Virus record (IMG/VR): IMGVR_UViG_3300032238_001229
Location: 1-49,517 of that record
DNA from: a virus
DNA length: 49,517 bases
Strand: one strand, 5' to 3'
In this document: positions 1 to 49,517 of the stretch, one piece after another
How the letters are laid out: each line of letters opens with the position of its first letter
Numbering within the stretch: position 1 is the first letter of the stretch
The notes under the pieces: model-generated
The model's input: the letters and a program-made list of their open reading frames with translations, nothing else
The model's database searches: none
Told to the model about the DNA's origin: nothing
Position numbers and translations under genes: made by a program

Positions 1-1
1 A

Positions 2-2359
2 AGGACGCTAACTATTTGTAGCGGTAAACCTGGCAGGGAGAGGCGTCTGTATCAAATTGCACGTGAAAAGCAACAGCATTTTGTTCGTAACAAATATACA
101 TGGCATGCTGAAGAAAAAGGGGAGAAGCTAGAGATTCTTTGGTCTCGGCACCAGGGAGTGCTGATGGGTTTGCATCCTGAAACGGATGGATATTTTACGT
201 CGGAGGGAATGGGGTTTGAATGGACGGGCAACCTTCCGGAATTTCCGGAGTGTTTGTTAAATGAGATTATTACAAAAAATGTAAAGCAAGGTGTGCCAGC
301 CAAGGAGGTAACTCGGTTTGTTGGTCAAAACTTTGCAATTAATGCAGAAGTTTCTTTAGAGCGGGACATGCAGCTTGCAGTGGAAGCAATGCATGCACTG
401 CCTGCAGAAGCAGCAGATGACTATGACATTTGGATCACCATAGGTCAGACGTTGCATTCATTAGATGAATCCTTGCTGGATGAATGGGATGAATGGTCCA
501 GGCAAAGTGATAAGTATGTGGATGGCGAATGCCATAGGCGTTGGCTTTCTTTTAGCAAGGGCGGTGGACGCGGTATTGGTTCACTTTTTTACATTGCAAA
601 GGAACATGGGTGGTCTCCTCCGCAAGACCATAAAGTAAAAACTGTTGACGATGAACAGCTTGAAAAGCTGGCAAAGCTACCCACTGATATGGACACATTG
701 GAAATGGAAGCAATTTTGGAGAACGTGATGCCTCTGGCAACCAAGGTGCCGGTAGCGACCGTTGTACAGGAAAAAAGAAAACCTGGCCGCCCACGTAAAA
801 CCACAGAAGATGGTGAGCAAAAACAACGTGGTCGTAACGCATCGTCTGATCTTGTTACAGAGATGTTGTTGCAAATGTACCAGGGTAATTTGTTGTTTAG
901 CTTGAAACATAATCAGTTCTTTATGTATGAGCGGGATGGGCAAGGTCTTTGGTCTCCAATGAGTAAAGTTGAAATGGCTGGGGATATTCGTAGCAAACTG
1001 CTACAAGTTCGTGATGAAGGGGAGTTGATTGAAGGGTTTAATACTAAGTTGATTAATGATGTATATGAGCAACTGCAGGCAGCGCTCTACTTTAAGGAGT
1101 GGTATGAAGAAAGCCGTTACCTGTTGTTTACCAATGGGGTGTTGGATATTGAGACCAGGGTATTGCTTCCTTTTAGCAGGGAGATGTATCTGACACAACA
1201 ACAACCGTACGCATATGATGCAGCGGCTACGTGTGAAAAAATTGTTAAGTGGTTGAAGCATGTGCAACGTGATAGCTGGAATCGTACCCAAGTATTAAGG
1301 GCTTGGTTGCGGGCAACACTGCTTGGTCGCTACGAAATGCAAAAGTTTGTTGAGATTGTGGGGCCAGGAAAATCTGGTAAATCAACTTATGCAAACCTGG
1401 CTGTAGCACTGGTTGGCAGAAAGAATGTGTACTCAACTGATTTTGAAAACCTAGAGAAAAATAGGTTTGAAGCAGCTGGATATATGGGTAAAAAACTATT
1501 GCTGTTCCAGGATGCTGATCGGTGGGGCGGATCCGTTTCTAGGTTGAAGGCGATTACGGGCAGTGATTGGATTCGGTCGGAACGTAAGTATCAAAATGAG
1601 AATCAAGAACCATTTCAATTTAAAGGTGTTGTAATTATTACGGCAAACGAAGCTATTCAATCGACTGACTATACGTCAGGCTTGGCCCGTCGTCGTCTTA
1701 CCATTCCATTTGACCGTCCATTTACGGGCGGGCCTAATGAACAAAAAGAATTGATTAAGTTTAACCAGAAGGGTGATCCGAAGGGTGAGTTTGCTCCGTT
1801 GCTGCCAGGGTTGGTGAACTGGTTGTTGGATATGTCGGAGGAAGACATGAGAAGTTACCTGATGGAAACCTCTAAGAAAGTGGAGTTTTTCCGTAAGTAT
1901 GAAAAGATGCAAAACTTGCGGTCCAATCCATTGCTTGATTGGCTGGAACATAAGGTGATCTATGACCCAGGTGTGGCTAGTGCAATTGGATTTACAAAGA
2001 ATGCACCGATGGGATCATCTACTATTTATGCCAATCAAGACAAGTGGTTGTATGCAAGTTATGCAGAGTTTAGTAGGCAGTGCAATGTAGGCGTTTTGTC
2101 TCGTAGTCGTTTTGAAGTGTTGCTAATGGATATCTTAACTCATCAATTGAATTTGAAAGTAATTAGTAAGCGTACTACCAGAGGTGTGCGTGTTATTAAT
2201 GTGGCAGTACGGGAGTCCAGCCCTAAGTATGAAAATTGGCCAAGCGTTGTTGAAGTTACATCCGATCGGCAGAAGTACAAAGAATTTTATGGTATTGATA
2301 TTAGTGCGGATTCTGGTGCGAAAATAGAAGATGAATATGAGTTAGACACTGATGGGTAA
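2..2359 (+). CDS. Primase-polymerase / SF3 helicase (D5-like), 5' partial
   Basis: The frame is open from base 2, so the gene starts outside the window; the GTG at 158 is internal. The first ~85 residues (SGKPGR, LEILW, HQGVLMG, GYFTSEGMGFEWT) look like the end of a bifunctional primase-polymerase domain. A PriCT-like alpha-helical domain follows (around DDYDIWITIGQTL). After a basic linker comes a superfamily 3 helicase: Walker A GPGKSGKST at in-window codons ~454-462, Walker B-like KLLLFQDADRW, a sensor-like VVIITANEA, then a GLARRRLTIPF arginine segment. Such fusions prime and unwind DNA at phage and plasmid origins. It leads an operon with speD and a glycosyltransferase and overlaps speD by 8 bp. 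The family call rests on order and motifs seen here; the exact subfamily is inferred. Confidence 0.9.
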   Translation, partial: RTLTICSGKPGRERRLYQIAREKQQHFVRNKYTWHAEEKGEKLEILWSRHQGVLMGLHPETDGYFTSEGMGFEWTGNLPEFPECLLNEIITKNVKQGVPAKEVTRFVGQNFAINAEVSLERDMQLAVEAMHALPAEAADDYDIWITIGQTLHSLDESLLDEWDEWSRQSDKYVDGECHRRWLSFSKGGGRGIGSLFYIAKEHGWSPPQDHKVKTVDDEQLEKLAKLPTDMDTLEMEAILENVMPLATKVPVATVVQEKRKPGRPRKTTEDGEQKQRGRNASSDLVTEMLLQMYQGNLLFSLKHNQFFMYERDGQGLWSPMSKVEMAGDIRSKLLQVRDEGELIEGFNTKLINDVYEQLQAALYFKEWYEESRYLLFTNGVLDIETRVLLPFSREMYLTQQQPYAYDAAATCEKIVKWLKHVQRDSWNRTQVLRAWLRATLLGRYEMQKFVEIVGPGKSGKSTYANLAVALVGRKNVYSTDFENLEKNRFEAAGYMGKKLLLFQDADRWGGSVSRLKAITGSDWIRSERKYQNENQEPFQFKGVVIITANEAIQSTDYTSGLARRRLTIPFDRPFTGGPNEQKELIKFNQKGDPKGEFAPLLPGLVNWLLDMSEEDMRSYLMETSKKVEFFRKYEKMQNLRSNPLLDWLEHKVIYDPGVASAIGFTKNAPMGSSTIYANQDKWLYASYAEFSRQCNVGVLSRSRFEVLLMDILTHQLNLKVISKRTTRGVRVINVAVRESSPKYENWPSVVEVTSDRQKYKEFYGIDISADSGAKIEDEYELDTDG

Positions 2360-2711
2360 TGGCCGTCACTTAATCCTAGATCTGTATGGCTGCAATGCAG
2401 AAATCTTGAATAATTACGAAGAGCTTAAGCGATTTTTGGAAATTGCTCTGGTGCTGGCCAAGGCTAATATCCTGCGCATTATTGGTGAACGTTTTGAACC
2501 GCAAGGGGTGACACTGCTAGCATTGCTATCAGAATCCCATGCCAGCATCCATACCTGGCCTGAGTTGAGTTATGCGGCAATCGATTTGTATACGTGTGGT
2601 GATACTACGCAGACGCATAAAGCGGCTGAGTTTTTAAAAAAGAAACTTCAAGCAGAAACTGCAGACGAACGAGAATTACTTCGGTCCACAACTTTGCGTG
2701 ATCAGCTATAG
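2352..2711 (+). CDS. speD: S-adenosylmethionine decarboxylase proenzyme (bacterial class 1B type)
   Basis: A 119-residue protein, the usual size of bacterial SpeD proenzymes. It has the hallmark SESHASIHTWPE. In the family the chain cleaves itself between Glu61 and Ser62, and Ser62 becomes the pyruvoyl cofactor. His67 and Cys82 (in LYTCGD) match the other processing and catalytic residues. The enzyme decarboxylates S-adenosylmethionine, giving the aminopropyl donor for spermidine. Polyamines could help condense phage DNA or support host metabolism during infection; that role is inferred. The gene starts 8 bp inside the helicase gene, so translation is probably coupled. speD is a known auxiliary metabolic gene of cyanophages. 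No spermidine synthase was seen in the window. Confidence 0.95.
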   Translation: MGNGRHLILDLYGCNAEILNNYEELKRFLEIALVLAKANILRIIGERFEPQGVTLLALLSESHASIHTWPELSYAAIDLYTCGDTTQTHKAAEFLKKKLQAETADERELLRSTTLRDQL

Positions 2712-2734
2712 TAAATCGAGAATTATCAGATTTA

Positions 2735-4009
2735 ATGGCTAAACCTAAGCTTTTGTGGTGTGGTGACATTGTTGCCATGACGGGATTTGCCCGTGTCACA
2801 GAAAATGTGCTGGAACGAATCTGTGATCAGTATGAAGTTGTAGTGCTCTCCCACAACTGGTGGGGCGACCCGACTCCGCTGCAAAATAAGTACAAAATGT
2901 ATCCTTCGTCTAATCGTTTCCAAACTGCGCCGTTTGGAGAGGAACGCATTAGGGAAGTAGTAGAGAAGGAGAAGCCGGATATTGTGTTTACCATCAATGA
3001 TATGTGGATCATAAATGAACAATACAAACGCATTAAAGATTTGCATGAGCAAAAGCTATTTAAGTTTGTTGGTTATGCTCCCATGGATTCTTATGGGTGG
3101 ACTGGATGCTTGTCGGATACAGCCAATAGTTGGGATGCCGTCATTTCCTATACAGAATTTGGTGCACACGAATTTATTCAAGGTGGGATTCAAAAGCCTA
3201 TTACGATCATTTCACACGGGATTACCAGTGGGCAGTTTTACCCTATGGATAGGGCTGAAGCTCGTAAGCGGCTTGGCTTGAAAGACGATATTTTTATTGT
3301 TTTTAATGGTAACAGGAATCAATTTAGGAAACGCATTGATATTACAATTGAGGGTTTTGCAAAATTTGCAAAAGACAAACCTGATACTCAGTTGTACCTG
3401 CACATGGGCCTAAAGGACCAAGGATGGGACGTTATGCCTTTGTTTGCCAGGGCAATGCAGAGGGAAGGTATCGATCCCAATGGTCGCATCATTCTTACAG
3501 CGCAGACCAGTGGGCCGCCGAATGTGGAGGTTGATTTTTTGAATGCAATTTACAATGCGGTTGACGTAGGTATAAATACTTGCAAAGGGGAAGGCTGGGG
3601 GCTTGTGTCCCATGAGCATGCTGCCTGCCGTGTGGCGCAGGTAGTGCCGAACCATACGTCATGCAAAGAGATCTTTGAGGGCTACGGACGCCTTATCCGC
3701 TGCGACCACGTGGATGTGGATACCAACTACGCAAGGGAGATGCCGTGCCCCTCCAGTGACCACCTAGCTGCCGTCCTGACGGAACTGTACGAGGACCGGG
3801 AGAAGCTGGATGCTACGGCTGAGCTGTGCTACCTGCGGGCTACGGAAGAACAGTTCAACTGGGATACGATCGCACGTCAATTTGATGAGGTGTTCCAGGA
3901 GGCCCTTAACGCCCAAGCTGCTAGTGATGCGACGCAGAGTGAGACGCAACCTAAGAAGAAGAAAAAGGGTAAGCCGGTTAAGCGATCGGTTTATTCGGAA
4001 AGGGAATAA
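2735..4009 (+). CDS. Glycosyltransferase, GT4/GT-B type
   Basis: 424 residues. The N-terminal half (KPKLLWCGD, VVVLSHNWWGD, KPDIVFTINDMW) reads as the first Rossmann domain of a GT-B enzyme. The second half has IVFNGNRNQFRKRID, a long helical stretch and a GEGWGLVSHEHAACRVAQVV segment, which is the EX7E-type nucleotide-sugar site of GT4 enzymes. Acceptor and sugar are unknown; it could glycosylate phage proteins, modified DNA or host surface sugars. The C-terminus is very basic (KKKKKGKPVKR). Base composition changes inside the gene: from about 3590 it is clearly GC-richer than the first half, which hints at mosaic origin. It is the last gene before a strong terminator at 4036. Confidence 0.85.
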   Translation: MAKPKLLWCGDIVAMTGFARVTENVLERICDQYEVVVLSHNWWGDPTPLQNKYKMYPSSNRFQTAPFGEERIREVVEKEKPDIVFTINDMWIINEQYKRIKDLHEQKLFKFVGYAPMDSYGWTGCLSDTANSWDAVISYTEFGAHEFIQGGIQKPITIISHGITSGQFYPMDRAEARKRLGLKDDIFIVFNGNRNQFRKRIDITIEGFAKFAKDKPDTQLYLHMGLKDQGWDVMPLFARAMQREGIDPNGRIILTAQTSGPPNVEVDFLNAIYNAVDVGINTCKGEGWGLVSHEHAACRVAQVVPNHTSCKEIFEGYGRLIRCDHVDVDTNYAREMPCPSSDHLAAVLTELYEDREKLDATAELCYLRATEEQFNWDTIARQFDEVFQEALNAQAASDATQSETQPKKKKKGKPVKRSVYSERE

Positions 4010-4035
4010 CGGTCAATTATTAAGAAAACAAGTGG

Positions 4036-4061
4036 GCCTCCACGGAAGTGGGGGCTTTTTT
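4036..4061 (+). terminator. Rho-independent terminator after the replication operon
   Basis: An 8 bp GC-rich stem (GCCTCCAC / GTGGGGGC, one G-T wobble) with a GGAA tetraloop, directly followed by six T. It lies 26 bp after the glycosyltransferase stop and would end transcription of primase-speD-glycosyltransferase. Confidence 0.85.
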
Positions 4062-4077
4062 GTGGGTGGAATTGACC

Positions 4078-4123
4078 GACTTTACAGACTTTAGGATGCG
4101 ACTTTGGCGACTTTGTGGACTTT
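4078..4123 (+). repeat. Five GACTTT iterations (iteron-like)
   Basis: GACTTT starts at 4078, 4087, 4100, 4109 and 4118, with spacings of 9, 13, 9 and 9 bp. The inverse, AAAGTC, recurs at about 4285 and 4325 on the other side of the inverted repeat. Phased short repeats beside AT-rich palindromes are typical of initiator-binding sites; that role is inferred from layout only. Confidence 0.7.
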
Positions 4124-4304
4124 AGGGGTCGTTCCAAAAACTATGCCTAGCAAATTACAAGAAAATTCCAAGTTGTCATTTTTGTTGCGGATTGTTAATT
4201 CTCATAATTGTTACAAAACGACACAACCATTACAACTTGGAATTTTTTTGTAATTTGCTTAGGAGAGTTTTTAAGATGACCCCTAAAGTCCGAAGAGTCG
4301 CATC
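4095..4304. repeat. 210 bp imperfect inverted repeat, candidate origin or fold-back element
   Basis: The left arm from 4095 and the right arm ending at 4304 are near reverse complements. Matching blocks run from the outside in: GATGCGACT (4095) with AGTCGCATC (4296-4304); GGACTTTAGGGGTC (4117-4130) with GACCCCTAAAGTCC (4278-4291), perfect; AAAAACT; then a ~32 bp block, CCTAGCAAATTACAA plus AAATTCCAAGTTGT (4146-4177), against 4230-4263 with very few differences. The centre (~4178-4229) is AT-rich. ACCCCTAAAGTCCG is also repeated directly at 4279-4292 and 4319-4332. Together with the GACTTT array and the upstream primase/helicase operon this could be a replication origin. A MITE-like fold-back element is the main alternative. 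No gene is visible between 4010 and 4332. Confidence 0.85.
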
Positions 4305-4332
4305 AAACTCTGCACATAACCCCTAAAGTCCG

Positions 4333-4689
4333 GTGCTAGAGTCCCATGACACCGCCAATTTCCCCATGCCAGCTCCCGTAAAAAGCCTTCCACCCTTGGA
4401 GGACCTGCAGAAAATTGTTCGGTTATCGAATGCCTACCCCTCAGGCCTGGAGTGGGCCGTCAGTGACCGGTGGAGGGAGGAAGGGAAGCAGGCCGGTGCG
4501 CTTTCTAGGCCCAACCCCTACTACGTCGTCAGGCTCCTGGGAGGCAAGTATGTGGCCCATAGGATCGTCTACTACATGCGGACAGGCAGGGACACGCCTA
4601 AGGAGATCCTGCACCTGGCAGACAACCTGGAACGGGACAACCGCAGGGAACTCGTCGAAAACACCCGTGGCGCCAGGAAAGTAGGTTGA
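4333..4689 (+). CDS. Small GC-rich protein, possible degenerate HNH relic
   Basis: 118 residues from a GTG start that abuts the second ACCCCTAAAGTCCG repeat; ATG at 4366 is the other plausible start. The C-terminal part (YVAHRIVYYMRTGRDT, LHLADNLERDNRRELVENT) resembles the His-Arg helix and trailing Asn segment of small phage HNH nucleases, but the central His-Asp of a working site is not visible, so it may be inactive or unrelated. Its base composition (roughly 60% GC by eye) is far above its neighbours, suggesting separate acquisition. It is followed 5 bp later by an HNH-type gene on the same strand. Confidence 0.6.
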   Translation: MLESHDTANFPMPAPVKSLPPLEDLQKIVRLSNAYPSGLEWAVSDRWREEGKQAGALSRPNPYYVVRLLGGKYVAHRIVYYMRTGRDTPKEILHLADNLERDNRRELVENTRGARKVG

Positions 4690-4694
4690 TTGAT

Positions 4695-5372
4695 ATGGCA
4701 AACTTATATAAACCAGCCCAACCCCAACTTCTTCGTTATGTGAATCTTATTGATAATCTTGACGGAGCCCAGCTTGAGAACGAAGGGTACTATCGCGGTT
4801 ACCCATGTCCCCATGGACATGTCATTCGAGACATTGAGCATCACTGGTGTTACCACTGCGCTAGAAAAATTGGTTCCAACGTTTGTGGCTTTGACGTAAA
4901 CTATCTTCATAAAGCATACAAAGTGAAGTATGCAAATCTCTGGCACAAAATAAACATTGGCTTTCCTGAGGATTGCTGGGAGTTCAAAAGTACTGGCAGC
5001 CATACCCCCAAAAGAGTTTGCATTCCCTCTTATCGTTCCGATTACAGCAAACAAAAATCTGAAAACGTTAACGTACACAAAGCGTTATATCAGTGTGCTT
5101 GGGGAGATGTTGGATCTCTGCTGGTGACCAGGGTATGCAGTAATCCAAAGTGTTGCAATCCATTGCACATGGTTTCTACATTGAATACTGCTGCTGCGCC
5201 ACCGCAGTCCATTGCTCCATTTGAAATTGACTTTAAAGCGGAAAAGTTAATGTTGTTTAGCCGCCAAGAATTGCTTAATAATCAGCCAGAAAAAATTGTA
5301 GAAGAATCATTTAAACACACCATAACAAATCCGTTATATGCCAAGGCTCCCCCTGAATATGACGAAGGGTAG
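4695..5372 (+). CDS. HNH-type endonuclease with zinc ribbon
   Basis: 225 residues from ATG 4695; a TTG at 4686 is in frame, but ATG is preferred. The N-terminal part holds CPHGH and, 15 residues on, CYHCARKI, a zinc-ribbon pattern. The C-terminal half has VNVHKALYQCAWG followed by CSNPKCCNPLHM, the His and Cys/Asn-His ends of HNH_3-like nucleases found in phages. Such enzymes nick or cut DNA for packaging or homing. This arrangement (conserved block with CWEFKSTG and RVCIPSYRS) is familiar from cyanophage HNH proteins. It lies alone between two unrelated genes, so a homing role is possible but unproven. Confidence 0.75.
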   Translation: MANLYKPAQPQLLRYVNLIDNLDGAQLENEGYYRGYPCPHGHVIRDIEHHWCYHCARKIGSNVCGFDVNYLHKAYKVKYANLWHKINIGFPEDCWEFKSTGSHTPKRVCIPSYRSDYSKQKSENVNVHKALYQCAWGDVGSLLVTRVCSNPKCCNPLHMVSTLNTAAAPPQSIAPFEIDFKAEKLMLFSRQELLNNQPEKIVEESFKHTITNPLYAKAPPEYDEG

Positions 5373-5414
5373 ATTCCCCGCAAGTAGAATAAAAATACGG
5401 ATTCATATTGCATA

Positions 5415-6170
5415 ATGACGCGAGGTCAATCATCTCAACAACAACGGACCGCCAAAAACCCGTTGGTGCTTGGCTCGTTTGACCAAACATCTTTACGTCT
5501 ATTAACTGGCACACTTGGCCCCTTAAGTCAAGTTGTAGGTCGCAGCGATACCAATCAATATTCCAATGGTGGTTATGGCAAAGGCGCTATGAACCACTGG
5601 TTTCAAGTTAATTTACTAGCCCCTGCATGGATCATTACTTGTAAGGGTGGCCCACGTCCTAATTATATTCAAGTTTCTGCTTATGACATTAATCATAATC
5701 CAATTGAAGGAAGAATGATTTTCCAAGCGGATAGCTTGGCAGCAACCAATGAAAATGGTGGTGTATTTTACCCGTATGTTGGCCATGTAATGAACGCCGG
5801 GTCAGATTTATACAATAATTTTGATCCTTCTCGCCTTGACCAAGGTAATAACTTGTATTTTGCTTTTGAACCCGGAAGTTATTTGCTTTGTATTTCCAGT
5901 ACTCGTAACGAAAGGCTTGATTACAATATCGGTGTTGTTGTTGAAGTTGTATCCAATGATGTATTTATGCTGACAGAAGATACAGCAGGAGGATTCTTAT
6001 TGTTTGAACCAGCGCAAAATAATTTAGTTCTTATGGACACAGGCCCTGGTTATGATGGTAACGTTTATCATGATCACTCGGTAACCGAATGGACCAATGC
6101 TTGGCAACGCGAAAGAAGTCCCAATGATCCTTTACCAGACATTTTTATTCCTTTTACAAACCGTCCTTAA
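5415..6170 (+). CDS. Hypothetical phage protein, probably structural
   Basis: 251 residues, no recognised domain and no signal or membrane segment. The protein is rich in beta-prone stretches, Asn, Gly and aromatic residues (HWFQVNLL, NYIQVSAYD, GSYLLCIS, YNIGVVVEVV), like many virion or receptor-binding proteins. The segments FEPGSYLLCISSTRNE and VFMLTEDTAGGFLLFEP are its most distinctive parts. It is followed 4 bp later by a small basic protein on the same strand. A virion role is only inferred from composition. Confidence 0.75.
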   Translation: MTRGQSSQQQRTAKNPLVLGSFDQTSLRLLTGTLGPLSQVVGRSDTNQYSNGGYGKGAMNHWFQVNLLAPAWIITCKGGPRPNYIQVSAYDINHNPIEGRMIFQADSLAATNENGGVFYPYVGHVMNAGSDLYNNFDPSRLDQGNNLYFAFEPGSYLLCISSTRNERLDYNIGVVVEVVSNDVFMLTEDTAGGFLLFEPAQNNLVLMDTGPGYDGNVYHDHSVTEWTNAWQRERSPNDPLPDIFIPFTNRP

Positions 6171-6174
6171 ATGA

Positions 6175-6612
6175 ATGAAAAAAATTTGCCGACGCAAAAA
6201 AGTATCTACTTATCGCCTGCCGCAGGGTTATTTGGTTGTTGTTCGACTGATCCCATGGATCCAGACCAAGGACGGCTGCGTGTGGTTAGCAAGCTTTGCA
6301 GCGGGAAAAAGCAGACGACAAATCAACGATTGGTTGAAAAGAAAAATAAAAAGAAAACGAGTCCGCCACCTGGATTCACATTTGACCGGTAGACACGGAA
6401 ACTTTATCCAAGGCTTAGGTGTTTACCAATTGCGTAGTTGGGTAAACAAATTACTGCCAGGTGATTCCATTATTATGCGCTGTGAATCAGCAAATCCTGA
6501 CAAGCAGTTCCGTGTGTGGAAGAAGTGGTTTCAGCGTAAAGAAGCCGCTGAATGGGATATTAACGAAGAGTTTAAATCTTTTTATTATTACAAGCCAAAA
6601 CAAGTAAAATAA
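6175..6612 (+). CDS. Hypothetical basic protein
   Basis: 145 residues, strongly basic (KKICRRKK, RKIKRKRVRH, WKKWFQRK) and rich in Trp and Tyr, ending in FYYYKPKQVK. This suggests nucleic-acid binding, but no known domain was recognised. ATG 6175 is chosen over a 73-codon frame starting at 6171, because this frame stays open for the whole interval. It follows the preceding gene with a 4 bp gap and is probably co-transcribed with it. Confidence 0.7.
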   Translation: MKKICRRKKVSTYRLPQGYLVVVRLIPWIQTKDGCVWLASFAAGKSRRQINDWLKRKIKRKRVRHLDSHLTGRHGNFIQGLGVYQLRSWVNKLLPGDSIIMRCESANPDKQFRVWKKWFQRKEAAEWDINEEFKSFYYYKPKQVK

Positions 6613-6632
6613 CAGTAGTTACTACCAAAGTC

Positions 6633-6800
6633 ATGCACGGCTCCATTGACGATTACATCCAGGCATTATTAGCTATTCATGCTGCATGTTCCGCCATTAC
6701 CGCTTTAACTCCAAATCCTAAAGACGACCGTTGGGCACGTAAATTTTATCGTTTAATTGAAATTGGCGCCCTTCTTGTTGGTCGCGCAAAGGACCGTTAA
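6633..6800 (+). CDS. Small hypothetical protein (55 aa); its tail is duplicated at 7581-7679
   Basis: ATG 6633 to TAA 6798, encoding MHGSIDDYIQALLAIHAAC and ending TPNPKDDRWARKFYRLIEIG-ALLVGRAKDR. The frame is supported as a real gene because its last ~30 residues recur, diverged but alignable, directly after the next gene (TPRDDNFVKKLYRIIEVL-ALVTKRTKQR at 7593-7679). The protein is mostly helical and short; function unknown. The nuclease gene between the two copies probably entered here. Confidence 0.7.
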   Translation: MHGSIDDYIQALLAIHAACSAITALTPNPKDDRWARKFYRLIEIGALLVGRAKDR

Positions 6801-6824
6801 ATCAAGTAAACTAAAAAAACAAAA

Positions 6825-6848
6825 AGCAAAGCACTGCCATGCTTTGCT
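6825..6848 (-). terminator. Perfect hairpin with a T-run on the minus strand
   Basis: AGCAAAGCA (6825-6833), loop CTGCCA, TGCTTTGCT (6840-6848): a perfect 9 bp stem. On the minus strand it is followed by TTTTGTTTTTTT, so it would end leftward transcripts that read past the C39-like peptidase gene. On the plus strand no T-run follows. It lies just upstream of the endonuclease VII gene. Confidence 0.6.
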
Positions 6849-6876
6849 AAATAAAACCACATGGAGGTGTGGCCTT

Positions 6877-7581
6877 ATGAAAAATTCTAACAAACAACCC
6901 AGAAAAAATGGTTCTCAAGAAGAGCGCGCTTTATATTTTATAGAAAGAGCCAAGGAAATTCATGGAGAACGCTATCTGTACGATTCTGTTTTACATACTT
7001 TTATTTCACAGCAAAAATATGTTGAAATAATTTGTCCCATCTGCGGCCCATTTCAACAATTAGGAACAAATCATTTAGCCGGAAAAGGTTGTGCTAAATG
7101 CGCAGCCAACGAAAGAACAGAAAACAGGTATATGCAAGAACGTTTATTAGCAAAAAACAATAAAAAAATATGTAGCTCTTGTGGCATTGTAAAATCTTTT
7201 AGTTCTTTTGCGCCAGATCCTAACGGTAACCGTATCGGAAAAGTTAGCAGTTGGTGTTATGAATGCTACAACAATAAAAATAAAACAATTTATAAAGAAA
7301 GAATACGCAAAGGAAATTTAAAAAAATATGGCTTAACGCTTGAGCAATACAAGCTGCTTCTTAAAAATCAAAACTATAAATGCGCTATTTGTGAAATACA
7401 TGTTGACATTGCGCCTGCTGTTGGCGTTTCTAAAGGTGGACGTTTATGCGTAGATCATGTACACGGAACTAAAAAAATTAGAGGACTTTTATGTAGTCGC
7501 TGCAATACAGGAATAGGATTGTTTTTAGAAAACACAACAAGTTTAACAAAAGCAATCGAGTATTTAAACAAAAATATTTAA
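6877..7581 (+). CDS. Endonuclease VII-fold nuclease, likely homing-type
   Basis: 234 residues. ATG 6877 is chosen because of a GGAGGTG ribosome-binding site at 6863-6869; the open frame extends further upstream without one. The N-terminal region has a CPICG...CAKC zinc site preceded by YDSVLHTFISQQKYVEIIC, like the DUF723 modules of homing enzymes. A second Cys pair set follows (CSSCG, CYEC). The C-terminal domain has CAIC, LCVDHVHGTKKIRGLLCSRCN and GLFLEN, the recombination endonuclease VII signature (HNH/His-Me finger). In T4 this enzyme resolves branched DNA; here the location between two copies of a gene tail suggests a mobile nuclease. Confidence 0.88.
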   Translation: MKNSNKQPRKNGSQEERALYFIERAKEIHGERYLYDSVLHTFISQQKYVEIICPICGPFQQLGTNHLAGKGCAKCAANERTENRYMQERLLAKNNKKICSSCGIVKSFSSFAPDPNGNRIGKVSSWCYECYNNKNKTIYKERIRKGNLKKYGLTLEQYKLLLKNQNYKCAICEIHVDIAPAVGVSKGGRLCVDHVHGTKKIRGLLCSRCNTGIGLFLENTTSLTKAIEYLNKNI

Positions 7582-7679
7582 TTACAACCGACACCCCTCG
7601 TGACGATAATTTTGTAAAAAAACTTTACAGAATTATTGAAGTGTTGGCTTTGGTTACCAAAAGGACCAAGCAACGTTAA
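7581..7679 (+). pseudogene. Duplicated 3' fragment of the 6633-6800 gene
   Basis: Reading in the frame that ends at TAA 7677-7679 gives TPRDDNFVKKLYRIIEVLAL then VTKRTKQR. This aligns with the last ~30 residues of the 55-residue protein at 6633 (same PxxDD, K-YR-IE and basic end). There is no start codon of its own and the frame differs from that of the nuclease. It is best explained as the old 3' end of the gene, displaced when the nuclease segment arrived with a replacement end. Confidence 0.75.
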
Positions 7680-7681
7680 AG

Positions 7682-8356
7682 CTAGGCAACAATGCACCAC
7701 CCCGTGTTTGGGCCATCAGCCATCCAACGGGGTTCAAAATTTTTGTAACTGTAGTGTTTTTTGGCGCCATCGGTGCTGGGATAGGTGCCCGTAAGTAGGT
7801 CACATTCCCCCCAGGGGTCATTCACCCAATAACCGGTTTCGTCATAACCAATGATGCAAAGCCAGTGGCCACCACCTGTTGGTTGACTTGGTGTTCCATG
7901 ATGCAAGAATCCTGCTGGCACTGGCTTGCCTGAGTTAATTTGGTGTTTAATAAGTTCACGATTACCGCCTGTCATAAAAACAGCAGGCAAACCAAAGTGC
8001 TTTAGAGTTGCGACTTGAGTAGCGCCTTCAGTTGTATCACCAAAAGTAAAGACTACTTTAATGTAATCATCATCGGTTTTAATGCTGCCAGACTTAAGGT
8101 ATTTCAAAAGCATTGCACAGCTAGAGCTAAAACAAGTCCTGCTTGCATCACGGTAATTATCCCGCTGGCTCATGTACTGAACAGCTAACGGATTATTAAA
8201 TTTTGTTACAACATCAGATAAGTTTCTAAACCGTTTTAAAAACTCAGCCTGTTGTTCTTTTGATAAAATTCCCCAGGCATAAGCCCAAGCTTTGTCTTGG
8301 TGTTCCAAGGGTTTATCTTTATTCGTAGCCCAGGCAGCATCAAGGAATGTGGTCAT
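7682..8356 (-). CDS. C39-like cysteine peptidase, probable wall hydrolase
   Basis: 224 residues without signal peptide. The papain-like layout is visible: Gln64 in SQRDNYRDA, candidate nucleophile Cys75 in SRTCFSSS, His164 in GGGHWLCIIGYD, and Asn179/Asp180 in YWVNDPWGE. This is the order expected of C39_2-type peptidases (Q-C-H-N/D). Such domains in phages cut peptide bridges of peptidoglycan, as endolysins or tail parts. The gene begins 2 bp after the tail-fibre stop, so it is co-transcribed with the fibre, supporting a tail or lysis role. Its stop lies 2 bp from the end of the plus-strand fragment at 7679. Confidence 0.8.
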   Translation of the reverse strand: MTTFLDAAWATNKDKPLEHQDKAWAYAWGILSKEQQAEFLKRFRNLSDVVTKFNNPLAVQYMSQRDNYRDASRTCFSSSCAMLLKYLKSGSIKTDDDYIKVVFTFGDTTEGATQVATLKHFGLPAVFMTGGNRELIKHQINSGKPVPAGFLHHGTPSQPTGGGHWLCIIGYDETGYWVNDPWGECDLLTGTYPSTDGAKKHYSYKNFEPRWMADGPNTGWCIVA

Positions 8357-8358
8357 AA

Positions 8359-11300
8359 TTAGTTGGCCTGCATAGTAATCCAGTTTGTTCCGTCACTTAC
8401 AAGTGTAGCGTATTTGCCGGCAGTAGCAGCAAGGATTGCAGTGCCTGCTGCGCCACCTGCAAGGGGAACAACGTTAGACGATGCAGAAACAACCGTAAAA
8501 GCAGCAATAGTTTTTAACATTACCTCACGACCTGTCCATGAACTTGCTGCTGGCAAAGTGACAGTAATTGTTGCTGTACCATTACAAATAATCCAATTTT
8601 CTGTAATAGCAAGAGTAAAGCTAGCTGTCTTTGTTACTGGTGCACCACGCCCGATTGAGCCGGTGTGTGACGCAAAGCCATTGCTATCAATTCGCATCCG
8701 CTCAGTTGAACTAGCTGCACCATCTGCCGTAGTGGAGAACACTAGGCGGCCTGGCATGTCGTTGGTGCCAGGGGTGCCGTCTACAAAAGATTCAATTATC
8801 GCAGCACAAGTAACATTGGTTGCATCATCTCCACTAAATGTAATGCGGCCCAAGCGATCTCCGCTAGCAACAGCTCCGCTACTTTTTAAGTAGTTAAACT
8901 CAAGCTGAACACCCGTGGAGCCACCCGCGAAATCTTCTCCATTTATTGCAATTGCAGTTGCATTTGAGGCAGCATTTAAACCATTGCAGTAGGAAATGTA
9001 AGGGGCAGCTTGGCCTGTTAGTGTGACCCCTGTCCCTGAATCTGCAATTCTATGGGATGAACGGAAAGCGTTGCCACTAGCAGAGGCTTGGGCATTAACT
9101 TGCAGTAATGCGGTGCCGCTCGTAGACGTGCCAACTAAGAGCCTGCCGCTGTTGTCAATTCTGACGGACTCAGAGGATAACCCAGACTTCCAGAATGATG
9201 TACCGCTAGTGCCGCCCTGAAAGCGCAATTCATTTGTTGCATCAGTTCTGATATAACCGTTGTCACCAAAACTGACGTAACCATTGCCACCGCTAAACCT
9301 TCCAGCGCCAGCAACATCTAAGAGATAACTTGCCCCAGGGCTCGTAGTGCCAATCCCTAATCGCCCCGACGCATCCAACGTCATCGCCTGGGTGAAACTG
9401 ATGGTGTTGCCTGCGGTGCCGGAGGGGGCAGTGTACCAATAGTGGGCGCCAGTGTTGAGTTGATACAGGCCAGCAGCAGCAGTAGTTTTGTACAGCCAAC
9501 CAGAGGGATTATTGTAAGCATTGTTGGACAATGCTATATTAGCGCCATTTGAGCCTATTGCATTTGAATTACTAAATTCAATAACTTTCCATGTTGATAG
9601 CCAAGCACTCGGCACCCCCCCAATCCCAACGTTGCCGCTGCTGTCGATGCGGGCGCGTTCGGTGTTGCCGCCTGCATTAAGCAGTAAGTTTGCTTCCGCT
9701 CGAATAGCAAAATCCGCACTAGTGCCGGTAGTTGTAGCGCTTCCCCCTGCTCCCATGTATCCGATCACAGATGCACCGGAGTTCAAAAAAGTGCCGTAAT
9801 CATATCCAGCAGTTGTGCCCCTAAAGGTAAACCACGTTGTACTTGCTTGACTGACAACATACAATGCTGCCGTGGGGCTTGTAGTGCCAATCCCTACGTT
9901 GCCTGTTGCTGTGATGCGGAGGCGTTCAGTAAGTGAGCTATCAGCGGTTGAATTTCGTGTAGATATAGCCAAAAAGCCGGTCGTATTAGCTGCAGACGCA
10001 GTAAGACCACCACGAATAGAAGCAAAATATGTGCTTAAATAACCACCAAAAAATATGTCCCCTCCCTCTTGCGAGACTATGTCTGTTGTGCCAAGAAGTA
10101 AATTATTGCTAGTAGCGGCACATTTAATATCAACTTGGCTACTAGGTAAATTAGTACCAATCCCAACGTTGCCGCTTGCATCTACATACAGTCGCCCGGT
10201 ACCGCTAGTGCTGATAGCCAGTTGATTTGTTCCCGGAGAATAAAAACCATTGCTTGTGGTACCAACAGAAACAGAAGGAGCTCCTGCAGTACCTGATGCA
10301 AACACACCTGACGTAAAGTTTGCTGTTTGACCAGTAACTGTTGTACCTGAAAGAGTTACAAAATTAGCTGTAGTACCAGTAACTGTTGTACCTGAAAGAG
10401 TTACAAAATTAGCTGTAGTACCAGTAACCGTAACGCCTGTTACCGTACCAAAACCAGCTCTTACGCCAGTAACATCTGTAAATTGACCGGCATTACCAGT
10501 GACTGTTCCTCCTGATAAAAATGTAGTAAATACGCCTGATACACCATTAACAGTTGTAAAATTAGCGGCAGTACCGGTAGTTGTAGTGCCCGTCAAAGAT
10601 GTATAGTTACCTGTAGTTGCAATTACAGTGGTGCCAGTAATTGTTGCTCCAGATAAAAATGTAGTAAATACGCCAGACGCACCGTTATATGTTACAAAAT
10701 TAGCAGTGGTGCCAGTAGTTGTAGTACCTGTTAACGATGTATAGTTGCCAGTAGTTGCAACAACTGTTACACCTGATAGCAATGTACTAAAATTACCGGT
10801 TGTAAAGTTAGCCGTGGTACCAGTTACTGTTGCACCTGTAATAACAGTAAAAGCCCCTGAAACACCTGTGACAGTTGTAAATTGTCCATTTGTTCCAGTA
10901 ACAGTTATACCGCTAATTGTTCCGGTTACGCTAACTCCTGATTGAAAATATCCGGTACCTAGAACAGTTAAATCACCTGAGACAGTAGCACTTGAAAACT
11001 GAAGGTTTGAAAAAACGCCAGTAGCAGCTCTAACCGTTACTCCACTGAGAAGAACTCCGGTAACATTTGTAAAGTTTGCATTACCGCCAGTAAGTGTTGT
11101 AAATTGGCCAGCATTACCTGTAATTGTTGTTCCTGATAACGTAACAAAATTAGCAATTGTCCCAGTAACAGTTGCACCTGTGATTACGGTAAACCCACCG
11201 GAAATACCAGTGACTGTTGTAAATTGACCGCTTGTTCCAGTAACTGTTATGCCCGATACACTAGTACTAAAAGTGCCAGTTGCAAAGTTAGCTGTAGTGC

Positions 11301-12015
11301 CCGTTACCGTAACACCAGTAAGAGAAGTAAATGCACCAGATACACCAGTAATTGTTAAGCCTGAAATACGAGAAGTAAATACACCACTGACAAAATTACC
11401 ACTGGTACCCGTTACAGTTGCTCCAGTAATAGAAGTAAAACCTGCAGTATTTCCGGTAAGCGTGGTAAATTTTGCTGCATCACCAGTAATCGAACTAACG
11501 TTTACCGTAGTGCCTGTAATGGTTTGACCAGTAAAAGAAGTAAAGGCACCTGACGCACCAGTAATTGTTACGCCACTAATTCTTTGAAGAAAGTTGCCAG
11601 TAGTAAAATTTAATTCGCCGCCGGTTAATGTTGTAAAATTACCCAAGACACCATTGACGTTAGTACCTTGAATATTGGAACCTGTAACGGTAGCGCCACT
11701 AATTGTGCCGCTGACAGTTGCCCCACTTTGAGCAATAAGGGAGCCAACGGTAACTGCGCCCGTAAATGTAGCTGTTGCAAAGTTTGTACTACCGGAAACC
11801 GTAAGATTTCCTTGAACAATAACTGCACCGCTAATGGTTCCACCAGTGCGGGGTAGATAATACGTATTGAGATATTGTTTTGTGCCCGATATGGTTAATT
11901 TTCTATTTTTTAGTGTTGGGTCAACTTCGCTTACGTGAACAACCGTAAACAGGTCCTGATCTGCTAAGTCAAGACCTGCAAGTTCTTGGAGCTCAGATAT
12001 GCGCCTGTTAGCCAC
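8359..12015 (-). CDS. Giant repetitive tail fibre / adhesin
   Basis: 1218 residues. The N-terminus (~70 aa) is non-repetitive (RRISELQELAGLDLADQDLF). It is followed by roughly 500 residues of short repeats of the type TVTGTTANFVTLSG, rich in Thr, Gly, Ser and Val, which suggest a beta-helical shaft. The second half carries NVGIGTTSP/GRLGIGTTSPG modules, common in phage tail fibres and trimeric adhesins, and a final domain (TATITVTLPAASSW, GTNWITMQAN) seen at fibre tips. It should bind the host surface. DNA-level repeats in the shaft allow length change by recombination. No chaperone or peptidase-type tip domain was recognised. Confidence 0.9.
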   Translation of the reverse strand: MANRRISELQELAGLDLADQDLFTVVHVSEVDPTLKNRKLTISGTKQYLNTYYLPRTGGTISGAVIVQGNLTVSGSTNFATATFTGAVTVGSLIAQSGATVSGTISGATVTGSNIQGTNVNGVLGNFTTLTGGELNFTTGNFLQRISGVTITGASGAFTSFTGQTITGTTVNVSSITGDAAKFTTLTGNTAGFTSITGATVTGTSGNFVSGVFTSRISGLTITGVSGAFTSLTGVTVTGTTANFATGTFSTSVSGITVTGTSGQFTTVTGISGGFTVITGATVTGTIANFVTLSGTTITGNAGQFTTLTGGNANFTNVTGVLLSGVTVRAATGVFSNLQFSSATVSGDLTVLGTGYFQSGVSVTGTISGITVTGTNGQFTTVTGVSGAFTVITGATVTGTTANFTTGNFSTLLSGVTVVATTGNYTSLTGTTTTGTTANFVTYNGASGVFTTFLSGATITGTTVIATTGNYTSLTGTTTTGTAANFTTVNGVSGVFTTFLSGGTVTGNAGQFTDVTGVRAGFGTVTGVTVTGTTANFVTLSGTTVTGTTANFVTLSGTTVTGQTANFTSGVFASGTAGAPSVSVGTTSNGFYSPGTNQLAISTSGTGRLYVDASGNVGIGTNLPSSQVDIKCAATSNNLLLGTTDIVSQEGGDIFFGGYLSTYFASIRGGLTASAANTTGFLAISTRNSTADSSLTERLRITATGNVGIGTTSPTAALYVVSQASTTWFTFRGTTAGYDYGTFLNSGASVIGYMGAGGSATTTGTSADFAIRAEANLLLNAGGNTERARIDSSGNVGIGGVPSAWLSTWKVIEFSNSNAIGSNGANIALSNNAYNNPSGWLYKTTAAAGLYQLNTGAHYWYTAPSGTAGNTISFTQAMTLDASGRLGIGTTSPGASYLLDVAGAGRFSGGNGYVSFGDNGYIRTDATNELRFQGGTSGTSFWKSGLSSESVRIDNSGRLLVGTSTSGTALLQVNAQASASGNAFRSSHRIADSGTGVTLTGQAAPYISYCNGLNAASNATAIAINGEDFAGGSTGVQLEFNYLKSSGAVASGDRLGRITFSGDDATNVTCAAIIESFVDGTPGTNDMPGRLVFSTTADGAASSTERMRIDSNGFASHTGSIGRGAPVTKTASFTLAITENWIICNGTATITVTLPAASSWTGREVMLKTIAAFTVVSASSNVVPLAGGAAGTAILAATAGKYATLVSDGTNWITMQAN
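10331..10420 (-). repeat. Perfect 45 bp tandem repeat in the fibre shaft
   Basis: Two identical adjacent 45 bp units start at 10331 and 10376, coding for a 15-residue shaft unit (VTLSGTTVTGTTANF type). A larger, diverged duplication with a 138 bp period lies at about 10511 and 10649. Identity at DNA level points to recent slippage or unequal recombination. Confidence 0.85.
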
Positions 12016-12065
12016 TTATAAAAAACATGAACCTATTCAGTTATTATAAATGGTTGTGCCTAGGG

Positions 12066-12410
12066 TTACTTAACACGCACTTCAACTTGAGGTAGGTATT
12101 TGGAGGTAAAATTCCAAGCTCCTTGAATGCCGCCAACAACGACGCAAGAAAGGACTACCATTACCAGGATTTCCGCAACGGTCATATTGCGACGCATATA
12201 AACAATCTTGGGTTCGGGCGGCTCTGGAGCCATAAAGTATCCGCCAGGTAATGTGACAGGAGCTTGAGGAGTAGGTGCAGGGACTGGTTGCTGCTGCATA
12301 GTCATGCGAATTGCTTGTTCCCTAGCACGTGCCTTCATTTCTGCTAGCTGCTCAGGAGAAATCCCTTGCGGTTGCTGGGGCATTTGACTGGCGGGAATTT
12401 GTTCTTCCAT
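12066..12410 (-). CDS. Small one-pass membrane protein, Pro/Gln-rich
   Basis: 114 residues. The first 70 are Pro-, Gln- and Met-rich and probably disordered (QMPQQPQG, VPAPTPQAPVTLPGG). A basic YMRRN is followed by a hydrophobic helix (AEILVMVVLSCVVVGGIQGAW, about residues 79-99), then a short tail ending VEVRVK. The layout (long N-terminal arm, single helix) fits a phage membrane protein such as an unusual holin or an injected protein; neither can be shown. It precedes the tail fibre and the C39-like peptidase on the same strand, which makes a lysis link attractive. Confidence 0.7.
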   Translation of the reverse strand: MEEQIPASQMPQQPQGISPEQLAEMKARAREQAIRMTMQQQPVPAPTPQAPVTLPGGYFMAPEPPEPKIVYMRRNMTVAEILVMVVLSCVVVGGIQGAWNFTSKYLPQVEVRVK

Positions 12411-12451
12411 GGACCTAGCAAAATCTTTGCTTACACACTAGCATTAAACAA

Positions 12452-12886
12452 GTGAAAAGTGTTGCTATGACCCATGGGATCAGAAAAGGTTTAGAAGATA
12501 TTGCTCATGAGTTAAAAGGAATTAAAAACATTCTCTCTTCCATGTGGCACAGCAAGTATCAAACCGAAGAAACGAGCAGGTTGCATCCAGAGGCATTTAC
12601 TGATGAGTACATTTCTACAGAAGAATGCGCCCGCAGGCTAAGCGTATCAGATCAAACAATTAGAAATTGGATTTTTGCAGGCAAACAAGCAAAGGGCAAA
12701 GGATGGGTGGAAGGAATTCATTATGTCAATATTGCAATTGACAATAATAAACGAGCTGTTATCCGTGTCCCCTGGACACAGCTAGTGCAATCATTTGCTA
12801 AAACTAAAGAAATAGATATTACTGACGTAAGAAATCCTCGGATGTATCAATCAACAAGAGTAGAGGAACCCCAGCATGACGAATAG
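12452..12886 (+). CDS. Helix-turn-helix (excisionase/MerR-like) DNA-binding protein
   Basis: 144 residues from GTG 12452; ATG 12467 is an alternative. After an N-terminal helical part, residues ~50-95 show YISTEECARRLSVSDQTIRNW then IFAGKQ, a MerR/excisionase-type winged helix, and KGWVEGIHYVNI, a wing often seen in phage helix_turn_helix_17 proteins. It probably binds DNA as a regulator. It is the first gene of a tightly overlapping plus-strand operon (12452-15131) and is divergent from the membrane-protein gene, with only 41 bp between them, so that short region must hold both promoters. Confidence 0.75.
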   Translation: MKSVAMTHGIRKGLEDIAHELKGIKNILSSMWHSKYQTEETSRLHPEAFTDEYISTEECARRLSVSDQTIRNWIFAGKQAKGKGWVEGIHYVNIAIDNNKRAVIRVPWTQLVQSFAKTKEIDITDVRNPRMYQSTRVEEPQHDE

Positions 12887-13367
12887 ATTTCAAAGCATAG
12901 AAATACATAAGATTACTGTTGAGAACTATTTTCAATTGCTGCCTGAGTCCTTGGCTCTGCAGCTGGAAGATTTTATGCCACCCTTTGGTTCATTTGATGA
13001 TGGGTGCATCCAACGATACTTAGAAAATATTAAAAAATTTGAAGAGGAGGATATTAATTCTGGCATGACTCTTGCCAATAGATTGCGGCTAGCATTCAAA
13101 GATTTAGTGCCAGATACAATCTGTGGTAAATTCCCGCAAGCAGAACTCCCACTGAAGCGGCGTTTGCGTTGCGTAGCTGAATACTTGATTCGTGCTGGAG
13201 AATTTGATAAGATGAAAGACGAGACTGGCAAGTTGGTTAAAAAACGAGGAGTTCTTGGAAAACTTGTCGTTGTGTACCAACCCCTACCTAAACTGACTGA
13301 AGCACTCCTTAAGCAAGGACTTATACCCAATGAGCCGCCGAGAGAAGTTGATAGCCCAGGCTCTTGA
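12876..13367 (+). CDS. Hypothetical protein
   Basis: 163 residues, charged and mostly helical, with an acidic first half (FMPPFGSFDDG, KKFEEEDIN) and a basic centre (PLKRRLRCVAEYLIRAGE). The segment KRGVLGKLVVVYQPLPKLTEALLKQG closes the protein. No known domain was recognised. It starts 11 bp inside the preceding HTH gene and overlaps the next gene by 38 bp, so it belongs to a translationally coupled operon. Confidence 0.75.
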   Translation: MTNRFQSIEIHKITVENYFQLLPESLALQLEDFMPPFGSFDDGCIQRYLENIKKFEEEDINSGMTLANRLRLAFKDLVPDTICGKFPQAELPLKRRLRCVAEYLIRAGEFDKMKDETGKLVKKRGVLGKLVVVYQPLPKLTEALLKQGLIPNEPPREVDSPGS

Positions 13368-13716
13368 GGGCAAAGTTGATGAGACCAGCGGAAAGATGCT
13401 TGATGCTGTTGTCAAGCTCGTATTGGGTGATCTGGCTACGGTCTACAACCGCTTCTGGGAGTCGGAAGGGCCTGGCGTAATGTGCTTCCAGCCATCCAAC
13501 CAAGATCGTTCAATGTTTTTTCTTACGCTCAAGGAATTGCATGCAGCCGAGGAATCGTGTGAACAAGAAAACAACGGTGACCTAGCTGAAACATTTAGAC
13601 GCATCCTTGGTGCCGCACAAAAAATTAACCCGGAAGAAAAAGCCGGTTACATTATTAATGACAAGGAAGGCATTCGCTATTTGGAAATAGACTATAACCA
13701 GCAATCGGAATCCTAA
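13330..13716 (+). CDS. Hypothetical protein
   Basis: 128 residues, acidic, predicted mostly helical (LDAVVKLVLGDLATVYNRFW, MFFLTLKELHAAEESC, AETFRRILGAAQKI). No domain recognised. ATG 13330 lies within the end of the preceding gene (38 bp overlap), and the last base of its stop is the first base of the next start (TAATG at 13714-13718), a sign of translational coupling in this operon. Confidence 0.75.
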   Translation: MSRREKLIAQALEGKVDETSGKMLDAVVKLVLGDLATVYNRFWESEGPGVMCFQPSNQDRSMFFLTLKELHAAEESCEQENNGDLAETFRRILGAAQKINPEEKAGYIINDKEGIRYLEIDYNQQSES

Positions 13717-14300
13717 TGGGCGCACCGTTTAGAAAAAAAGTTGAAGACCGTGAGCTAATCACTAACACGGATTTGGCTTGTGCTGCCCACTCCCTCATGG
13801 GAAGTATTGATCTAGATCCTGCTAGCTCACGTGTTGCCAATGAGTTTGTAGGTGCAGATAAAATTTACACACCACAGGATGACGGATTAAATGTCCAAGA
13901 GTGGGCAGGAAAAGTTTACTTGTTTCCTCCCAGTGGCGCCTACTTTTTTAGTAAAGATTTAGGTAAATGGAAGCTGACCAGAGCCTCGTCTCCTTCGTTA
14001 ATCTCCTCACACTCCGTATGGTTTAAAAAACTTTACAAACTTTGGCTTGCCGACGTGGTAACCGAAGCCGTGTACTTTACCAATTGCATGGACATGATTC
14101 GGTATGACCAACGTATTTTTGATTTTCCAATTTGTTTTCTTAAGACGCCTCCCATACTAAAAATGAATTCAAGCGAAGGCGTGGGCAACCATAAAACTGG
14201 TACGTGCTTTGTTGTGTACCTGCAACCAAAACGTAATTCCGCTGCTGCTACCGAAAGATTTATAAATCTTTACTCGCCAAAGGGCAGGATAGTCTGTTGA
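13716..14300 (+). CDS. Phage Dam-like N6-adenine methyltransferase homologue with altered motif
   Basis: 194 residues. SIDLDPASSRVANEFVGADK, IYTPQDDGLNVQEWAGKVYL and the downstream YFTN segment follow the pattern of phage N-6-adenine methyltransferases (Dam family, PF05869 type). In that family the catalytic motif is usually NPPY/DPPW; here the matching site reads FPPSG, so activity is uncertain. Cyanophage members with PPSS-type motifs come to mind, suggesting a conserved variant rather than recent decay. A working enzyme would methylate phage DNA at N6-adenine and could protect it from host restriction. It is coupled by TAATG to the gene before it. Confidence 0.75.
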   Translation: MGAPFRKKVEDRELITNTDLACAAHSLMGSIDLDPASSRVANEFVGADKIYTPQDDGLNVQEWAGKVYLFPPSGAYFFSKDLGKWKLTRASSPSLISSHSVWFKKLYKLWLADVVTEAVYFTNCMDMIRYDQRIFDFPICFLKTPPILKMNSSEGVGNHKTGTCFVVYLQPKRNSAAATERFINLYSPKGRIVC

Positions 14301-14331
14301 TTTTGTAGACTATTAATGAGTGGAAAAAACA

Positions 14332-14919
14332 ATGAGCATTCTTTGCGACCGCGAGATCAGGGAACTGGCAGAACAAGAGGGAATGATTAGCCCGTTCCAG
14401 GATCGGTTGGTCAGTGAAGTAGATGGTCGCCGTATTTTAAGCTATGGCCTTAGCTCGTATGGTTATGATATTCGCCTGTCTCCCAAACAATGTTTGATCT
14501 TTGGTCGCATCCAGGCTGGTGATTGCGATCCCAAGGACTTTAACCCTGACATTCTTCACAATGCAGAGTTGTTGGAAGACGAAAAAGGCCAGTATTTTAT
14601 CTTGCCTCCTTATGGGTATTGCCTTGGTGTTGCACAAGAACGCATCAAACTTCCTCGTGATGTGACTGTAGTTGCTGTGGGCAAATCAACATATGCCCGT
14701 TCAGGAATCCTGGTAAATATTACGCCAGCAGAAGCAGGCTGGGAGGGGTACCTTACGTTGGAAATTAGCAATTGCACTGGCTTGTTTAATCGTATTTACG
14801 CTGACGAAGGCATTACGCAACTGTTGTTCTATCGTGGTGAGCCTTGCGAGGTGTCGTATCAAGATCGTAAAGGCAAGTATCAAGACCAGAAAAAAGAAAT
14901 TGTGTTTTCCAAGCCATGA
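14332..14919 (+). CDS. dcd: dCTP deaminase (Dcd/dUTPase superfamily)
   Basis: 195 residues from ATG 14332, giving the usual MSILCDREIREL start; GTG 14320 is also in frame but less likely. GLSSYGYDIRLSP, the GKSTYARSGI motif, VNITPAEAGWEGYLTLEISN and GITQLLFYRG match dCTP deaminases. The enzyme converts dCTP to dUTP and feeds dTTP synthesis for phage DNA replication; some members also hydrolyse dUTP, which cannot be told apart here. Its stop overlaps the next start (ATGA at 14916-14919). It is in the operon with the HTH and Dam-like genes. Confidence 0.93.
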   Translation: MSILCDREIRELAEQEGMISPFQDRLVSEVDGRRILSYGLSSYGYDIRLSPKQCLIFGRIQAGDCDPKDFNPDILHNAELLEDEKGQYFILPPYGYCLGVAQERIKLPRDVTVVAVGKSTYARSGILVNITPAEAGWEGYLTLEISNCTGLFNRIYADEGITQLLFYRGEPCEVSYQDRKGKYQDQKKEIVFSKP

Positions 14920-15131
14920 CTAAAATTTCTTATATTGATCTTGACCAACGCCTTGACATATTAGAGCTTATCTACGGAGACGTAGTTGAGTTACGCAATA
15001 AAGAATTAAGTGATCGTCTAGTGCGCTATCGATCCGACAACATTCAATGGGTATTGAATATTCTTGAAGAAAACTTTAAACAGCTTAGAGATGCTCTTGA
15101 GATGGAAGAAGTAAATCACAGAGAATCTTAA
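14916..15131 (+). CDS. Small hypothetical helical protein
   Basis: 71 residues, acidic, with heptad-like helices (YIDLDQRLDILELIYGDVV, VLNILEENFKQLRDALEMEE). Function unknown. It overlaps dcd by 4 bp (ATGA) and ends in a TTAA (15128-15131) that also provides the stop of the opposite gene. Confidence 0.65.
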   Translation: MTKISYIDLDQRLDILELIYGDVVELRNKELSDRLVRYRSDNIQWVLNILEENFKQLRDALEMEEVNHRES

Positions 15132-15556
15132 AATCCCCTAAAAGTACCAGAAGAACCGCTTGGTTTTTGTGAATAGTTAGTACTGCCAGTGGTCCCTATC
15201 TTGTCACCAAGGGTAGGGACATTGGTTCCCTTAATGCTTGCTTCAGTACGAGGAGTTTTGCCTAGGATGCCTGGCTCATTAATCGATGCGTTTTGTTTGA
15301 ATCTACCAGAGGCCCTGGCAGCTGCAAGAAATTTTTGCGTGCGGTCGTCAGTGCGCTGATTATTGGTACCAGCTTTTTCAGCGGTGGCTTTTTCAGACTT
15401 ATCAAAATTCCTTGTATCTGTTACGTAAGAGTTACCAGGATTTCGATCGCTGGTATCAATTGACGATGATCCCCCATGCGAAGTGGGGTCGTAACTTTGT
15501 TTAACAAAAGCGCGACCGCCTTTGTGATTACTGGTTTGTTCGTTAAATTTTCCCAT
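15128..15556 (-). CDS. Hypothetical disordered protein
   Basis: 142 residues, rich in Ser, Thr, Asn, Gly and charged residues, with no hydrophobic core (NHKGGRAFVKQ, DTSDRNPGNSYVTD, GTTGSTNYSQ). Probably intrinsically disordered; possibly a virion or scaffold component, but this is a guess. It converges with the 14916 gene, the two stops sharing one TTAA. Confidence 0.6.
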   Translation of the reverse strand: MGKFNEQTSNHKGGRAFVKQSYDPTSHGGSSSIDTSDRNPGNSYVTDTRNFDKSEKATAEKAGTNNQRTDDRTQKFLAAARASGRFKQNASINEPGILGKTPRTEASIKGTNVPTLGDKIGTTGSTNYSQKPSGSSGTFRGF

Positions 15557-15598
15557 GATAATATTTTAATTGAAGGTATTTATGTACTGAATATTTCA

Positions 15599-15913
15599 AT
15601 GAATACTCCTGATCCGGATGATTTTTTAAATCAATTTATTACCAGTGATGACGAGCTGATTAAGCGAATGGCATGCTGCTGTGATTTTGGTGCCCCCATG
15701 GCAACCGCAAAGCATGACGTTCCGATCTATGATCAATATAACCGTGGACTAGCACTGTGTCAGGACAGCAGACCGAGAACGAATTTAGCATTGGAGGGCA
15801 ATCGACCCGGCGTGACTGGTTCCATTCCGTCGATGGAGGAAGCCCATCTGTACCCAGGAACACTGCCAATGGGTCAGAAACTGTTGGCCAATCTGAATCC
15901 GACTTCCCGGTAG
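15599..15913 (+). CDS. Hypothetical protein overlapping the DUF3310 gene
   Basis: 104 residues from ATG 15599, upstream of which the frame is open but unlikely to be used. The N-terminal half (DPDDFLNQFITSDDELIKR) looks like normal coding sequence; the second half is low in structure and overlaps the DUF3310 frame by 157 bp. Either it is a true overlapping gene, or its N-terminal part is read into the -1 frame of the DUF3310 gene. No classic slippery heptamer was found in the overlap. Confidence 0.5.
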   Translation: MNTPDPDDFLNQFITSDDELIKRMACCCDFGAPMATAKHDVPIYDQYNRGLALCQDSRPRTNLALEGNRPGVTGSIPSMEEAHLYPGTLPMGQKLLANLNPTSR

Positions 15914-16227
15914 ATTACATTGTTACGACAGGATGTGTTGATGGAGTCTGCCCTGTCCCTTGGGCGACAGTTACCAAGGCATCTGTAGCACCAAAGGGGG
16001 ATCCAGTAGATCATCCTGAGCACTACACTGCCGGCAAAGTTGAAATCATTGAGATTCTGGAGCAAGCAGTACAAGATGCCCCAGATCCAATCAGTGGCGG
16101 TTTACTATGGCAAACGTTAAAGTATCTACTGCGCCTTTGGTATAAAGGCAATATGCTGCAAGATGCAAAAAAAGCACGTTGGTATCTTAATCGTTTGATT
16201 GATCGCTTAGAGAGTGACTACGTTTAA
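15757..16227 (+). CDS. DUF3310 family phage protein
   Basis: 156 residues from GTG 15757. The second half contains VDHPEHYTAGKVEIIEILEQ, GGLLWQTLKYLLRLWYKGN and DAKKARWYLNRLID, the DUF3310 signature found in many phages, often noted near nucleotide metabolism genes; biochemical role unknown. The first ~80 residues are unlike the family and overlap the preceding ORF, and no later in-frame start was seen, so the real N-terminus is uncertain. It ends at a TTAA (16224-16227) shared with the stop of the opposite gene. Confidence 0.8.
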   Translation: MSGQQTENEFSIGGQSTRRDWFHSVDGGSPSVPRNTANGSETVGQSESDFPVDYIVTTGCVDGVCPVPWATVTKASVAPKGDPVDHPEHYTAGKVEIIEILEQAVQDAPDPISGGLLWQTLKYLLRLWYKGNMLQDAKKARWYLNRLIDRLESDYV

Positions 16228-16511
16228 AAAGGAATAGGCAGATCTTCGCCGTCGTCATCATCTTCTCCGCAGGCGACGGCAAGCTCTTCCAGCTCAATGT
16301 CAGTTGGGATGTCAAACTCAAGAATAATATTTTCGTTTTCCATGATGGTTTTGATTGCTTGCCATTCCATTAATCTGCGGTAATACAGGTTAAGCAGTGC
16401 AACACGCAACTCATCCCAGGTCATTTCCTCTGATGCAAGCTCAGCCTTGCGCATAGAAAACTGGAGTTCCAATGGAAGTTCAAATTCCTTGGGTTCTGGA
16501 AAGTCTTCCAT
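16224..16511 (-). CDS. NblA-like small protein (candidate phycobilisome-degradation adaptor)
   Basis: 95 residues from ATG 16511 (TTG 16523 is the longer option). The core ELPLELQFSMRKAELASEEM, then TWDELRVALLNLYYRRLMEW, resembles NblA, whose members read LSLEQQFxLRxFExQVxxMS followed by an LYxQMM helix. NblA is a small helical adaptor that targets phycobilisomes to Clp protease in starved cyanobacteria; freshwater phages such as Ma-LMM01 carry it. This protein has an extra acidic C-terminal tail (CGEDDDDGED), and several NblA positions differ, so it is a candidate only. Unrelated small helical cyanophage proteins with similar openings are the alternative. It is convergent with the DUF3310 gene. 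Confidence 0.45.
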   Translation of the reverse strand: MEDFPEPKEFELPLELQFSMRKAELASEEMTWDELRVALLNLYYRRLMEWQAIKTIMENENIILEFDIPTDIELEELAVACGEDDDDGEDLPIPF

Positions 16512-16540
16512 TGGAATCAACAAGCTTTTGTGATTCTATT

Positions 16541-17260
16541 CTAAGCCCGATCTTCATGCCAACAGTCTCCTGGAAACTGAAAAAGACTATCGAGTGATTC
16601 GTCGTTCAGTGGCACCCAGGGGTCTTTTGTAATTGAAAAGTCATTTGCAAATTCCGCAAGAACGTAAGGGTTGATTTTTTGCTCTAGCTTGCGAATGGCG
16701 GATACTTGCTCAGTGGATGCAGCGTAATTCCTAAACGCAGTCAGCAACAAATCTTCACATTTGGGTATAGCTTGCTTTATTTCAGTCAAGAACAACATGC
16801 TTTCTTCTCTTCGGCGTTCCAGGAGGCCACCAATTACTTGGTGCTCTTGATCAAAAATCCACTGAGAAAACTCTTCTACAACCCCAGCCCAATCTTCAAC
16901 TTCAATACAATCAATCAATGCACTATACAAAAAAGGTTTCCAGCCTACTGAATGAATAAATGAAGCCAAAGCTTGTTTCATGTATTCATCTAAATGTAGG
17001 TTTAGTCCACTTAACTCTCGCTCAATTGCACGTATCTCGTGCATTAAATACTCCAGTGCTTTTTGTTTAGTGCAACAATGACCAGACTTTACAGGTGAGC
17101 CGTCTGGATAAAATTGCGTGCCAAAGCCAAACGTATAAGGAGCACCTCCTGTCTCTGGATCAGCATAGGCTTTTTCATTAAAGCCTTCGTGCTTACAGAT
17201 TAGCTCCAGAGCAAGAGGATAGTAAGACATGGGAGCACAATATGTACTCCCATCATACAC
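16541..17260 (-). CDS. GH24 lysozyme-type endolysin
   Basis: 239 residues, no signal peptide. Residues 14-60 carry the GH24 (T4 lysozyme-like) active site: Glu25 in CKHEGF, Asp34 in AYADPETG, and the GxGT element TFGFGTQFYPDG with Thr48. ALASFIHSVGW and LERRREESMLFL are the usual later helices. The enzyme cuts the glycan strands of peptidoglycan. About 85 further C-terminal residues have no recognised domain and might bind the wall. ATG 17260 is used; ATG 17230 is close and also possible. It lies near an NblA-like gene and small conserved genes on the same strand. Confidence 0.88.
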   Translation of the reverse strand: MYDGSTYCAPMSYYPLALELICKHEGFNEKAYADPETGGAPYTFGFGTQFYPDGSPVKSGHCCTKQKALEYLMHEIRAIERELSGLNLHLDEYMKQALASFIHSVGWKPFLYSALIDCIEVEDWAGVVEEFSQWIFDQEHQVIGGLLERRREESMLFLTEIKQAIPKCEDLLLTAFRNYAASTEQVSAIRKLEQKINPYVLAEFANDFSITKDPWVPLNDESLDSLFQFPGDCWHEDRA

Positions 17261-17276
17261 ATCTTAAGTGTTGATG

Positions 17277-17396
17277 TTAGCCTTGGCCACGGCTTTTCTT
17301 GCGGCCATGGGAGGGCTTGGAGTGTTGTCCATCCCCTTGACGAGTCTTCTTAGGCTTGGACTCGATCTTGTTTGCAACAGCTTTAGCTTTGGCCAT
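17277..17396 (-). CDS. Tiny basic conserved protein (39 aa)
   Basis: ATG at 17396 to TAA at 17277: MAKAKAVANKIESKPKKTRQ then GDGQHSKPSHGRKKSRGQG. It is extremely basic, with a KKTRQGDGQHSKPSHG-type core and a GQG end. Proteins of this kind recur in cyanophage genomes, which supports it as a real gene although it is short. It probably binds nucleic acid; role unknown. It lies between the lysozyme and an HNH gene on the same strand. Confidence 0.7.
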   Translation of the reverse strand: MAKAKAVANKIESKPKKTRQGDGQHSKPSHGRKKSRGQG

Positions 17397-17443
17397 GGAT
17401 CAGAAGTGAACAGCCTGTATCTTACCAGAGACGAGAGCAGGCT

Positions 17444-17917
17444 TTATTTCCTATTGTTACAGTTTTCTTGATGTGTAACCCACCGGCAGTTTGCTGGTTC
17501 ATAGTTCCCATGATTGTTAATTCTATCTAGCTCTAAAGAGGGATCCGCGTTGTTTGCCTCTGCCCATTTCTTAAAAAGAGTGTAACCAGTTTCCCACTCA
17601 TCGCAAACTTTAATATTTTTTTCTATGTAAGTAGGCCAGCGCTTGCACCGTGCTTTCATTTTTTGCCACCGGCTGTAAAGCCAATGACCTTTTTTATTTT
17701 TGCTTCTTGATTCGCCATGCGTAATATGGCTTTCTTTTAAAATTTCTTTTAGCTTGGGATTATCTTTAAAATTTTTTTTAGTTGCACAGCTTAAACAGCG
17801 CCACTGCTGGTTTAGACGATTCCATGCATCAATACGAACTTGTTTTTCTTTATTGCAATCAACGCAAAATGCTTGGACATAACGCCAAACCCCTTTGTTA
17901 GTAATCATAGACTTCAA
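17444..17917 (-). CDS. HNH-type homing endonuclease
   Basis: 157 residues. An N-terminal zinc site (FCVDC, CLSCATKK) is followed by LYSRWQKMKARC and the signature LELDRINNHGNYEPANCRWV, which is typical of free-standing phage HNH/AP2-linked homing nucleases. Asp-Arg-Ile and Asn in this motif form the metal site of the family. It occupies a gap between two short conserved genes, as free-standing homing genes often do. Composition is AT-rich and lysine-rich relative to its neighbours. Confidence 0.85.
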   Translation of the reverse strand: MKSMITNKGVWRYVQAFCVDCNKEKQVRIDAWNRLNQQWRCLSCATKKNFKDNPKLKEILKESHITHGESRSKNKKGHWLYSRWQKMKARCKRWPTYIEKNIKVCDEWETGYTLFKKWAEANNADPSLELDRINNHGNYEPANCRWVTHQENCNNRK

Positions 17918-17945
17918 AGAATTAAGTCTATTCTACCATAGCCAT

Positions 17946-18236
17946 TTACGCCCAGAGGCGCGAGCAGGCCCAGTACCGTGGGGTGTTTTTATCCATGGGC
18001 TTGTCGCACCCCATGCGAGCACGGAAATTGGTACGACGGTCCTTGTCGTGATGCTGTGTGTAGTCCTGGTAACCGCGCCTACCATAACGCACAATTTTTT
18101 CTTCGCCGTCGTAGCAAGATTTAACAACCCACTTATGGGTGTCCCCTGGAGGAGCCTTCTGCGGCTTGTTGCAAGTCATCTCATCCTTCTGATAACGATG
18201 CGCTGCACTTGCGGCTTTTTTATGTTGTTCTGACAT
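17946..18236 (-). CDS. Conserved small phage protein (DUF5754-like)
   Basis: 96 residues. The region from HKWVVKSCYDGEEKIVRYG through DKDRRTNFRARMGCDKPMDK to YWACSRLW matches a family met in phages and large DNA viruses, in which KIVRFG and NFRARHGC are conserved. Biochemical function is unknown. The last stop base of the 1268-residue gene and the first base of this start coincide at 18236, so the two are translationally coupled. Confidence 0.75.
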   Translation of the reverse strand: MSEQHKKAASAAHRYQKDEMTCNKPQKAPPGDTHKWVVKSCYDGEEKIVRYGRRGYQDYTQHHDKDRRTNFRARMGCDKPMDKNTPRYWACSRLWA

Positions 18237-21200
18237 CAGAAGCTAGTCCAGGAAGAGAAGTCAGCAAAGGAGTTACTTTTAGAACTACTTGAAAGACTTG
18301 GAAAGAAATTACCTATAGAACTAATTTTACTACTGGTACTTGCTTTAATTGTTCCAAACGGATTGGAACTATCTGAGAATGGAGCACTGGTTTCTGCAAA
18401 TGGATCACCAATGCCAACCTCATCAAATGGGTCGCCAATTCCTATTTCTTCTTTACCAGAAGAAGTCGCAAACGGATCCTTAAAAGTAAAAGAATCTTCC
18501 GTGCTAGTCTCATCAAACGAAAGTAATGAGGTCTTTGGTGCAGCAGTTGTTGTTCCTTTTCCTGTTAAAGAAGATATCTCAGAAAAACTTGTATCTCCAA
18601 ATAAAGAACTAATGTTTGTGAATTGATCTGTTGCGCTGGCTGTTGTATCTATTCCAGTAAGATCCTTGATTCCCCCTGGAGTATACGCAGCATTAATTAT
18701 GTTAATGTCTTCTTTGCTGGCCCCAGGCATGAATTGATCGTAAAATTGTTGCTCGGTACCAGTAAATCCAGCATTTTTAAAAACTGCATACACACCGCTT
18801 GGCTGTGTTGTTGTGCCAGTAGGGGTTGTGTCTTTTTGAATGTATTCAACTCCAGCAGTCAACTGATTAATTTCAGCTTGCTGGTCGATTAAACCACCAA
18901 TTGCATTTTTAATATTTACTGTTGAATCTTGCGCCAAGGCAGATGCTAGTTCGTTTTTTAAATCTGTTAAGGAACTATTCGGATCTAGGCCATGATCTTT
19001 GAGGAGTTTTTGCCATTCAGGAGTGCCTTGAACTAAACCTACGGCTTTAACCAAATTATTTACATATTCTTCAGGTTTAATAAACTGACCAAAAACAGTG
19101 CCAATTTTATCAGCTTCTTTGATTAAAAGAGGTGTTAATACTTTTGAAATATATAAGTTTGCAATGTTAGGTGCCAGCATTGCTGGTGAACCGTCATATG
19201 ACAAAAGTTCAGGCATTTTATTGCCTTGTGAATCCAAGATGTAATTGCCTTTATCATCTTGTTGGTAAACAATGTTTCCATCTTTATCTTTTTTGGCTGC
19301 ACGCAGCCCAACCATTTGGTAGTGCAGTTTTGCAAATTCGTTTGGATTTGTAATATCAATTCCATACTCATAAGCTTTTGCTGCCCAGTTAATAGCATTT
19401 CCTTGATCATCTTTAGTAATTCTTCCAGCTTTTGCCGCCTCCCAATCATCTGCAACTCTTTTTGCCTGAACAGAGTTATTGAAACCAGCTACGGTATCAA
19501 CAAACCCATCAAAGGCATCAGGAGCCAATAAACCAATTTCTCCGCCTTTAGCGTCTTTTCCTACCAAGCCATATTGCTGAAGGTATTTATTTGGATCAAT
19601 GTAGTACTCAGCATTAAATCCTTGCTCTGTGTTGTTTAGTTTTTGCAAGTTTGCATACCACCTAGTTATATCATTTTGCGCCGCCATTTTTAAGGCGTTT
19701 ACTTTGTCTTGCGTTTGAAATGGGTTTTGAGTTTTATCTGTAACATCAATATAATCTTGAAATTCAGCAATTGATTGTGAGGCATCAAAGCGCGGCTTTA
19801 AGTATTGAGTGTAAAAATCTCTAGCAAACTGAACCTCTTGTCCCATCCGCTTGTCTGGCGGAATATATCCCTCTGGTTTTTGAAGTTTGTTGTACGCCTC
19901 AAGGGCTGCAGTTTTTGTGCTAGATCCTTCGGGCTGATCCTGCCAATTACGCCAGGCATCGTCGTACTGTTTCCAAGAAGCTACTGTTTCTGGGTTTACA
20001 TACCCATTAGCTTTCAATTGATCTTCATATTTTTTCCAACTATCTTGAACTAGTTTTCTGTTTTCTACTGGAACGTATCCCTCTGGAAGATTTTTAATTA
20101 CATTTTTAGATGTAAAATCATTTGGATTTGTTTTTAAAGTAAGATACGCTTTGTCTGCCTTGTCCCAAGCTGCTTTCTTTTCATTGCTCCACCCTGTTTT
20201 ATCAATAAATCCATTTGCCTCTGTGCGCAAATTTAATGGAACATAATCATTTGGAATGTCAATACCGCCAGCATATTTCTTTTCAATTTCATTGTTTATC
20301 CAATCTTGCCAGTTATAAATCAAACCATTTCTTGTGTTAAAAATATTATTGACGCCAAAGTCTAGTTTGTATTTTTGTTGTGTATTTGCCTGTTGTCCTC
20401 CAATAGGATTAACATTTCCTAGGCCAGAATCACTTAAGACTGCACTATTTATTGATGCATTAAACTCATCCTGTACAGACTGAAGATCTTTGATAAGAGG
20501 TTGAAAGTAAGCAATTTTACCTTCTTTTTGTTTTGCTTCTTTTAGTGCTGCAATAGTATCGGTTAACGCTTGTCTACGTAATACGTCAAACTGTTGTTTT
20601 TGAGCAACATCTGATTGACTGATTACCTGTTTAAAAACATTTGTAATTTCTGGAGCAGAAGAAGTCAGCTCAGTAAATGTTGAGTCAGAATTTAAGCCGT
20701 TAATAGAATCGTAAAGGGTTTTGTTGTTAGAAATTACTTGACTATTTTGCTGTGGATCCAGGGTTGCCGCTAACCCTAGAAAGCTGGCAAACGCTGCTTC
20801 TGAACTTGTTATTGTTTTAAGATCTGTTTTTACACCCTTTGTACTTGAAACATCATTTACAAGTTTTGTCCATGGGCCTGAAATATTTCCTAACTCTAAA
20901 AGACCAGCTTCTTTTCGTGCTTGTGCAAATAAGTTGCTTGCGGTTTTATTGCTTTTTACAAAAGATGCTAGTTCCTCTCCTGTTCCAGTGTTTTTTAGCT
21001 CGTAGGTTAATGCGCCAGTTTCATCTGTTGTGGACCTTAAGCCAAAAATGTTGTCCCTTATTTCTGCATTATTTGCATCCGTCCTGATAGGTTCTTTATA
21101 TTCTTGACTCTTAAGTGGAGCAACTTCGCTACCGCGAATGTTTACATTATTGGGATCTCCCTTGAGAGCTTGTAAATATTTGTAAAGACCATACTCTTCT

Positions 21201-22042
21201 TTGCTTTTGTAACGAATAAGTATGTCTAAGTCGTTTGAGTTTAATGCATCGTCCCATTCTTTTGCAGCTTGTTTTCCTAAATCTGTTTTATCAAAAAAGT
21301 ACCCTGAAGTTCCGTTCCTATATTTATTAAAACGATCGAAAGTTTGATTTGCGTTGAAAGCGCCTTCTCTATTCGTTAACAGTAACTTTTCTTGATCAGT
21401 AGCTGAATAGACAGAAGGCTGTACACTTGGATCGTTCCTATAATATAAATCTAAAGAACCAGAGCTTGGCGCTATTAAATTATTTATTTCTTTATCAGCT
21501 TCGTCACTTGTATAGCCTCCACTGACCAAGAGAGGCTTTAAGTTTTTAATTTGATTTTGAACAGTTAGATATTTATTAACTGGCGCAGTTGATCCAGCAT
21601 TTATTACTGTTTTTAAACTGTCAATAGAAGACTTTGCTTGTTGTTCAAATTGATTTTTTGCGGTAAGTTTTTTATTTGCAATTATTGCATTTTTATTGTC
21701 TTCCTCGTTAAACTTAAGAGTTGCAACGGTTCCCCTTAATGTATTTATCCAGTCACCACTATTAGCCTGAAAACCTACATAAGGAATGCCTAAAGAGGCA
21801 AACGTAGATGTTGGTGTTAAATTTAAAACCTTATAGTTAGGAGCAGGATAGATATTTCCCCTATAAGGGGCGGGTGCTACAGGCGGTTTTTCGGAAAGAG
21901 TGTAAGTTACGGTCGGAACCCTAGTGGTATCCGTAACATGCTCAATAAGGTATAGTGTTTTTGTCGTTGGTAAATCAGTTTTTTCTAATTCGTGTGGAGT
22001 TAGGTTCCAGGCTTTATTTGCAACGTCGTAAAAAAGTGTCAT
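18236..22042 (-). CDS. Giant hypothetical virion protein (1268 aa)
   Basis: No known enzymatic domain was recognised. The protein is helical and charged, Asn- and Lys-rich. The middle contains diverged ~70-residue repeats ending in a GYxPxxxR motif (NDYVPLNLR, EGYVPVENRK, EGYIPPDKRM), each preceded by a W-x-x-x-D/A-helix. The C-terminal 120 residues are Ser-, Thr- and Phe-rich with IGIGDPFDEVGIGDPFAE short repeats. Size and lack of catalytic motifs fit an internal or tail-tube structural protein, for example a tape-measure-like or ejected protein; this is inference. It starts 6 bp after the HNH gene upstream of it. Confidence 0.8.
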   Translation of the reverse strand: MTLFYDVANKAWNLTPHELEKTDLPTTKTLYLIEHVTDTTRVPTVTYTLSEKPPVAPAPYRGNIYPAPNYKVLNLTPTSTFASLGIPYVGFQANSGDWINTLRGTVATLKFNEEDNKNAIIANKKLTAKNQFEQQAKSSIDSLKTVINAGSTAPVNKYLTVQNQIKNLKPLLVSGGYTSDEADKEINNLIAPSSGSLDLYYRNDPSVQPSVYSATDQEKLLLTNREGAFNANQTFDRFNKYRNGTSGYFFDKTDLGKQAAKEWDDALNSNDLDILIRYKSKEEYGLYKYLQALKGDPNNVNIRGSEVAPLKSQEYKEPIRTDANNAEIRDNIFGLRSTTDETGALTYELKNTGTGEELASFVKSNKTASNLFAQARKEAGLLELGNISGPWTKLVNDVSSTKGVKTDLKTITSSEAAFASFLGLAATLDPQQNSQVISNNKTLYDSINGLNSDSTFTELTSSAPEITNVFKQVISQSDVAQKQQFDVLRRQALTDTIAALKEAKQKEGKIAYFQPLIKDLQSVQDEFNASINSAVLSDSGLGNVNPIGGQQANTQQKYKLDFGVNNIFNTRNGLIYNWQDWINNEIEKKYAGGIDIPNDYVPLNLRTEANGFIDKTGWSNEKKAAWDKADKAYLTLKTNPNDFTSKNVIKNLPEGYVPVENRKLVQDSWKKYEDQLKANGYVNPETVASWKQYDDAWRNWQDQPEGSSTKTAALEAYNKLQKPEGYIPPDKRMGQEVQFARDFYTQYLKPRFDASQSIAEFQDYIDVTDKTQNPFQTQDKVNALKMAAQNDITRWYANLQKLNNTEQGFNAEYYIDPNKYLQQYGLVGKDAKGGEIGLLAPDAFDGFVDTVAGFNNSVQAKRVADDWEAAKAGRITKDDQGNAINWAAKAYEYGIDITNPNEFAKLHYQMVGLRAAKKDKDGNIVYQQDDKGNYILDSQGNKMPELLSYDGSPAMLAPNIANLYISKVLTPLLIKEADKIGTVFGQFIKPEEYVNNLVKAVGLVQGTPEWQKLLKDHGLDPNSSLTDLKNELASALAQDSTVNIKNAIGGLIDQQAEINQLTAGVEYIQKDTTPTGTTTQPSGVYAVFKNAGFTGTEQQFYDQFMPGASKEDINIINAAYTPGGIKDLTGIDTTASATDQFTNISSLFGDTSFSEISSLTGKGTTTAAPKTSLLSFDETSTEDSFTFKDPFATSSGKEEIGIGDPFDEVGIGDPFAETSAPFSDSSNPFGTIKASTSSKISSIGNFFPSLSSSSKSNSFADFSSWTSF

Positions 22043-22048
22043 TGATAT

Positions 22049-22381
22049 CTAAGCAAACAAGTCAACAATTCCTTGTTTGGTCCAGGAGGTGATTTTATCC
22101 ATCCTAGCTTGAGTAAAAAATTCTTGCTGTAAGTACCATTCTTCCATTCGAGTGCTGGACTTTGATTGATTGCAACGGCGGCAACATGGAAGAAGATTAT
22201 GCCTGTTACTAGAACCAGACCGATGGCGTGGAACAATGTGATCTAAGCTTGTGGCGGGCTCTTCACAGTAACCACAAAGGTGATTCCATTCATCATATAT
22301 ACATTGTCTAAAACGTTTCTTGGCCAATTTAGGAGTTAGTTCAATGAGCAGTGCGAGCGGTTCCTGTGCGCTGCTGAACAT
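22049..22381 (-). CDS. HNH endonuclease
   Basis: 110 residues with a canonical HNH core: CGYC, SLDHIVPRHRSG, NLLPCCRRCNQSK. The Cys pairs bind zinc and the His-Asn-His triad binds the catalytic metal. It is a minimal enzyme of the type found beside terminases or as free-standing homing genes; here it sits directly in front of the 1268-residue gene and far from the terminase, so homing is the simpler reading. The short C-terminus (EEWYLQQEFFTQARM) may bind DNA. Confidence 0.9.
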   Translation of the reverse strand: MFSSAQEPLALLIELTPKLAKKRFRQCIYDEWNHLCGYCEEPATSLDHIVPRHRSGSSNRHNLLPCCRRCNQSKSSTRMEEWYLQQEFFTQARMDKITSWTKQGIVDLFA

Positions 22382-22463
22382 AAGTCCTTATGTCGTTAAC
22401 TTATTTTAAGTTGGGCTTCCCACAGCCAAACCAAAAGCAATTGTGAAGTTTTAATAAAATCTG

Positions 22464-22491
22464 TTGACAGAGCTTGACCGTGTCCTAGGTT
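22464..22491 (+). promoter_or_regulatory. Candidate sigma70-like promoter for the HTH gene
   Basis: TTGACA at 22464-22469 equals the -35 consensus; TAGGTT at 22486-22491 (16 bp spacer) is a poor -10. It lies 25 bp before the ATG of the isolated plus-strand HTH gene. The rest of 22382-22515 shows nothing clear. Confidence 0.35.
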
Positions 22492-22515
22492 AAGGCTGTA
22501 CAAGGCTTTTCGGTC

Positions 22516-22737
22516 ATGACAACGCACCAAGGATGGGTCTCTGCTACCAGGGCCGGCGATATGTTGGGCCTTGATCGCAAAACGCTTTTTAAGATGCGTG
22601 ACAACGGGACCCTTCGCCTTGGTCCACATTATGCAGCATTTCCTGAAACTCGTTCACGAGATAGCTTCCGCTGGAACGTCAATGCTATTCGCAAGACCAT
22701 GAGCAAGCTTGAAAAACTAGAGCTGGCTGCAGTGTAG
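22516..22737 (+). CDS. Small helix-turn-helix DNA-binding protein
   Basis: 73 residues. GWVSATRAGDMLGLDRKTLF is a helix-turn-helix of the MerR/helix_turn_helix_17 type, followed by a wing-like LGPHYAAFP and RWNVNAIRKTM. It probably recognises phage DNA as a small regulator. It is the only plus-strand gene between 16227 and 26138, with a candidate promoter ahead and a strong terminator behind, so it is a monocistronic unit. Its fold and the xGxHY wing resemble the 12452 protein in general layout. Confidence 0.75.
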   Translation: MTTHQGWVSATRAGDMLGLDRKTLFKMRDNGTLRLGPHYAAFPETRSRDSFRWNVNAIRKTMSKLEKLELAAV

Positions 22738-22760
22738 ACTGCTGGGGATATGGGATTCTG

Positions 22761-22786
22761 CAGCCTCCGCAAGGGGGCTGTTTTTT
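22761..22786 (+). terminator. Rho-independent terminator of the HTH gene
   Basis: CAGCCTCC / GGGGGCTG stem (8 bp, one G-T pair) with a GCAA tetraloop and six T. It lies 23 bp after the HTH stop. Stem, loop type and wobble position are strikingly like the terminator at 4036. Confidence 0.88.
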
Positions 22787-23015
22787 ATGCGGGCGGTACG
22801 CCACTGATGTAAGCTGCCCACGCTAGGCCCATTGCTTCAATTGTAGATACTTCCCCCGAAGCGTACGGAAGATGGACAATATCTCCAGCATGGTAAACAG
22901 ATGGGATGTTACCGCTGGCACGAATTTCACTGAAGCCAAATGCACGGGTATCAATTTGATTGGGTGACTGAACGTATTGCGTTTGAACAATATCTCCAAA
23001 ATTTGGTTCTGTCAT
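22785..23015 (-). CDS. Small hypothetical protein, last gene of the virion block
   Basis: 76 residues: MTEPNFGDIVQTQYVQSPNQ, then FSEIRASGNIPSVYHAGDIV and EAMGLAWAAYISGVPPA. No domain recognised. It overlaps the upstream 503-residue gene by 4 bp and is the last minus-strand gene before the HTH unit, its stop touching that unit's terminator. A minor virion part is likely from position. Confidence 0.65.
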   Translation of the reverse strand: MTEPNFGDIVQTQYVQSPNQIDTRAFGFSEIRASGNIPSVYHAGDIVHLPYASGEVSTIEAMGLAWAAYISGVPPA

Positions 23016-24523
23016 TGTCCTGGTTTTTGTCCTTTAATAGGATCATAAGCCTGACCATTTTTATCCAGCATCGTAAAGCCTTCGATCTTTACAAAACTTG
23101 CTGGGATATTAAAAAGTTTTTGCATCATGGGAAGCATGTACGGTGATTGACAGTTGTAGGGAGGAGTATCCATATATGCAAGGCTCTCTTTCATGTCACT
23201 ATACATTTTTCCTCGATCTTGTTTTTGCATATTAATTACCAAGTCCTGTTCCCACTCTGCAATGCTTTCTGGTTCCACGGGGATATCCGATGGTTCAGGT
23301 GGATGTACACCTTCTAAAAACTTCATGGCGTAGATGTGTTTGCAATAGCGTTGCTCATCAAGTAACGGCGTCCAGTAGTCGTGAAGTGTTTGCAATTGAT
23401 TGTTAACAGCTGTGTAGTCTTGATAATCAGGAAAGCTATTTTTTTGTGCGCTGATGTAACCAAAATCTCTAAACACGCCAGGGTTATCCCTAGTGGTAGT
23501 AGCAATTGTGTTTGCGGTAGGTGTTGCGCTTTGAGGCAAGTTGTATTCAGCTGCTGGAGAAATAATCGTTAGTGAGCGATTAACATCTGCAGCGGTCATT
23601 GCGCTGCTATCTAGGAGCCCATCAGTAGTAACTGTTTCATATCGACCAGGTTTAATAGTTGCAATTTTAGTTACAGGAAAATAAACTTTTTTTCGATTTC
23701 CAAGGTTAGTAGTAAATGCATAATCACGTTGAGTAAAGTCTTGACAAGTGCAACAATATTTAGCTCCCGTCATGAAGAACCTGCCTATTGACGGCATGCT
23801 GATGGCTGGAGTAATCACAGCGTAATCAAAAGTTGCCTCTACGGATCCGGCTCTTTTTAGAGTGAGTATTCCATTGAAAGGATCAACATCAATCAATATG
23901 TACTGAGTGTAACCGTACTTCTTTTGCGTGGTTGGATCTACGGTTAGTCTTGTGACAGGGACACCGCCCACAGTAATGATTCGGTCTTCCAGGATTTCCC
24001 CATTAAGCGGTTTAACTCCTGAGTCCGAATCTAGAATTGGAATATAAAGTGGAGGAGGCAATGGGTTAGTAACGCTCCAATCACCGCTTAAAGTTACATA
24101 AACATAATCAGCGTCCTTTGCTACATAACTAATAGACGAAGGAGCACCTGTGTGATCTTTAATGTTGTCAAAACGTACGCTACCGGATACACGTGCACCT
24201 GCCCAGTGCATTCCAAATTCTTTATTCGTGGTTGGAAACCCTAGGAATACTCCTGGAACAGCAGGATTTGTTTCTGGTGGAGCCTCTACGCCTTCAGGTA
24301 ATGGAATCCTATAAGTAAATGGATAGACAAAAGCATTTGTATAGCTTGTTGATACGCCAAGCTCATAGCCTCGCCGCCAACGCGCCCAGGTAGAGTCTCT
24401 ATTCACTCGCGCAATTGAGTTGGGCAGGCTGCCTTTTGCAAACTCTGCTCTAAGTGGTTTAAATTTTACCGGAGCAAAATCTTGTAGCTGGCCAAAAGTA
24501 CCAAAGAGATCTTTCTTGGCCAT
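23012..24523 (-). CDS. Virion structural protein (503 aa), unknown type
   Basis: 503 residues, no enzymatic motif. A Lys/Arg-rich start (FAPVKFKPLRAEFAKG, WARWRRGYELG) leads into a long beta-rich centre (YVYVTLSGDWSV, YILIDVDPFNGILTLKRAGSV) with a Cys pair (KYCCTCQDFTQRDY) and a helical end (HDYWTPLLDEQRYCKHIYAM). It lies in the virion block between a 263-residue beta-rich protein and a small gene, which suggests a head-tail or tail component. The Cys pair could bind metal. No close family is recalled. Confidence 0.75.
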   Translation of the reverse strand: MAKKDLFGTFGQLQDFAPVKFKPLRAEFAKGSLPNSIARVNRDSTWARWRRGYELGVSTSYTNAFVYPFTYRIPLPEGVEAPPETNPAVPGVFLGFPTTNKEFGMHWAGARVSGSVRFDNIKDHTGAPSSISYVAKDADYVYVTLSGDWSVTNPLPPPLYIPILDSDSGVKPLNGEILEDRIITVGGVPVTRLTVDPTTQKKYGYTQYILIDVDPFNGILTLKRAGSVEATFDYAVITPAISMPSIGRFFMTGAKYCCTCQDFTQRDYAFTTNLGNRKKVYFPVTKIATIKPGRYETVTTDGLLDSSAMTAADVNRSLTIISPAAEYNLPQSATPTANTIATTTRDNPGVFRDFGYISAQKNSFPDYQDYTAVNNQLQTLHDYWTPLLDEQRYCKHIYAMKFLEGVHPPEPSDIPVEPESIAEWEQDLVINMQKQDRGKMYSDMKESLAYMDTPPYNCQSPYMLPMMQKLFNIPASFVKIEGFTMLDKNGQAYDPIKGQKPGQ

Positions 24524-24533
24524 ATACGTTTAC

Positions 24534-25325
24534 TTAGAAGAATCCACCCTGAGCGTACACATGGGCGCCAGGGGTATAGCCAGAGATGTTGGGGCCATCA
24601 GCGAAGACGCCCACGTAGAGGCGGTCTCCGCGCTCCAGGTAGATGCCTTTGTTGCGTAGGGGGGAAGTCTGCCCAAGGCCGTTTGTATTGCCTGCAGCGG
24701 GCATAGGAGCGCCTAAGGCGGGCATTACGTCAGAGCAGTCAACTTCCGCCGTATTGGCGGGGACAGTCTTGGAGAACAAGAGGTTGTAGTCGCCGCTTGC
24801 GGGGATTGGAGTAGTGGTATTACGGGTCTGGTAGAAGGCAAACGTAGCCGCTGGCTGATAGCCGTATGAAATACCTTGGTATAGAAAGCCGGATGCAAGT
24901 CCACCGGAATAATTAATTGCGCCCAGCTTACCAGTGATTGTAGTAGCGCCAGTGTAAGTGTAATAACCGATACCACTTGCAGTACCGGTATTCATTGCAC
25001 CTGTAGTAGTGATTGAAACAATTTGACCGCTTACCAGGGAAACGGCAGTTCCTGATGTAGTGGTATCCAAGGTATAGTCTGCAGAACGATAAGCATCATT
25101 ACGCACGATCGTGATGGAATCAATGACGCCACCACTATTGTTGTCATCACTTAAGGCAGCGTCCATGTCCACCAGGATAGAAGGAGCCTGGCCACCCTGC
25201 ACAAATAAAGTGTTTGCAGTAGAACTGCCAACAATTTGAGTGGTGACTCGCACTCGATCAAACAGAGGGCGATCTATAAGCAAGGGTTGCTTGTTCGTGT
25301 TTGTACTAGATATTTGACTAAACAC
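24534..25325 (-). CDS. Beta-rich virion protein
   Basis: 263 residues, Ser/Thr/Gly-rich with beta-type stretches (VTTQIVGSSTANTLFVQGG, IDSITIVRNDAYRSADYTL) and an end GDRLYVGVFADGPNISGYTP. The composition is that of capsid decoration or tail proteins. GC is higher than in neighbouring genes and codon use resembles that of the capsid gene, suggesting high expression. It sits 10 bp upstream of the 503-residue gene. Exact role unknown. Confidence 0.75.
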   Translation of the reverse strand: MFSQISSTNTNKQPLLIDRPLFDRVRVTTQIVGSSTANTLFVQGGQAPSILVDMDAALSDDNNSGGVIDSITIVRNDAYRSADYTLDTTTSGTAVSLVSGQIVSITTTGAMNTGTASGIGYYTYTGATTITGKLGAINYSGGLASGFLYQGISYGYQPAATFAFYQTRNTTTPIPASGDYNLLFSKTVPANTAEVDCSDVMPALGAPMPAAGNTNGLGQTSPLRNKGIYLERGDRLYVGVFADGPNISGYTPGAHVYAQGGFF

Positions 25326-25418
25326 CCTGTCTCTGGTAAATTGACAGGGGCCTCCGAAAACTTCTCTTATTCTAATGGCACAAACAGTTTTTCAATAAAA
25401 GTAGTATTTAAGATTTCA

Positions 25419-26132
25419 CTAAGGAACGTAAGCCGTCAACAAATCAGGCTGTTGCTGTTGTGTAATTGCTTGCCACAGCAAATTATTTTTTGCATCGGCT
25501 AAAAGTTTTTGCGCAATTGTTTGACTCTCAATAGTTTGCCCAGTGGGATCTAGTTGATAACCTAATGCGGCGGAAAGAGAATCTCTTACGCTAGGAAAAG
25601 ATTGACCAGGAACACCCTGGTTAACGCTAGAAACCTGATCCGTAATTCCCGCACTTAATCTTTGCTTTAAAAGATCTGCAGCGCTTTTACTTGTATCAAA
25701 AAATACATTGCCTGCATTTTTTTCATCCCCACCATAAACATCCCCTTTACGTCGTTTGCTTGCTGGAATTGATGAACCACTTCTAAAAGAAAGAGGAACG
25801 CCGTAAGAGTTTACAGTGTTTAAAAGTGTGTTGGGATCATTAAGAAGCCCTAGTCTTTCCTGGTATTGTTTTGCGCCATATCGCTTCATCCAAAAGTTTG
25901 GATCTTCTGCCTGGGCACGGCTAATGCCTGCGTTAGCAACAAATTGATTTGGAGCCCAACCAACGTCAGTAGGTGTCTTTCCGTATCCAGGGACAAGCGT
26001 ACGTCCTAGTACAGTTGCAGCTACTAACGCTTGATCTTTAGTAGTATGCCCAGCTTCTCCCAGGTTGGTCCCTACCAGGGCAGTCATTTGCCCTGGGGTA
26101 AGGTTTAACAACTGCTGGGTAGTGCGTGGCAT
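25419..26132 (-). CDS. Possible SleB-like wall hydrolase (virion-associated)
   Basis: 237 residues. The N-terminal ~75 (VGTNLGEAGHTTKDQALVAA then TVLGRTLVPGYG, and GWAPNQFVAN) follow the pattern of SleB-type cell wall hydrolases: a Glu in a GEA motif, an A-x-V-x-x-R helix and a QF motif. If right, Glu in NLGEAG is the catalytic acid and the protein would open peptidoglycan during entry. The rest is helical and Ala/Gln-rich without a known fold. It is placed within the virion block. Confidence in the enzyme call is moderate because only short motifs support it. Confidence 0.5.
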   Translation of the reverse strand: MPRTTQQLLNLTPGQMTALVGTNLGEAGHTTKDQALVAATVLGRTLVPGYGKTPTDVGWAPNQFVANAGISRAQAEDPNFWMKRYGAKQYQERLGLLNDPNTLLNTVNSYGVPLSFRSGSSIPASKRRKGDVYGGDEKNAGNVFFDTSKSAADLLKQRLSAGITDQVSSVNQGVPGQSFPSVRDSLSAALGYQLDPTGQTIESQTIAQKLLADAKNNLLWQAITQQQQPDLLTAYVP

Positions 26133-26137
26133 GTTAA

Positions 26138-26320
26138 ATGTTAATTTTGGCTTATTCTCCTACCCAATTTGAGTCAGCTTTGAGTCCAGGTACAAATACA
26201 GTTTGTAGTCCTACTACCAAACTTAACTGGGCCGTCAAACGCTTGACAAAGTTAGGGCAAAGAATCATCGGTTTGATGCAACAACACTGGCCTCCACGAA
26301 CTCAAAGTTCATGCCAGTAG
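26138..26320 (+). CDS. Doubtful small ORF on the opposite strand
   Basis: A 60-codon frame in a 234 bp gap between two minus-strand genes (MLILAYSPTQFESALSPGTN, ending WPPRTQSSC). Codon choice looks natural, but there is no clear ribosome-binding site and no family. The gap otherwise shows nothing. Kept because no minus-strand gene explains this interval. Confidence 0.25.
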   Translation: MLILAYSPTQFESALSPGTNTVCSPTTKLNWAVKRLTKLGQRIIGLMQQHWPPRTQSSCQ

Positions 26321-26366
26321 GAGCCCGTATAAATACAAGCTCCCCTTAGTCTATCAAATAGTAATT

Positions 26367-27452
26367 TTACCGAGTCTGGAAAGGAATCTTGAGGGGCTCC
26401 CCTGGGTAAATGCCACCGCCATAAGCTGACATGTTAGGAATAGGATATGTTCCGACAGGGAGGGACAATGTTTGTTGTGTGGTTACAGAAGGAAATACAT
26501 TGGTAAGATTGTACGCTTCTTTCCAGGTGCTGTTGTATTCCCCAAAGCGTGGATCATTCATTGCGTTCATAGGAGTGCCTTCTAGCGGATGAATGATTGC
26601 TCCTTGCATTGAGTTTGCATACTCTTCTAGACCCGGAAGCTTAACCGAAGTTGCATAAGGATTAAACGTAGGTGTTGGCGTAGTCTGTTTATTGATTACA
26701 CTTTGAATGACATCATATCCAGCCTGACCAGGCTTAACTTTACTAGCAAGATCATTTTTGCTGCCAGGGCCATACTTCTGCGCCCAGATGCGCATGCCTA
26801 TGTCTTCAGATTTTGAATAATCTTTGGATGCAATATCACGTGCGCGTTGCTTAGCAAAATCATCTAGCTGCGGGTCCTGTGCAACTTGTTGTGCAGTACT
26901 GGAAAGCTGTTGTTGATAAGCTCGTTCCGCCGCTGGAGATTGGCCGGGAAAACCTGCGCCTGTACGAAAATTCTCCGCAGCTTGCCCTGCGGCTAATTCC
27001 TTTTCTTTATAGTTTGGTCCATAGTTTCTTGGTCCTCCTCTTAATTTTCGAAGCTCTGCTTCTTCTCCAGCATTTGCAGCTCTTGGGAAAACCATATCTA
27101 AAATAGGTCCGCCTACAGCACCTGCTAACGCAGGAATACCTATTGCAGTAGCGGCTCCGCCACCACCAAAATAAGGCGCAGCTTTAGCGGCAACTCCACC
27201 AAGATAAGATGCACCTTTACCAGCGGCGCCACGTAGCATGTTTAGTTCATTTGTCCCAAGATAACCTCCAGTTCCCGCTCTGATTGCAAGCTCCTTTCCA
27301 ATACCGCCTAAAGTTCTAAAGATGCTACCAACATTCCCAATGTTTGCAGTTGGTTTAGCACTTGCCGGTGAAATACCTGGTGGCGTCCTTAATCCTTCCA
27401 TGCGAATATCATATGGAGTAGGGGTATTCCTGCCAAGGGTTACATTAGCCAT
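26367..27452 (-). CDS. Internal virion protein with Gly/Ala-rich hydrophobic region
   Basis: 361 residues. An N-terminal Pro/Gly segment is followed by a Gly/Ala-rich, partly hydrophobic region at ~75-120 (YLGGVAAKAAPYFGGGGAAT, GIPALAGAVGGPILDMV), then a charged helical part with many Gln and Ala and a Pro-rich end. Amphipathic Gly/Ala regions like this occur in several proteins of this block and fit internal or ejection proteins that enter the host envelope. Its start overlaps the stop of the 153-residue gene by 1 bp. Confidence 0.7.
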   Translation of the reverse strand: MANVTLGRNTPTPYDIRMEGLRTPPGISPASAKPTANIGNVGSIFRTLGGIGKELAIRAGTGGYLGTNELNMLRGAAGKGASYLGGVAAKAAPYFGGGGAATAIGIPALAGAVGGPILDMVFPRAANAGEEAELRKLRGGPRNYGPNYKEKELAAGQAAENFRTGAGFPGQSPAAERAYQQQLSSTAQQVAQDPQLDDFAKQRARDIASKDYSKSEDIGMRIWAQKYGPGSKNDLASKVKPGQAGYDVIQSVINKQTTPTPTFNPYATSVKLPGLEEYANSMQGAIIHPLEGTPMNAMNDPRFGEYNSTWKEAYNLTNVFPSVTTQQTLSLPVGTYPIPNMSAYGGGIYPGEPLKIPFQTR

Positions 27453-27913
27453 TACCGATAAACCTCATGAAGATAGATACGTGAACCAACAGCGGTGTCA
27501 GCAGGTCCTGGCAACGCTTGAATAAACTCGGCACCAGAGCGTTCGTAGCGATACCGAGCTTGGAATTCATCCTTGTAGTTTGGCACAAAAAGAATACCGG
27601 CTAGACGATTTGTCTCATAGAGATAAATCTGATTCCAGACCTTAAGTGCTTCTGCAGCATTGCTTGAGCGAATCGTACGATCCACGTCACCAAGGATGCT
27701 TTCCAAGCGGGTGCTGGGATTAGACGCAACCTCGGTTTTCTTTTCAGCGGTATCGCAACGACCTAGTTGAATAATCAACTTGTCGTAAAAGTATGAGTCC
27801 GGGATTGTGTTAAGGGATTCTTCCAGGCGTGCATAGTCACCTGCCGGTACTGAAACCGTAAAGTATCCGAGATGGTACCGGACCCTGCTTTTATCGTACT
27901 CAGCTAGTTGCAC
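27452..27913 (-). CDS. Hypothetical head/neck protein
   Basis: 153 residues, well structured: YHLGYFTVSVPAGDYARLEE, FYDKLIIQLGRCDTAEKKTE, RTIRSSNAAEALKVWNQIYL and YRYERSGAEFIQALPGP. It has the size and mixed fold of a head-completion or connector protein, but no named family is recognised. It is coupled (1 bp overlap) to the 361-residue gene and follows the M23 gene with a 34 bp gap. Confidence 0.7.
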   Translation of the reverse strand: MQLAEYDKSRVRYHLGYFTVSVPAGDYARLEESLNTIPDSYFYDKLIIQLGRCDTAEKKTEVASNPSTRLESILGDVDRTIRSSNAAEALKVWNQIYLYETNRLAGILFVPNYKDEFQARYRYERSGAEFIQALPGPADTAVGSRIYLHEVYR

Positions 27914-27947
27914 TAATTTAATACGTTATTTGTCAATTATAAGAGCT

Positions 27948-28661
27948 TTAGGCTTGGCCATAAATTGCATTTAAATACTCAGAAGGAAGAGCTGTTGCCG
28001 AAGGCTGGAAAATAGAATCATTTTCATTGGCTCTATTAATTGCCGAAGCAAGAAGTTGTTGTTTAATCATATTAATTGGATTTGTTTGCTGCTCTGCATT
28101 CTTTTTGCCATAAAGAAAAGCAGTCAATAAATCATTGGTGCGCTGTTGCGATTGTTCGTATGTAGGCGATGTGCCAGCCTGTGGAGCTGCCCCAACGGTA
28201 GTGGCTGCTGGAAGTTGGCTCATGTGAAATACATCTAACTTGTATGGGCCTGTTTGTAAAGTTGAAATGTTACCTGCAGCACCTGCATTAGCTGTACCTT
28301 GAACGCTTCCTACCCCTGCAAAACGTAAATCAGTACCAAGAGGAAAAGCGTAATCTTCTCCGCCATGGGGCACGTTGCGGGCACTTGTCACAGGATGTAC
28401 TGATCTCGTTCCCATGCCTTCGGTCATGGGTACAATAGGATTTAATTGATACTGTCCCCCAGGTAAAGGAGAATACATTGGCCGCCAGTCTTGGCTACCT
28501 GGGAGTCGAAACTGAATATTCTGGCCAATGTCCCCACGAGCCTGAGATAATCCGTATTTCTTACCGTCTTTTGTAATTTCAAAATGACCATGAGGCCCAG
28601 TGGTGCGGCCAGTGGCTCCAATCTTGCCTAGTGGAACGTAAGTAGCAGCATCAAGTGCCAT
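27948..28661 (-). CDS. Circularly permuted M23 (LytM-type) metallopeptidase
   Basis: 237 residues from ATG 28661; an upstream in-frame ATG at 28706 lies inside a terminator and is rejected. M23 peptidases normally read HxxxD, then a His, then HxH near the end. Here the HxH end motif is at the start (GRTTGPHGHFEI, His24 and His26), followed by GMGTRSVHPVT, then PHGGEDYAFPLGTD (His99, Asp103) and FHMSQL (His146). All four metal or catalytic positions are kept but in permuted order. The enzyme would cut peptide cross-links of peptidoglycan, probably from the virion during entry. The remaining C-terminal ~85 residues are Gln/Ala-rich. Similar permuted forms come to mind from cyanophage virion blocks. 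Confidence 0.8.
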   Translation of the reverse strand: MALDAATYVPLGKIGATGRTTGPHGHFEITKDGKKYGLSQARGDIGQNIQFRLPGSQDWRPMYSPLPGGQYQLNPIVPMTEGMGTRSVHPVTSARNVPHGGEDYAFPLGTDLRFAGVGSVQGTANAGAAGNISTLQTGPYKLDVFHMSQLPAATTVGAAPQAGTSPTYEQSQQRTNDLLTAFLYGKKNAEQQTNPINMIKQQLLASAINRANENDSIFQPSATALPSEYLNAIYGQA

Positions 28662-28689
28662 TATCGTTGTTCTTTTTGTTATTTTAAGA

Positions 28690-28719
28690 CAAAAAAATCC
28701 CGTCACAATCGACGGGATT
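28690..28719 (-). terminator. Intra-block terminator between HhH and M23 genes
   Basis: AATCCCGTC / GACGGGATT perfect 9 bp stem (28696-28704 and 28711-28719) with a 6-base loop. On the minus strand it is followed by a run of T (28697-28691). It separates head genes upstream from M23 and later genes, so the latter may be less expressed or need another promoter. Confidence 0.85.
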
Positions 28720-28728
28720 AAATGTGAA

Positions 28729-29166
28729 TCACACTCTTACCAGATTTGCAGAAAAGACTGAATCCCAATCCACACGTTTCACTTGCTTCAACTGCTCCAG
28801 GCTATTAAACCTTTCACCTGACAGGCTCATTTGCAAGTCCTTAATTTCCCGAGCAGTCTTAAGACCAATCCCCTTAATGTGATCCGCAATCATTTGTGCC
28901 GTAGCACTATTAATATTAAGGCGGGTATCAGGAGGGAACTTGCGTGGTTCTTCAGCCGCAGCCTTATCTTTTACCTGAAGAGTTTTAACTTTTTTAGTTG
29001 CCTCTTCATCTGGCAAGAGTTCTGATTTGTAAGCGGTAAAAAGGCGACCGTCTTGGTCTTCAACCATATACCAGTCGCCATTATCAAACTCACTTACAAT
29101 CTTGACGCGAGCGCCATTCTTCTTGTGTTGGTAAAGCATGGATACCAGAGGGTGTCTGGTATCCAC
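28729..29166 (-). CDS. Helix-hairpin-helix protein (ComEA-like C-terminus)
   Basis: 145 residues. The N-terminal half looks like a small SH3/KOW-like barrel (KKNGARVKIVSEFDNGDWYM, GRLFTAYKSELLP). The C-terminal half contains RLNINSATAQMIADHIKGIG and LKTAREIKDL, the ComEA/topoisomerase-type helix-hairpin-helix that binds DNA backbone. In the middle of a virion block this suggests a DNA-contacting protein packaged in or near the head. It is followed by a terminator and preceded by the 278-residue structural gene 10 bp away. Confidence 0.8.
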   Translation of the reverse strand: MDTRHPLVSMLYQHKKNGARVKIVSEFDNGDWYMVEDQDGRLFTAYKSELLPDEEATKKVKTLQVKDKAAAEEPRKFPPDTRLNINSATAQMIADHIKGIGLKTAREIKDLQMSLSGERFNSLEQLKQVKRVDWDSVFSANLVRV

Positions 29167-29176
29167 TTTAACCTAA

Positions 29177-30013
29177 TCAGCTAACGGTGCGACCGGTCAG
29201 GTAGCCGTCGATGTCTTCGTAGCCAGGAGCATCATCCGGACGGATGTAGCACACTTCGACAACCAGGTAGCCAGTACGGCCTGCAGCAACGTCAGCATCA
29301 GAAATGTACACACCACCAGAAGTGGAAGTATCATTTGCGGCGCCCTTTGCAAACACACCAAGAGTGGTAGCAGCAGTAGCAGAGTAGTAGCAAACAGTAC
29401 CTGAGCCAACACCAGAGATAGCAGGAGTGCCAGTGCTAGTGATGAAGGGATTGGTGCCAAAGCCTTGCGTACCGCCAGCAAAGTAAATCTTGGCGGAAGC
29501 ATCACCAGAGACCGTAGAGGTCATGTTGGCTTGAATAGCACCTTCAGCAACACCGGAGAAGGCAACGCCAGTGGCAGCAGCTGCAGTACCAACGTTACGA
29601 CCGAAGGAGATGATGTTGCCAGTAGCAGCATACACACCAGATGCAACGCGACCATCACCCCAGCCGGAAGCCACGGAGATCGCAGTGCGATACACGTAAA
29701 CAGGCTGGGTGGAGCTACCAGAGATCACCATGCCGGTGATGTCAGTACGGGTGTCATCCTGGCGGTAAGGCGAAGGAACGATCACGCTCATATAAGCGCC
29801 GCTGGCAGTAGCGTTACCAGAAGCCCAGGTCACGGGAACGTAGCCGCGCTGCTGGAAATAACGATAACCGGGGGTAGCCAACACAGAGGTGGGGCCGCCT
29901 TTGGAGGTATCGTTGGTACCATCAACGGGGTTAGCGTCAATGTTTTTGTACCAACCATTGAGAGCATTGTTCCAGTTACCTGGATAGATCTTTTTAGCGG
30001 ACAAGTAGGTCAT
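29177..30013 (-). CDS. Abundant virion protein, possible head decoration
   Basis: 278 residues, Gly/Ser/Thr/Ala-rich beta-type sequence (GYVPVTWASGNATASGAYMS, GVYAATGNIISFGRNVG, TGYLVVEVCYIRPDDAPG). It follows the major capsid gene, has a strong ribosome-binding site (AGGAG 7 bp before ATG) and the same GC-rich codon use, all signs of a highly made structural protein. Head decoration or major tail protein are the likely roles; sequence alone does not decide. Confidence 0.75.
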   Translation of the reverse strand: MTYLSAKKIYPGNWNNALNGWYKNIDANPVDGTNDTSKGGPTSVLATPGYRYFQQRGYVPVTWASGNATASGAYMSVIVPSPYRQDDTRTDITGMVISGSSTQPVYVYRTAISVASGWGDGRVASGVYAATGNIISFGRNVGTAAAATGVAFSGVAEGAIQANMTSTVSGDASAKIYFAGGTQGFGTNPFITSTGTPAISGVGSGTVCYYSATAATTLGVFAKGAANDTSTSGGVYISDADVAAGRTGYLVVEVCYIRPDDAPGYEDIDGYLTGRTVS

Positions 30014-30037
30014 TTATTTCTCCTAAGAGTGAGGTAT

Positions 30038-30063
30038 AAGTTACTTAATTAAGTTACTTAATA
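30038..30063 (-). repeat. Short tandem repeat at the capsid gene end
   Basis: AAGTTACTTAATT and AAGTTACTTAATA, two adjacent 13 bp copies (12 of 13 identical), cover the capsid stop codon and the spacer to the next gene. The junction contains the palindrome CTTAATTAAG. It might be a processing or regulatory site; unknown. Confidence 0.6.
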
Positions 30064-31211
30064 ACGCCGTCATCCGAGACGAAGCTGAAGGCATCGGTAA
30101 TGAAGTCCTTATTGAGGATTTCAAAACCAGCGTACAGCTGCCAAATCAGGATGATGAAACGGCTGAAGTCATCGTTGTTGTTGATGAGCACCTGAGCGTT
30201 GGGGCCGCCGATACCGACGCCAACTGCCTGGGGACCAAAGAAGTAACCTTGGGCTGCTTCTTGGGAAGTGTAGGTGGAACCACCATCGAAGGAAGCGCTA
30301 ATCGTCTTGGTCGGGAAGTTGGTCGACTCAAAGAACTTAACACCTTCAAACTGCACGCCAGTAGGCATGACAGGTTCACCAGCAAGGAAATAACCTTGGC
30401 CGGCTTGGGGACCCATGTAGAAGCTGGCGTTGTTGGGCATACCGGGGTTGCCCATATACATCCCCTGACCGGGGTTGCCAGCGTAGCGAGCGATCTCACG
30501 GAAGTCGGGATCACGACGCAGGTGCATCATGAACGTAGGATCGCAAATGCAACGATACAGACCATCGGAATAGGTCGGCACGTTACGCTTACGCAAGTCC
30601 TTGACGACGTTCAGGAGGTCGGTACGAACTTGGAACTGCTGAACTTGAGCAGTGTATTCAGTAGAGGTATAGGAGATACGACCAGAGGAATCTTTGGTCT
30701 TACCGCCAGCAAAGTAGTAACCGCCCTGGGTGGTGTCAGCTTTACCATTGGCTTCAGCTTTGGCCAGTTCGTCAATGAAGACGCGGTCGCGCCAACGACG
30801 ATAGTCATCAAGCAGCGTCAGGCTACCGATGGACTGGTGGAACATGTTGAGGTTGCCAGTGTCCAGCAGCATGCGCTGGGCAGTGATCAGGGTCTCACGG
30901 GCAATCTTGAAGGTCGAAGGCTGGGTGGGATCGCCGGGGTCTGCAGGACCGGTATATTCCTTAAGCACCACCAGGACTTTCTCCTTGGTGATGTTACGGC
31001 TGTTAGCGGTACCGATGGTTTGATCGGCAATACGCTCACGGCTGTCCTTGGTACCAGGAGTACCCCAGAACTTATAGCGGTCTAGCTGAACGGTTTGGCC
31101 GGGTTGGCGAGTGAAGTCGTGAACAACCACGGGCTCAACTGCCATTTCCGCGATGTATGCAGGGTGGGGACGATAGAGTTCCGCACCAAGAATCTTGGGA
31201 AAATCGTTCTC
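30054..31211 (-). CDS. Major capsid protein, exon 2
   Basis: HK97-fold-type major capsid protein resembling the N4 gp56 group: GQTVQLDRYKFWG, STFKIARETLITAQRMLLDT, WRDRVFIDELAKAE, SDGLYRCICDPTFMMHLRRD. The ATG at 31145 is not the true start: the frame stays open upstream to 31211 and codes ENDFPKILGAELYRPHPAYI then AEMAVEP, which reads as part of the capsid protein. A stop (TAA 31229-31227) then appears inside a group I intron. So this is the second exon; about 386 residues plus 3-4 from exon 1. It assembles the capsid shell on the scaffold encoded just upstream. Codon use is GC-rich, as expected for high expression. Confidence 0.85.
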   Translation of the reverse strand, partial: ENDFPKILGAELYRPHPAYIAEMAVEPVVVHDFTRQPGQTVQLDRYKFWGTPGTKDSRERIADQTIGTANSRNITKEKVLVVLKEYTGPADPGDPTQPSTFKIARETLITAQRMLLDTGNLNMFHQSIGSLTLLDDYRRWRDRVFIDELAKAEANGKADTTQGGYYFAGGKTKDSSGRISYTSTEYTAQVQQFQVRTDLLNVVKDLRKRNVPTYSDGLYRCICDPTFMMHLRRDPDFREIARYAGNPGQGMYMGNPGMPNNASFYMGPQAGQGYFLAGEPVMPTGVQFEGVKFFESTNFPTKTISASFDGGSTYTSQEAAQGYFFGPQAVGVGIGGPNAQVLINNNDDFSRFIILIWQLYAGFEILNKDFITDAFSFVSDDGVIK

Positions 31212-32037
31212 CTGGTCTCTAGTTTCTTAGAGGGGTGGACTATCTCTTCATCCCTGAGGGATGCCGGACGCTAAATCTGGTATTACGCAGTAAGTTCGTA
31301 CTGCCCCCAGTAGTCTCTGCACCTTCCAATCACGGGCTTGATTGGCTTGGCTCAGGATTGCCCTCGTCTTTACGTTAGGGTTTCCCTGAATTCATCCGGT
31401 TTTCACTCATTAATTGCTTAATGAGGTGACAACGCTGAGCGTTCAGTTGAGGTGTGCTAAGCTTTGGAAACTTGTTCATGAACAAAATGAATCCAAAACT
31501 TGTACCTGGATTTGGAAATCTTTACCTTACAGAGGAGGGAGAGGCTTACGAAAAACAACTCAACCAAGATGATCAAGAGTATTTTCGTAAAATTCCTATT
31601 AGCTCAACCAGTGTGTACAACCGTATCTCGGTTCTTGTTAATGGAAAAAGAAAAAGATTTCATCTCCATGTTTTAATGGCTGTGGCCTTTTTAGGATTAG
31701 ATCTACGTTCACATGGAACTAGTAACTTTTCCTTACAAGTTGACCACATTGACAATAACAAGAAAAACAACTGTGTCGCAAATCTTGAAATTGTGACCAA
31801 ACAAGAAAACTTAACAAGAGCCTGGAAAACCGGATGTTACAAAAACAATGGGTTTGCTAGTAAGGGAAAACCAAAAAAAACTTTAAGAAAATTTTCTTCG
31901 GAAGACGTGGAGCAAATTAAATCTTTAAAAGAAGCAGGTCTTTCATATAGAAAGATAGCTGAAAAATTTAACTGCGGTCACGTAGCTATTTACCAAATCA
32001 TTAGCGGTAACACCTACCAGGATCTGAACTAGCTATC
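31212..32037 (-). ncRNA. Group I intron (subgroup IA-like) in the capsid gene
   Basis: Read on the minus strand, the conserved catalytic core is present in order: P element AATTCAGGGAAACCC (31393-31379), Q element AATCCTGAGCCAAGCC (31359-31344), R element GGTGCAGAGACTAC (~31323-31310), S element GAAGAGATAGTCCA (~31249-31236). P3 pairs CCGGA with TCCGG; P8 is CATCCC-TCA-GGGATG; the stem GCAGTA/TACTGC between R and P3' fits the P7.1/P7.2 extras of subgroup IA, as in T4 introns; P9 is CTCTA/TAGAG. The 3' end is placed after ACCAG (31212) because that keeps the reading frame. The 5' end is placed at 32037 (or 32034). The internal guide sequence was not found, so the 5' boundary is tentative. An HNH gene lies inside on the other strand. 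Confidence 0.88.
31478..32032 (+). CDS. HNH homing endonuclease inside the capsid intron (opposite strand)
   Basis: 184 residues from ATG 31478; GTG 31454 is the longer option. KRKRFHLHVLMAVAFLG, LQVDHIDNNKKNNCVANLEI and VTKQENLTRAW make a canonical HNH_3 nuclease. The C-terminus (FSSEDVEQIKSLKEAGLSYR then KIAEKFN) is a helix-turn-helix as in intron-encoded homing enzymes. Its stop ends 5 bases before the proposed 5' splice site. It would cut intron-less capsid genes of related phages and spread the intron. It is antisense to the capsid transcript, so it needs its own promoter; a GAGGTG lies at 31449. Confidence 0.9.
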   Translation: MNKMNPKLVPGFGNLYLTEEGEAYEKQLNQDDQEYFRKIPISSTSVYNRISVLVNGKRKRFHLHVLMAVAFLGLDLRSHGTSNFSLQVDHIDNNKKNNCVANLEIVTKQENLTRAWKTGCYKNNGFASKGKPKKTLRKFSSEDVEQIKSLKEAGLSYRKIAEKFNCGHVAIYQIISGNTYQDLN

Positions 32038-32046
32038 AAGAAACAC
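32038..32046 (-). other. Proposed exon 1 of the major capsid gene
   Basis: GTG TTT CTT (perhaps plus GAT, to 32035) directly before the intron. A GGAGG ribosome-binding site lies at 32061-32057, 10 bases before the GTG. Joining CTT or GAT to GAG AAC GAT of exon 2 keeps the frame and gives MFL(D)ENDFPKILG. Both candidate sites end in U, as group I introns require. No longer coding exon fits, because the scaffold stop and a hairpin lie just upstream. Confidence 0.5.
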
Positions 32047-32114
32047 TTTTGATTATCCTCCAGTGTAGTTTGCTATCAGGTGAAAGATGAGGCCTTTGCC
32101 TTATCTATTAGAAA

Positions 32115-32152
32115 TTCTAGCAGTTAATAATTTTACTTATTAACTGCTAGAA
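32115..32152 (-). terminator. Perfect 16 bp hairpin between scaffold and capsid genes
   Basis: TTCTAGCAGTTAATAA (32115-32130) and its exact complement (32137-32152) enclose a 6-base loop. Only a weak T-run follows on the minus strand (ATTTCT). It may be a leaky terminator or an mRNA-processing/stability hairpin at the 5' side of the capsid message. Confidence 0.7.
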
Positions 32153-32164
32153 CTATTTACTCAA

Positions 32165-33175
32165 TTATTCCATCACAAACAATTTGTTTGCGACAACTTG
32201 AGGTTGGGCTTGGTTCAGAACGCGCCAGGCATTCTGGGGGTCACGTGCCATGATTTCGTTGAAACCGCCCCAGAAGTTTTCAGGCTGTTGGGGAGCATCA
32301 GCAGAAGGAGGAGCCGGGAAGTTGCCGACGTTAGCCATGGCAGGCCGAGTCGGATAACCGGGACGCTCAAGTTCTGCAGTGCTTTCATACACGGGATAGG
32401 GACCTTCCGGACCGAAGAACCGCAGCGTGTAATCGCTAAGGGTGTCGGGATTAGTCAGAATCTCGTTATACGCCAGGTTCTCCTGGTGCTCATTAACTGC
32501 AAAGTTGGCATAGCCTTGCAGGGTGCCAAGTGCCTCATTGCTCCAGGCAACAGCACTATCGAGCATCCCTTCAAGTTGAAGGGCGTAGTTATTTAGAACG
32601 GCGGGCGCCTCGATTCCGAACGCGTCCATCACTTGGCGGCTTTCCTGCCCCATCCCCACCAGGTCCGCGATTTGCTCCAAGGAAGGAGCTGACGAGGTTT
32701 GGGAATAGCTGGGCGATGAGGCCTGGCTGTGATATGAGGTCTGCATCCCCAAGGGTTGCAAAGCTTGGGGGCTGCTCTGCATTCCATAATTGGCCGGGGC
32801 GTACTGAGTCGTCGGAGTCGACTGTTGACCCTGGAAGGGGGATTGGACTGGAGCGCTCAGTAGGTTGACCACCTTGTTGAACGCCGATTCCCATGGGTTG
32901 CTGACCGGTGCCTCCTGAGAGGGCACTGAGTAGTTCGGTTGGGATTGGGGGGCGTACTGAGTAGGGGCGTATTGGTAGTTGGGCGTCGCCTGAGGTACCG
33001 CTTGGGGGTAACTGGTACCCACCTGATACGCCTGGGGTGCCGGCGCTTGCTGGTAGCTGGGGGCCTGGACCGCCACCGCTTGCGTCGGAGTCGGAGCCGC
33101 CATCACGTAGCTGCTTGGAGCTACTGACGACACTGGGCTCGTCTGTGGGATCGATTGGACGGTAGCGTCCTGCAT
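32165..33175 (-). CDS. Probable capsid scaffold protein
   Basis: 336 residues. The first ~170 are Pro-, Gln-, Tyr- and Ser-rich and disordered (QAPSYQQAPAPQAYQVGTSY, YAPTQYAPQSQPNYSVP). The second half is helical and acidic (LEQIADLVGMGQESRQVMDA, LQLEGMLDSAVAWSNEALG) with a short end NKLFVME. Position between portal and capsid genes and this composition are typical of scaffolds, which guide shell assembly and leave the head. The start ATG 33175 is supported by AAGGAGAT 5-7 bp upstream. The first 587 bp lie within the portal gene's 3' end in another frame. Confidence 0.75.
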   Translation of the reverse strand: MQDATVQSIPQTSPVSSVAPSSYVMAAPTPTQAVAVQAPSYQQAPAPQAYQVGTSYPQAVPQATPNYQYAPTQYAPQSQPNYSVPSQEAPVSNPWESAFNKVVNLLSAPVQSPFQGQQSTPTTQYAPANYGMQSSPQALQPLGMQTSYHSQASSPSYSQTSSAPSLEQIADLVGMGQESRQVMDAFGIEAPAVLNNYALQLEGMLDSAVAWSNEALGTLQGYANFAVNEHQENLAYNEILTNPDTLSDYTLRFFGPEGPYPVYESTAELERPGYPTRPAMANVGNFPAPPSADAPQQPENFWGGFNEIMARDPQNAWRVLNQAQPQVVANKLFVME

Positions 33176-34928
33176 AACTCATCTCCTTTTGTAATGCTTC
33201 TAGTGTTCGATACAGATACGGTGTTAGATCCAGCCTTGGATCCGCAGCCATCGGAAGATCCGGTGACTCCGGGTGGGGGGTCTGCATCATTCCACCCACA
33301 AGGCGAGCAAATTGAGAAAATGCATTCTGCAATTCGCCTACCATCCTGAACGGGAAACCGCTTAACATTGCGGCTCGTTCCTCATCCGTTTTTGACGGAA
33401 AGAGAAACTTCAGTGCTTCAATGCTATCAACACCTAACTCCTGTAGGTTTCTAACAACAATAGAGTTGTTCAAAACATCTTGTGTTGATTCCTCATACAC
33501 AGGTCCCGTCCAACGCCAAAGAACTGTTACATCACCATCAGGAATTAGTCCCGTAACACCAGGTGGAACAATCTTGGTTTCCATGCAAGCCATCATGACT
33601 TGTTTGACTTTTTCATCAAACCCAGTGACAGCTTCCTTGTATGCCTGATTTTCCTCTGGTGGTGCATCCTCCGGGGGTTCCACAGGTTCCTCAAAACCTG
33701 CGGCATGTGCCAACGAAGCCCTAAACAATCTTTCTTCTTGAAAAATAATTAATTCCAAACAACGTGCAATACCATAAGTATAAATAGCAATAGCTTTTTT
33801 CTTTGATGTTGCAGCTACACGGCCAAACAGTGATTTATATTCAGTTGCAGTTACGCCAGCAGAAATTGATAGTTCATCTACACCACCGAGGGCAGTACGA
33901 ATTTCTTCTCGATAGGTACGTGCAAATGCATTTTGATCGCCAGTAATGGCATCTGGCACGATATAGCCAACCCTATCGTTTGGTTCCAGGTTTGCAATAA
34001 CCCTTGGCACGCGAATCTGGCCATCAACACTGCTGCGGCCAATGGGATCCGCCTTGAAGGTAGAACGACTTAATGCACCGAGGCTTCCAAAACCTGAGTT
34101 TGCTGCAATGGATGGACGCTGGACGGCAGAGTCTGCGCCTGACTCCATGAGGTCAGTCTTAGGCCTGGAAGAAAGAAGAGTTGGATTACCAAAGAACTGA
34201 ACGTTTTTACGCATGGTGCGTACCAGTTCATCGTGCGTAGTAATGTGAGAAGCAAAAGCATCAAATTCACCCGTACCTTCGGTCGAAAAACCCTTGGGGT
34301 TGTTAAAGATTTCTACGCAGGGAATGAATCCTAGTGTGTTATCAAATTTTTTTGTGCGACCAAGAGCTGTATAGTTGGGCATATCAAAGGACATCTCGCC
34401 TTCTGAATGCGTCTCTTCAATAGTGCGTCGCTTAATCGAAAGTCGAATGTAACGCTTGGCTCCCTGTGCGCCAAGGGTTTGCGTACCTGTAATATTGCTT
34501 ACCGCAATGTTATCACCAAAGCCATTGCCCTTCTTAACTTTGTAGCTGTAAATAATTACGACTTCATCCAGCTGGCCATCAACGTTGTAATAACTACGAT
34601 ATTCATGGTTACGAAAATAATACAGGCGATAGCTGGACTGAGTAGGACGAATGTAAAAAATGCCTTTTCCATCACACAAAAAGTAATCCCAAATGGAATC
34701 AAGCCTGGTATCTAACTGGTTGTATTTAATTACACGATCAAGAAAATCTTTGCGTTGGTTACCAAAGTTATCCTGAGAAGGAAAAAATTCGACACCCTGA
34801 CGGATGCCGAACATTTTCATTTGCGCCAGGTGTGATCCAACAACCATGGTATCGACATGCGCCGACCCATCTTTTTCGACCGTAGCGTCAATAATTTCTT
34901 TTAATCTAGCTTTTGCATCGACCGCCAT
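32589..34928 (-). CDS. Portal protein, with long C-terminal extension overlapping the scaffold gene
   Basis: 779 residues. The body (FLDRVIKYNQLDTRLDSIWD, YFRNHEYRSYYNVDGQLDEV, EEIRTALGGVDELSISAGVT, ATEYKSLFGR) reads as a podovirus-type portal, the dodecameric ring at the DNA entry vertex. Up to ~residue 585 the sequence is ordered; the last ~196 residues (after EALQKEMSYAGRYRP) are Pro/Gly/Ser-rich and overlap the start of the scaffold gene by 587 bp. This tail could be truly translated or a chance open frame in a stop-poor Pro/Gln-rich region. The gene starts 1 bp into the stop of the small 34928-35074 gene (TAATG). Confidence 0.88.
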   Translation of the reverse strand: MAVDAKARLKEIIDATVEKDGSAHVDTMVVGSHLAQMKMFGIRQGVEFFPSQDNFGNQRKDFLDRVIKYNQLDTRLDSIWDYFLCDGKGIFYIRPTQSSYRLYYFRNHEYRSYYNVDGQLDEVVIIYSYKVKKGNGFGDNIAVSNITGTQTLGAQGAKRYIRLSIKRRTIEETHSEGEMSFDMPNYTALGRTKKFDNTLGFIPCVEIFNNPKGFSTEGTGEFDAFASHITTHDELVRTMRKNVQFFGNPTLLSSRPKTDLMESGADSAVQRPSIAANSGFGSLGALSRSTFKADPIGRSSVDGQIRVPRVIANLEPNDRVGYIVPDAITGDQNAFARTYREEIRTALGGVDELSISAGVTATEYKSLFGRVAATSKKKAIAIYTYGIARCLELIIFQEERLFRASLAHAAGFEEPVEPPEDAPPEENQAYKEAVTGFDEKVKQVMMACMETKIVPPGVTGLIPDGDVTVLWRWTGPVYEESTQDVLNNSIVVRNLQELGVDSIEALKFLFPSKTDEERAAMLSGFPFRMVGELQNAFSQFARLVGGMMQTPHPESPDLPMAADPRLDLTPYLYRTLEALQKEMSYAGRYRPIDPTDEPSVVSSSKQLRDGGSDSDASGGGPGPQLPASAGTPGVSGGYQLPPSGTSGDAQLPIRPYSVRPPIPTELLSALSGGTGQQPMGIGVQQGGQPTERSSPIPLPGSTVDSDDSVRPGQLWNAEQPPSFATLGDADLISQPGLIAQLFPNLVSSFLGANRGPGGDGAGKPPSDGRVRNRGARRSK

Positions 34929-35074
34929 TAACTACTAACCCCTTTATCTTTATGTATCTTAGCAGTTTTGTTGAGCTTCTTTTGTTTTAACCAGTTAGTA
35001 AAAAACATTACTTCGGTTGCCGTATATAGCTCCGGAGTCTTGAGTGCTTTTTTAACCAATTTTTTTGTTTTCAT
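34928..35074 (-). CDS. Tiny conserved phage protein (48 aa)
   Basis: ATG 35074 to TAA 34928: MKTKKLVKKALKTPELYTAT, then EVMFFTNWLKQKKLNKTAKI. It is basic and helical with an LKxPELYTxxE-type motif followed by a W-L-K helix, a pattern familiar from small genes near the portal in cyanophages. Its stop shares a base with the portal start, so it is translationally coupled. Function unknown; a portal or terminase accessory role is possible. Confidence 0.75.
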   Translation of the reverse strand: MKTKKLVKKALKTPELYTATEVMFFTNWLKQKKLNKTAKIHKDKGVSS

Positions 35075-35085
35075 GTCAATATTTG

Positions 35086-35517
35086 CTACAGCAGTCCTTG
35101 CTGCCTTAGTTGATCATACATCTGTTTTTCACGTTGATTGGCGTCTATTACTTTTCCGGCTGGAGTATCTGTTCTTACTCCTTTTTTCATTGCTTCTTCA
35201 GCACCTCCAAACCAAGATCTGGGGTCAAACAAATTAAAACCTTTTGCGCTAGCCAGCTGCATACCGCCCATATTCCCAATATCTCCAAAGCCTTGCGCAA
35301 GTGGAAGCCTTGGCTGCATATTTACAGGAGGTTGCATTTGAACCGGAGGCCCATACACACCCTTAATTGCTTCTGGATCTTCTCCAGGAAGAACTGGGTA
35401 GGGACCAGGTATTGCTCCTGGAATTGCAGTGCGTGTTCCTCCTAAGAAATTAGGATTACCCTGAGCCAATGCACCAGCATTTCCCATGTATCCCCCGTAA
35501 AGACTGTTGTTAAACAT
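35086..35517 (-). CDS. Hypothetical virion protein
   Basis: 143 residues, Gly-, Pro-, Asn- and Met-rich in the first two thirds (GGYMGNAGALAQGNPNFLGG, VYGPPVQMQPPVNMQPRLP), ending in a charged helix (GKVIDANQREKQMYDQLRQQ). It looks largely disordered, like other internal proteins of this block. No domain recognised. Confidence 0.65.
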   Translation of the reverse strand: MFNNSLYGGYMGNAGALAQGNPNFLGGTRTAIPGAIPGPYPVLPGEDPEAIKGVYGPPVQMQPPVNMQPRLPLAQGFGDIGNMGGMQLASAKGFNLFDPRSWFGGAEEAMKKGVRTDTPAGKVIDANQREKQMYDQLRQQGLL

Positions 35518-35542
35518 CTTAATTCTTTTCGTTGTTTTTATT

Positions 35543-35725
35543 TTACTCTTCTATAACCTCGTAACCGGCGCTGTCGTTAAGTTTGCTTAAGACAATTCCG
35601 TTACCTTTTAGCTTCCATTCCAAGATATCACCTTCTTGCCAACCAAGATCTTCTATGATGTCGTCTGGAAATATGAGAAATTTCTCACCATTCTTGTCTT
35701 CTTGTACTTCCAGGATGTAGCTCAT
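35543..35725 (-). CDS. AbrB/MazE-type swapped-hairpin DNA-binding protein
   Basis: 60 residues: YILEVQEDKNGEKFLIFPDD, IIEDLGWQEGDILEWKLKGN then GIVLSKL. LGWxEGDxLEWK is the core of SpoVT/AbrB-like domains, which bind DNA as dimers (MazE-like antitoxins, transition-state regulators). Phages, including cyanophages, carry lone copies. No toxin gene lies next to it, so a regulatory role is more likely than toxin-antitoxin. Confidence 0.8.
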   Translation of the reverse strand: MSYILEVQEDKNGEKFLIFPDDIIEDLGWQEGDILEWKLKGNGIVLSKLNDSAGYEVIEE

Positions 35726-35729
35726 GTGC

Positions 35730-35960
35730 TCAAAGTCTTTCGATTAGTTTATCAAGTTTCATGTTGATCTGCTTAAAATTATCTTGCATCTGTTGTAGCT
35801 CACGGAGAAAGTCAACTTTTAAAACGTACTCCAGCGGCATTCGATTAATCTGCTCCTGGAGAAAATCAATCCTTTTTTCGTTTTCCAAGATGCGTTCGTA
35901 TAGCGCCTGAAAGCGGTCTTGGGATCTCCCAAAAAAACCAGCGTTATTAAAGGGAGCCAA
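35730..35960 (-). CDS. Small coiled-coil protein
   Basis: 76 residues. From residue 15 the chain is one long heptad helix (RFQALYERILENEKRIDFLQ, DFLRELQQMQDNFKQINMKL). Probably an oligomeric structural or packaging accessory protein. It lies 4 bp upstream of the AbrB-like gene and 34 bp after the terminase gene, within the same transcription unit. Confidence 0.7.
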   Translation of the reverse strand: MAPFNNAGFFGRSQDRFQALYERILENEKRIDFLQEQINRMPLEYVLKVDFLRELQQMQDNFKQINMKLDKLIERL

Positions 35961-35994
35961 GGTAGGTTGCTTTTATTTTCTTATATTGTACTAT

Positions 35995-37521
35995 TTAGTA
36001 ATCAAGGTGAAGGTCTCCTTTCCTTGCTAATCCAGTAACTAACCAAACAAGAGCGTCGACACAATCGTCATGCCCACTTACTCCGAAGTTTGTGAGTTCC
36101 TCGAAGAGATTAGTGAAGTTTCTAAACCGGTTGAAGATGATTTTTCTGTCTTCAAACATGCCTATAATGCCACGGAATCGCGCAAGCTTATCTGCACGGA
36201 ACCCTTTCACTGGGTGCCAAATCAAGTTGTAGAGACTTTCGTTATTAAGACAGACGCGTTTAAAGTCTGCTTCCAGTGAAGCCTGATACTGTACAGCTTC
36301 AGACCAGATGTCACATGTTGAATAAGTCGGGAAATAATTACCGTTCATATCCTGGCCAATAATAGACCAATCATTAAGAAGTTCTTTTAGGGCGTCTAGT
36401 TTTTCTAAGTTGCCCATGACGCGAATACGCCTGTAATCAATGATGTGGATGACATCCCCTATTCGTCCACCAAGAACAAATACCGTGTAATCATTCTTTT
36501 CTTTAATGCCCGCAGACAAGTCAACGCCAATTCCCAGGGCATCAAACTCTGTTGCAATTTCCGCCTTAACAATAAGTTCTGGCGCCAGTGATAGTTCATT
36601 TTGTCTGACAATTTGATTCATGTATTGAAACGAAAAAGCAATAGGTGCTTGTCGTTTCTTTTCTTTTAGGTAATCTAACGACCACTGGGACGGCCAGTAA
36701 GAAATCTCTTCTCCTGTTTTTGGATCATTTTGAATTGCAGAAAGGACGATTTGGGTCCAATTGTTTTGTTCATTGAAGGTTGTTGCGTGAATATCGTCAT
36801 GCCTGAATCTGGTGCCAAGGCAGATAGCCCGCGCACCTTCAAACATAGTAGGAGCAATCACTGCGTTCCAGTTATCTTGCATAGTTTTGCGGATGTCAGG
36901 ATTACTAATGTCCGCCGCAGATTTAATAGGGTCATCGATACAGACTAGGTGTGAACGCTTGGAAGTCACTGAACCCTTGAGGCCTGCAGCACATAAGGTA
37001 AATTGTTCATCACCAGTGGTATCAATCCCTGCAAAGCGATGATCAATAGACCAATACTCATTACTGGTTACGTTTTTTAGAAGGCGTACCGTTGGGAATA
37101 CTTCTTGATATCGTTTGCTCTCAATGATGCGTTTAATCGTTGCCGACTTAGAGCGAGCAATATCTACGGTGTACGAAAGGTACAGAATCTGAAGAGGCTT
37201 CTTAGCGGTGGTGTGTACACCAATGGCCCAGGCGGTAAACAAACCTAAGATTGTAGACTTTGCTGATCCACGAGGAGCAAGCAAATCAATATTGGGACCA
37301 CCAATTTTTGTAAGGCAAGCGCTATCGGTATCTGTTACGAAATGTTTGTGCCAATCTTTATGGTGATCGGCGGGAGGCTTATCGGCTACGTAGTCACAAA
37401 AGTAACCAAAGTCATCACGAGCTTTTTGAATTTGCTCAATATTTCTAACTTCTTTGATTTGATGATTTTTTGCAACAGCACGTGCATTCCTACGGTAAGC
37501 AAGATGTAAGTAGGAAGGCAT
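35995..37521 (-). CDS. Terminase large subunit
   Basis: 508 residues. ATPase domain: Walker A APRGSAKST at ~82-90, Walker B HLVCIDDP at ~191-198, and a motif III-like CLGTRFRHDD. C-terminal RNase H-type nuclease: Asp334 in GVDLSAG, DMNG and a final GHDDCVDALVWL with the expected acidic residues. The enzyme drives DNA into the portal and cuts the concatemer. No small subunit is certain; the 198-residue gene or the 50-residue gene upstream are candidates. The start MPSYLHLAYRR lies 32 bp downstream of the small gene's stop. Confidence 0.96.
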   Translation of the reverse strand: MPSYLHLAYRRNARAVAKNHQIKEVRNIEQIQKARDDFGYFCDYVADKPPADHHKDWHKHFVTDTDSACLTKIGGPNIDLLAPRGSAKSTILGLFTAWAIGVHTTAKKPLQILYLSYTVDIARSKSATIKRIIESKRYQEVFPTVRLLKNVTSNEYWSIDHRFAGIDTTGDEQFTLCAAGLKGSVTSKRSHLVCIDDPIKSAADISNPDIRKTMQDNWNAVIAPTMFEGARAICLGTRFRHDDIHATTFNEQNNWTQIVLSAIQNDPKTGEEISYWPSQWSLDYLKEKKRQAPIAFSFQYMNQIVRQNELSLAPELIVKAEIATEFDALGIGVDLSAGIKEKNDYTVFVLGGRIGDVIHIIDYRRIRVMGNLEKLDALKELLNDWSIIGQDMNGNYFPTYSTCDIWSEAVQYQASLEADFKRVCLNNESLYNLIWHPVKGFRADKLARFRGIIGMFEDRKIIFNRFRNFTNLFEELTNFGVSGHDDCVDALVWLVTGLARKGDLHLDY

Positions 37522-37553
37522 CTGGTAGTTGTAGTTACTACCTAAATACTACC

Positions 37554-37706
37554 CTACTTCTTGGCTTTCTGTTCTTTATATTGGCGTGCTTTTTCCAGGG
37601 CAGCCCTGCGCTTTTGCTTGTCATCCATATCACTACCGTCTTCGTTCTTTGCTTCTTTCTTTTTAAAATGAGAAAGAAGCTCTGGTGGCATCTTAGAAGT
37701 GGCCAT
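37554..37706 (-). CDS. Small charged protein (50 aa) before the terminase
   Basis: ATG 37706 to TAG 37554: MATSKMPPELLSHFKKKEAK, then NEDGSDMDDKQKRRAALEKA and RQYKEQKAKK. Strongly charged helix, with a KMPPELLxxFKKKE opening met in small cyanophage proteins near terminase. Its start shares a base with the stop of the preceding gene (TAATG), indicating coupling. A terminase accessory role is possible but unproven. Confidence 0.7.
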   Translation of the reverse strand: MATSKMPPELLSHFKKKEAKNEDGSDMDDKQKRRAALEKARQYKEQKAKK

Positions 37707-38158
37707 TACTCAAAGGAGCGGCTAGCGCGTCCAGCGCCCATTGTAATGCCCTGTGGAGGCTTTTGACCAGGACGTATGCGCTGTTGGGTAGGCGGCGGGT
37801 TTCCAGGGGGCTGCGTGGCATTTCCAGGCGATTGCGGAGCAGGTGCTCCAGGTGCCCGTGTATTCCAGTCGCCTCCAAAGATTGCGCTGTAGTTAGGAGG
37901 GGGCGCAGAATCAGATGTGCTTCTTTGGAAAGGCTGGTTGTTTTGAGGACCAACTTTTGCCATGTAATTGTTGTATGCAGCAAGCGAATCACTGTTTGCC
38001 CCACCAGGAGCATTGGGGGGTTGACCAGGTTGCGATTGCGCTTGCTGGGTTTGATCAACGTTTGCTACCTGTTGCTTTGCATTTTGCATCGCATTCTGGT
38101 AAAAACCAGAAGAGGTATTGGTTCCTTTACTGGAAGGCTGTGGTGCTGTAGCGCCCAT
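37706..38158 (-). CDS. Hypothetical disordered Pro/Gln/Asn-rich protein
   Basis: 150 residues, low complexity: GFYQNAMQNAKQQVANVDQT, SQPGQPPNAPGGANSDSL, GNATQPPGNPPPTQQRIRPG. Almost no hydrophobic core except NYSAIFGGDW. Probably an intrinsically disordered virion or packaging protein. It lies 3 bp after the PPTKGKPV-repeat gene and is coupled to the 50-residue gene. Confidence 0.65.
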   Translation of the reverse strand: MGATAPQPSSKGTNTSSGFYQNAMQNAKQQVANVDQTQQAQSQPGQPPNAPGGANSDSLAAYNNYMAKVGPQNNQPFQRSTSDSAPPPNYSAIFGGDWNTRAPGAPAPQSPGNATQPPGNPPPTQQRIRPGQKPPQGITMGAGRASRSFE

Positions 38159-38161
38159 TTT

Positions 38162-38305
38162 TTACTTCTTTTTGGGAGGGACAGGCTTACCCTTGGTCGG
38201 AGGGACAGGCTTACCCTTGGTAGGGGGAACTGGTTTACCTTTGCCAGGGGGGACTGCACCTTTGCCGGCGGGAGGTTGGCCCTTGGGGGGAATAGGGAAA
38301 GCCAT
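38162..38305 (-). CDS. Pro/Lys repeat miniprotein (47 aa)
   Basis: MAFPIPPKGQPPAGKGAVPP then GKGKPVPPTKGKPVPPTKGK and PVPPKKK: three to four copies of a PP(T)KGKPV unit with near-identical DNA repeats (GTAAGCCTGTCCCTCC type). It is basic and disordered. Its likely role is nucleic-acid or capsid binding, which is inferred. The repeat copies could expand or shrink by slippage. Confidence 0.65.
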   Translation of the reverse strand: MAFPIPPKGQPPAGKGAVPPGKGKPVPPTKGKPVPPTKGKPVPPKKK

Positions 38306-38336
38306 GTACTTTATGCTTTGTATCTATATTAGAACA

Positions 38337-38933
38337 TTATTCTTCTAATTGCATGCGTGCCCACACACTCATTGTGGCCTCATGCAGCGGCAATTCGATT
38401 GGATCATCTTTAAAAATAAACATAATCTCACGAATGGCCCTATCTGCACCAGCCATTAACAAGCCTTTGCGATCTTTGGCGGAAGTAAACTCTTCCATCT
38501 GAGCAATTGTGCCACGCAATTCTTTTTGCATCTGAGCAATACGTGCAACACCTGCGTCACGCTTTACAGTATTTTCTTCAACTGCGTCTCGTAGCTTGCG
38601 AATATCTTCCTGCATTTCATTGATTTCACTTGCCAGCACCTTGCGATAATCTGGCTTTATGTATTGATCTTTAATCCATTCTTCACACGCAACAATACTA
38701 CCTCTATACCCAAGGAAGCGGGCGTACAGGTAGCACTCAATTACGGAATAACTTTCTTCGGCAAAAGAGTAGAATGACTCTTGGGTAGACGAATCTAAAT
38801 TGTCCGTCCAGGAGTCAAACAGCTCAATATCGATAAGCCTGGTTGGCCTGTCGGTAGTCTCGCTCTTCGTCTTGCTGACTGTACTGCTGCTTCTGGGCGT
38901 TAAGAGCTTCCTGTTGGGCACGGGTGTCTTCAA
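38337..38933 (-). CDS. Hypothetical helical protein, possible terminase small subunit
   Basis: 198 residues if started at ATG 38933. From IELFDSWTDNLDSSTQESFY onward it is ordered: YSFAEESYSVIECYLYARFL, a long coiled coil (EINEMQEDIRKLRDAVEENT through ARIAQMQKELRGTIAQM) and GADRAIREIMFIFKDDP. The first ~37 residues overlap the 95-residue gene in another frame and may not be used; no later ATG is near, so the start is uncertain. Its position just upstream of packaging genes and its helical form suggest a terminase small subunit, but this is inference. Confidence 0.65.
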   Translation of the reverse strand: MKTPVPNRKLLTPRSSSTVSKTKSETTDRPTRLIDIELFDSWTDNLDSSTQESFYSFAEESYSVIECYLYARFLGYRGSIVACEEWIKDQYIKPDYRKVLASEINEMQEDIRKLRDAVEENTVKRDAGVARIAQMQKELRGTIAQMEEFTSAKDRKGLLMAGADRAIREIMFIFKDDPIELPLHEATMSVWARMQLEE

Positions 38934-39111
38934 GTTGCTTCTTTTTATATTCGTAGCTTACTGCAGCAGTATCTTTGTACGCCTTAAGTTGATCTTCCGT
39001 AAGCGTCGGATTGTAGTCCTGCTTAAGGCGTTCTTTATCATAGGCCGATTTTTCTTCGTCCGTAAAACTTCCCCAGCGGGGATCATTTTGGTAACTAAGA
39101 TCAGCGGCCAT
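38824..39111 (-). CDS. Small Gln/Tyr-rich coiled-coil protein
   Basis: 95 residues: DLSYQNDPRWGSFTDEEKSA, YDKERLKQDYNPTLTEDQLK, then KKKQLEDTRAQQEALNAQKQ. Mostly a charged helix. Overlaps the next gene's start by 110 bp in another frame. Likely a minor virion protein, judged by neighbours. Confidence 0.65.
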   Translation of the reverse strand: MAADLSYQNDPRWGSFTDEEKSAYDKERLKQDYNPTLTEDQLKAYKDTAAVSYEYKKKQLEDTRAQQEALNAQKQQYSQQDEERDYRQANQAYRY

Positions 39112-39134
39112 TTTCTTTTACCTAATTGATTAAA

Positions 39135-39422
39135 TCAGAATTGAGACATCATGTTTGCTAGGCCAGTAGCATAGATGTTCGGGCGGGCCGAGATATCTTT
39201 GGCTTGCTGTTGACGAATCTTGGAGCCTTCCAAGCGACCAAGAAGAGTTTTAAAGTCGCCAAGGGCAGCGGCACCCATGCCACCATACTCTTGCTGGTAA
39301 CGTTGCTTGTAAATATCTTCAAGTGCAGCTTGACCACTAGATTTAGTATCTGCGTCAGCACTTTGGCTATCTGCTAGAGCCTTCTTGTAATATTCATTGG
39401 CTGAAATATCGGGTAAAGCCAT
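39135..39422 (-). CDS. Small helical virion-block protein
   Basis: 95 residues: PDISANEYYKKALADSQSAD, AALEDIYKQRYQQEYGGMGA, DFKTLLGRLEGSKIRQQQAK. Helical, Ala/Gln-rich. No known family. Lies in a chain of short genes between terminase and the large internal proteins. Confidence 0.65.
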   Translation of the reverse strand: MALPDISANEYYKKALADSQSADADTKSSGQAALEDIYKQRYQQEYGGMGAAALGDFKTLLGRLEGSKIRQQQAKDISARPNIYATGLANMMSQF

Positions 39423-39469
39423 GTCAATCTTGGTTAACTGTTTAAATCATAGCAAACCTAAATCTGTAC

Positions 39470-40354
39470 TTATCCCCAGAATCCCGAAGTTAAGTTTGAA
39501 AGTAATTGACCTTGTCCTTGAACTTGCGCAACTTCTTTGGCGCCAGCATTTTTAAGTTTAGTTGTTTCTTTATCAATTTGACCTTGAAGGTTGGCAAGCC
39601 CTGCGTTGTACAAAAAGGTAGTTTTCATGTCTTCCTTCTTTCTTGCGGCTTCAATTTCCTCTGGCGTTCCGGTAACTGTAGTAGGTGATTCACCAAAAGA
39701 AATTCCACCTGCCCTTAAAGAACCGCTGTTAAGGGTGGGACTTGCGCTAGGGGCAAATGTAAATGAATATTTACCAGTTTTTTTACCAGCTGCATCACGA
39801 ACTTGTGTGCCATATTTAAAAGAAGCTTCAGCTTCTGCTGGGCTAGCAAAATAACTTGCGCTTTGCTTGTATTCATCTGAATTTTTAAGACTATCAGCAA
39901 GCATCCCAAGGGTAAAACCATGGGTGGCACTAGTACTAAATTTCTCAAGCTCGTCAGCTTTTGCCTCGCGCCCCAGAAGATCCCTGTAGGTTTGTCCCGC
40001 TAGATAGGTGCGGTCACCTGCTTCCTTGTTTGCAGTAGTTGCGTAGAAATTATTAAATTCAGATGCACCAGAAAAGTCCTTGCCTAAGTTGTAATCTGCA
40101 ACGTATTTGTCGTAAGCAGCCTTAGCTCCTTGAGTAGTTTCAAGGCCAGACTCATACCTATTTTTTAAATTGCTAAGAAAAGAATTAAAACCTTCCTTAC
40201 CAGTGGTTACTACCGCTTCTGCCCTTTGTTTGTCGACGAGGTCCTGCGCATCCTTTATTGCTTCGTCATGCTCCAGGCGTTTTAACGTATGCGCATTAAT
40301 CGCCTGAACTGTAGGATCAGGTTCAGGAGCTCTATAGCTAGGTGTGCCGCCCAT
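39470..40354 (-). CDS. Internal virion protein with a DUF4214-like segment
   Basis: 294 residues. Helical throughout, with a segment at ~110-165 (FNNFYATTANKEAGDRTYLA, TYRDLLGREAKADELEKFS, GMLADSLKNSDEY) that follows the DUF4214/linker-like pattern Y-x-x-LLGR...G...S-x-EY found in bacterial surface and cyanobacterial linker proteins. The rest is Lys/Ala/Gln-rich. It could be an internal or assembly protein; the domain match is by motif only. Confidence 0.65.
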   Translation of the reverse strand: MGGTPSYRAPEPDPTVQAINAHTLKRLEHDEAIKDAQDLVDKQRAEAVVTTGKEGFNSFLSNLKNRYESGLETTQGAKAAYDKYVADYNLGKDFSGASEFNNFYATTANKEAGDRTYLAGQTYRDLLGREAKADELEKFSTSATHGFTLGMLADSLKNSDEYKQSASYFASPAEAEASFKYGTQVRDAAGKKTGKYSFTFAPSASPTLNSGSLRAGGISFGESPTTVTGTPEEIEAARKKEDMKTTFLYNAGLANLQGQIDKETTKLKNAGAKEVAQVQGQGQLLSNLTSGFWG

Positions 40355-40394
40355 TAGTTTACGCTCTTTTTTTTATTTTAATACAACTTAAGAC

Positions 40395-40865
40395 TTAGCC
40401 TACGGAATATGAAGGATTTGAGAATGCAAAAGGACTGGGAGTTGAATAGCCAAAATGCCGTTCAGCAGCTGCGCCTTGAGTTTTAATTGCTTCTTCCAGG
40501 GCATCCCTGTTTTTCTTTTGTGTGTATTTTAAAGCATCAGGAGAAAGTTCGTTTTTAAGGTTAAAACCATAACGATCTGACTCCAAAGCCATTTGTTTTG
40601 GATCAAAAATATTTTGTTGTTTAAGTGCTGCATTGCCTTGTAGATATTGTTGCCAAGCAGGAACTTCAATTGCACCCCAACGTTGTTGAAGAGCATCGGT
40701 TGCAACTTTACGCTCTTGGAATTCTTGGGCACGTGCCGCCAAATCCATCTGCAAAGCAGTGGATTTGTTTTGTGCATCAGCAGCAATAAGACCGTTAGCA
40801 AGAGAAAAAGCTCCGCCTATACCTGCTACCCCTAGTGACCAAGGATTGAACGGTGAATCTGTCAT
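40395..40865 (-). CDS. Small internal virion protein with a hydrophobic N-terminus
   Basis: 156 residues. An N-terminal Gly/Ala hydrophobic helix (SLGVAGIGGAFSLANGLIAA, ~9-30) may be a membrane or core helix; then a long charged/Gln-rich helix (AARAQEFQERKVATDALQQR) and a Tyr/Ser-Pro-rich end. Fits the run of ejection-type proteins in 38-48 kb. Confidence 0.65.
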   Translation of the reverse strand: MTDSPFNPWSLGVAGIGGAFSLANGLIAADAQNKSTALQMDLAARAQEFQERKVATDALQQRWGAIEVPAWQQYLQGNAALKQQNIFDPKQMALESDRYGFNLKNELSPDALKYTQKKNRDALEEAIKTQGAAAERHFGYSTPSPFAFSNPSYSVG

Positions 40866-40890
40866 GGCTGTTATTTACCCTTTGCAATAA

Positions 40891-41427
40891 TTAAACGTTA
40901 TAATACCTGACCGCTGGCACATTGGGAAGCGGCGTTAAACCGGGGCCAGAGGCAGATAGTCCTGCCATGCGTTGAGCAGCAGCTGCTACAGCATCAGGAT
41001 CAGATCCATATCTGGAGCCAGCGTTTCTACCAATGCTTCCCAGGGAATTGATGATACCGTTTACAAGCGCATACTGCTGCGCCTGATCTCCCCTTTTTTT
41101 ATCATATTCATTTTGCAACTCCATAAGCTCTCGCCTTTGTTGCATTTGTTGCTCTGGAGTAGTTCTATTGGCATTCATTAAAATTGCCATTTGTTTTGCT
41201 TGTGAATCAAGGTTGGCCCAATCGCCTTGACTAAAACCATAGATATTTTGAGAGGCCCCAGGTGATGCTTGTGTTGCAATACCTGGCACCGGATTAAAGT
41301 CTCCCTTGAAATTATATTTAAATGTAGTGAGCGGAATTGCATTGGTTAAATTTGAACTGAAAAGCCCTGGGGCCGCACCTGGTTGGATGCCCCTGAAAGC
41401 TTCGGTTGGGTCAAGTTTGAATCCCAT
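40891..41427 (-). CDS. Hypothetical internal virion protein
   Basis: 178 residues. Pro/Gly-rich first half (FRGIQPGAAPGLFSSNLTNA, TTFKYNFKGDFNPVPGIAT), then a Gln/Met/Arg-rich helix (EQQMQQRRELMELQNEYDKK), then a short Gly/Ala end. No domain recognised. Confidence 0.65.
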   Translation of the reverse strand: MGFKLDPTEAFRGIQPGAAPGLFSSNLTNAIPLTTFKYNFKGDFNPVPGIATQASPGASQNIYGFSQGDWANLDSQAKQMAILMNANRTTPEQQMQQRRELMELQNEYDKKRGDQAQQYALVNGIINSLGSIGRNAGSRYGSDPDAVAAAAQRMAGLSASGPGLTPLPNVPAVRYYNV

Positions 41428-41432
41428 AGCTA

Positions 41433-42350
41433 TTAAGCGCGAGCGCTGGCAAAGTTTCCTGCAACTTGAGCGTAAGGATTAGATGCAAGCATCTGTTGAG
41501 TAATGGCAGTATTTTCGGCAGAGGACTGGGAAACCAAATCGTAAGCGCGGGCTTGACGATTAAGTGCACCAGTAATCTGACCTTGTTGTTGATTGGCTTG
41601 CATGAAGCGCACAAAATCGTTTTGCTTCTGCTGGTTAATTAGCGGCATCATTGATTGGGCATAAGAAAGCTTAGTATTGATTCCCATTTGTTCCAGGGCC
41701 TTAAGGCGGTTGAACTCCTGGTCACTCATGCCACCAAGACCGACTTCCCTGCCGCTACCAGCAGAAGTGCCTGCTTCACGTTGTACCCCTCCAACGGTGT
41801 TAGCGACGTTCTGTGCAGCAGTCTGAGCGCCACCCATAAGCTGCCCAAGGCCACCAGCAAGCTGTCCACCGATGCCACTGACGGCATGGCCCACAACACC
41901 GCCACCGATGCCACCAAGGAGGCTAGCGCCAACAGCAACTGCACCTTTAGCAAGCGGGCCTCCCGGAATCGGAAGATTTTTTACCAACTGTCCAGCTAAA
42001 GCGGTACCGCCTGTAGCGCCAAGACCCTCAAGAATATTGCCTTGACCAAACTGTCCCAATGCAACGGCAGCACCAGGAGCGTAACGAGCGGTGCGGCTGG
42101 CGGCAGTTTTAGCGCCTGCGGGAATATTTTGAACTACTTCGGCTACTTGACCAGGTACTGCTCGCACTCTTTGCATCAGAGCATCAAACTTAGCTGACAT
42201 CCCTGCGCCGTCTAAATTAAGACTCCAGGCAGAAGGAGAGCCCGGCATTTGCCCTTGAGAAGATTGTCCCTGAGGAGTTCCCATACCAGCCAAAGTTTGG
42301 TACTGAGGGGGCACTGCCGGAGATGTATATCCTGCCGCAGAAATTGCCAT
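41433..42350 (-). CDS. Gly/Ala-rich membrane-interacting virion protein
   Basis: 305 residues. Two Gly/Ala-rich hydrophobic stretches at ~95-165 (GAAVALGQFGQGNILEGLGA, KGAVAVGASLLGGIGGGVVG, GGQLAGGLGQLMGGAQ) with glycine-zipper character, then a Gln/Asn-rich helical part (QKQNDFVRFMQANQQQGQIT). Glycine-zipper regions occur in phage proteins that form channels through the envelope during DNA ejection; this role is inferred. Confidence 0.7.
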   Translation of the reverse strand: MAISAAGYTSPAVPPQYQTLAGMGTPQGQSSQGQMPGSPSAWSLNLDGAGMSAKFDALMQRVRAVPGQVAEVVQNIPAGAKTAASRTARYAPGAAVALGQFGQGNILEGLGATGGTALAGQLVKNLPIPGGPLAKGAVAVGASLLGGIGGGVVGHAVSGIGGQLAGGLGQLMGGAQTAAQNVANTVGGVQREAGTSAGSGREVGLGGMSDQEFNRLKALEQMGINTKLSYAQSMMPLINQQKQNDFVRFMQANQQQGQITGALNRQARAYDLVSQSSAENTAITQQMLASNPYAQVAGNFASARA

Positions 42351-42383
42351 GTTTACAAACTATCTTTCAATACATTAATTTTA

Positions 42384-43418
42384 TCAGTTTATTCCTTGCT
42401 GAGAATCATTAATAAAATTCATGCCGTATTGCTCTTGGTACTGATGTAAGTCTGGTAGCTTGGGTCGGTTGGCCATGGCAATTACTTCATTCACAAGATT
42501 GCCCACTGCTGCTCCAGCAGTGGAACCAGCTAGGCCTGCTAGTGCCATTTTCCCTGGCTTAACTTTATTTTGTCCGGCATAACGCAATGCAGCCGCTCCA
42601 CCAGCAATTGCGGTAACTGTAGGGACACTTACAGGTACGTTAAGAATCCTAGCTTCTGGAACACCTTGTAAATTTTCTGGTGTTGCTTTGACAAGTCCCA
42701 GGCCAAGCAAGCCTTTATCTTGGTACCTAAAATTCATATAGTTACCATAACGTTCTGGAGTTAGATCAGGAATTTCTGCCTTTGCAGTTTCATACTTTAA
42801 GGGATCTCCTTGCCGTTGCAAGAAAAAACGATCGAACAACTCTTGTCCTGGCTGAACGGATAACCTTCGATCATTTGAACCAAGTGCCGAGTATTCTTGT
42901 GTGTAGCCTTTAGGCCTAAATTGCTCTTCTGGATTTGTAATATCGTAAATTCCCATAGAGGCAGCAGCCGGTATTACTGCACCTAGGTTGACTAAAGAGC
43001 GTTGAGTTGGGGTAAGCTTTTGAGCAACTTTTTCCCCAATGGTATTTTCAAGAACTTTATCTGCAATTGCCAAAGGATGGTTGTAACGCCAATAAAAACG
43101 CCTGGTGGAATCATTTCCAACATCCGTTAACAGGCGTGCTGTATAGGCCCCTAAAAATTTACCGGGCGTTTCCGTTAAAGAAATAGGATCTCTTCCCGGA
43201 GATGTAACAACTTGTTGAGGCCTGCCGATATTAGTTCCAGGATCTGCTACAATTCTTCGTGCTGTTTGCTCGGGAGCGCCTGCTTTTAGTTCACGATAAA
43301 ACGTAGGATTGAAGATGCTATGTCCCCTATCTCCAGCTGCGGACATCATTTCCGCAGCAGTGGTGTAGCCTTCTTTTAGGCTTTTGCCAAAGTTTAAAAC
43401 ACGATCAATTACACTCAT
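42384..43418 (-). CDS. Internal/ejection-type virion protein
   Basis: 344 residues from ATG 43418, which shares a base with the stop of the preceding gene (TAATG) and has AGGTGG before it; a GTG at 43427 is rejected. Basic N-terminal half (SVIDRVLNFGKSLKEG, FYRELKAGAPEQTARRI), a central RPKGYTQEYSALGSNDRR, and a Gly/Ala hydrophobic helix at ~285-315 (MALAGLAGSTAGAAVGNLVN). No enzyme motif seen. Confidence 0.7.
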   Translation of the reverse strand: MSVIDRVLNFGKSLKEGYTTAAEMMSAAGDRGHSIFNPTFYRELKAGAPEQTARRIVADPGTNIGRPQQVVTSPGRDPISLTETPGKFLGAYTARLLTDVGNDSTRRFYWRYNHPLAIADKVLENTIGEKVAQKLTPTQRSLVNLGAVIPAAASMGIYDITNPEEQFRPKGYTQEYSALGSNDRRLSVQPGQELFDRFFLQRQGDPLKYETAKAEIPDLTPERYGNYMNFRYQDKGLLGLGLVKATPENLQGVPEARILNVPVSVPTVTAIAGGAAALRYAGQNKVKPGKMALAGLAGSTAGAAVGNLVNEVIAMANRPKLPDLHQYQEQYGMNFINDSQQGIN

Positions 43419-44053
43419 TAGTACCACCTAGATCCAGAATTTGCCATCATTGCTAAAGCATTTTCAAAATCTCGGGCTCCTGGGTCCAGGGTAGACTCAA
43501 GCCCTTGCATTTGAAAGTTGGTTCCAGGGGAAACTGTTTGATTTTGTAAATTGTTAATGTATTGACGTTGCATAATTTGTTGATCAGTTGAAACAGTTTG
43601 ATCTATTTGCTCTGGTTGCTGTTGTTCTTGCGCCTGAATTAAAGGCATAATTGCAAGGCTTGATGCAATGGGTGCAACCATTTGCACGCCACGTTGCATA
43701 CGAGAAGGAATAAATTGATTGTGTTCTACCAGTTCTTTTGTTCTTGGGTCTGTATAAGATAGTTTGCCTAGGTTTCCAGGGGAGTATTTACCTGCCAATT
43801 GAATACCGCCATAATTCATGCCAAGATCAATTGCGCCTGCTGCCAGGGCAGTCAATGGATTGACACCTGCAATAAGATTAAATCCTGTAGTTAAAACTGC
43901 ACTTGGAATTGAGTCTTTTAGGATTGCTTTACTCATGGCAGACATGCCACGTTGTGCGCCCTTTGCAGCTGCTTGCTCTACAACAGGAGCTTCCGCCTGG
44001 ATAGCTTTGCCAACGTTCCTCGCTACTCCTGCAAGACCGCTCCTAATTCCCAT
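43418..44053 (-). CDS. Internal/ejection-type virion protein
   Basis: 211 residues. Ala/Gly-rich amphipathic start (GLAGVARNVGKAIQAEAPVV), a hydrophobic segment (NPLTALAAGAIDLGMNYGG), another (QMVAPIASSLAIMPLI), then Gln-rich (QAQEQQQPEQIDQTVSTDQQ) and an ordered end ESTLDPGARDFENALAMMA. It resembles its neighbours in style and is coupled to the 344-residue gene. Confidence 0.7.
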   Translation of the reverse strand: MGIRSGLAGVARNVGKAIQAEAPVVEQAAAKGAQRGMSAMSKAILKDSIPSAVLTTGFNLIAGVNPLTALAAGAIDLGMNYGGIQLAGKYSPGNLGKLSYTDPRTKELVEHNQFIPSRMQRGVQMVAPIASSLAIMPLIQAQEQQQPEQIDQTVSTDQQIMQRQYINNLQNQTVSPGTNFQMQGLESTLDPGARDFENALAMMANSGSRWY

Positions 44054-44079
44054 ATTTTTACCTTTTTATTTATTATATT

Positions 44080-44646
44080 TCAAGCTGTTTTTGTTTTATC
44101 TTCTGCGCTTGGCAATGAAGGTTCCGCTGGTGCAGGTGCTGAATCTAGAGGAGCTCCCTCGACGTCATTGACTGCTTGTTTTTCTGCCAGTTGTTTAATA
44201 TATCCGTTTGGATCTGGATTTGCCGCTGTTGGCATCCTGTTTTTAGCACGTTTATCCGGAGGAATAGTTGGGCTAATTTTGTAGGCCTGCACCCAGATAC
44301 TATTGAAATCTTTATTGTCCTGTGGCCGATGGTCAGTCAAGGGCCTGCCTTCTTGAAAATCATAGTTTTCATGCCGAACAAATTTACCAAGTCCAATAAA
44401 TAATTGATGATTTAACGGAGCTTGATCGTCTACCCTGCCAAGACGTGGGTTAAGGGTAATTTTTGCAGATTGAACTCTGTTTAAGATATCTTGTTCGGTG
44501 CTTCTACCAGGATCCCAGGGGTATTGGCCACCGATTCCTTTGTTTGCACTGACGCGAAAGTTATCTGCAAACGATTTTTTAATCTTGCCGTCATTAGCAA
44601 TTCCAATATATTTACTTGGATCAGGCCGTTCATCATCAAATAACAT
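44080..44646 (-). CDS. Hypothetical virion-block protein
   Basis: 188 residues, soluble, with an ordered centre (STEQDILNRVQSAKITLNPR, LFIGLGKFVRHENYDFQEGR) and an acidic Pro/Ala-rich tail. No family recognised. Lies 5 bp after the 69-residue gene. Confidence 0.65.
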   Translation of the reverse strand: MLFDDERPDPSKYIGIANDGKIKKSFADNFRVSANKGIGGQYPWDPGRSTEQDILNRVQSAKITLNPRLGRVDDQAPLNHQLFIGLGKFVRHENYDFQEGRPLTDHRPQDNKDFNSIWVQAYKISPTIPPDKRAKNRMPTAANPDPNGYIKQLAEKQAVNDVEGAPLDSAPAPAEPSLPSAEDKTKTA

Positions 44647-44651
44647 TGAGC

Positions 44652-44861
44652 TTATTCCTTAGATTTCTTCTTATGTAATCCTACTAGAGTCCGGCGAAGG
44701 TTGGCTTGCTTTACTGTCTTTTCATCGTACTTATCTGGGTCAGACAATACGTTTTCTTGTAGCTGCGCCGAAGTAATGCCTTTCTTTTTTGCCTTGGCAG
44801 TAAAAGCACCTTCTTTAATGTCAGCGTTTTGAATCCACTTTTTTTCTTTTTTGTCAGCCAT
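44652..44861 (-). CDS. Small basic conserved phage protein
   Basis: 69 residues, Lys-rich: KKWIQNADIKEGAFTAKAKK, KGITSAQLQENVLSDPDKYD, ANLRRTLVGLHKKKSK. The KKWIQxAxIKxGAFTAKAKK opening and a conserved Leu-Arg-xTL end match a short family seen in many phages and large viruses; function unknown. It lies 2 bp after the 1256-residue gene. Confidence 0.75.
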   Translation of the reverse strand: MADKKEKKWIQNADIKEGAFTAKAKKKGITSAQLQENVLSDPDKYDEKTVKQANLRRTLVGLHKKKSKE

Positions 44862-44863
44862 GA

Positions 44864-47800
44864 TTAACGCCTACCTCTTTTTGCTGAACGACGAGCTGCT
44901 TGACTTTGGAGCTGTTGTATAACAGCTCCTATATCGTAACTGGATTCAATACCAGGAGCATCGGTACGTCTATCAAATGGTTGTTGTTGGAAAGTAGAGA
45001 CTCTTCCTTCCGTTTCTGAACGCGGTACAAGACCTAATTTTAATTTTTGGACTTGACCCATTTGCTGCCTGATTCCTGGCATGGCTTGGCCGACACCTTG
45101 TGGGTCTGCAGCAATAATTGCTTGCTCTAGGCTGCCGCCATAGCGAGCGGCGCGAGGGGACCTTGGTGCAGTGGTATAGGTAAGACGCGGGGCAAACAAC
45201 ACATCATTAAGATCCGGAGAAGAGCCCGCCGGGACCCATTGCCCAGTTGTCCTGCTAACAGCTTCTATATGGGGATTAGGTCCAACCATGGGACCACCTG
45301 TTGAATATGCTTTGTTTGCTGGACTGGTATACCGACGCATTTCTTGGGGTGTCCGGTGTTTGCCAAGTTCTACAGAGCCAAAGTTACCAACGGCTTCGTC
45401 TCCATAAGCTCCCTCAACCTCAATAAAGTCTTCGTCGCCGTACCCAACGCGCTCCCCAGACGGGCGACCAGAATAATCCTTGGCTGATTGAGTAGCATCT
45501 TGCAATGTTTGCCCAGTTGCACCACGGAATATGGTAGTGTCTTTTTGTCTTACTTTGCCAAAATGTTTCGGCATTAGTGGATTGTTGTTTTCATCTAAAA
45601 TTGATTGAGCATGCTCAAGCTCTTCTTGTTTAACTGGGTAAATAACTCCTGTATTGTTATTTACGGTTACCAAAGTGCGCGTTGCTGCTGGATTTCTGGG
45701 GCGTCCAGTGGCTTGCGCCATAAACTCATAACGAGCATTAGAATCTAAAACCGGTAATTTAATGCCGGCTTCAGTTGCTAATAGATGTTTGACAATATTA
45801 TTTTGATGTACATACTCATCTCCAAGACCTAGAAGGATACCTGATTCCTGTGCTTTTTGCGCCAGGGGATGTGATGCTATTAATTCGCTATTGCTTGGCT
45901 CATCTACAAGCATTTTTACTTGATTTGCTTCTTCATTAATAAAGTGCCCATATCGACGCAATTTTTCGAGCTCGGTTAAGTTTTGATGTTTAATGCTATT
46001 AAATTCAGTACGTGCGCGATTATCTAACGTTTGTAAATATTCTTTTGTAATTTGTCCGTTGTAACTTACGGGATTGCCTTCCAAGTCTTGTATTTGGAGT
46101 GGAGCGTTAACAAGTTCATCTGTAGCAACATGAACGTCTGCTTGCCAAGGGCCTCTTTGTCCTTGTTTTACAATTTTACCAACTGGTTCATCCGTAAGAA
46201 TACGTCTAACGCGCATTGGTTGAGTTGCAATCATTCCAGGGGCAGCATCTAAGCGCCCTTGGATTTTATACAATGGTTCATTTGTTTTTAAATGAGTGGT
46301 ATTTAAGTTGTGATAAGAAACTTCTGAAACAATTGCCTCTCCAGTTTCTGGATCAAAAGAAATACCTTTTGGATATACGGTGACATTTCCTTGTGCATCT
46401 GGATTTGTATGGTATTCCAAACGGTATATGTCAGTTGGTAATTCACGTTCAGCAGTGCCACCAACTAACTTGCCTCTTTCTGAACCTTTGCCAGAGGCAG
46501 GGGTAATTCCTGTTTCACCAGGCTCAAAATAACGCCCTTCCTGGATTCCAAAATTAACTTTTTCGGATCCTTCATAAGGAGCAACAATAGATGAATAATG
46601 ACCCGTTAATGTTGATCCAGTTTCTTGGTATTTGGCCGCAAGAGTACGCAACTCTGGCATTTGCTTACCAAAGGCATCTGCATCTGCATAAGCACGTTCT
46701 TTGTTAACAAGATAAGGAACTTCTACTTCAACATGTTGCCCAGCCTCAACTTTGGCTACTGTTTCAGGATCCAAGCTATCGCGGAATAGGCGAGTTGGGT
46801 AAAGATTGCCATGCTCATCAGCTTCGATACGAGTAGGAATATCTAAGTCGTAAGCATCAATAGGGCGAACAGTACGCCTTGGGAAGTGAACACCTGTATG
46901 TTCTTCTCCAGAAGCCTGTAAACGATGTAATTCATCCCAGCGTGTACCAAAATCATCAATTGCTTTTTCAAATTGTTCGCCTTGTTTTTGTTGAGTTACT
47001 CTACGCACCTGTTGATTTTGTACTGCAGCTAGTTGACGAGCAGCAAATCCTTGAGGATCTGATACGGCAGATGCTCCTCCCTTAAGAAACTCTTCTCCAC
47101 CAGGAGTTACTTCAACACCGCTTTCAACCCCAAACATTTCTGCCATAGGATCATAATCATTATCTTTAGTAGAAATAGTTGTGCCCTTGGAACCCCTAAA
47201 AGACCTAGCAGTTTCCCCTTGTGGATTCAATAAATCGCCAGCTACAAGCTGAGTTTTACCTCCTAGACCGGTTTGAACTTTAGCATTAACAACACCAAGA
47301 GCTTTTGCAAATTCTGGGGCACCAACAGAATCAACGTTAAAATGAGGATGCAATAAGCGAAGATCCCCGGTGTTTGCGTATGCCTGCATCCGTGCTTCAA
47401 TTTCAAAAGGATGCATGCCCGAATGTTTTAAATTGACATAGTTAAGGTCGCTTGCCATAAGCGGACCTTGTATTGTTGAACGAGGCTGTGCATTCACTTG
47501 CCCCATGTCTACATGGGGATCTTGTTGCAATTCATGAACTGAACGACCAGTTACTTGGTCTTCCGCTGAATTAACAGCAGCAACGGATTGATAAGAATGT
47601 TGAAGGGCTTCAGCGTTGTGTTGGTCAACCATTGTTTCACCAACATGCTGTCCCGCAATATTTGCCGCTGCTCGTTGTTCATAATCTTCTGCCAACCGAT
47701 CAAGTACTTCTTCGCTAGGCTGAGTCGTTGTTTTTAAAAAAGCTTGAGAAGTAGGTTTGTTTTCTGCCAAGGCCTCTTGTCTAATGTCAGCAAGAATTCG

Positions 47801-48634
47801 TTCGGCTTTGCCTTGTACTTGCATTTGATGTGCACGTACCCTTCGGGCAACGTCAGCATCCTGACGAGCCTGCCCACGTACAAGTTTCTCGTACTCCGGT
47901 GCATACTCTTCAATAAAACGATCTCCTGCATCAAGACCGCTTGATACTGTCAATTGTGATTCACTAAATGGGCGAAGTTTTGAAATTGCAACAATATCTT
48001 CATTTGGGGCATCCCCGAGAATTTTGCCGATTTGTGAATAAAGAAATTCATTGGCTAAAGGAAGTGCGCTAGTTTGTTTTGCTGCTGGTGGCAAAGCAGC
48101 TACAGTACGCTGAACCGGTGCCGACGTAGGCATCGGCTTTGTTGGTAAACCGCTTTGCCAAGGATCTAATGGTTTTTCTGTAGAAACAGAAACCGGTTTG
48201 TTAAGATTTGTTACTTGTACACCAAGGTTTGGCTTAGCTTCCGTTGCTACAACTGCAACAGGGCGCGTTGCAGGCGGTGCTTGAGAAGGTGCTGGTGCAG
48301 TTTTAGTAAGGTTTGCTACACGCTCCACAGGTTGACGCACAGATGGCGCCGTAGCTGGTGTCCCAGGGCGTTTTACTTCCGTGACAGCTCCTTTGCCACG
48401 AAGGCCACGGTATAAACCAATACCACCGGCAAGAGCACCGGCGGCAAGGGCAGTTTTTCCAATAGCATCCAGGACATTGAAGCCTTGTTGAGCGGGTTGT
48501 TGATACGATTGTAGCTGCGACTGCCGAAATGCGTATACATCAGGCGCTTGCTGTGCCCGTTCTTCGGGTGTTTCAGCGACAGGAGCCCCTGTTGCGCGGC
48601 TGTAAGCGTAGAAATCAGCAGGTGACAGGGGCAT
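44864..48634 (-). CDS. Giant internal virion protein (1256 aa)
   Basis: First gene of the long virion operon. Residues ~50-75 contain a Gly/Ala hydrophobic helix (VLDAIGKTALAAGALAGGIG) that could span a membrane. The rest is charged and mixed alpha/beta, with Pro/Thr-rich linkers at ~90-190, a long helical part (ADVARRVRAHQMQVQGKAER) and an Arg-rich end (QAARRSAKRGRR). No peptidase or lysozyme motif was found. Size, first place in the operon and the single hydrophobic helix fit a large ejection protein; this is inference. Confidence 0.8.
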   Translation of the reverse strand: MPLSPADFYAYSRATGAPVAETPEERAQQAPDVYAFRQSQLQSYQQPAQQGFNVLDAIGKTALAAGALAGGIGLYRGLRGKGAVTEVKRPGTPATAPSVRQPVERVANLTKTAPAPSQAPPATRPVAVVATEAKPNLGVQVTNLNKPVSVSTEKPLDPWQSGLPTKPMPTSAPVQRTVAALPPAAKQTSALPLANEFLYSQIGKILGDAPNEDIVAISKLRPFSESQLTVSSGLDAGDRFIEEYAPEYEKLVRGQARQDADVARRVRAHQMQVQGKAERILADIRQEALAENKPTSQAFLKTTTQPSEEVLDRLAEDYEQRAAANIAGQHVGETMVDQHNAEALQHSYQSVAAVNSAEDQVTGRSVHELQQDPHVDMGQVNAQPRSTIQGPLMASDLNYVNLKHSGMHPFEIEARMQAYANTGDLRLLHPHFNVDSVGAPEFAKALGVVNAKVQTGLGGKTQLVAGDLLNPQGETARSFRGSKGTTISTKDNDYDPMAEMFGVESGVEVTPGGEEFLKGGASAVSDPQGFAARQLAAVQNQQVRRVTQQKQGEQFEKAIDDFGTRWDELHRLQASGEEHTGVHFPRRTVRPIDAYDLDIPTRIEADEHGNLYPTRLFRDSLDPETVAKVEAGQHVEVEVPYLVNKERAYADADAFGKQMPELRTLAAKYQETGSTLTGHYSSIVAPYEGSEKVNFGIQEGRYFEPGETGITPASGKGSERGKLVGGTAERELPTDIYRLEYHTNPDAQGNVTVYPKGISFDPETGEAIVSEVSYHNLNTTHLKTNEPLYKIQGRLDAAPGMIATQPMRVRRILTDEPVGKIVKQGQRGPWQADVHVATDELVNAPLQIQDLEGNPVSYNGQITKEYLQTLDNRARTEFNSIKHQNLTELEKLRRYGHFINEEANQVKMLVDEPSNSELIASHPLAQKAQESGILLGLGDEYVHQNNIVKHLLATEAGIKLPVLDSNARYEFMAQATGRPRNPAATRTLVTVNNNTGVIYPVKQEELEHAQSILDENNNPLMPKHFGKVRQKDTTIFRGATGQTLQDATQSAKDYSGRPSGERVGYGDEDFIEVEGAYGDEAVGNFGSVELGKHRTPQEMRRYTSPANKAYSTGGPMVGPNPHIEAVSRTTGQWVPAGSSPDLNDVLFAPRLTYTTAPRSPRAARYGGSLEQAIIAADPQGVGQAMPGIRQQMGQVQKLKLGLVPRSETEGRVSTFQQQPFDRRTDAPGIESSYDIGAVIQQLQSQAARRSAKRGRR

Positions 48635-48720
48635 TTGAGGTTATTAGTAATTTTTTGCTCTTGTTAGTATTTTATACGGTAAAAATTCAAAAATATCGGT
48701 TGTATAGTAGGTATTATCAA

Positions 48721-48738
48721 GTGAATTAGCTAATTCAC
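48721..48738. promoter_or_regulatory. 18 bp perfect palindrome in the divergent promoter region
   Basis: GTGAATTAGCTAATTCAC is a perfect two-fold repeat, ending 4 bp before the ATG at 48743 and lying between the divergent giant-protein operon (start 48634) and the small plus-strand gene. It overlaps the place of a ribosome-binding site, so a bound dimer would block this gene. A TATAGT at 48703 is a possible -10 box. Confidence 0.6.
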
Positions 48739-48742
48739 CACA

Positions 48743-48955
48743 ATGAATATTGACGACCGCGCAAAAAAAGTACAAGAACTTGAAGGAGTCAAAAGCGCTG
48801 CTTTTGATTTAGTCGATCGCGGTGCAAATTCTACGGATGTACGCAATTTTATTTCTGAACACAGCAAAAAAATTGCTTATAAGTACCCAGATACCGAAGC
48901 GTTTAGTGCCGCCAAGGGGGCAGCAGCAGCCTACAAGCGTTCACGGGAAATTTAA
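48743..48955 (+). CDS. Small hypothetical protein
   Basis: 70 residues: DDRAKKVQELEGVKSAAFDL, VDRGANSTDVRNFISEHSKK, FSAAKGAAAAYKRSREI. Helical and charged, no domain recognised. It is a single-gene unit: palindromic operator candidate before it, strong terminator 30 bp after it. It might be an early or regulatory protein, judged from this arrangement alone. Confidence 0.7.
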   Translation: MNIDDRAKKVQELEGVKSAAFDLVDRGANSTDVRNFISEHSKKIAYKYPDTEAFSAAKGAAAAYKRSREI

Positions 48956-48984
48956 ACCCTAATTAGGGAAAAATAATTTTATTT

Positions 48985-49009
48985 CCAGGGTTAACACCCT
49001 GGATTTTTT
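48985..49009 (+). terminator. Rho-independent terminator
   Basis: CCAGGGT / ACCCTGG, perfect 7 bp stem with TAAC loop (48985-49002), followed by A and six T. A smaller palindrome, CCCTAATTAGGG, lies at 48957-48968 just before it. Confidence 0.88.
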
Positions 49010-49231
49010 GTGTAAATATTTGGGCTAAGTGGGTAAAACCATTACAAAATTAACGTTTTACTTAAAAGTCGGCCCTATATACCTCCAAGTAGGTAATAGA
49101 TTTTCCTGACTCTTCTCCAACCACCCACCAGAAGTAAAAGGTGGGAGGAAAAAAGAAAGGCGTGTAGGCCTTTGTTGATTCCGTTGGTTGGCTACCAGGG
49201 GAGATTAGCACCCCGCACCAGGAGAGAGACC
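49010..49231 (+). promoter_or_regulatory. Non-coding leader before the last gene
   Basis: 222 bp without a gene. GTAAAAC (49033-49039) and GTTTTAC (49055-49061) form a 7 bp inverted repeat that could be an operator. Further on are AG-rich stretches (GGTGGGAGGAAAAAAGAAAGG) and a GGGGAG...CACCCC element near 49198-49214. No convincing promoter boxes were found. Confidence 0.3.
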
Positions 49232-49498
49232 ATGACTACGGCCAGTGCAGCACCAGTAACCTACGCCGGCACCAACGTTAGCTGGCGGCTGAAGGATTAC
49301 GCAAAGGTATGGGCGCACGGCTCCAGGGTGTATATCCGTTGGTCAGATAAGCTCGGCTTATCAATCGACGGCCACACACCCGAGCGCGCCAAGATGCTCG
49401 TGCAGCAAGTCCTAGCCAAAGGTACGATCCGCCCTGATCTGTGGCAGAAACACTTCTACCCAGACTGGCGCTTCGGCTCCGTTACCTACATGGACTAG
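49232..49498 (+). CDS. Small GC-rich hypothetical protein
   Basis: 88 residues from ATG 49232, chosen because AGGAGAG lies 6-12 bp upstream; the frame is open further upstream. NVSWRLKDYAKVWAHGSRVY, GLSIDGHTPERAKMLVQQVL and LWQKHFYPDWRFGSVTYMD: Trp/Tyr-rich and compact, no domain recognised. It is clearly GC-richer than most neighbours, like the 4333-4689 gene, suggesting a different source. Confidence 0.7.
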   Translation: MTTASAAPVTYAGTNVSWRLKDYAKVWAHGSRVYIRWSDKLGLSIDGHTPERAKMLVQQVLAKGTIRPDLWQKHFYPDWRFGSVTYMD

Positions 49499-49502
49499 GC
49501 TG

Positions 49503-49516
49503 ATACGAATTCGTAT
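49503..49516. repeat. 14 bp perfect palindrome at the window edge
   Basis: ATACGAATTCGTAT, 5 bp after the last stop. The window ends here, so whether it is part of a terminator or an operator cannot be told. Confidence 0.5.
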
Positions 49517-49517
49517 T

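Follow-up and report, generated by a model that had tools for sequence, protein, structure and literature searches.

An iteron-flanked palindrome in an S-EIV1-like cyanophage is identified here as a candidate replication origin. With a probability that we put at roughly 0.78, this element is the cis-acting origin of the phage or the main region to which its initiator binds. It lies in a 49.5-kb virus record, which was analysed at full length (the window) and is probably a fragment of a virus genome; its primase-helicase gene is cut by the contig start. Among named phages, its closest relative is Synechococcus phage S-EIV1 (KJ410740). Layout and place of the element are fixed across dozens of relatives while its letters change, which makes a replication start site its most likely function. 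By comparison with known systems, the candidate would most likely be a variant that joins iterons like those of P4 to a palindrome like that of pRN1.

Anatomy and genome setting

The element spans 4077–4343 and is non-coding. Its parts and neighbours are listed by window position and strand.

2–2359, +: primase-helicase (PriCT_2, D5_N, DUF5906 AAA+/SF3-type helicase), N-terminus lost at the contig start; proposed initiator
1919–2215, +: C-terminal winged-helix domain with a predicted P4 origin-binding-like fold (AlphaFold2, Foldseek, VIA-align)
2352–2711, +: S-adenosylmethionine decarboxylase, within the primase-helicase gene run
2735–4009, +: glycosyltransferase, final gene of the run, directly 5' of the element
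4034–4064, +: terminator-like hairpin with a T run (stem 4034–4057), between the glycosyltransferase gene and the element
4077–4129, +: left iteron cluster, five GACTTT, terminating in GGACTTTAGGGGT (4117–4129)
4107–4195, +: palindrome left arm
4166–4242, no strand: asymmetric core, ends approximate, inverted in some relatives
4196–4212, no strand: spacer separating the arms
4213–4301, −: palindrome right arm
4276–4343, −: right iteron cluster, inverted, with GGACTTTAGGGGT at 4279–4291 and 4319–4331 and GACTCT at 4294 and 4338
4366–4689, +: HNH1, a small HNH-type ORF (phrog_99), missing in some relatives
4695–5372, +: HNH2, an HNH endonuclease (phrog_1872), located 3' of the element in almost every relative

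Five phased GACTTT repeats, as described in the original prediction, were found on the + strand at 4078, 4087, 4100, 4109 and 4118 (spacings of 9, 13, 9 and 9), and two more copies lie inverted on the − strand at 4285 and 4325. This gives seven GACTTT within 260 bp (Poisson P ~1.6e-10), where no other 260-bp stretch of the window has more than two. The predicted 210-bp palindrome was also confirmed. It consists of an imperfect inverted repeat (4107–4195/4213–4301) with 89-nt arms, 79% complementary and separated by a 17-nt gap, and gapped extension takes it to ~4100–4310 (~211 bp). Its gapped self-complement score was 159, whereas dinucleotide shuffles averaged 21.6 and reached no more than 29 (z 43.7), and the fold of the region under DNA energy parameters gave z = −13.5. 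No other inverted repeat in the window reaches 40 nt and none is stronger. The directly repeated arm motif proved to be ATGACCCCTAAAGTCCG, at 4276–4292 and 4316–4332. All three occurrences of GGACTTTAGGGG in the window fall inside the element.

The element comes after the gene run for replication and the hairpin that closes it, a placement characteristic of the class of P4/pRN1-type origins downstream of a primase-helicase. It had been described as directly following the replication operon and terminator; a terminator-like hairpin is indeed present, and the adjacent gene is the glycosyltransferase that ends the run. The palindrome was also considered as terminator of the upstream run, and this was rejected in view of the separate terminator-like hairpin at 4034–4057.

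Other features were observed in the window. A group I intron at 31216–31487 (−), matched by Rfam RF00028 at 94.5 bits, lies upstream of the ORF for the major head protein, and the intron edge is overlapped on the opposite strand by an ORF at 31454–32032 (+) that appears HNH endonuclease-like by eye. At 8359–12015 (−), a 1218-aa ORF without a Pfam match is encoded by DNA that contains numerous degenerate direct repeats.

Conservation among relatives

Eighty loci with mostly shared gene order were collected via the glycosyltransferase, and the element occupies the same place in most of them. The region between glycosyltransferase and HNH was tested for inverted repeats in 58 non-redundant relatives at a threshold of z ≥6. 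A long inverted repeat passed in 44, with the glycosyltransferase 5' and the HNH genes 3'; the other 14 fell below z 6, which was counted against the origin reading. S-EIV1 itself shares the gene order and has an inverted repeat in the matching place, at ~7.7–8.1 kb of its record, although this is weaker (z 7.7) and its repeat word differs. Despite the fixed position, the letters of the element diverge widely among relatives. The mirrored repeats are thereby kept in structure and not in sequence, a further mark of the P4/pRN1-type origin class. For direct repeats, the family-wide spacing distribution peaks at 8–9 (54 and 40 pairs, versus fewer than 4 expected), with additional excess at 11, 21 and 31.

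Besides the window, the genomes examined were those of S-EIV1 and of four virus records (81–85 kb), six in all. The element was the top inverted repeat in all six, and the tested repeat words were nearly absent outside it. In four virus contigs that share the repeat word, the same element is present at the same location. The original prediction had left the choice between an origin and a mobile element to a search for the palindrome in related phages. Its constant place in most of them, with tested words almost never found elsewhere, favors the origin and leaves the mobile alternative unsupported. A fold-back element or MITE might be suspected from the terminal-inverted-repeat-like ends (GGACTTTAGGGGT) and the AT-rich centre. 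However, the locus is constant in relatives and its sequence diverges along with the phage, a second copy is absent from all six genomes, no plasmid matched, and matches to other phages were at chance level only. Copies at unrelated loci were not found among these searches, and the mobile reading was rejected as highly improbable. The other proposed check, cumulative GC skew, was run on several genomes and gave no consistent answer, as there was no consistent turn at the element and the extremes differed in place between genomes.

The predicted fold is very stable with DNA energy parameters, as would be expected if transcribed arms paired into a long hairpin and the element worked as a structured RNA. 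Pooling 796 arm mispairs yielded 146 G·T versus 166 A·C, thus showing no strand-specific wobble excess. This lack of G-U excess indicates that the element acts as DNA rather than RNA, with neither strand favored. A search of Rfam gave no match at the element, and the terminator-like hairpin precedes it. We accordingly dismissed the RNA reading, which has very little probability left.

The primase-helicase as candidate initiator

Full-length relatives of the truncated primase-helicase comprise a Prim-Pol domain (PF09250) followed by PriCT_2, D5_N and DUF5906. For the C-terminus of the window protein, the predicted fold resembles the origin-binding domain of phage P4. The AlphaFold2 model of this region had pLDDT ~80–94 across most of the domain, and the P4 crystal structure 1KA8 ranked first with both aligners (Foldseek, E 3.3e-3, prob 1.00; VIA-align, Z 9.5 over 89 residues). 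The tblastn alignment of the primase-helicase with P4 alpha likewise extends through the C-terminal region. The combination of primase, D5/SF3-type helicase and (here predicted) C-terminal winged helix is that of the origin class.

Similarity in repeat vocabulary between loci tracked primase-helicase identity above that of the nearer glycosyltransferase and HNH2 (partial r 0.20–0.25, permutation p 0.003), and iteron classes assigned by hand and eye concurred. The automated test gave small effect sizes and controlled shared ancestry only partly, so the correlation is support for the pairing and not proof of it.

The same correlation bears on two readings centred on the HNH genes. In the first, the adjacent HNH nuclease would use the element as a site of nicking or recombination, for instance in nick-started replication or homing. 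HNH2 adjoins the element in nearly all relatives, and the stem-loop of phage BPP-1 likewise has an annotated endonuclease downstream; yet the vocabulary follows the primase better than HNH2, and the comparable P4 and pRN1 elements have no annotated endonuclease alongside. We regard a nuclease site as very unlikely. In the second, the element is a promoter/operator for the HNH genes, in which the mirrored words bind a phage regulator and the core is perhaps an invertible promoter. Its location between the terminator and these genes would suit this role, as would the inverted core of one subclade and the right iterons near the HNH start codon, where −10-like words were seen by eye in several relatives. 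On the other hand, the tested words are nearly confined to the element whereas a phage-wide regulator usually has several sites, mirrored sites that span as much as ~300 bp exceed the needs of one rightward promoter, no recombinase gene was identified adjoining the element, and the repeats follow the primase best. Regulation as the sole function is thus unlikely, if less so than a nuclease site, and the element may serve both as origin and as promoter/operator.

For the origin reading, we infer the following steps of binding, melting, priming and bidirectional replication. The C-terminal winged helix of the primase-helicase would bind the iterons, which are mirrored on both sides; the GACTTT iterons here mostly recur every 9 bp, roughly a turn of the helix. 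Two facing AAA+/SF3-type rings would then assemble and separate the strands in the core and the inner arms, which are AT-rich. Priming of both strands by the Prim-Pol domain would establish two forks.

Known and proposed origins and the possible role of the palindrome

In the P4 record, the alpha stop codon is followed by a terminator and then by crr, whose type 1 repeats point in either direction. P4 therefore resembles the cyanophage in its succession of primase stop, terminator and short repeats both ways, and in an initiator with a winged-helix origin-binding domain. In contrast, crr consists of two 120-bp direct repeats without a single long palindrome, a separate ori lies several kb from crr, the alpha primase is of Toprim type (PMC4234260) rather than Prim-Pol, and in the cyanophage two genes intervene between primase and element. 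The Sulfolobus plasmid pRN1 carries a ~100-bp stem-loop after its replication gene and terminator, and this is required for replication (PMC4234260). Its replication protein is also built from Prim-Pol, SF3 helicase and winged helix, and the stem-loop is conserved in structure but not in sequence (PMC4234260); the element is, however, shorter than that of the cyanophage and lacks a long array. pRN1 has been described as without iteron structure (PMC4234260). By our reading by eye, TGTCCA occurs twice in each of its arms, at a spacing of 10 bp. The BIP-1 primase likewise has a similar stem-loop on its 3' side, for which an origin function was proposed (PMC4234260). The pRN1 and BPP-1 elements were both recomputed for the present comparison. 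BPP-1/BIP-1 share with the cyanophage a PriCT_2-type Prim-Pol protein and a long downstream inverted repeat, with tandem TTGCCTCGTT in the arms, but the stem-loop is shorter (~104 bp) and the host is Bordetella.

Generality was assessed by seeking an inverted repeat downstream of the primase at eight loci outside the S-EIV1 group. Only BPP-1 had a strong one. Those of pRN1, P4 and Marinobacter phage PS6 were weak (scores of 45, 40 and 38 versus shuffle maxima of 40, 37 and 39), the top P4 repeat being distinct from the crr repeats themselves. The remaining four loci (uncultured LR797314, Alteromonas R9Y1, Sasha and Tbat2_2) had no strong downstream inverted repeat, which also counts against the origin reading. 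The weak repeat of PS6 lies ~145–430 nt past the primase stop and has a similar plan, with tandem TGTCCC words in its arms.

Two natural rearrangements concern the palindrome itself. The core in L007, L008 and L009 is opposite in orientation to that in the window and L004, the single inversion event found, which occurred within the window's own subclade. In L047, L070 and L078, the arms are separated by ~780 bp and a ~0.8-kb gene (ORF of ~250 aa) lies in the gap; the insertion point corresponds to the centre of the palindrome in the relative L075. Both arms are retained in these three, with weaker scores. Adjacency of the arms may thus be dispensable, and this favors mirrored binding sites, rather than a hairpin, as what may matter in the element. 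The inserted ORF, ~0.4–1.2 kb past the glycosyltransferase stop, appears glycosyltransferase-like by eye. In a separate observation, L010, L012 and L014 have similar right arms while only L014 has the matching left arm, a pattern that would fit the copying of one arm onto the other.

More tentatively, the pRN1/BPP-1 stem-loops and the P4 iteron origins could form one class, defined by two clusters of initiator sites in mirror orientation that flank an AT-rich core, with the sites spaced at roughly one turn of the helix. The hairpin would then not be the functional form, but would arise incidentally from the mirroring of sites and from copying between the arms. We consider this unification possible, with the odds somewhat against it. 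Whether the hairpin or mirrored protein-binding sites are required was left open by the work on pRN1, and the dozens of natural variants, one core inversion and one gene insertion described here bear on that question. If the origin reading is correct, a widespread cyanophage lineage would gain a candidate pair of origin and initiator that is directly testable.

Follow-up and report, generated by a model that had tools for sequence, protein, structure and literature searches.

The peptidase gene and its neighbours

The stretch of DNA analysed here (the window, 49,517 bases at its full length) is the record of a cyanobacterial virus related to Synechococcus phage S-EIVl, to which its TerL is 82% identical and the protein encoded at 27452-27913 80%. 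On the minus strand we found a gene for an M23-type peptidase (Table 1) in which the block that usually ends an M23 domain comes first and is followed by a linker, by the block that usually opens the domain and by a C-terminal tail. The linker is conserved as highly as the catalytic halves, with L38, S39, R42, D44, G46, Q47, R52, P54 and W59 invariant. The tail evolves fast (on average 35% identical to the window protein in the family alignment, against 66-70% for both halves); AlphaFold places two helices in it (residues 168-188 and 195-213, with low pLDDT), and it could possibly act as a virion anchor.

Table 1. Parts of the peptidase gene and the genes discussed with it (positions in the window)
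Feature	Position	Strand	Evidence and remarks
M23 gene with permuted block order, whole	28661..27948	-	237 aa; ATG start; stop 27950-27948
C-terminal M23 block, now first (residues 8-31; H24, H26)	28569..28640	-	PF01551 69-93; ShyA 332-361
GPHGHFEI (residues 22-29)	28598..28575	-	Inside first block
Linker (residues 32-78), from old C-terminus to old N-terminus	28428..28568	-	
N-terminal M23 block, now second (residues 79-150)	28212..28427	-	ShyA 249-318; NCBIfam ShyA/MepM; invariant columns
R86	28406..28404	-	Second block
H99-G-G-E-D103 (HGGED, residues 99-103)	28367..28353	-	Second block
Catalytic H146	28226..28224	-	Second block
C-terminal tail (residues 151-237)	27951..28211	-	Pro/Thr-rich, then helical; low model confidence
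Terminator-like hairpin, just upstream of the peptidase gene	28696..28719	-	10 pairs and T-run
Helix-hairpin-helix (HHH) protein, directly upstream in nearly every relative	28729..29166	-	PF12836, E 6.7e-6; synteny
phrog_29158 protein, directly downstream where the relatives' contigs reach	27452..27913	-	E 6.6e-74; synteny
Major capsid protein, upstream in the same block	30054..31145	-	phrog_1357, E 3.4e-17; synteny
Separate phage lysozyme	16541-17260		PF00959 (Phage_lysozyme), E 9e-19

The gene order portal, capsid, g278, HHH protein, permuted M23, phrog_29158 protein and further virion-block genes is kept across the lineage. The placement of the gene in a virion block, made in a first-pass annotation of the window, thus holds at the level of synteny (kept order from the capsid gene to the downstream virion genes), and a place of the protein in the particle itself would be in line with it. 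Several relatives have a G-run/T-run sequence like that of the hairpin before the peptidase start, which suggests that the peptidase gene has transcription control of its own, with the limit that terminator-like sites as a class do not rise above the shuffled-sequence level. We also observed that the permuted peptidase (35-65% identical among relatives, the two closest left out) diverges much faster than both direct neighbours (mostly 72-88%), as a host-facing protein might.

Several other genes of the window deserve mention. Three genes downstream, the product of 25419-26132 (minus strand) weakly resembles SleB-type wall hydrolases (PF07486, E 0.19, a lead only) and may be a second wall hydrolase of the virion block. 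A C39-like peptidase (7682-8356, minus strand; PF13529, E 4.8e-10) adjoins a tail-fibre-like protein of great length and repetitive sequence (8359-12015). An HNH-like ORF lies on the opposite strand between the portal and capsid genes (31454-32032, plus strand), an interval in which S-EIVl (L015) also has an opposite-strand ORF (L015:8785-9546). TerL has 508 residues in the window (35995-37521, minus strand) and 846 in S-EIVl (L015:2081-4621); since the two proteins differ so much in length and match in two pieces, the TerL of S-EIVl probably has an insertion such as an intein.

Reversed order of the M23 blocks

The end of the M23 domain was found near the start of the window protein, where residues 11-35 match positions 69-93 of PF01551 (E 2.3e-5) with 24.9 bits, a score that misses the Pfam gathering cut-off of 28.7 bits, which the orthologs L028 (33.9) and L018 (30.6) exceed. 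Against ShyA, residues 81-150 align with 249-318 and residues 11-40 with 332-361, that is, in reverse order (whole-protein E 6.7e-10), and the NCBIfam ShyA/MepM models match residues 84-149 (E 5e-10 to 2e-7). The Pfam, ShyA and NCBIfam matches support the M23 identity given in the first-pass annotation, and the order that it had read (GPHGHFEI first, HxxxD and the second histidine after it) is confirmed by the PF01551 and ShyA blocks, for a gene on the minus strand.

The M23 active site comprises two histidines and one aspartate on zinc, the first histidine of HxH, a histidine about 30 residues before HxH and an oxyanion-stabilising tyrosine or arginine (PMC9662197). All of these are present in the window protein: H99, D103 and H26 as the zinc set (so that the metal-binding positions are indeed all kept, as had been claimed), H24 and H146 as the catalytic histidine pair and R86 as the arginine of the FGxR motif. 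The HxxxD zinc motif (H99-GGE-D103) is invariant and HxH is represented by H24-G-H26. The spacing of the catalytic histidine is off, as H146 stands 120 residues after HxH instead of about 30 before it. In the window protein and all relatives read the motifs run HxH, HxxxD, His, compared with HxxxD, His, HxH in canonical controls. Both M23 halves thus lie reversed in a single ORF and are joined via the old termini, as in a circular permutant; the linear order and the score do not agree with a collinear M23 protein, and the protein was therefore classed as a circularly permuted M23 variant. The junction had been put near residue 85, which is about right, the halves being joined by residues 32-78.

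Relatives were found at 27 IMG/VR loci (L020-L022 are not in the translated set and L029 is truncated by the end of its contig). The permuted order occurs in all 23 of the 23 translated IMG/VR relatives with both halves, several of them near-identical copies, and in the isolate S-EIVl; H24, R86, H99, D103 and H146 are invariant in a set of 17 sequences. The peptidase gene is under purifying selection, with a dN/dS of 0.048-0.126 in eight of the nine computable pairs (one with saturated dS) and of 0.225 in a nearly identical pair. A profile search of bacterial and archaeal genomes with the lineage's protein yielded 55 stretches, none of them a relative.

A canonical M23 profile (129 columns, built from 15 canonical proteins) scored the window protein at 22 bits and its relatives at 20-46 bits, compared with 4.9 bits for the best of 1,000 residue-shuffled proteins. 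On this profile the cut falls between the YxHL strand (around column 78) and the GxxIGxxG strand (around column 92), and the loop VkpGqkVkrG is absent. When the profile was doubled head to tail and run on 17 permuted proteins, most of them were matched as one domain spanning the junction (columns about 92 to 207); 13 of the 17 gained 5 to 29 bits and the remaining four changed by -0.9 to +2.7 bits, while canonical controls changed by -1.5 to +2.0 bits and 1,000 shuffles scored at most 5.6. The window protein (-0.5 bits) and L008 (-0.9 bits) did not gain and their match remained split, probably because of the long linker. The circular permutation proposed earlier is supported by the reversed blocks, by the order in the family and by the doubled-profile test, in which the window protein itself is neutral.

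Pfam reports half-domains at most for the permuted proteins studied here, and for the window protein the C-block alone, as might be expected of an ordinary collinear M23 protein whose absent blocks are supplied by another copy of the domain, by a neighbouring gene or through a frameshift. We find such an explanation hardly credible: the whole record holds a single M23 match, the neighbouring genes searched hold none, and the same single-ORF order in 23 relatives already refutes it, so that a split or frameshifted canonical gene is ruled out. The block order in this gene is real and, since quite unrelated viruses have the same swapped form in their tail proteins, it appears to be a genuine natural re-cut.

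Permuted M23 domains in other phages and the predicted fold

The permuted M23 domain was found in three settings: as a stand-alone protein, within tape-measure proteins and within a tail protein. The ortholog of S-EIVl (AHV82231.1) has the same locus and the same permuted order; it differs in having HxD instead of HxH, and its record, 'peptidase M23 family', gives plain M23 without mention of a permutation. Residues 21-149 of the S-EIVl protein align as a single stretch with Acinetobacter phage tape-measure proteins (31% over 129 aa, E about 4e-5), and these tape-measure proteins contain GTGPHLDVR, then SSFHKGIDFSMPEGT, then LKLLHQSP, which is the permuted order, found also in Moraxella phage Mcat20 and in seven Acinetobacter genomes. 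The Acinetobacter (Vieuvirus) and Moraxella phage proteins concerned (phrog_1506, phrog_20119/20905) bear no annotation beyond tape-measure or tail protein; they are long and helical, and the permuted M23 block inserted in them has a linker of about 20 aa, compared with about 45 in the window lineage. The tape-measure-type domain has relatives in 366 IMG/VR stretches, the 80 retained ones sharing 93% identity or more. In a genome survey with a mixed permuted profile (full-length hits, E <= 1e-18), 8 of 199 Moraxellaceae genomes had a permuted hit, with both HxH and HxD occurring; elsewhere such hits were found in 1 of 369 sampled Gammaproteobacteria (the survey's centre genome itself) and in 2 of 293 genomes in the order, and none at this threshold in 299 Bacillota genomes, a zero that comes without a positive control.

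The third setting is that of S-TIM5 gp111, with DIIGWVGYSGES..GAHLHMEI, NHTGVDIAD and IFLAHL, and of S-TIM54 and S-TIM66, which have the same permuted order. These proteins have HxH, as does the window protein, and differ from it in that the permuted domain belongs to a tail protein of 1000 aa, which carries a C-terminal Phage_lysozyme2 domain and has kept the M23 middle segment upstream; a relative of the S-TIM5 domain was not found in IMG/VR. The permutation is thus not the local oddity that it had been taken for, as a wider permuted group exists that includes tape-measure and tail proteins of other phages. Sequence-similar proteins of the T4-like cyanophages ACG-2014f, Syn1, S-RIM44 and B23, and of Vibrio phage Yong MS32, ctEw122 and PaV-LD, were rejected, having the canonical order.

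Closest to the window protein, by sequence as well as by structure, are ShyA, MepM, NMB0315 and Csd3 (PF01551), with which it has HxxxD, the catalytic histidine, HxH and the FGxR arginine in common. Compared with these enzymes it has the C-block before the N-block, lacks the VkpGqkVkrG loop and carries a linker and a helical tail in addition; none of their other domains was seen in it. An AlphaFold model of the window protein, made from an alignment of ten sequences, has a pLDDT of 79-95 over residues 21-150 and confident strands over residues 8-156, the rest being disordered or helical tail. A Foldseek search of this model against the PDB gave no match at E <= 0.001. In a second structural comparison with the PDB, ShyA (Z 5.1), NMB0315 (4.8) and Csd3 (4.8) lead with modest scores (87-89 residues superposed, rmsd 3.0-4.1), followed by an unrelated capsid protein (Z 2.8). 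With confident strands in the model, and three M23 enzymes as the only solved structures above background, the predicted fold is consistent with the retained beta fold that had been proposed. The first-pass annotation had named a structure without the M23 beta-sheet as grounds against its reading; such a structure was not predicted, and the superposed range (44..156) covers the N-half and part of the linker only, as is expected for a permuted fold because the aligners follow sequence order. In a viral structure library the top matches were A0A510E7V3_3 (probability 1.00), S-TIM5 H6WFX6 (0.99) and a tape-measure fragment (0.91). The same three viral proteins, each with probability 1.00, lead for a model of the tape-measure version (own alignment, pLDDT 64), which is weak evidence by itself and for which no M23 enzyme was among the PDB matches listed in the second comparison. 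S-TIM5 gp111, a top match shared by both models, was read as permuted independently from its sequence.

The sequence pattern would be identical if the C-half of one subunit completed the N-half of its neighbour in a multimeric virion ring; rings are common among virion proteins, and the helical tail could oligomerise. Such a domain-swapped oligomer is nevertheless quite improbable, as a single chain was modelled as one mostly confident domain and the joint between HxH and HxxxD in S-TIM54 has only 40 residues, about enough for closure of the old termini in one chain.

Position 26 is a histidine or, in L027 and L028, an aspartate in the 17-sequence set, and HxD in place of HxH was observed at L015:11380-12126, L027, L028, L030, L146 and L148. 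Since some members (S-EIVl, L027, L028 and several tape-measure proteins) have HxD, and since inactive M23 (LytM) factors such as EnvC exist (PMC9662197), the permuted fold might have been retained as a catalytically dead virion scaffold. We regard this as unlikely, since the five invariant residues listed above are kept across the family read, related tape-measure proteins switch between HxH and HxD, and L032 is an M23 protein with HxD in canonical order, so that HxD need not mean a dead enzyme.

Origin, role and implications

Along S-TIM5 and S-TIM66 the columns of the canonical profile run 70-95, then 88-113, then 5-75. The M23-middle-like segment QEYTSLAGINVKEGDKVEIGQIIGSV (L042:8622-8699, residues 432-457 of S-TIM5 gp111) lies upstream of the permuted block. 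A 'missing' M23 segment that stands upstream and overlaps the next block fits a tandem pair stripped of its outer halves, and the segment is possibly a relic of a tandem duplication. Judged from their linkers, all three groups seem to have the blocks joined much as if the ordinary C-terminal tail of M23 continued straight into the ordinary N-terminal strand. We infer as the probable route a tandem duplication of M23, followed by loss of the first N-half and the second C-half; the new ends of the ancestral fold would have arisen in the loop that connects the catalytic-His strand (YxHL) to the strand toward HxH, at a cost of about 14 residues, and the conserved linker would have joined the old termini. 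In a tree of 135 columns the tape-measure group has a support of 87 and the S-TIM group of 68, and one or several origins of the permuted forms are neither supported nor rejected (AU p 0.43). It is conceivable, though we put it forward tentatively, that one M23 permutation gave rise to a peptidase clade of its own, which spread through unrelated tailed phages thanks to new termini that allow insertion in virion rods such as the tape-measure proteins, with the S-TIM proteins as the duplication intermediate.

In our view the product of the window gene is quite likely a circularly permuted M23 zinc endopeptidase whose halves form one active site, and probably a virion-carried entry enzyme. Both halves would refold into a single M23 site in which H99, D103 and H26 bind zinc, H24 and H146 activate the water and R86 stabilises the intermediate. 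As the first-pass annotation suggested, the permutation may also have shifted the active-site groove with respect to partner proteins. Given that the nearest relatives are ShyA, classed as a D-Ala-mDAP D,D-endopeptidase (PMC9662197), and MepM, the best inference is a D,D-endopeptidase that the virion carries for DNA entry; the enzyme would most likely ride in the virion and cut D-Ala-mDAP cross-links of the cyanobacterial wall at DNA entry, leaving host lysis to the separate lysozyme gene. The same permuted enzyme could also be the lysis endolysin, in line with the occurrence of M23 domains in endolysins and with the lysis label on some weak PHROG hits. This seems rather unlikely, as the lineage keeps the gene between the capsid gene and virion genes downstream of it, permuted copies elsewhere sit in tape-measure and virion structural proteins, and the same record has a separate phage lysozyme gene, which is the likelier endolysin.

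A natural re-cut of M23 is apparently undescribed: no earlier description of a permuted M23 was found in the open-access literature searched, a coverage that takes in few subscription journals, and the word stem 'permut' is absent from an M23 review (PMC9662197). A precedent, and no more, is found in the circularly permuted NlpC/P60 families YaeF/G6R and LRAT-like (Anantharaman and Aravind 2003, via PMC6403190), in which a peptidoglycan-peptidase fold was likewise permuted naturally with its catalytic residues kept, this being a cysteine-peptidase fold unrelated to M23. With the window protein and its relatives, the short list of wall hydrolases known to be naturally permuted gains a zinc enzyme. 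M23 ranks among the main wall-cutting families, and a permutant with a kept active site shows where the fold tolerates new ends. It also gives annotation programs a reason to seek split, reversed M23 hits, as the tape-measure copies go without a peptidase name. The S-EIV1 genus-level group, which made up 3.3% of marine cyanophage content in one survey (PMC5332604), is a little-studied lineage that gains a testable candidate for its entry enzyme.
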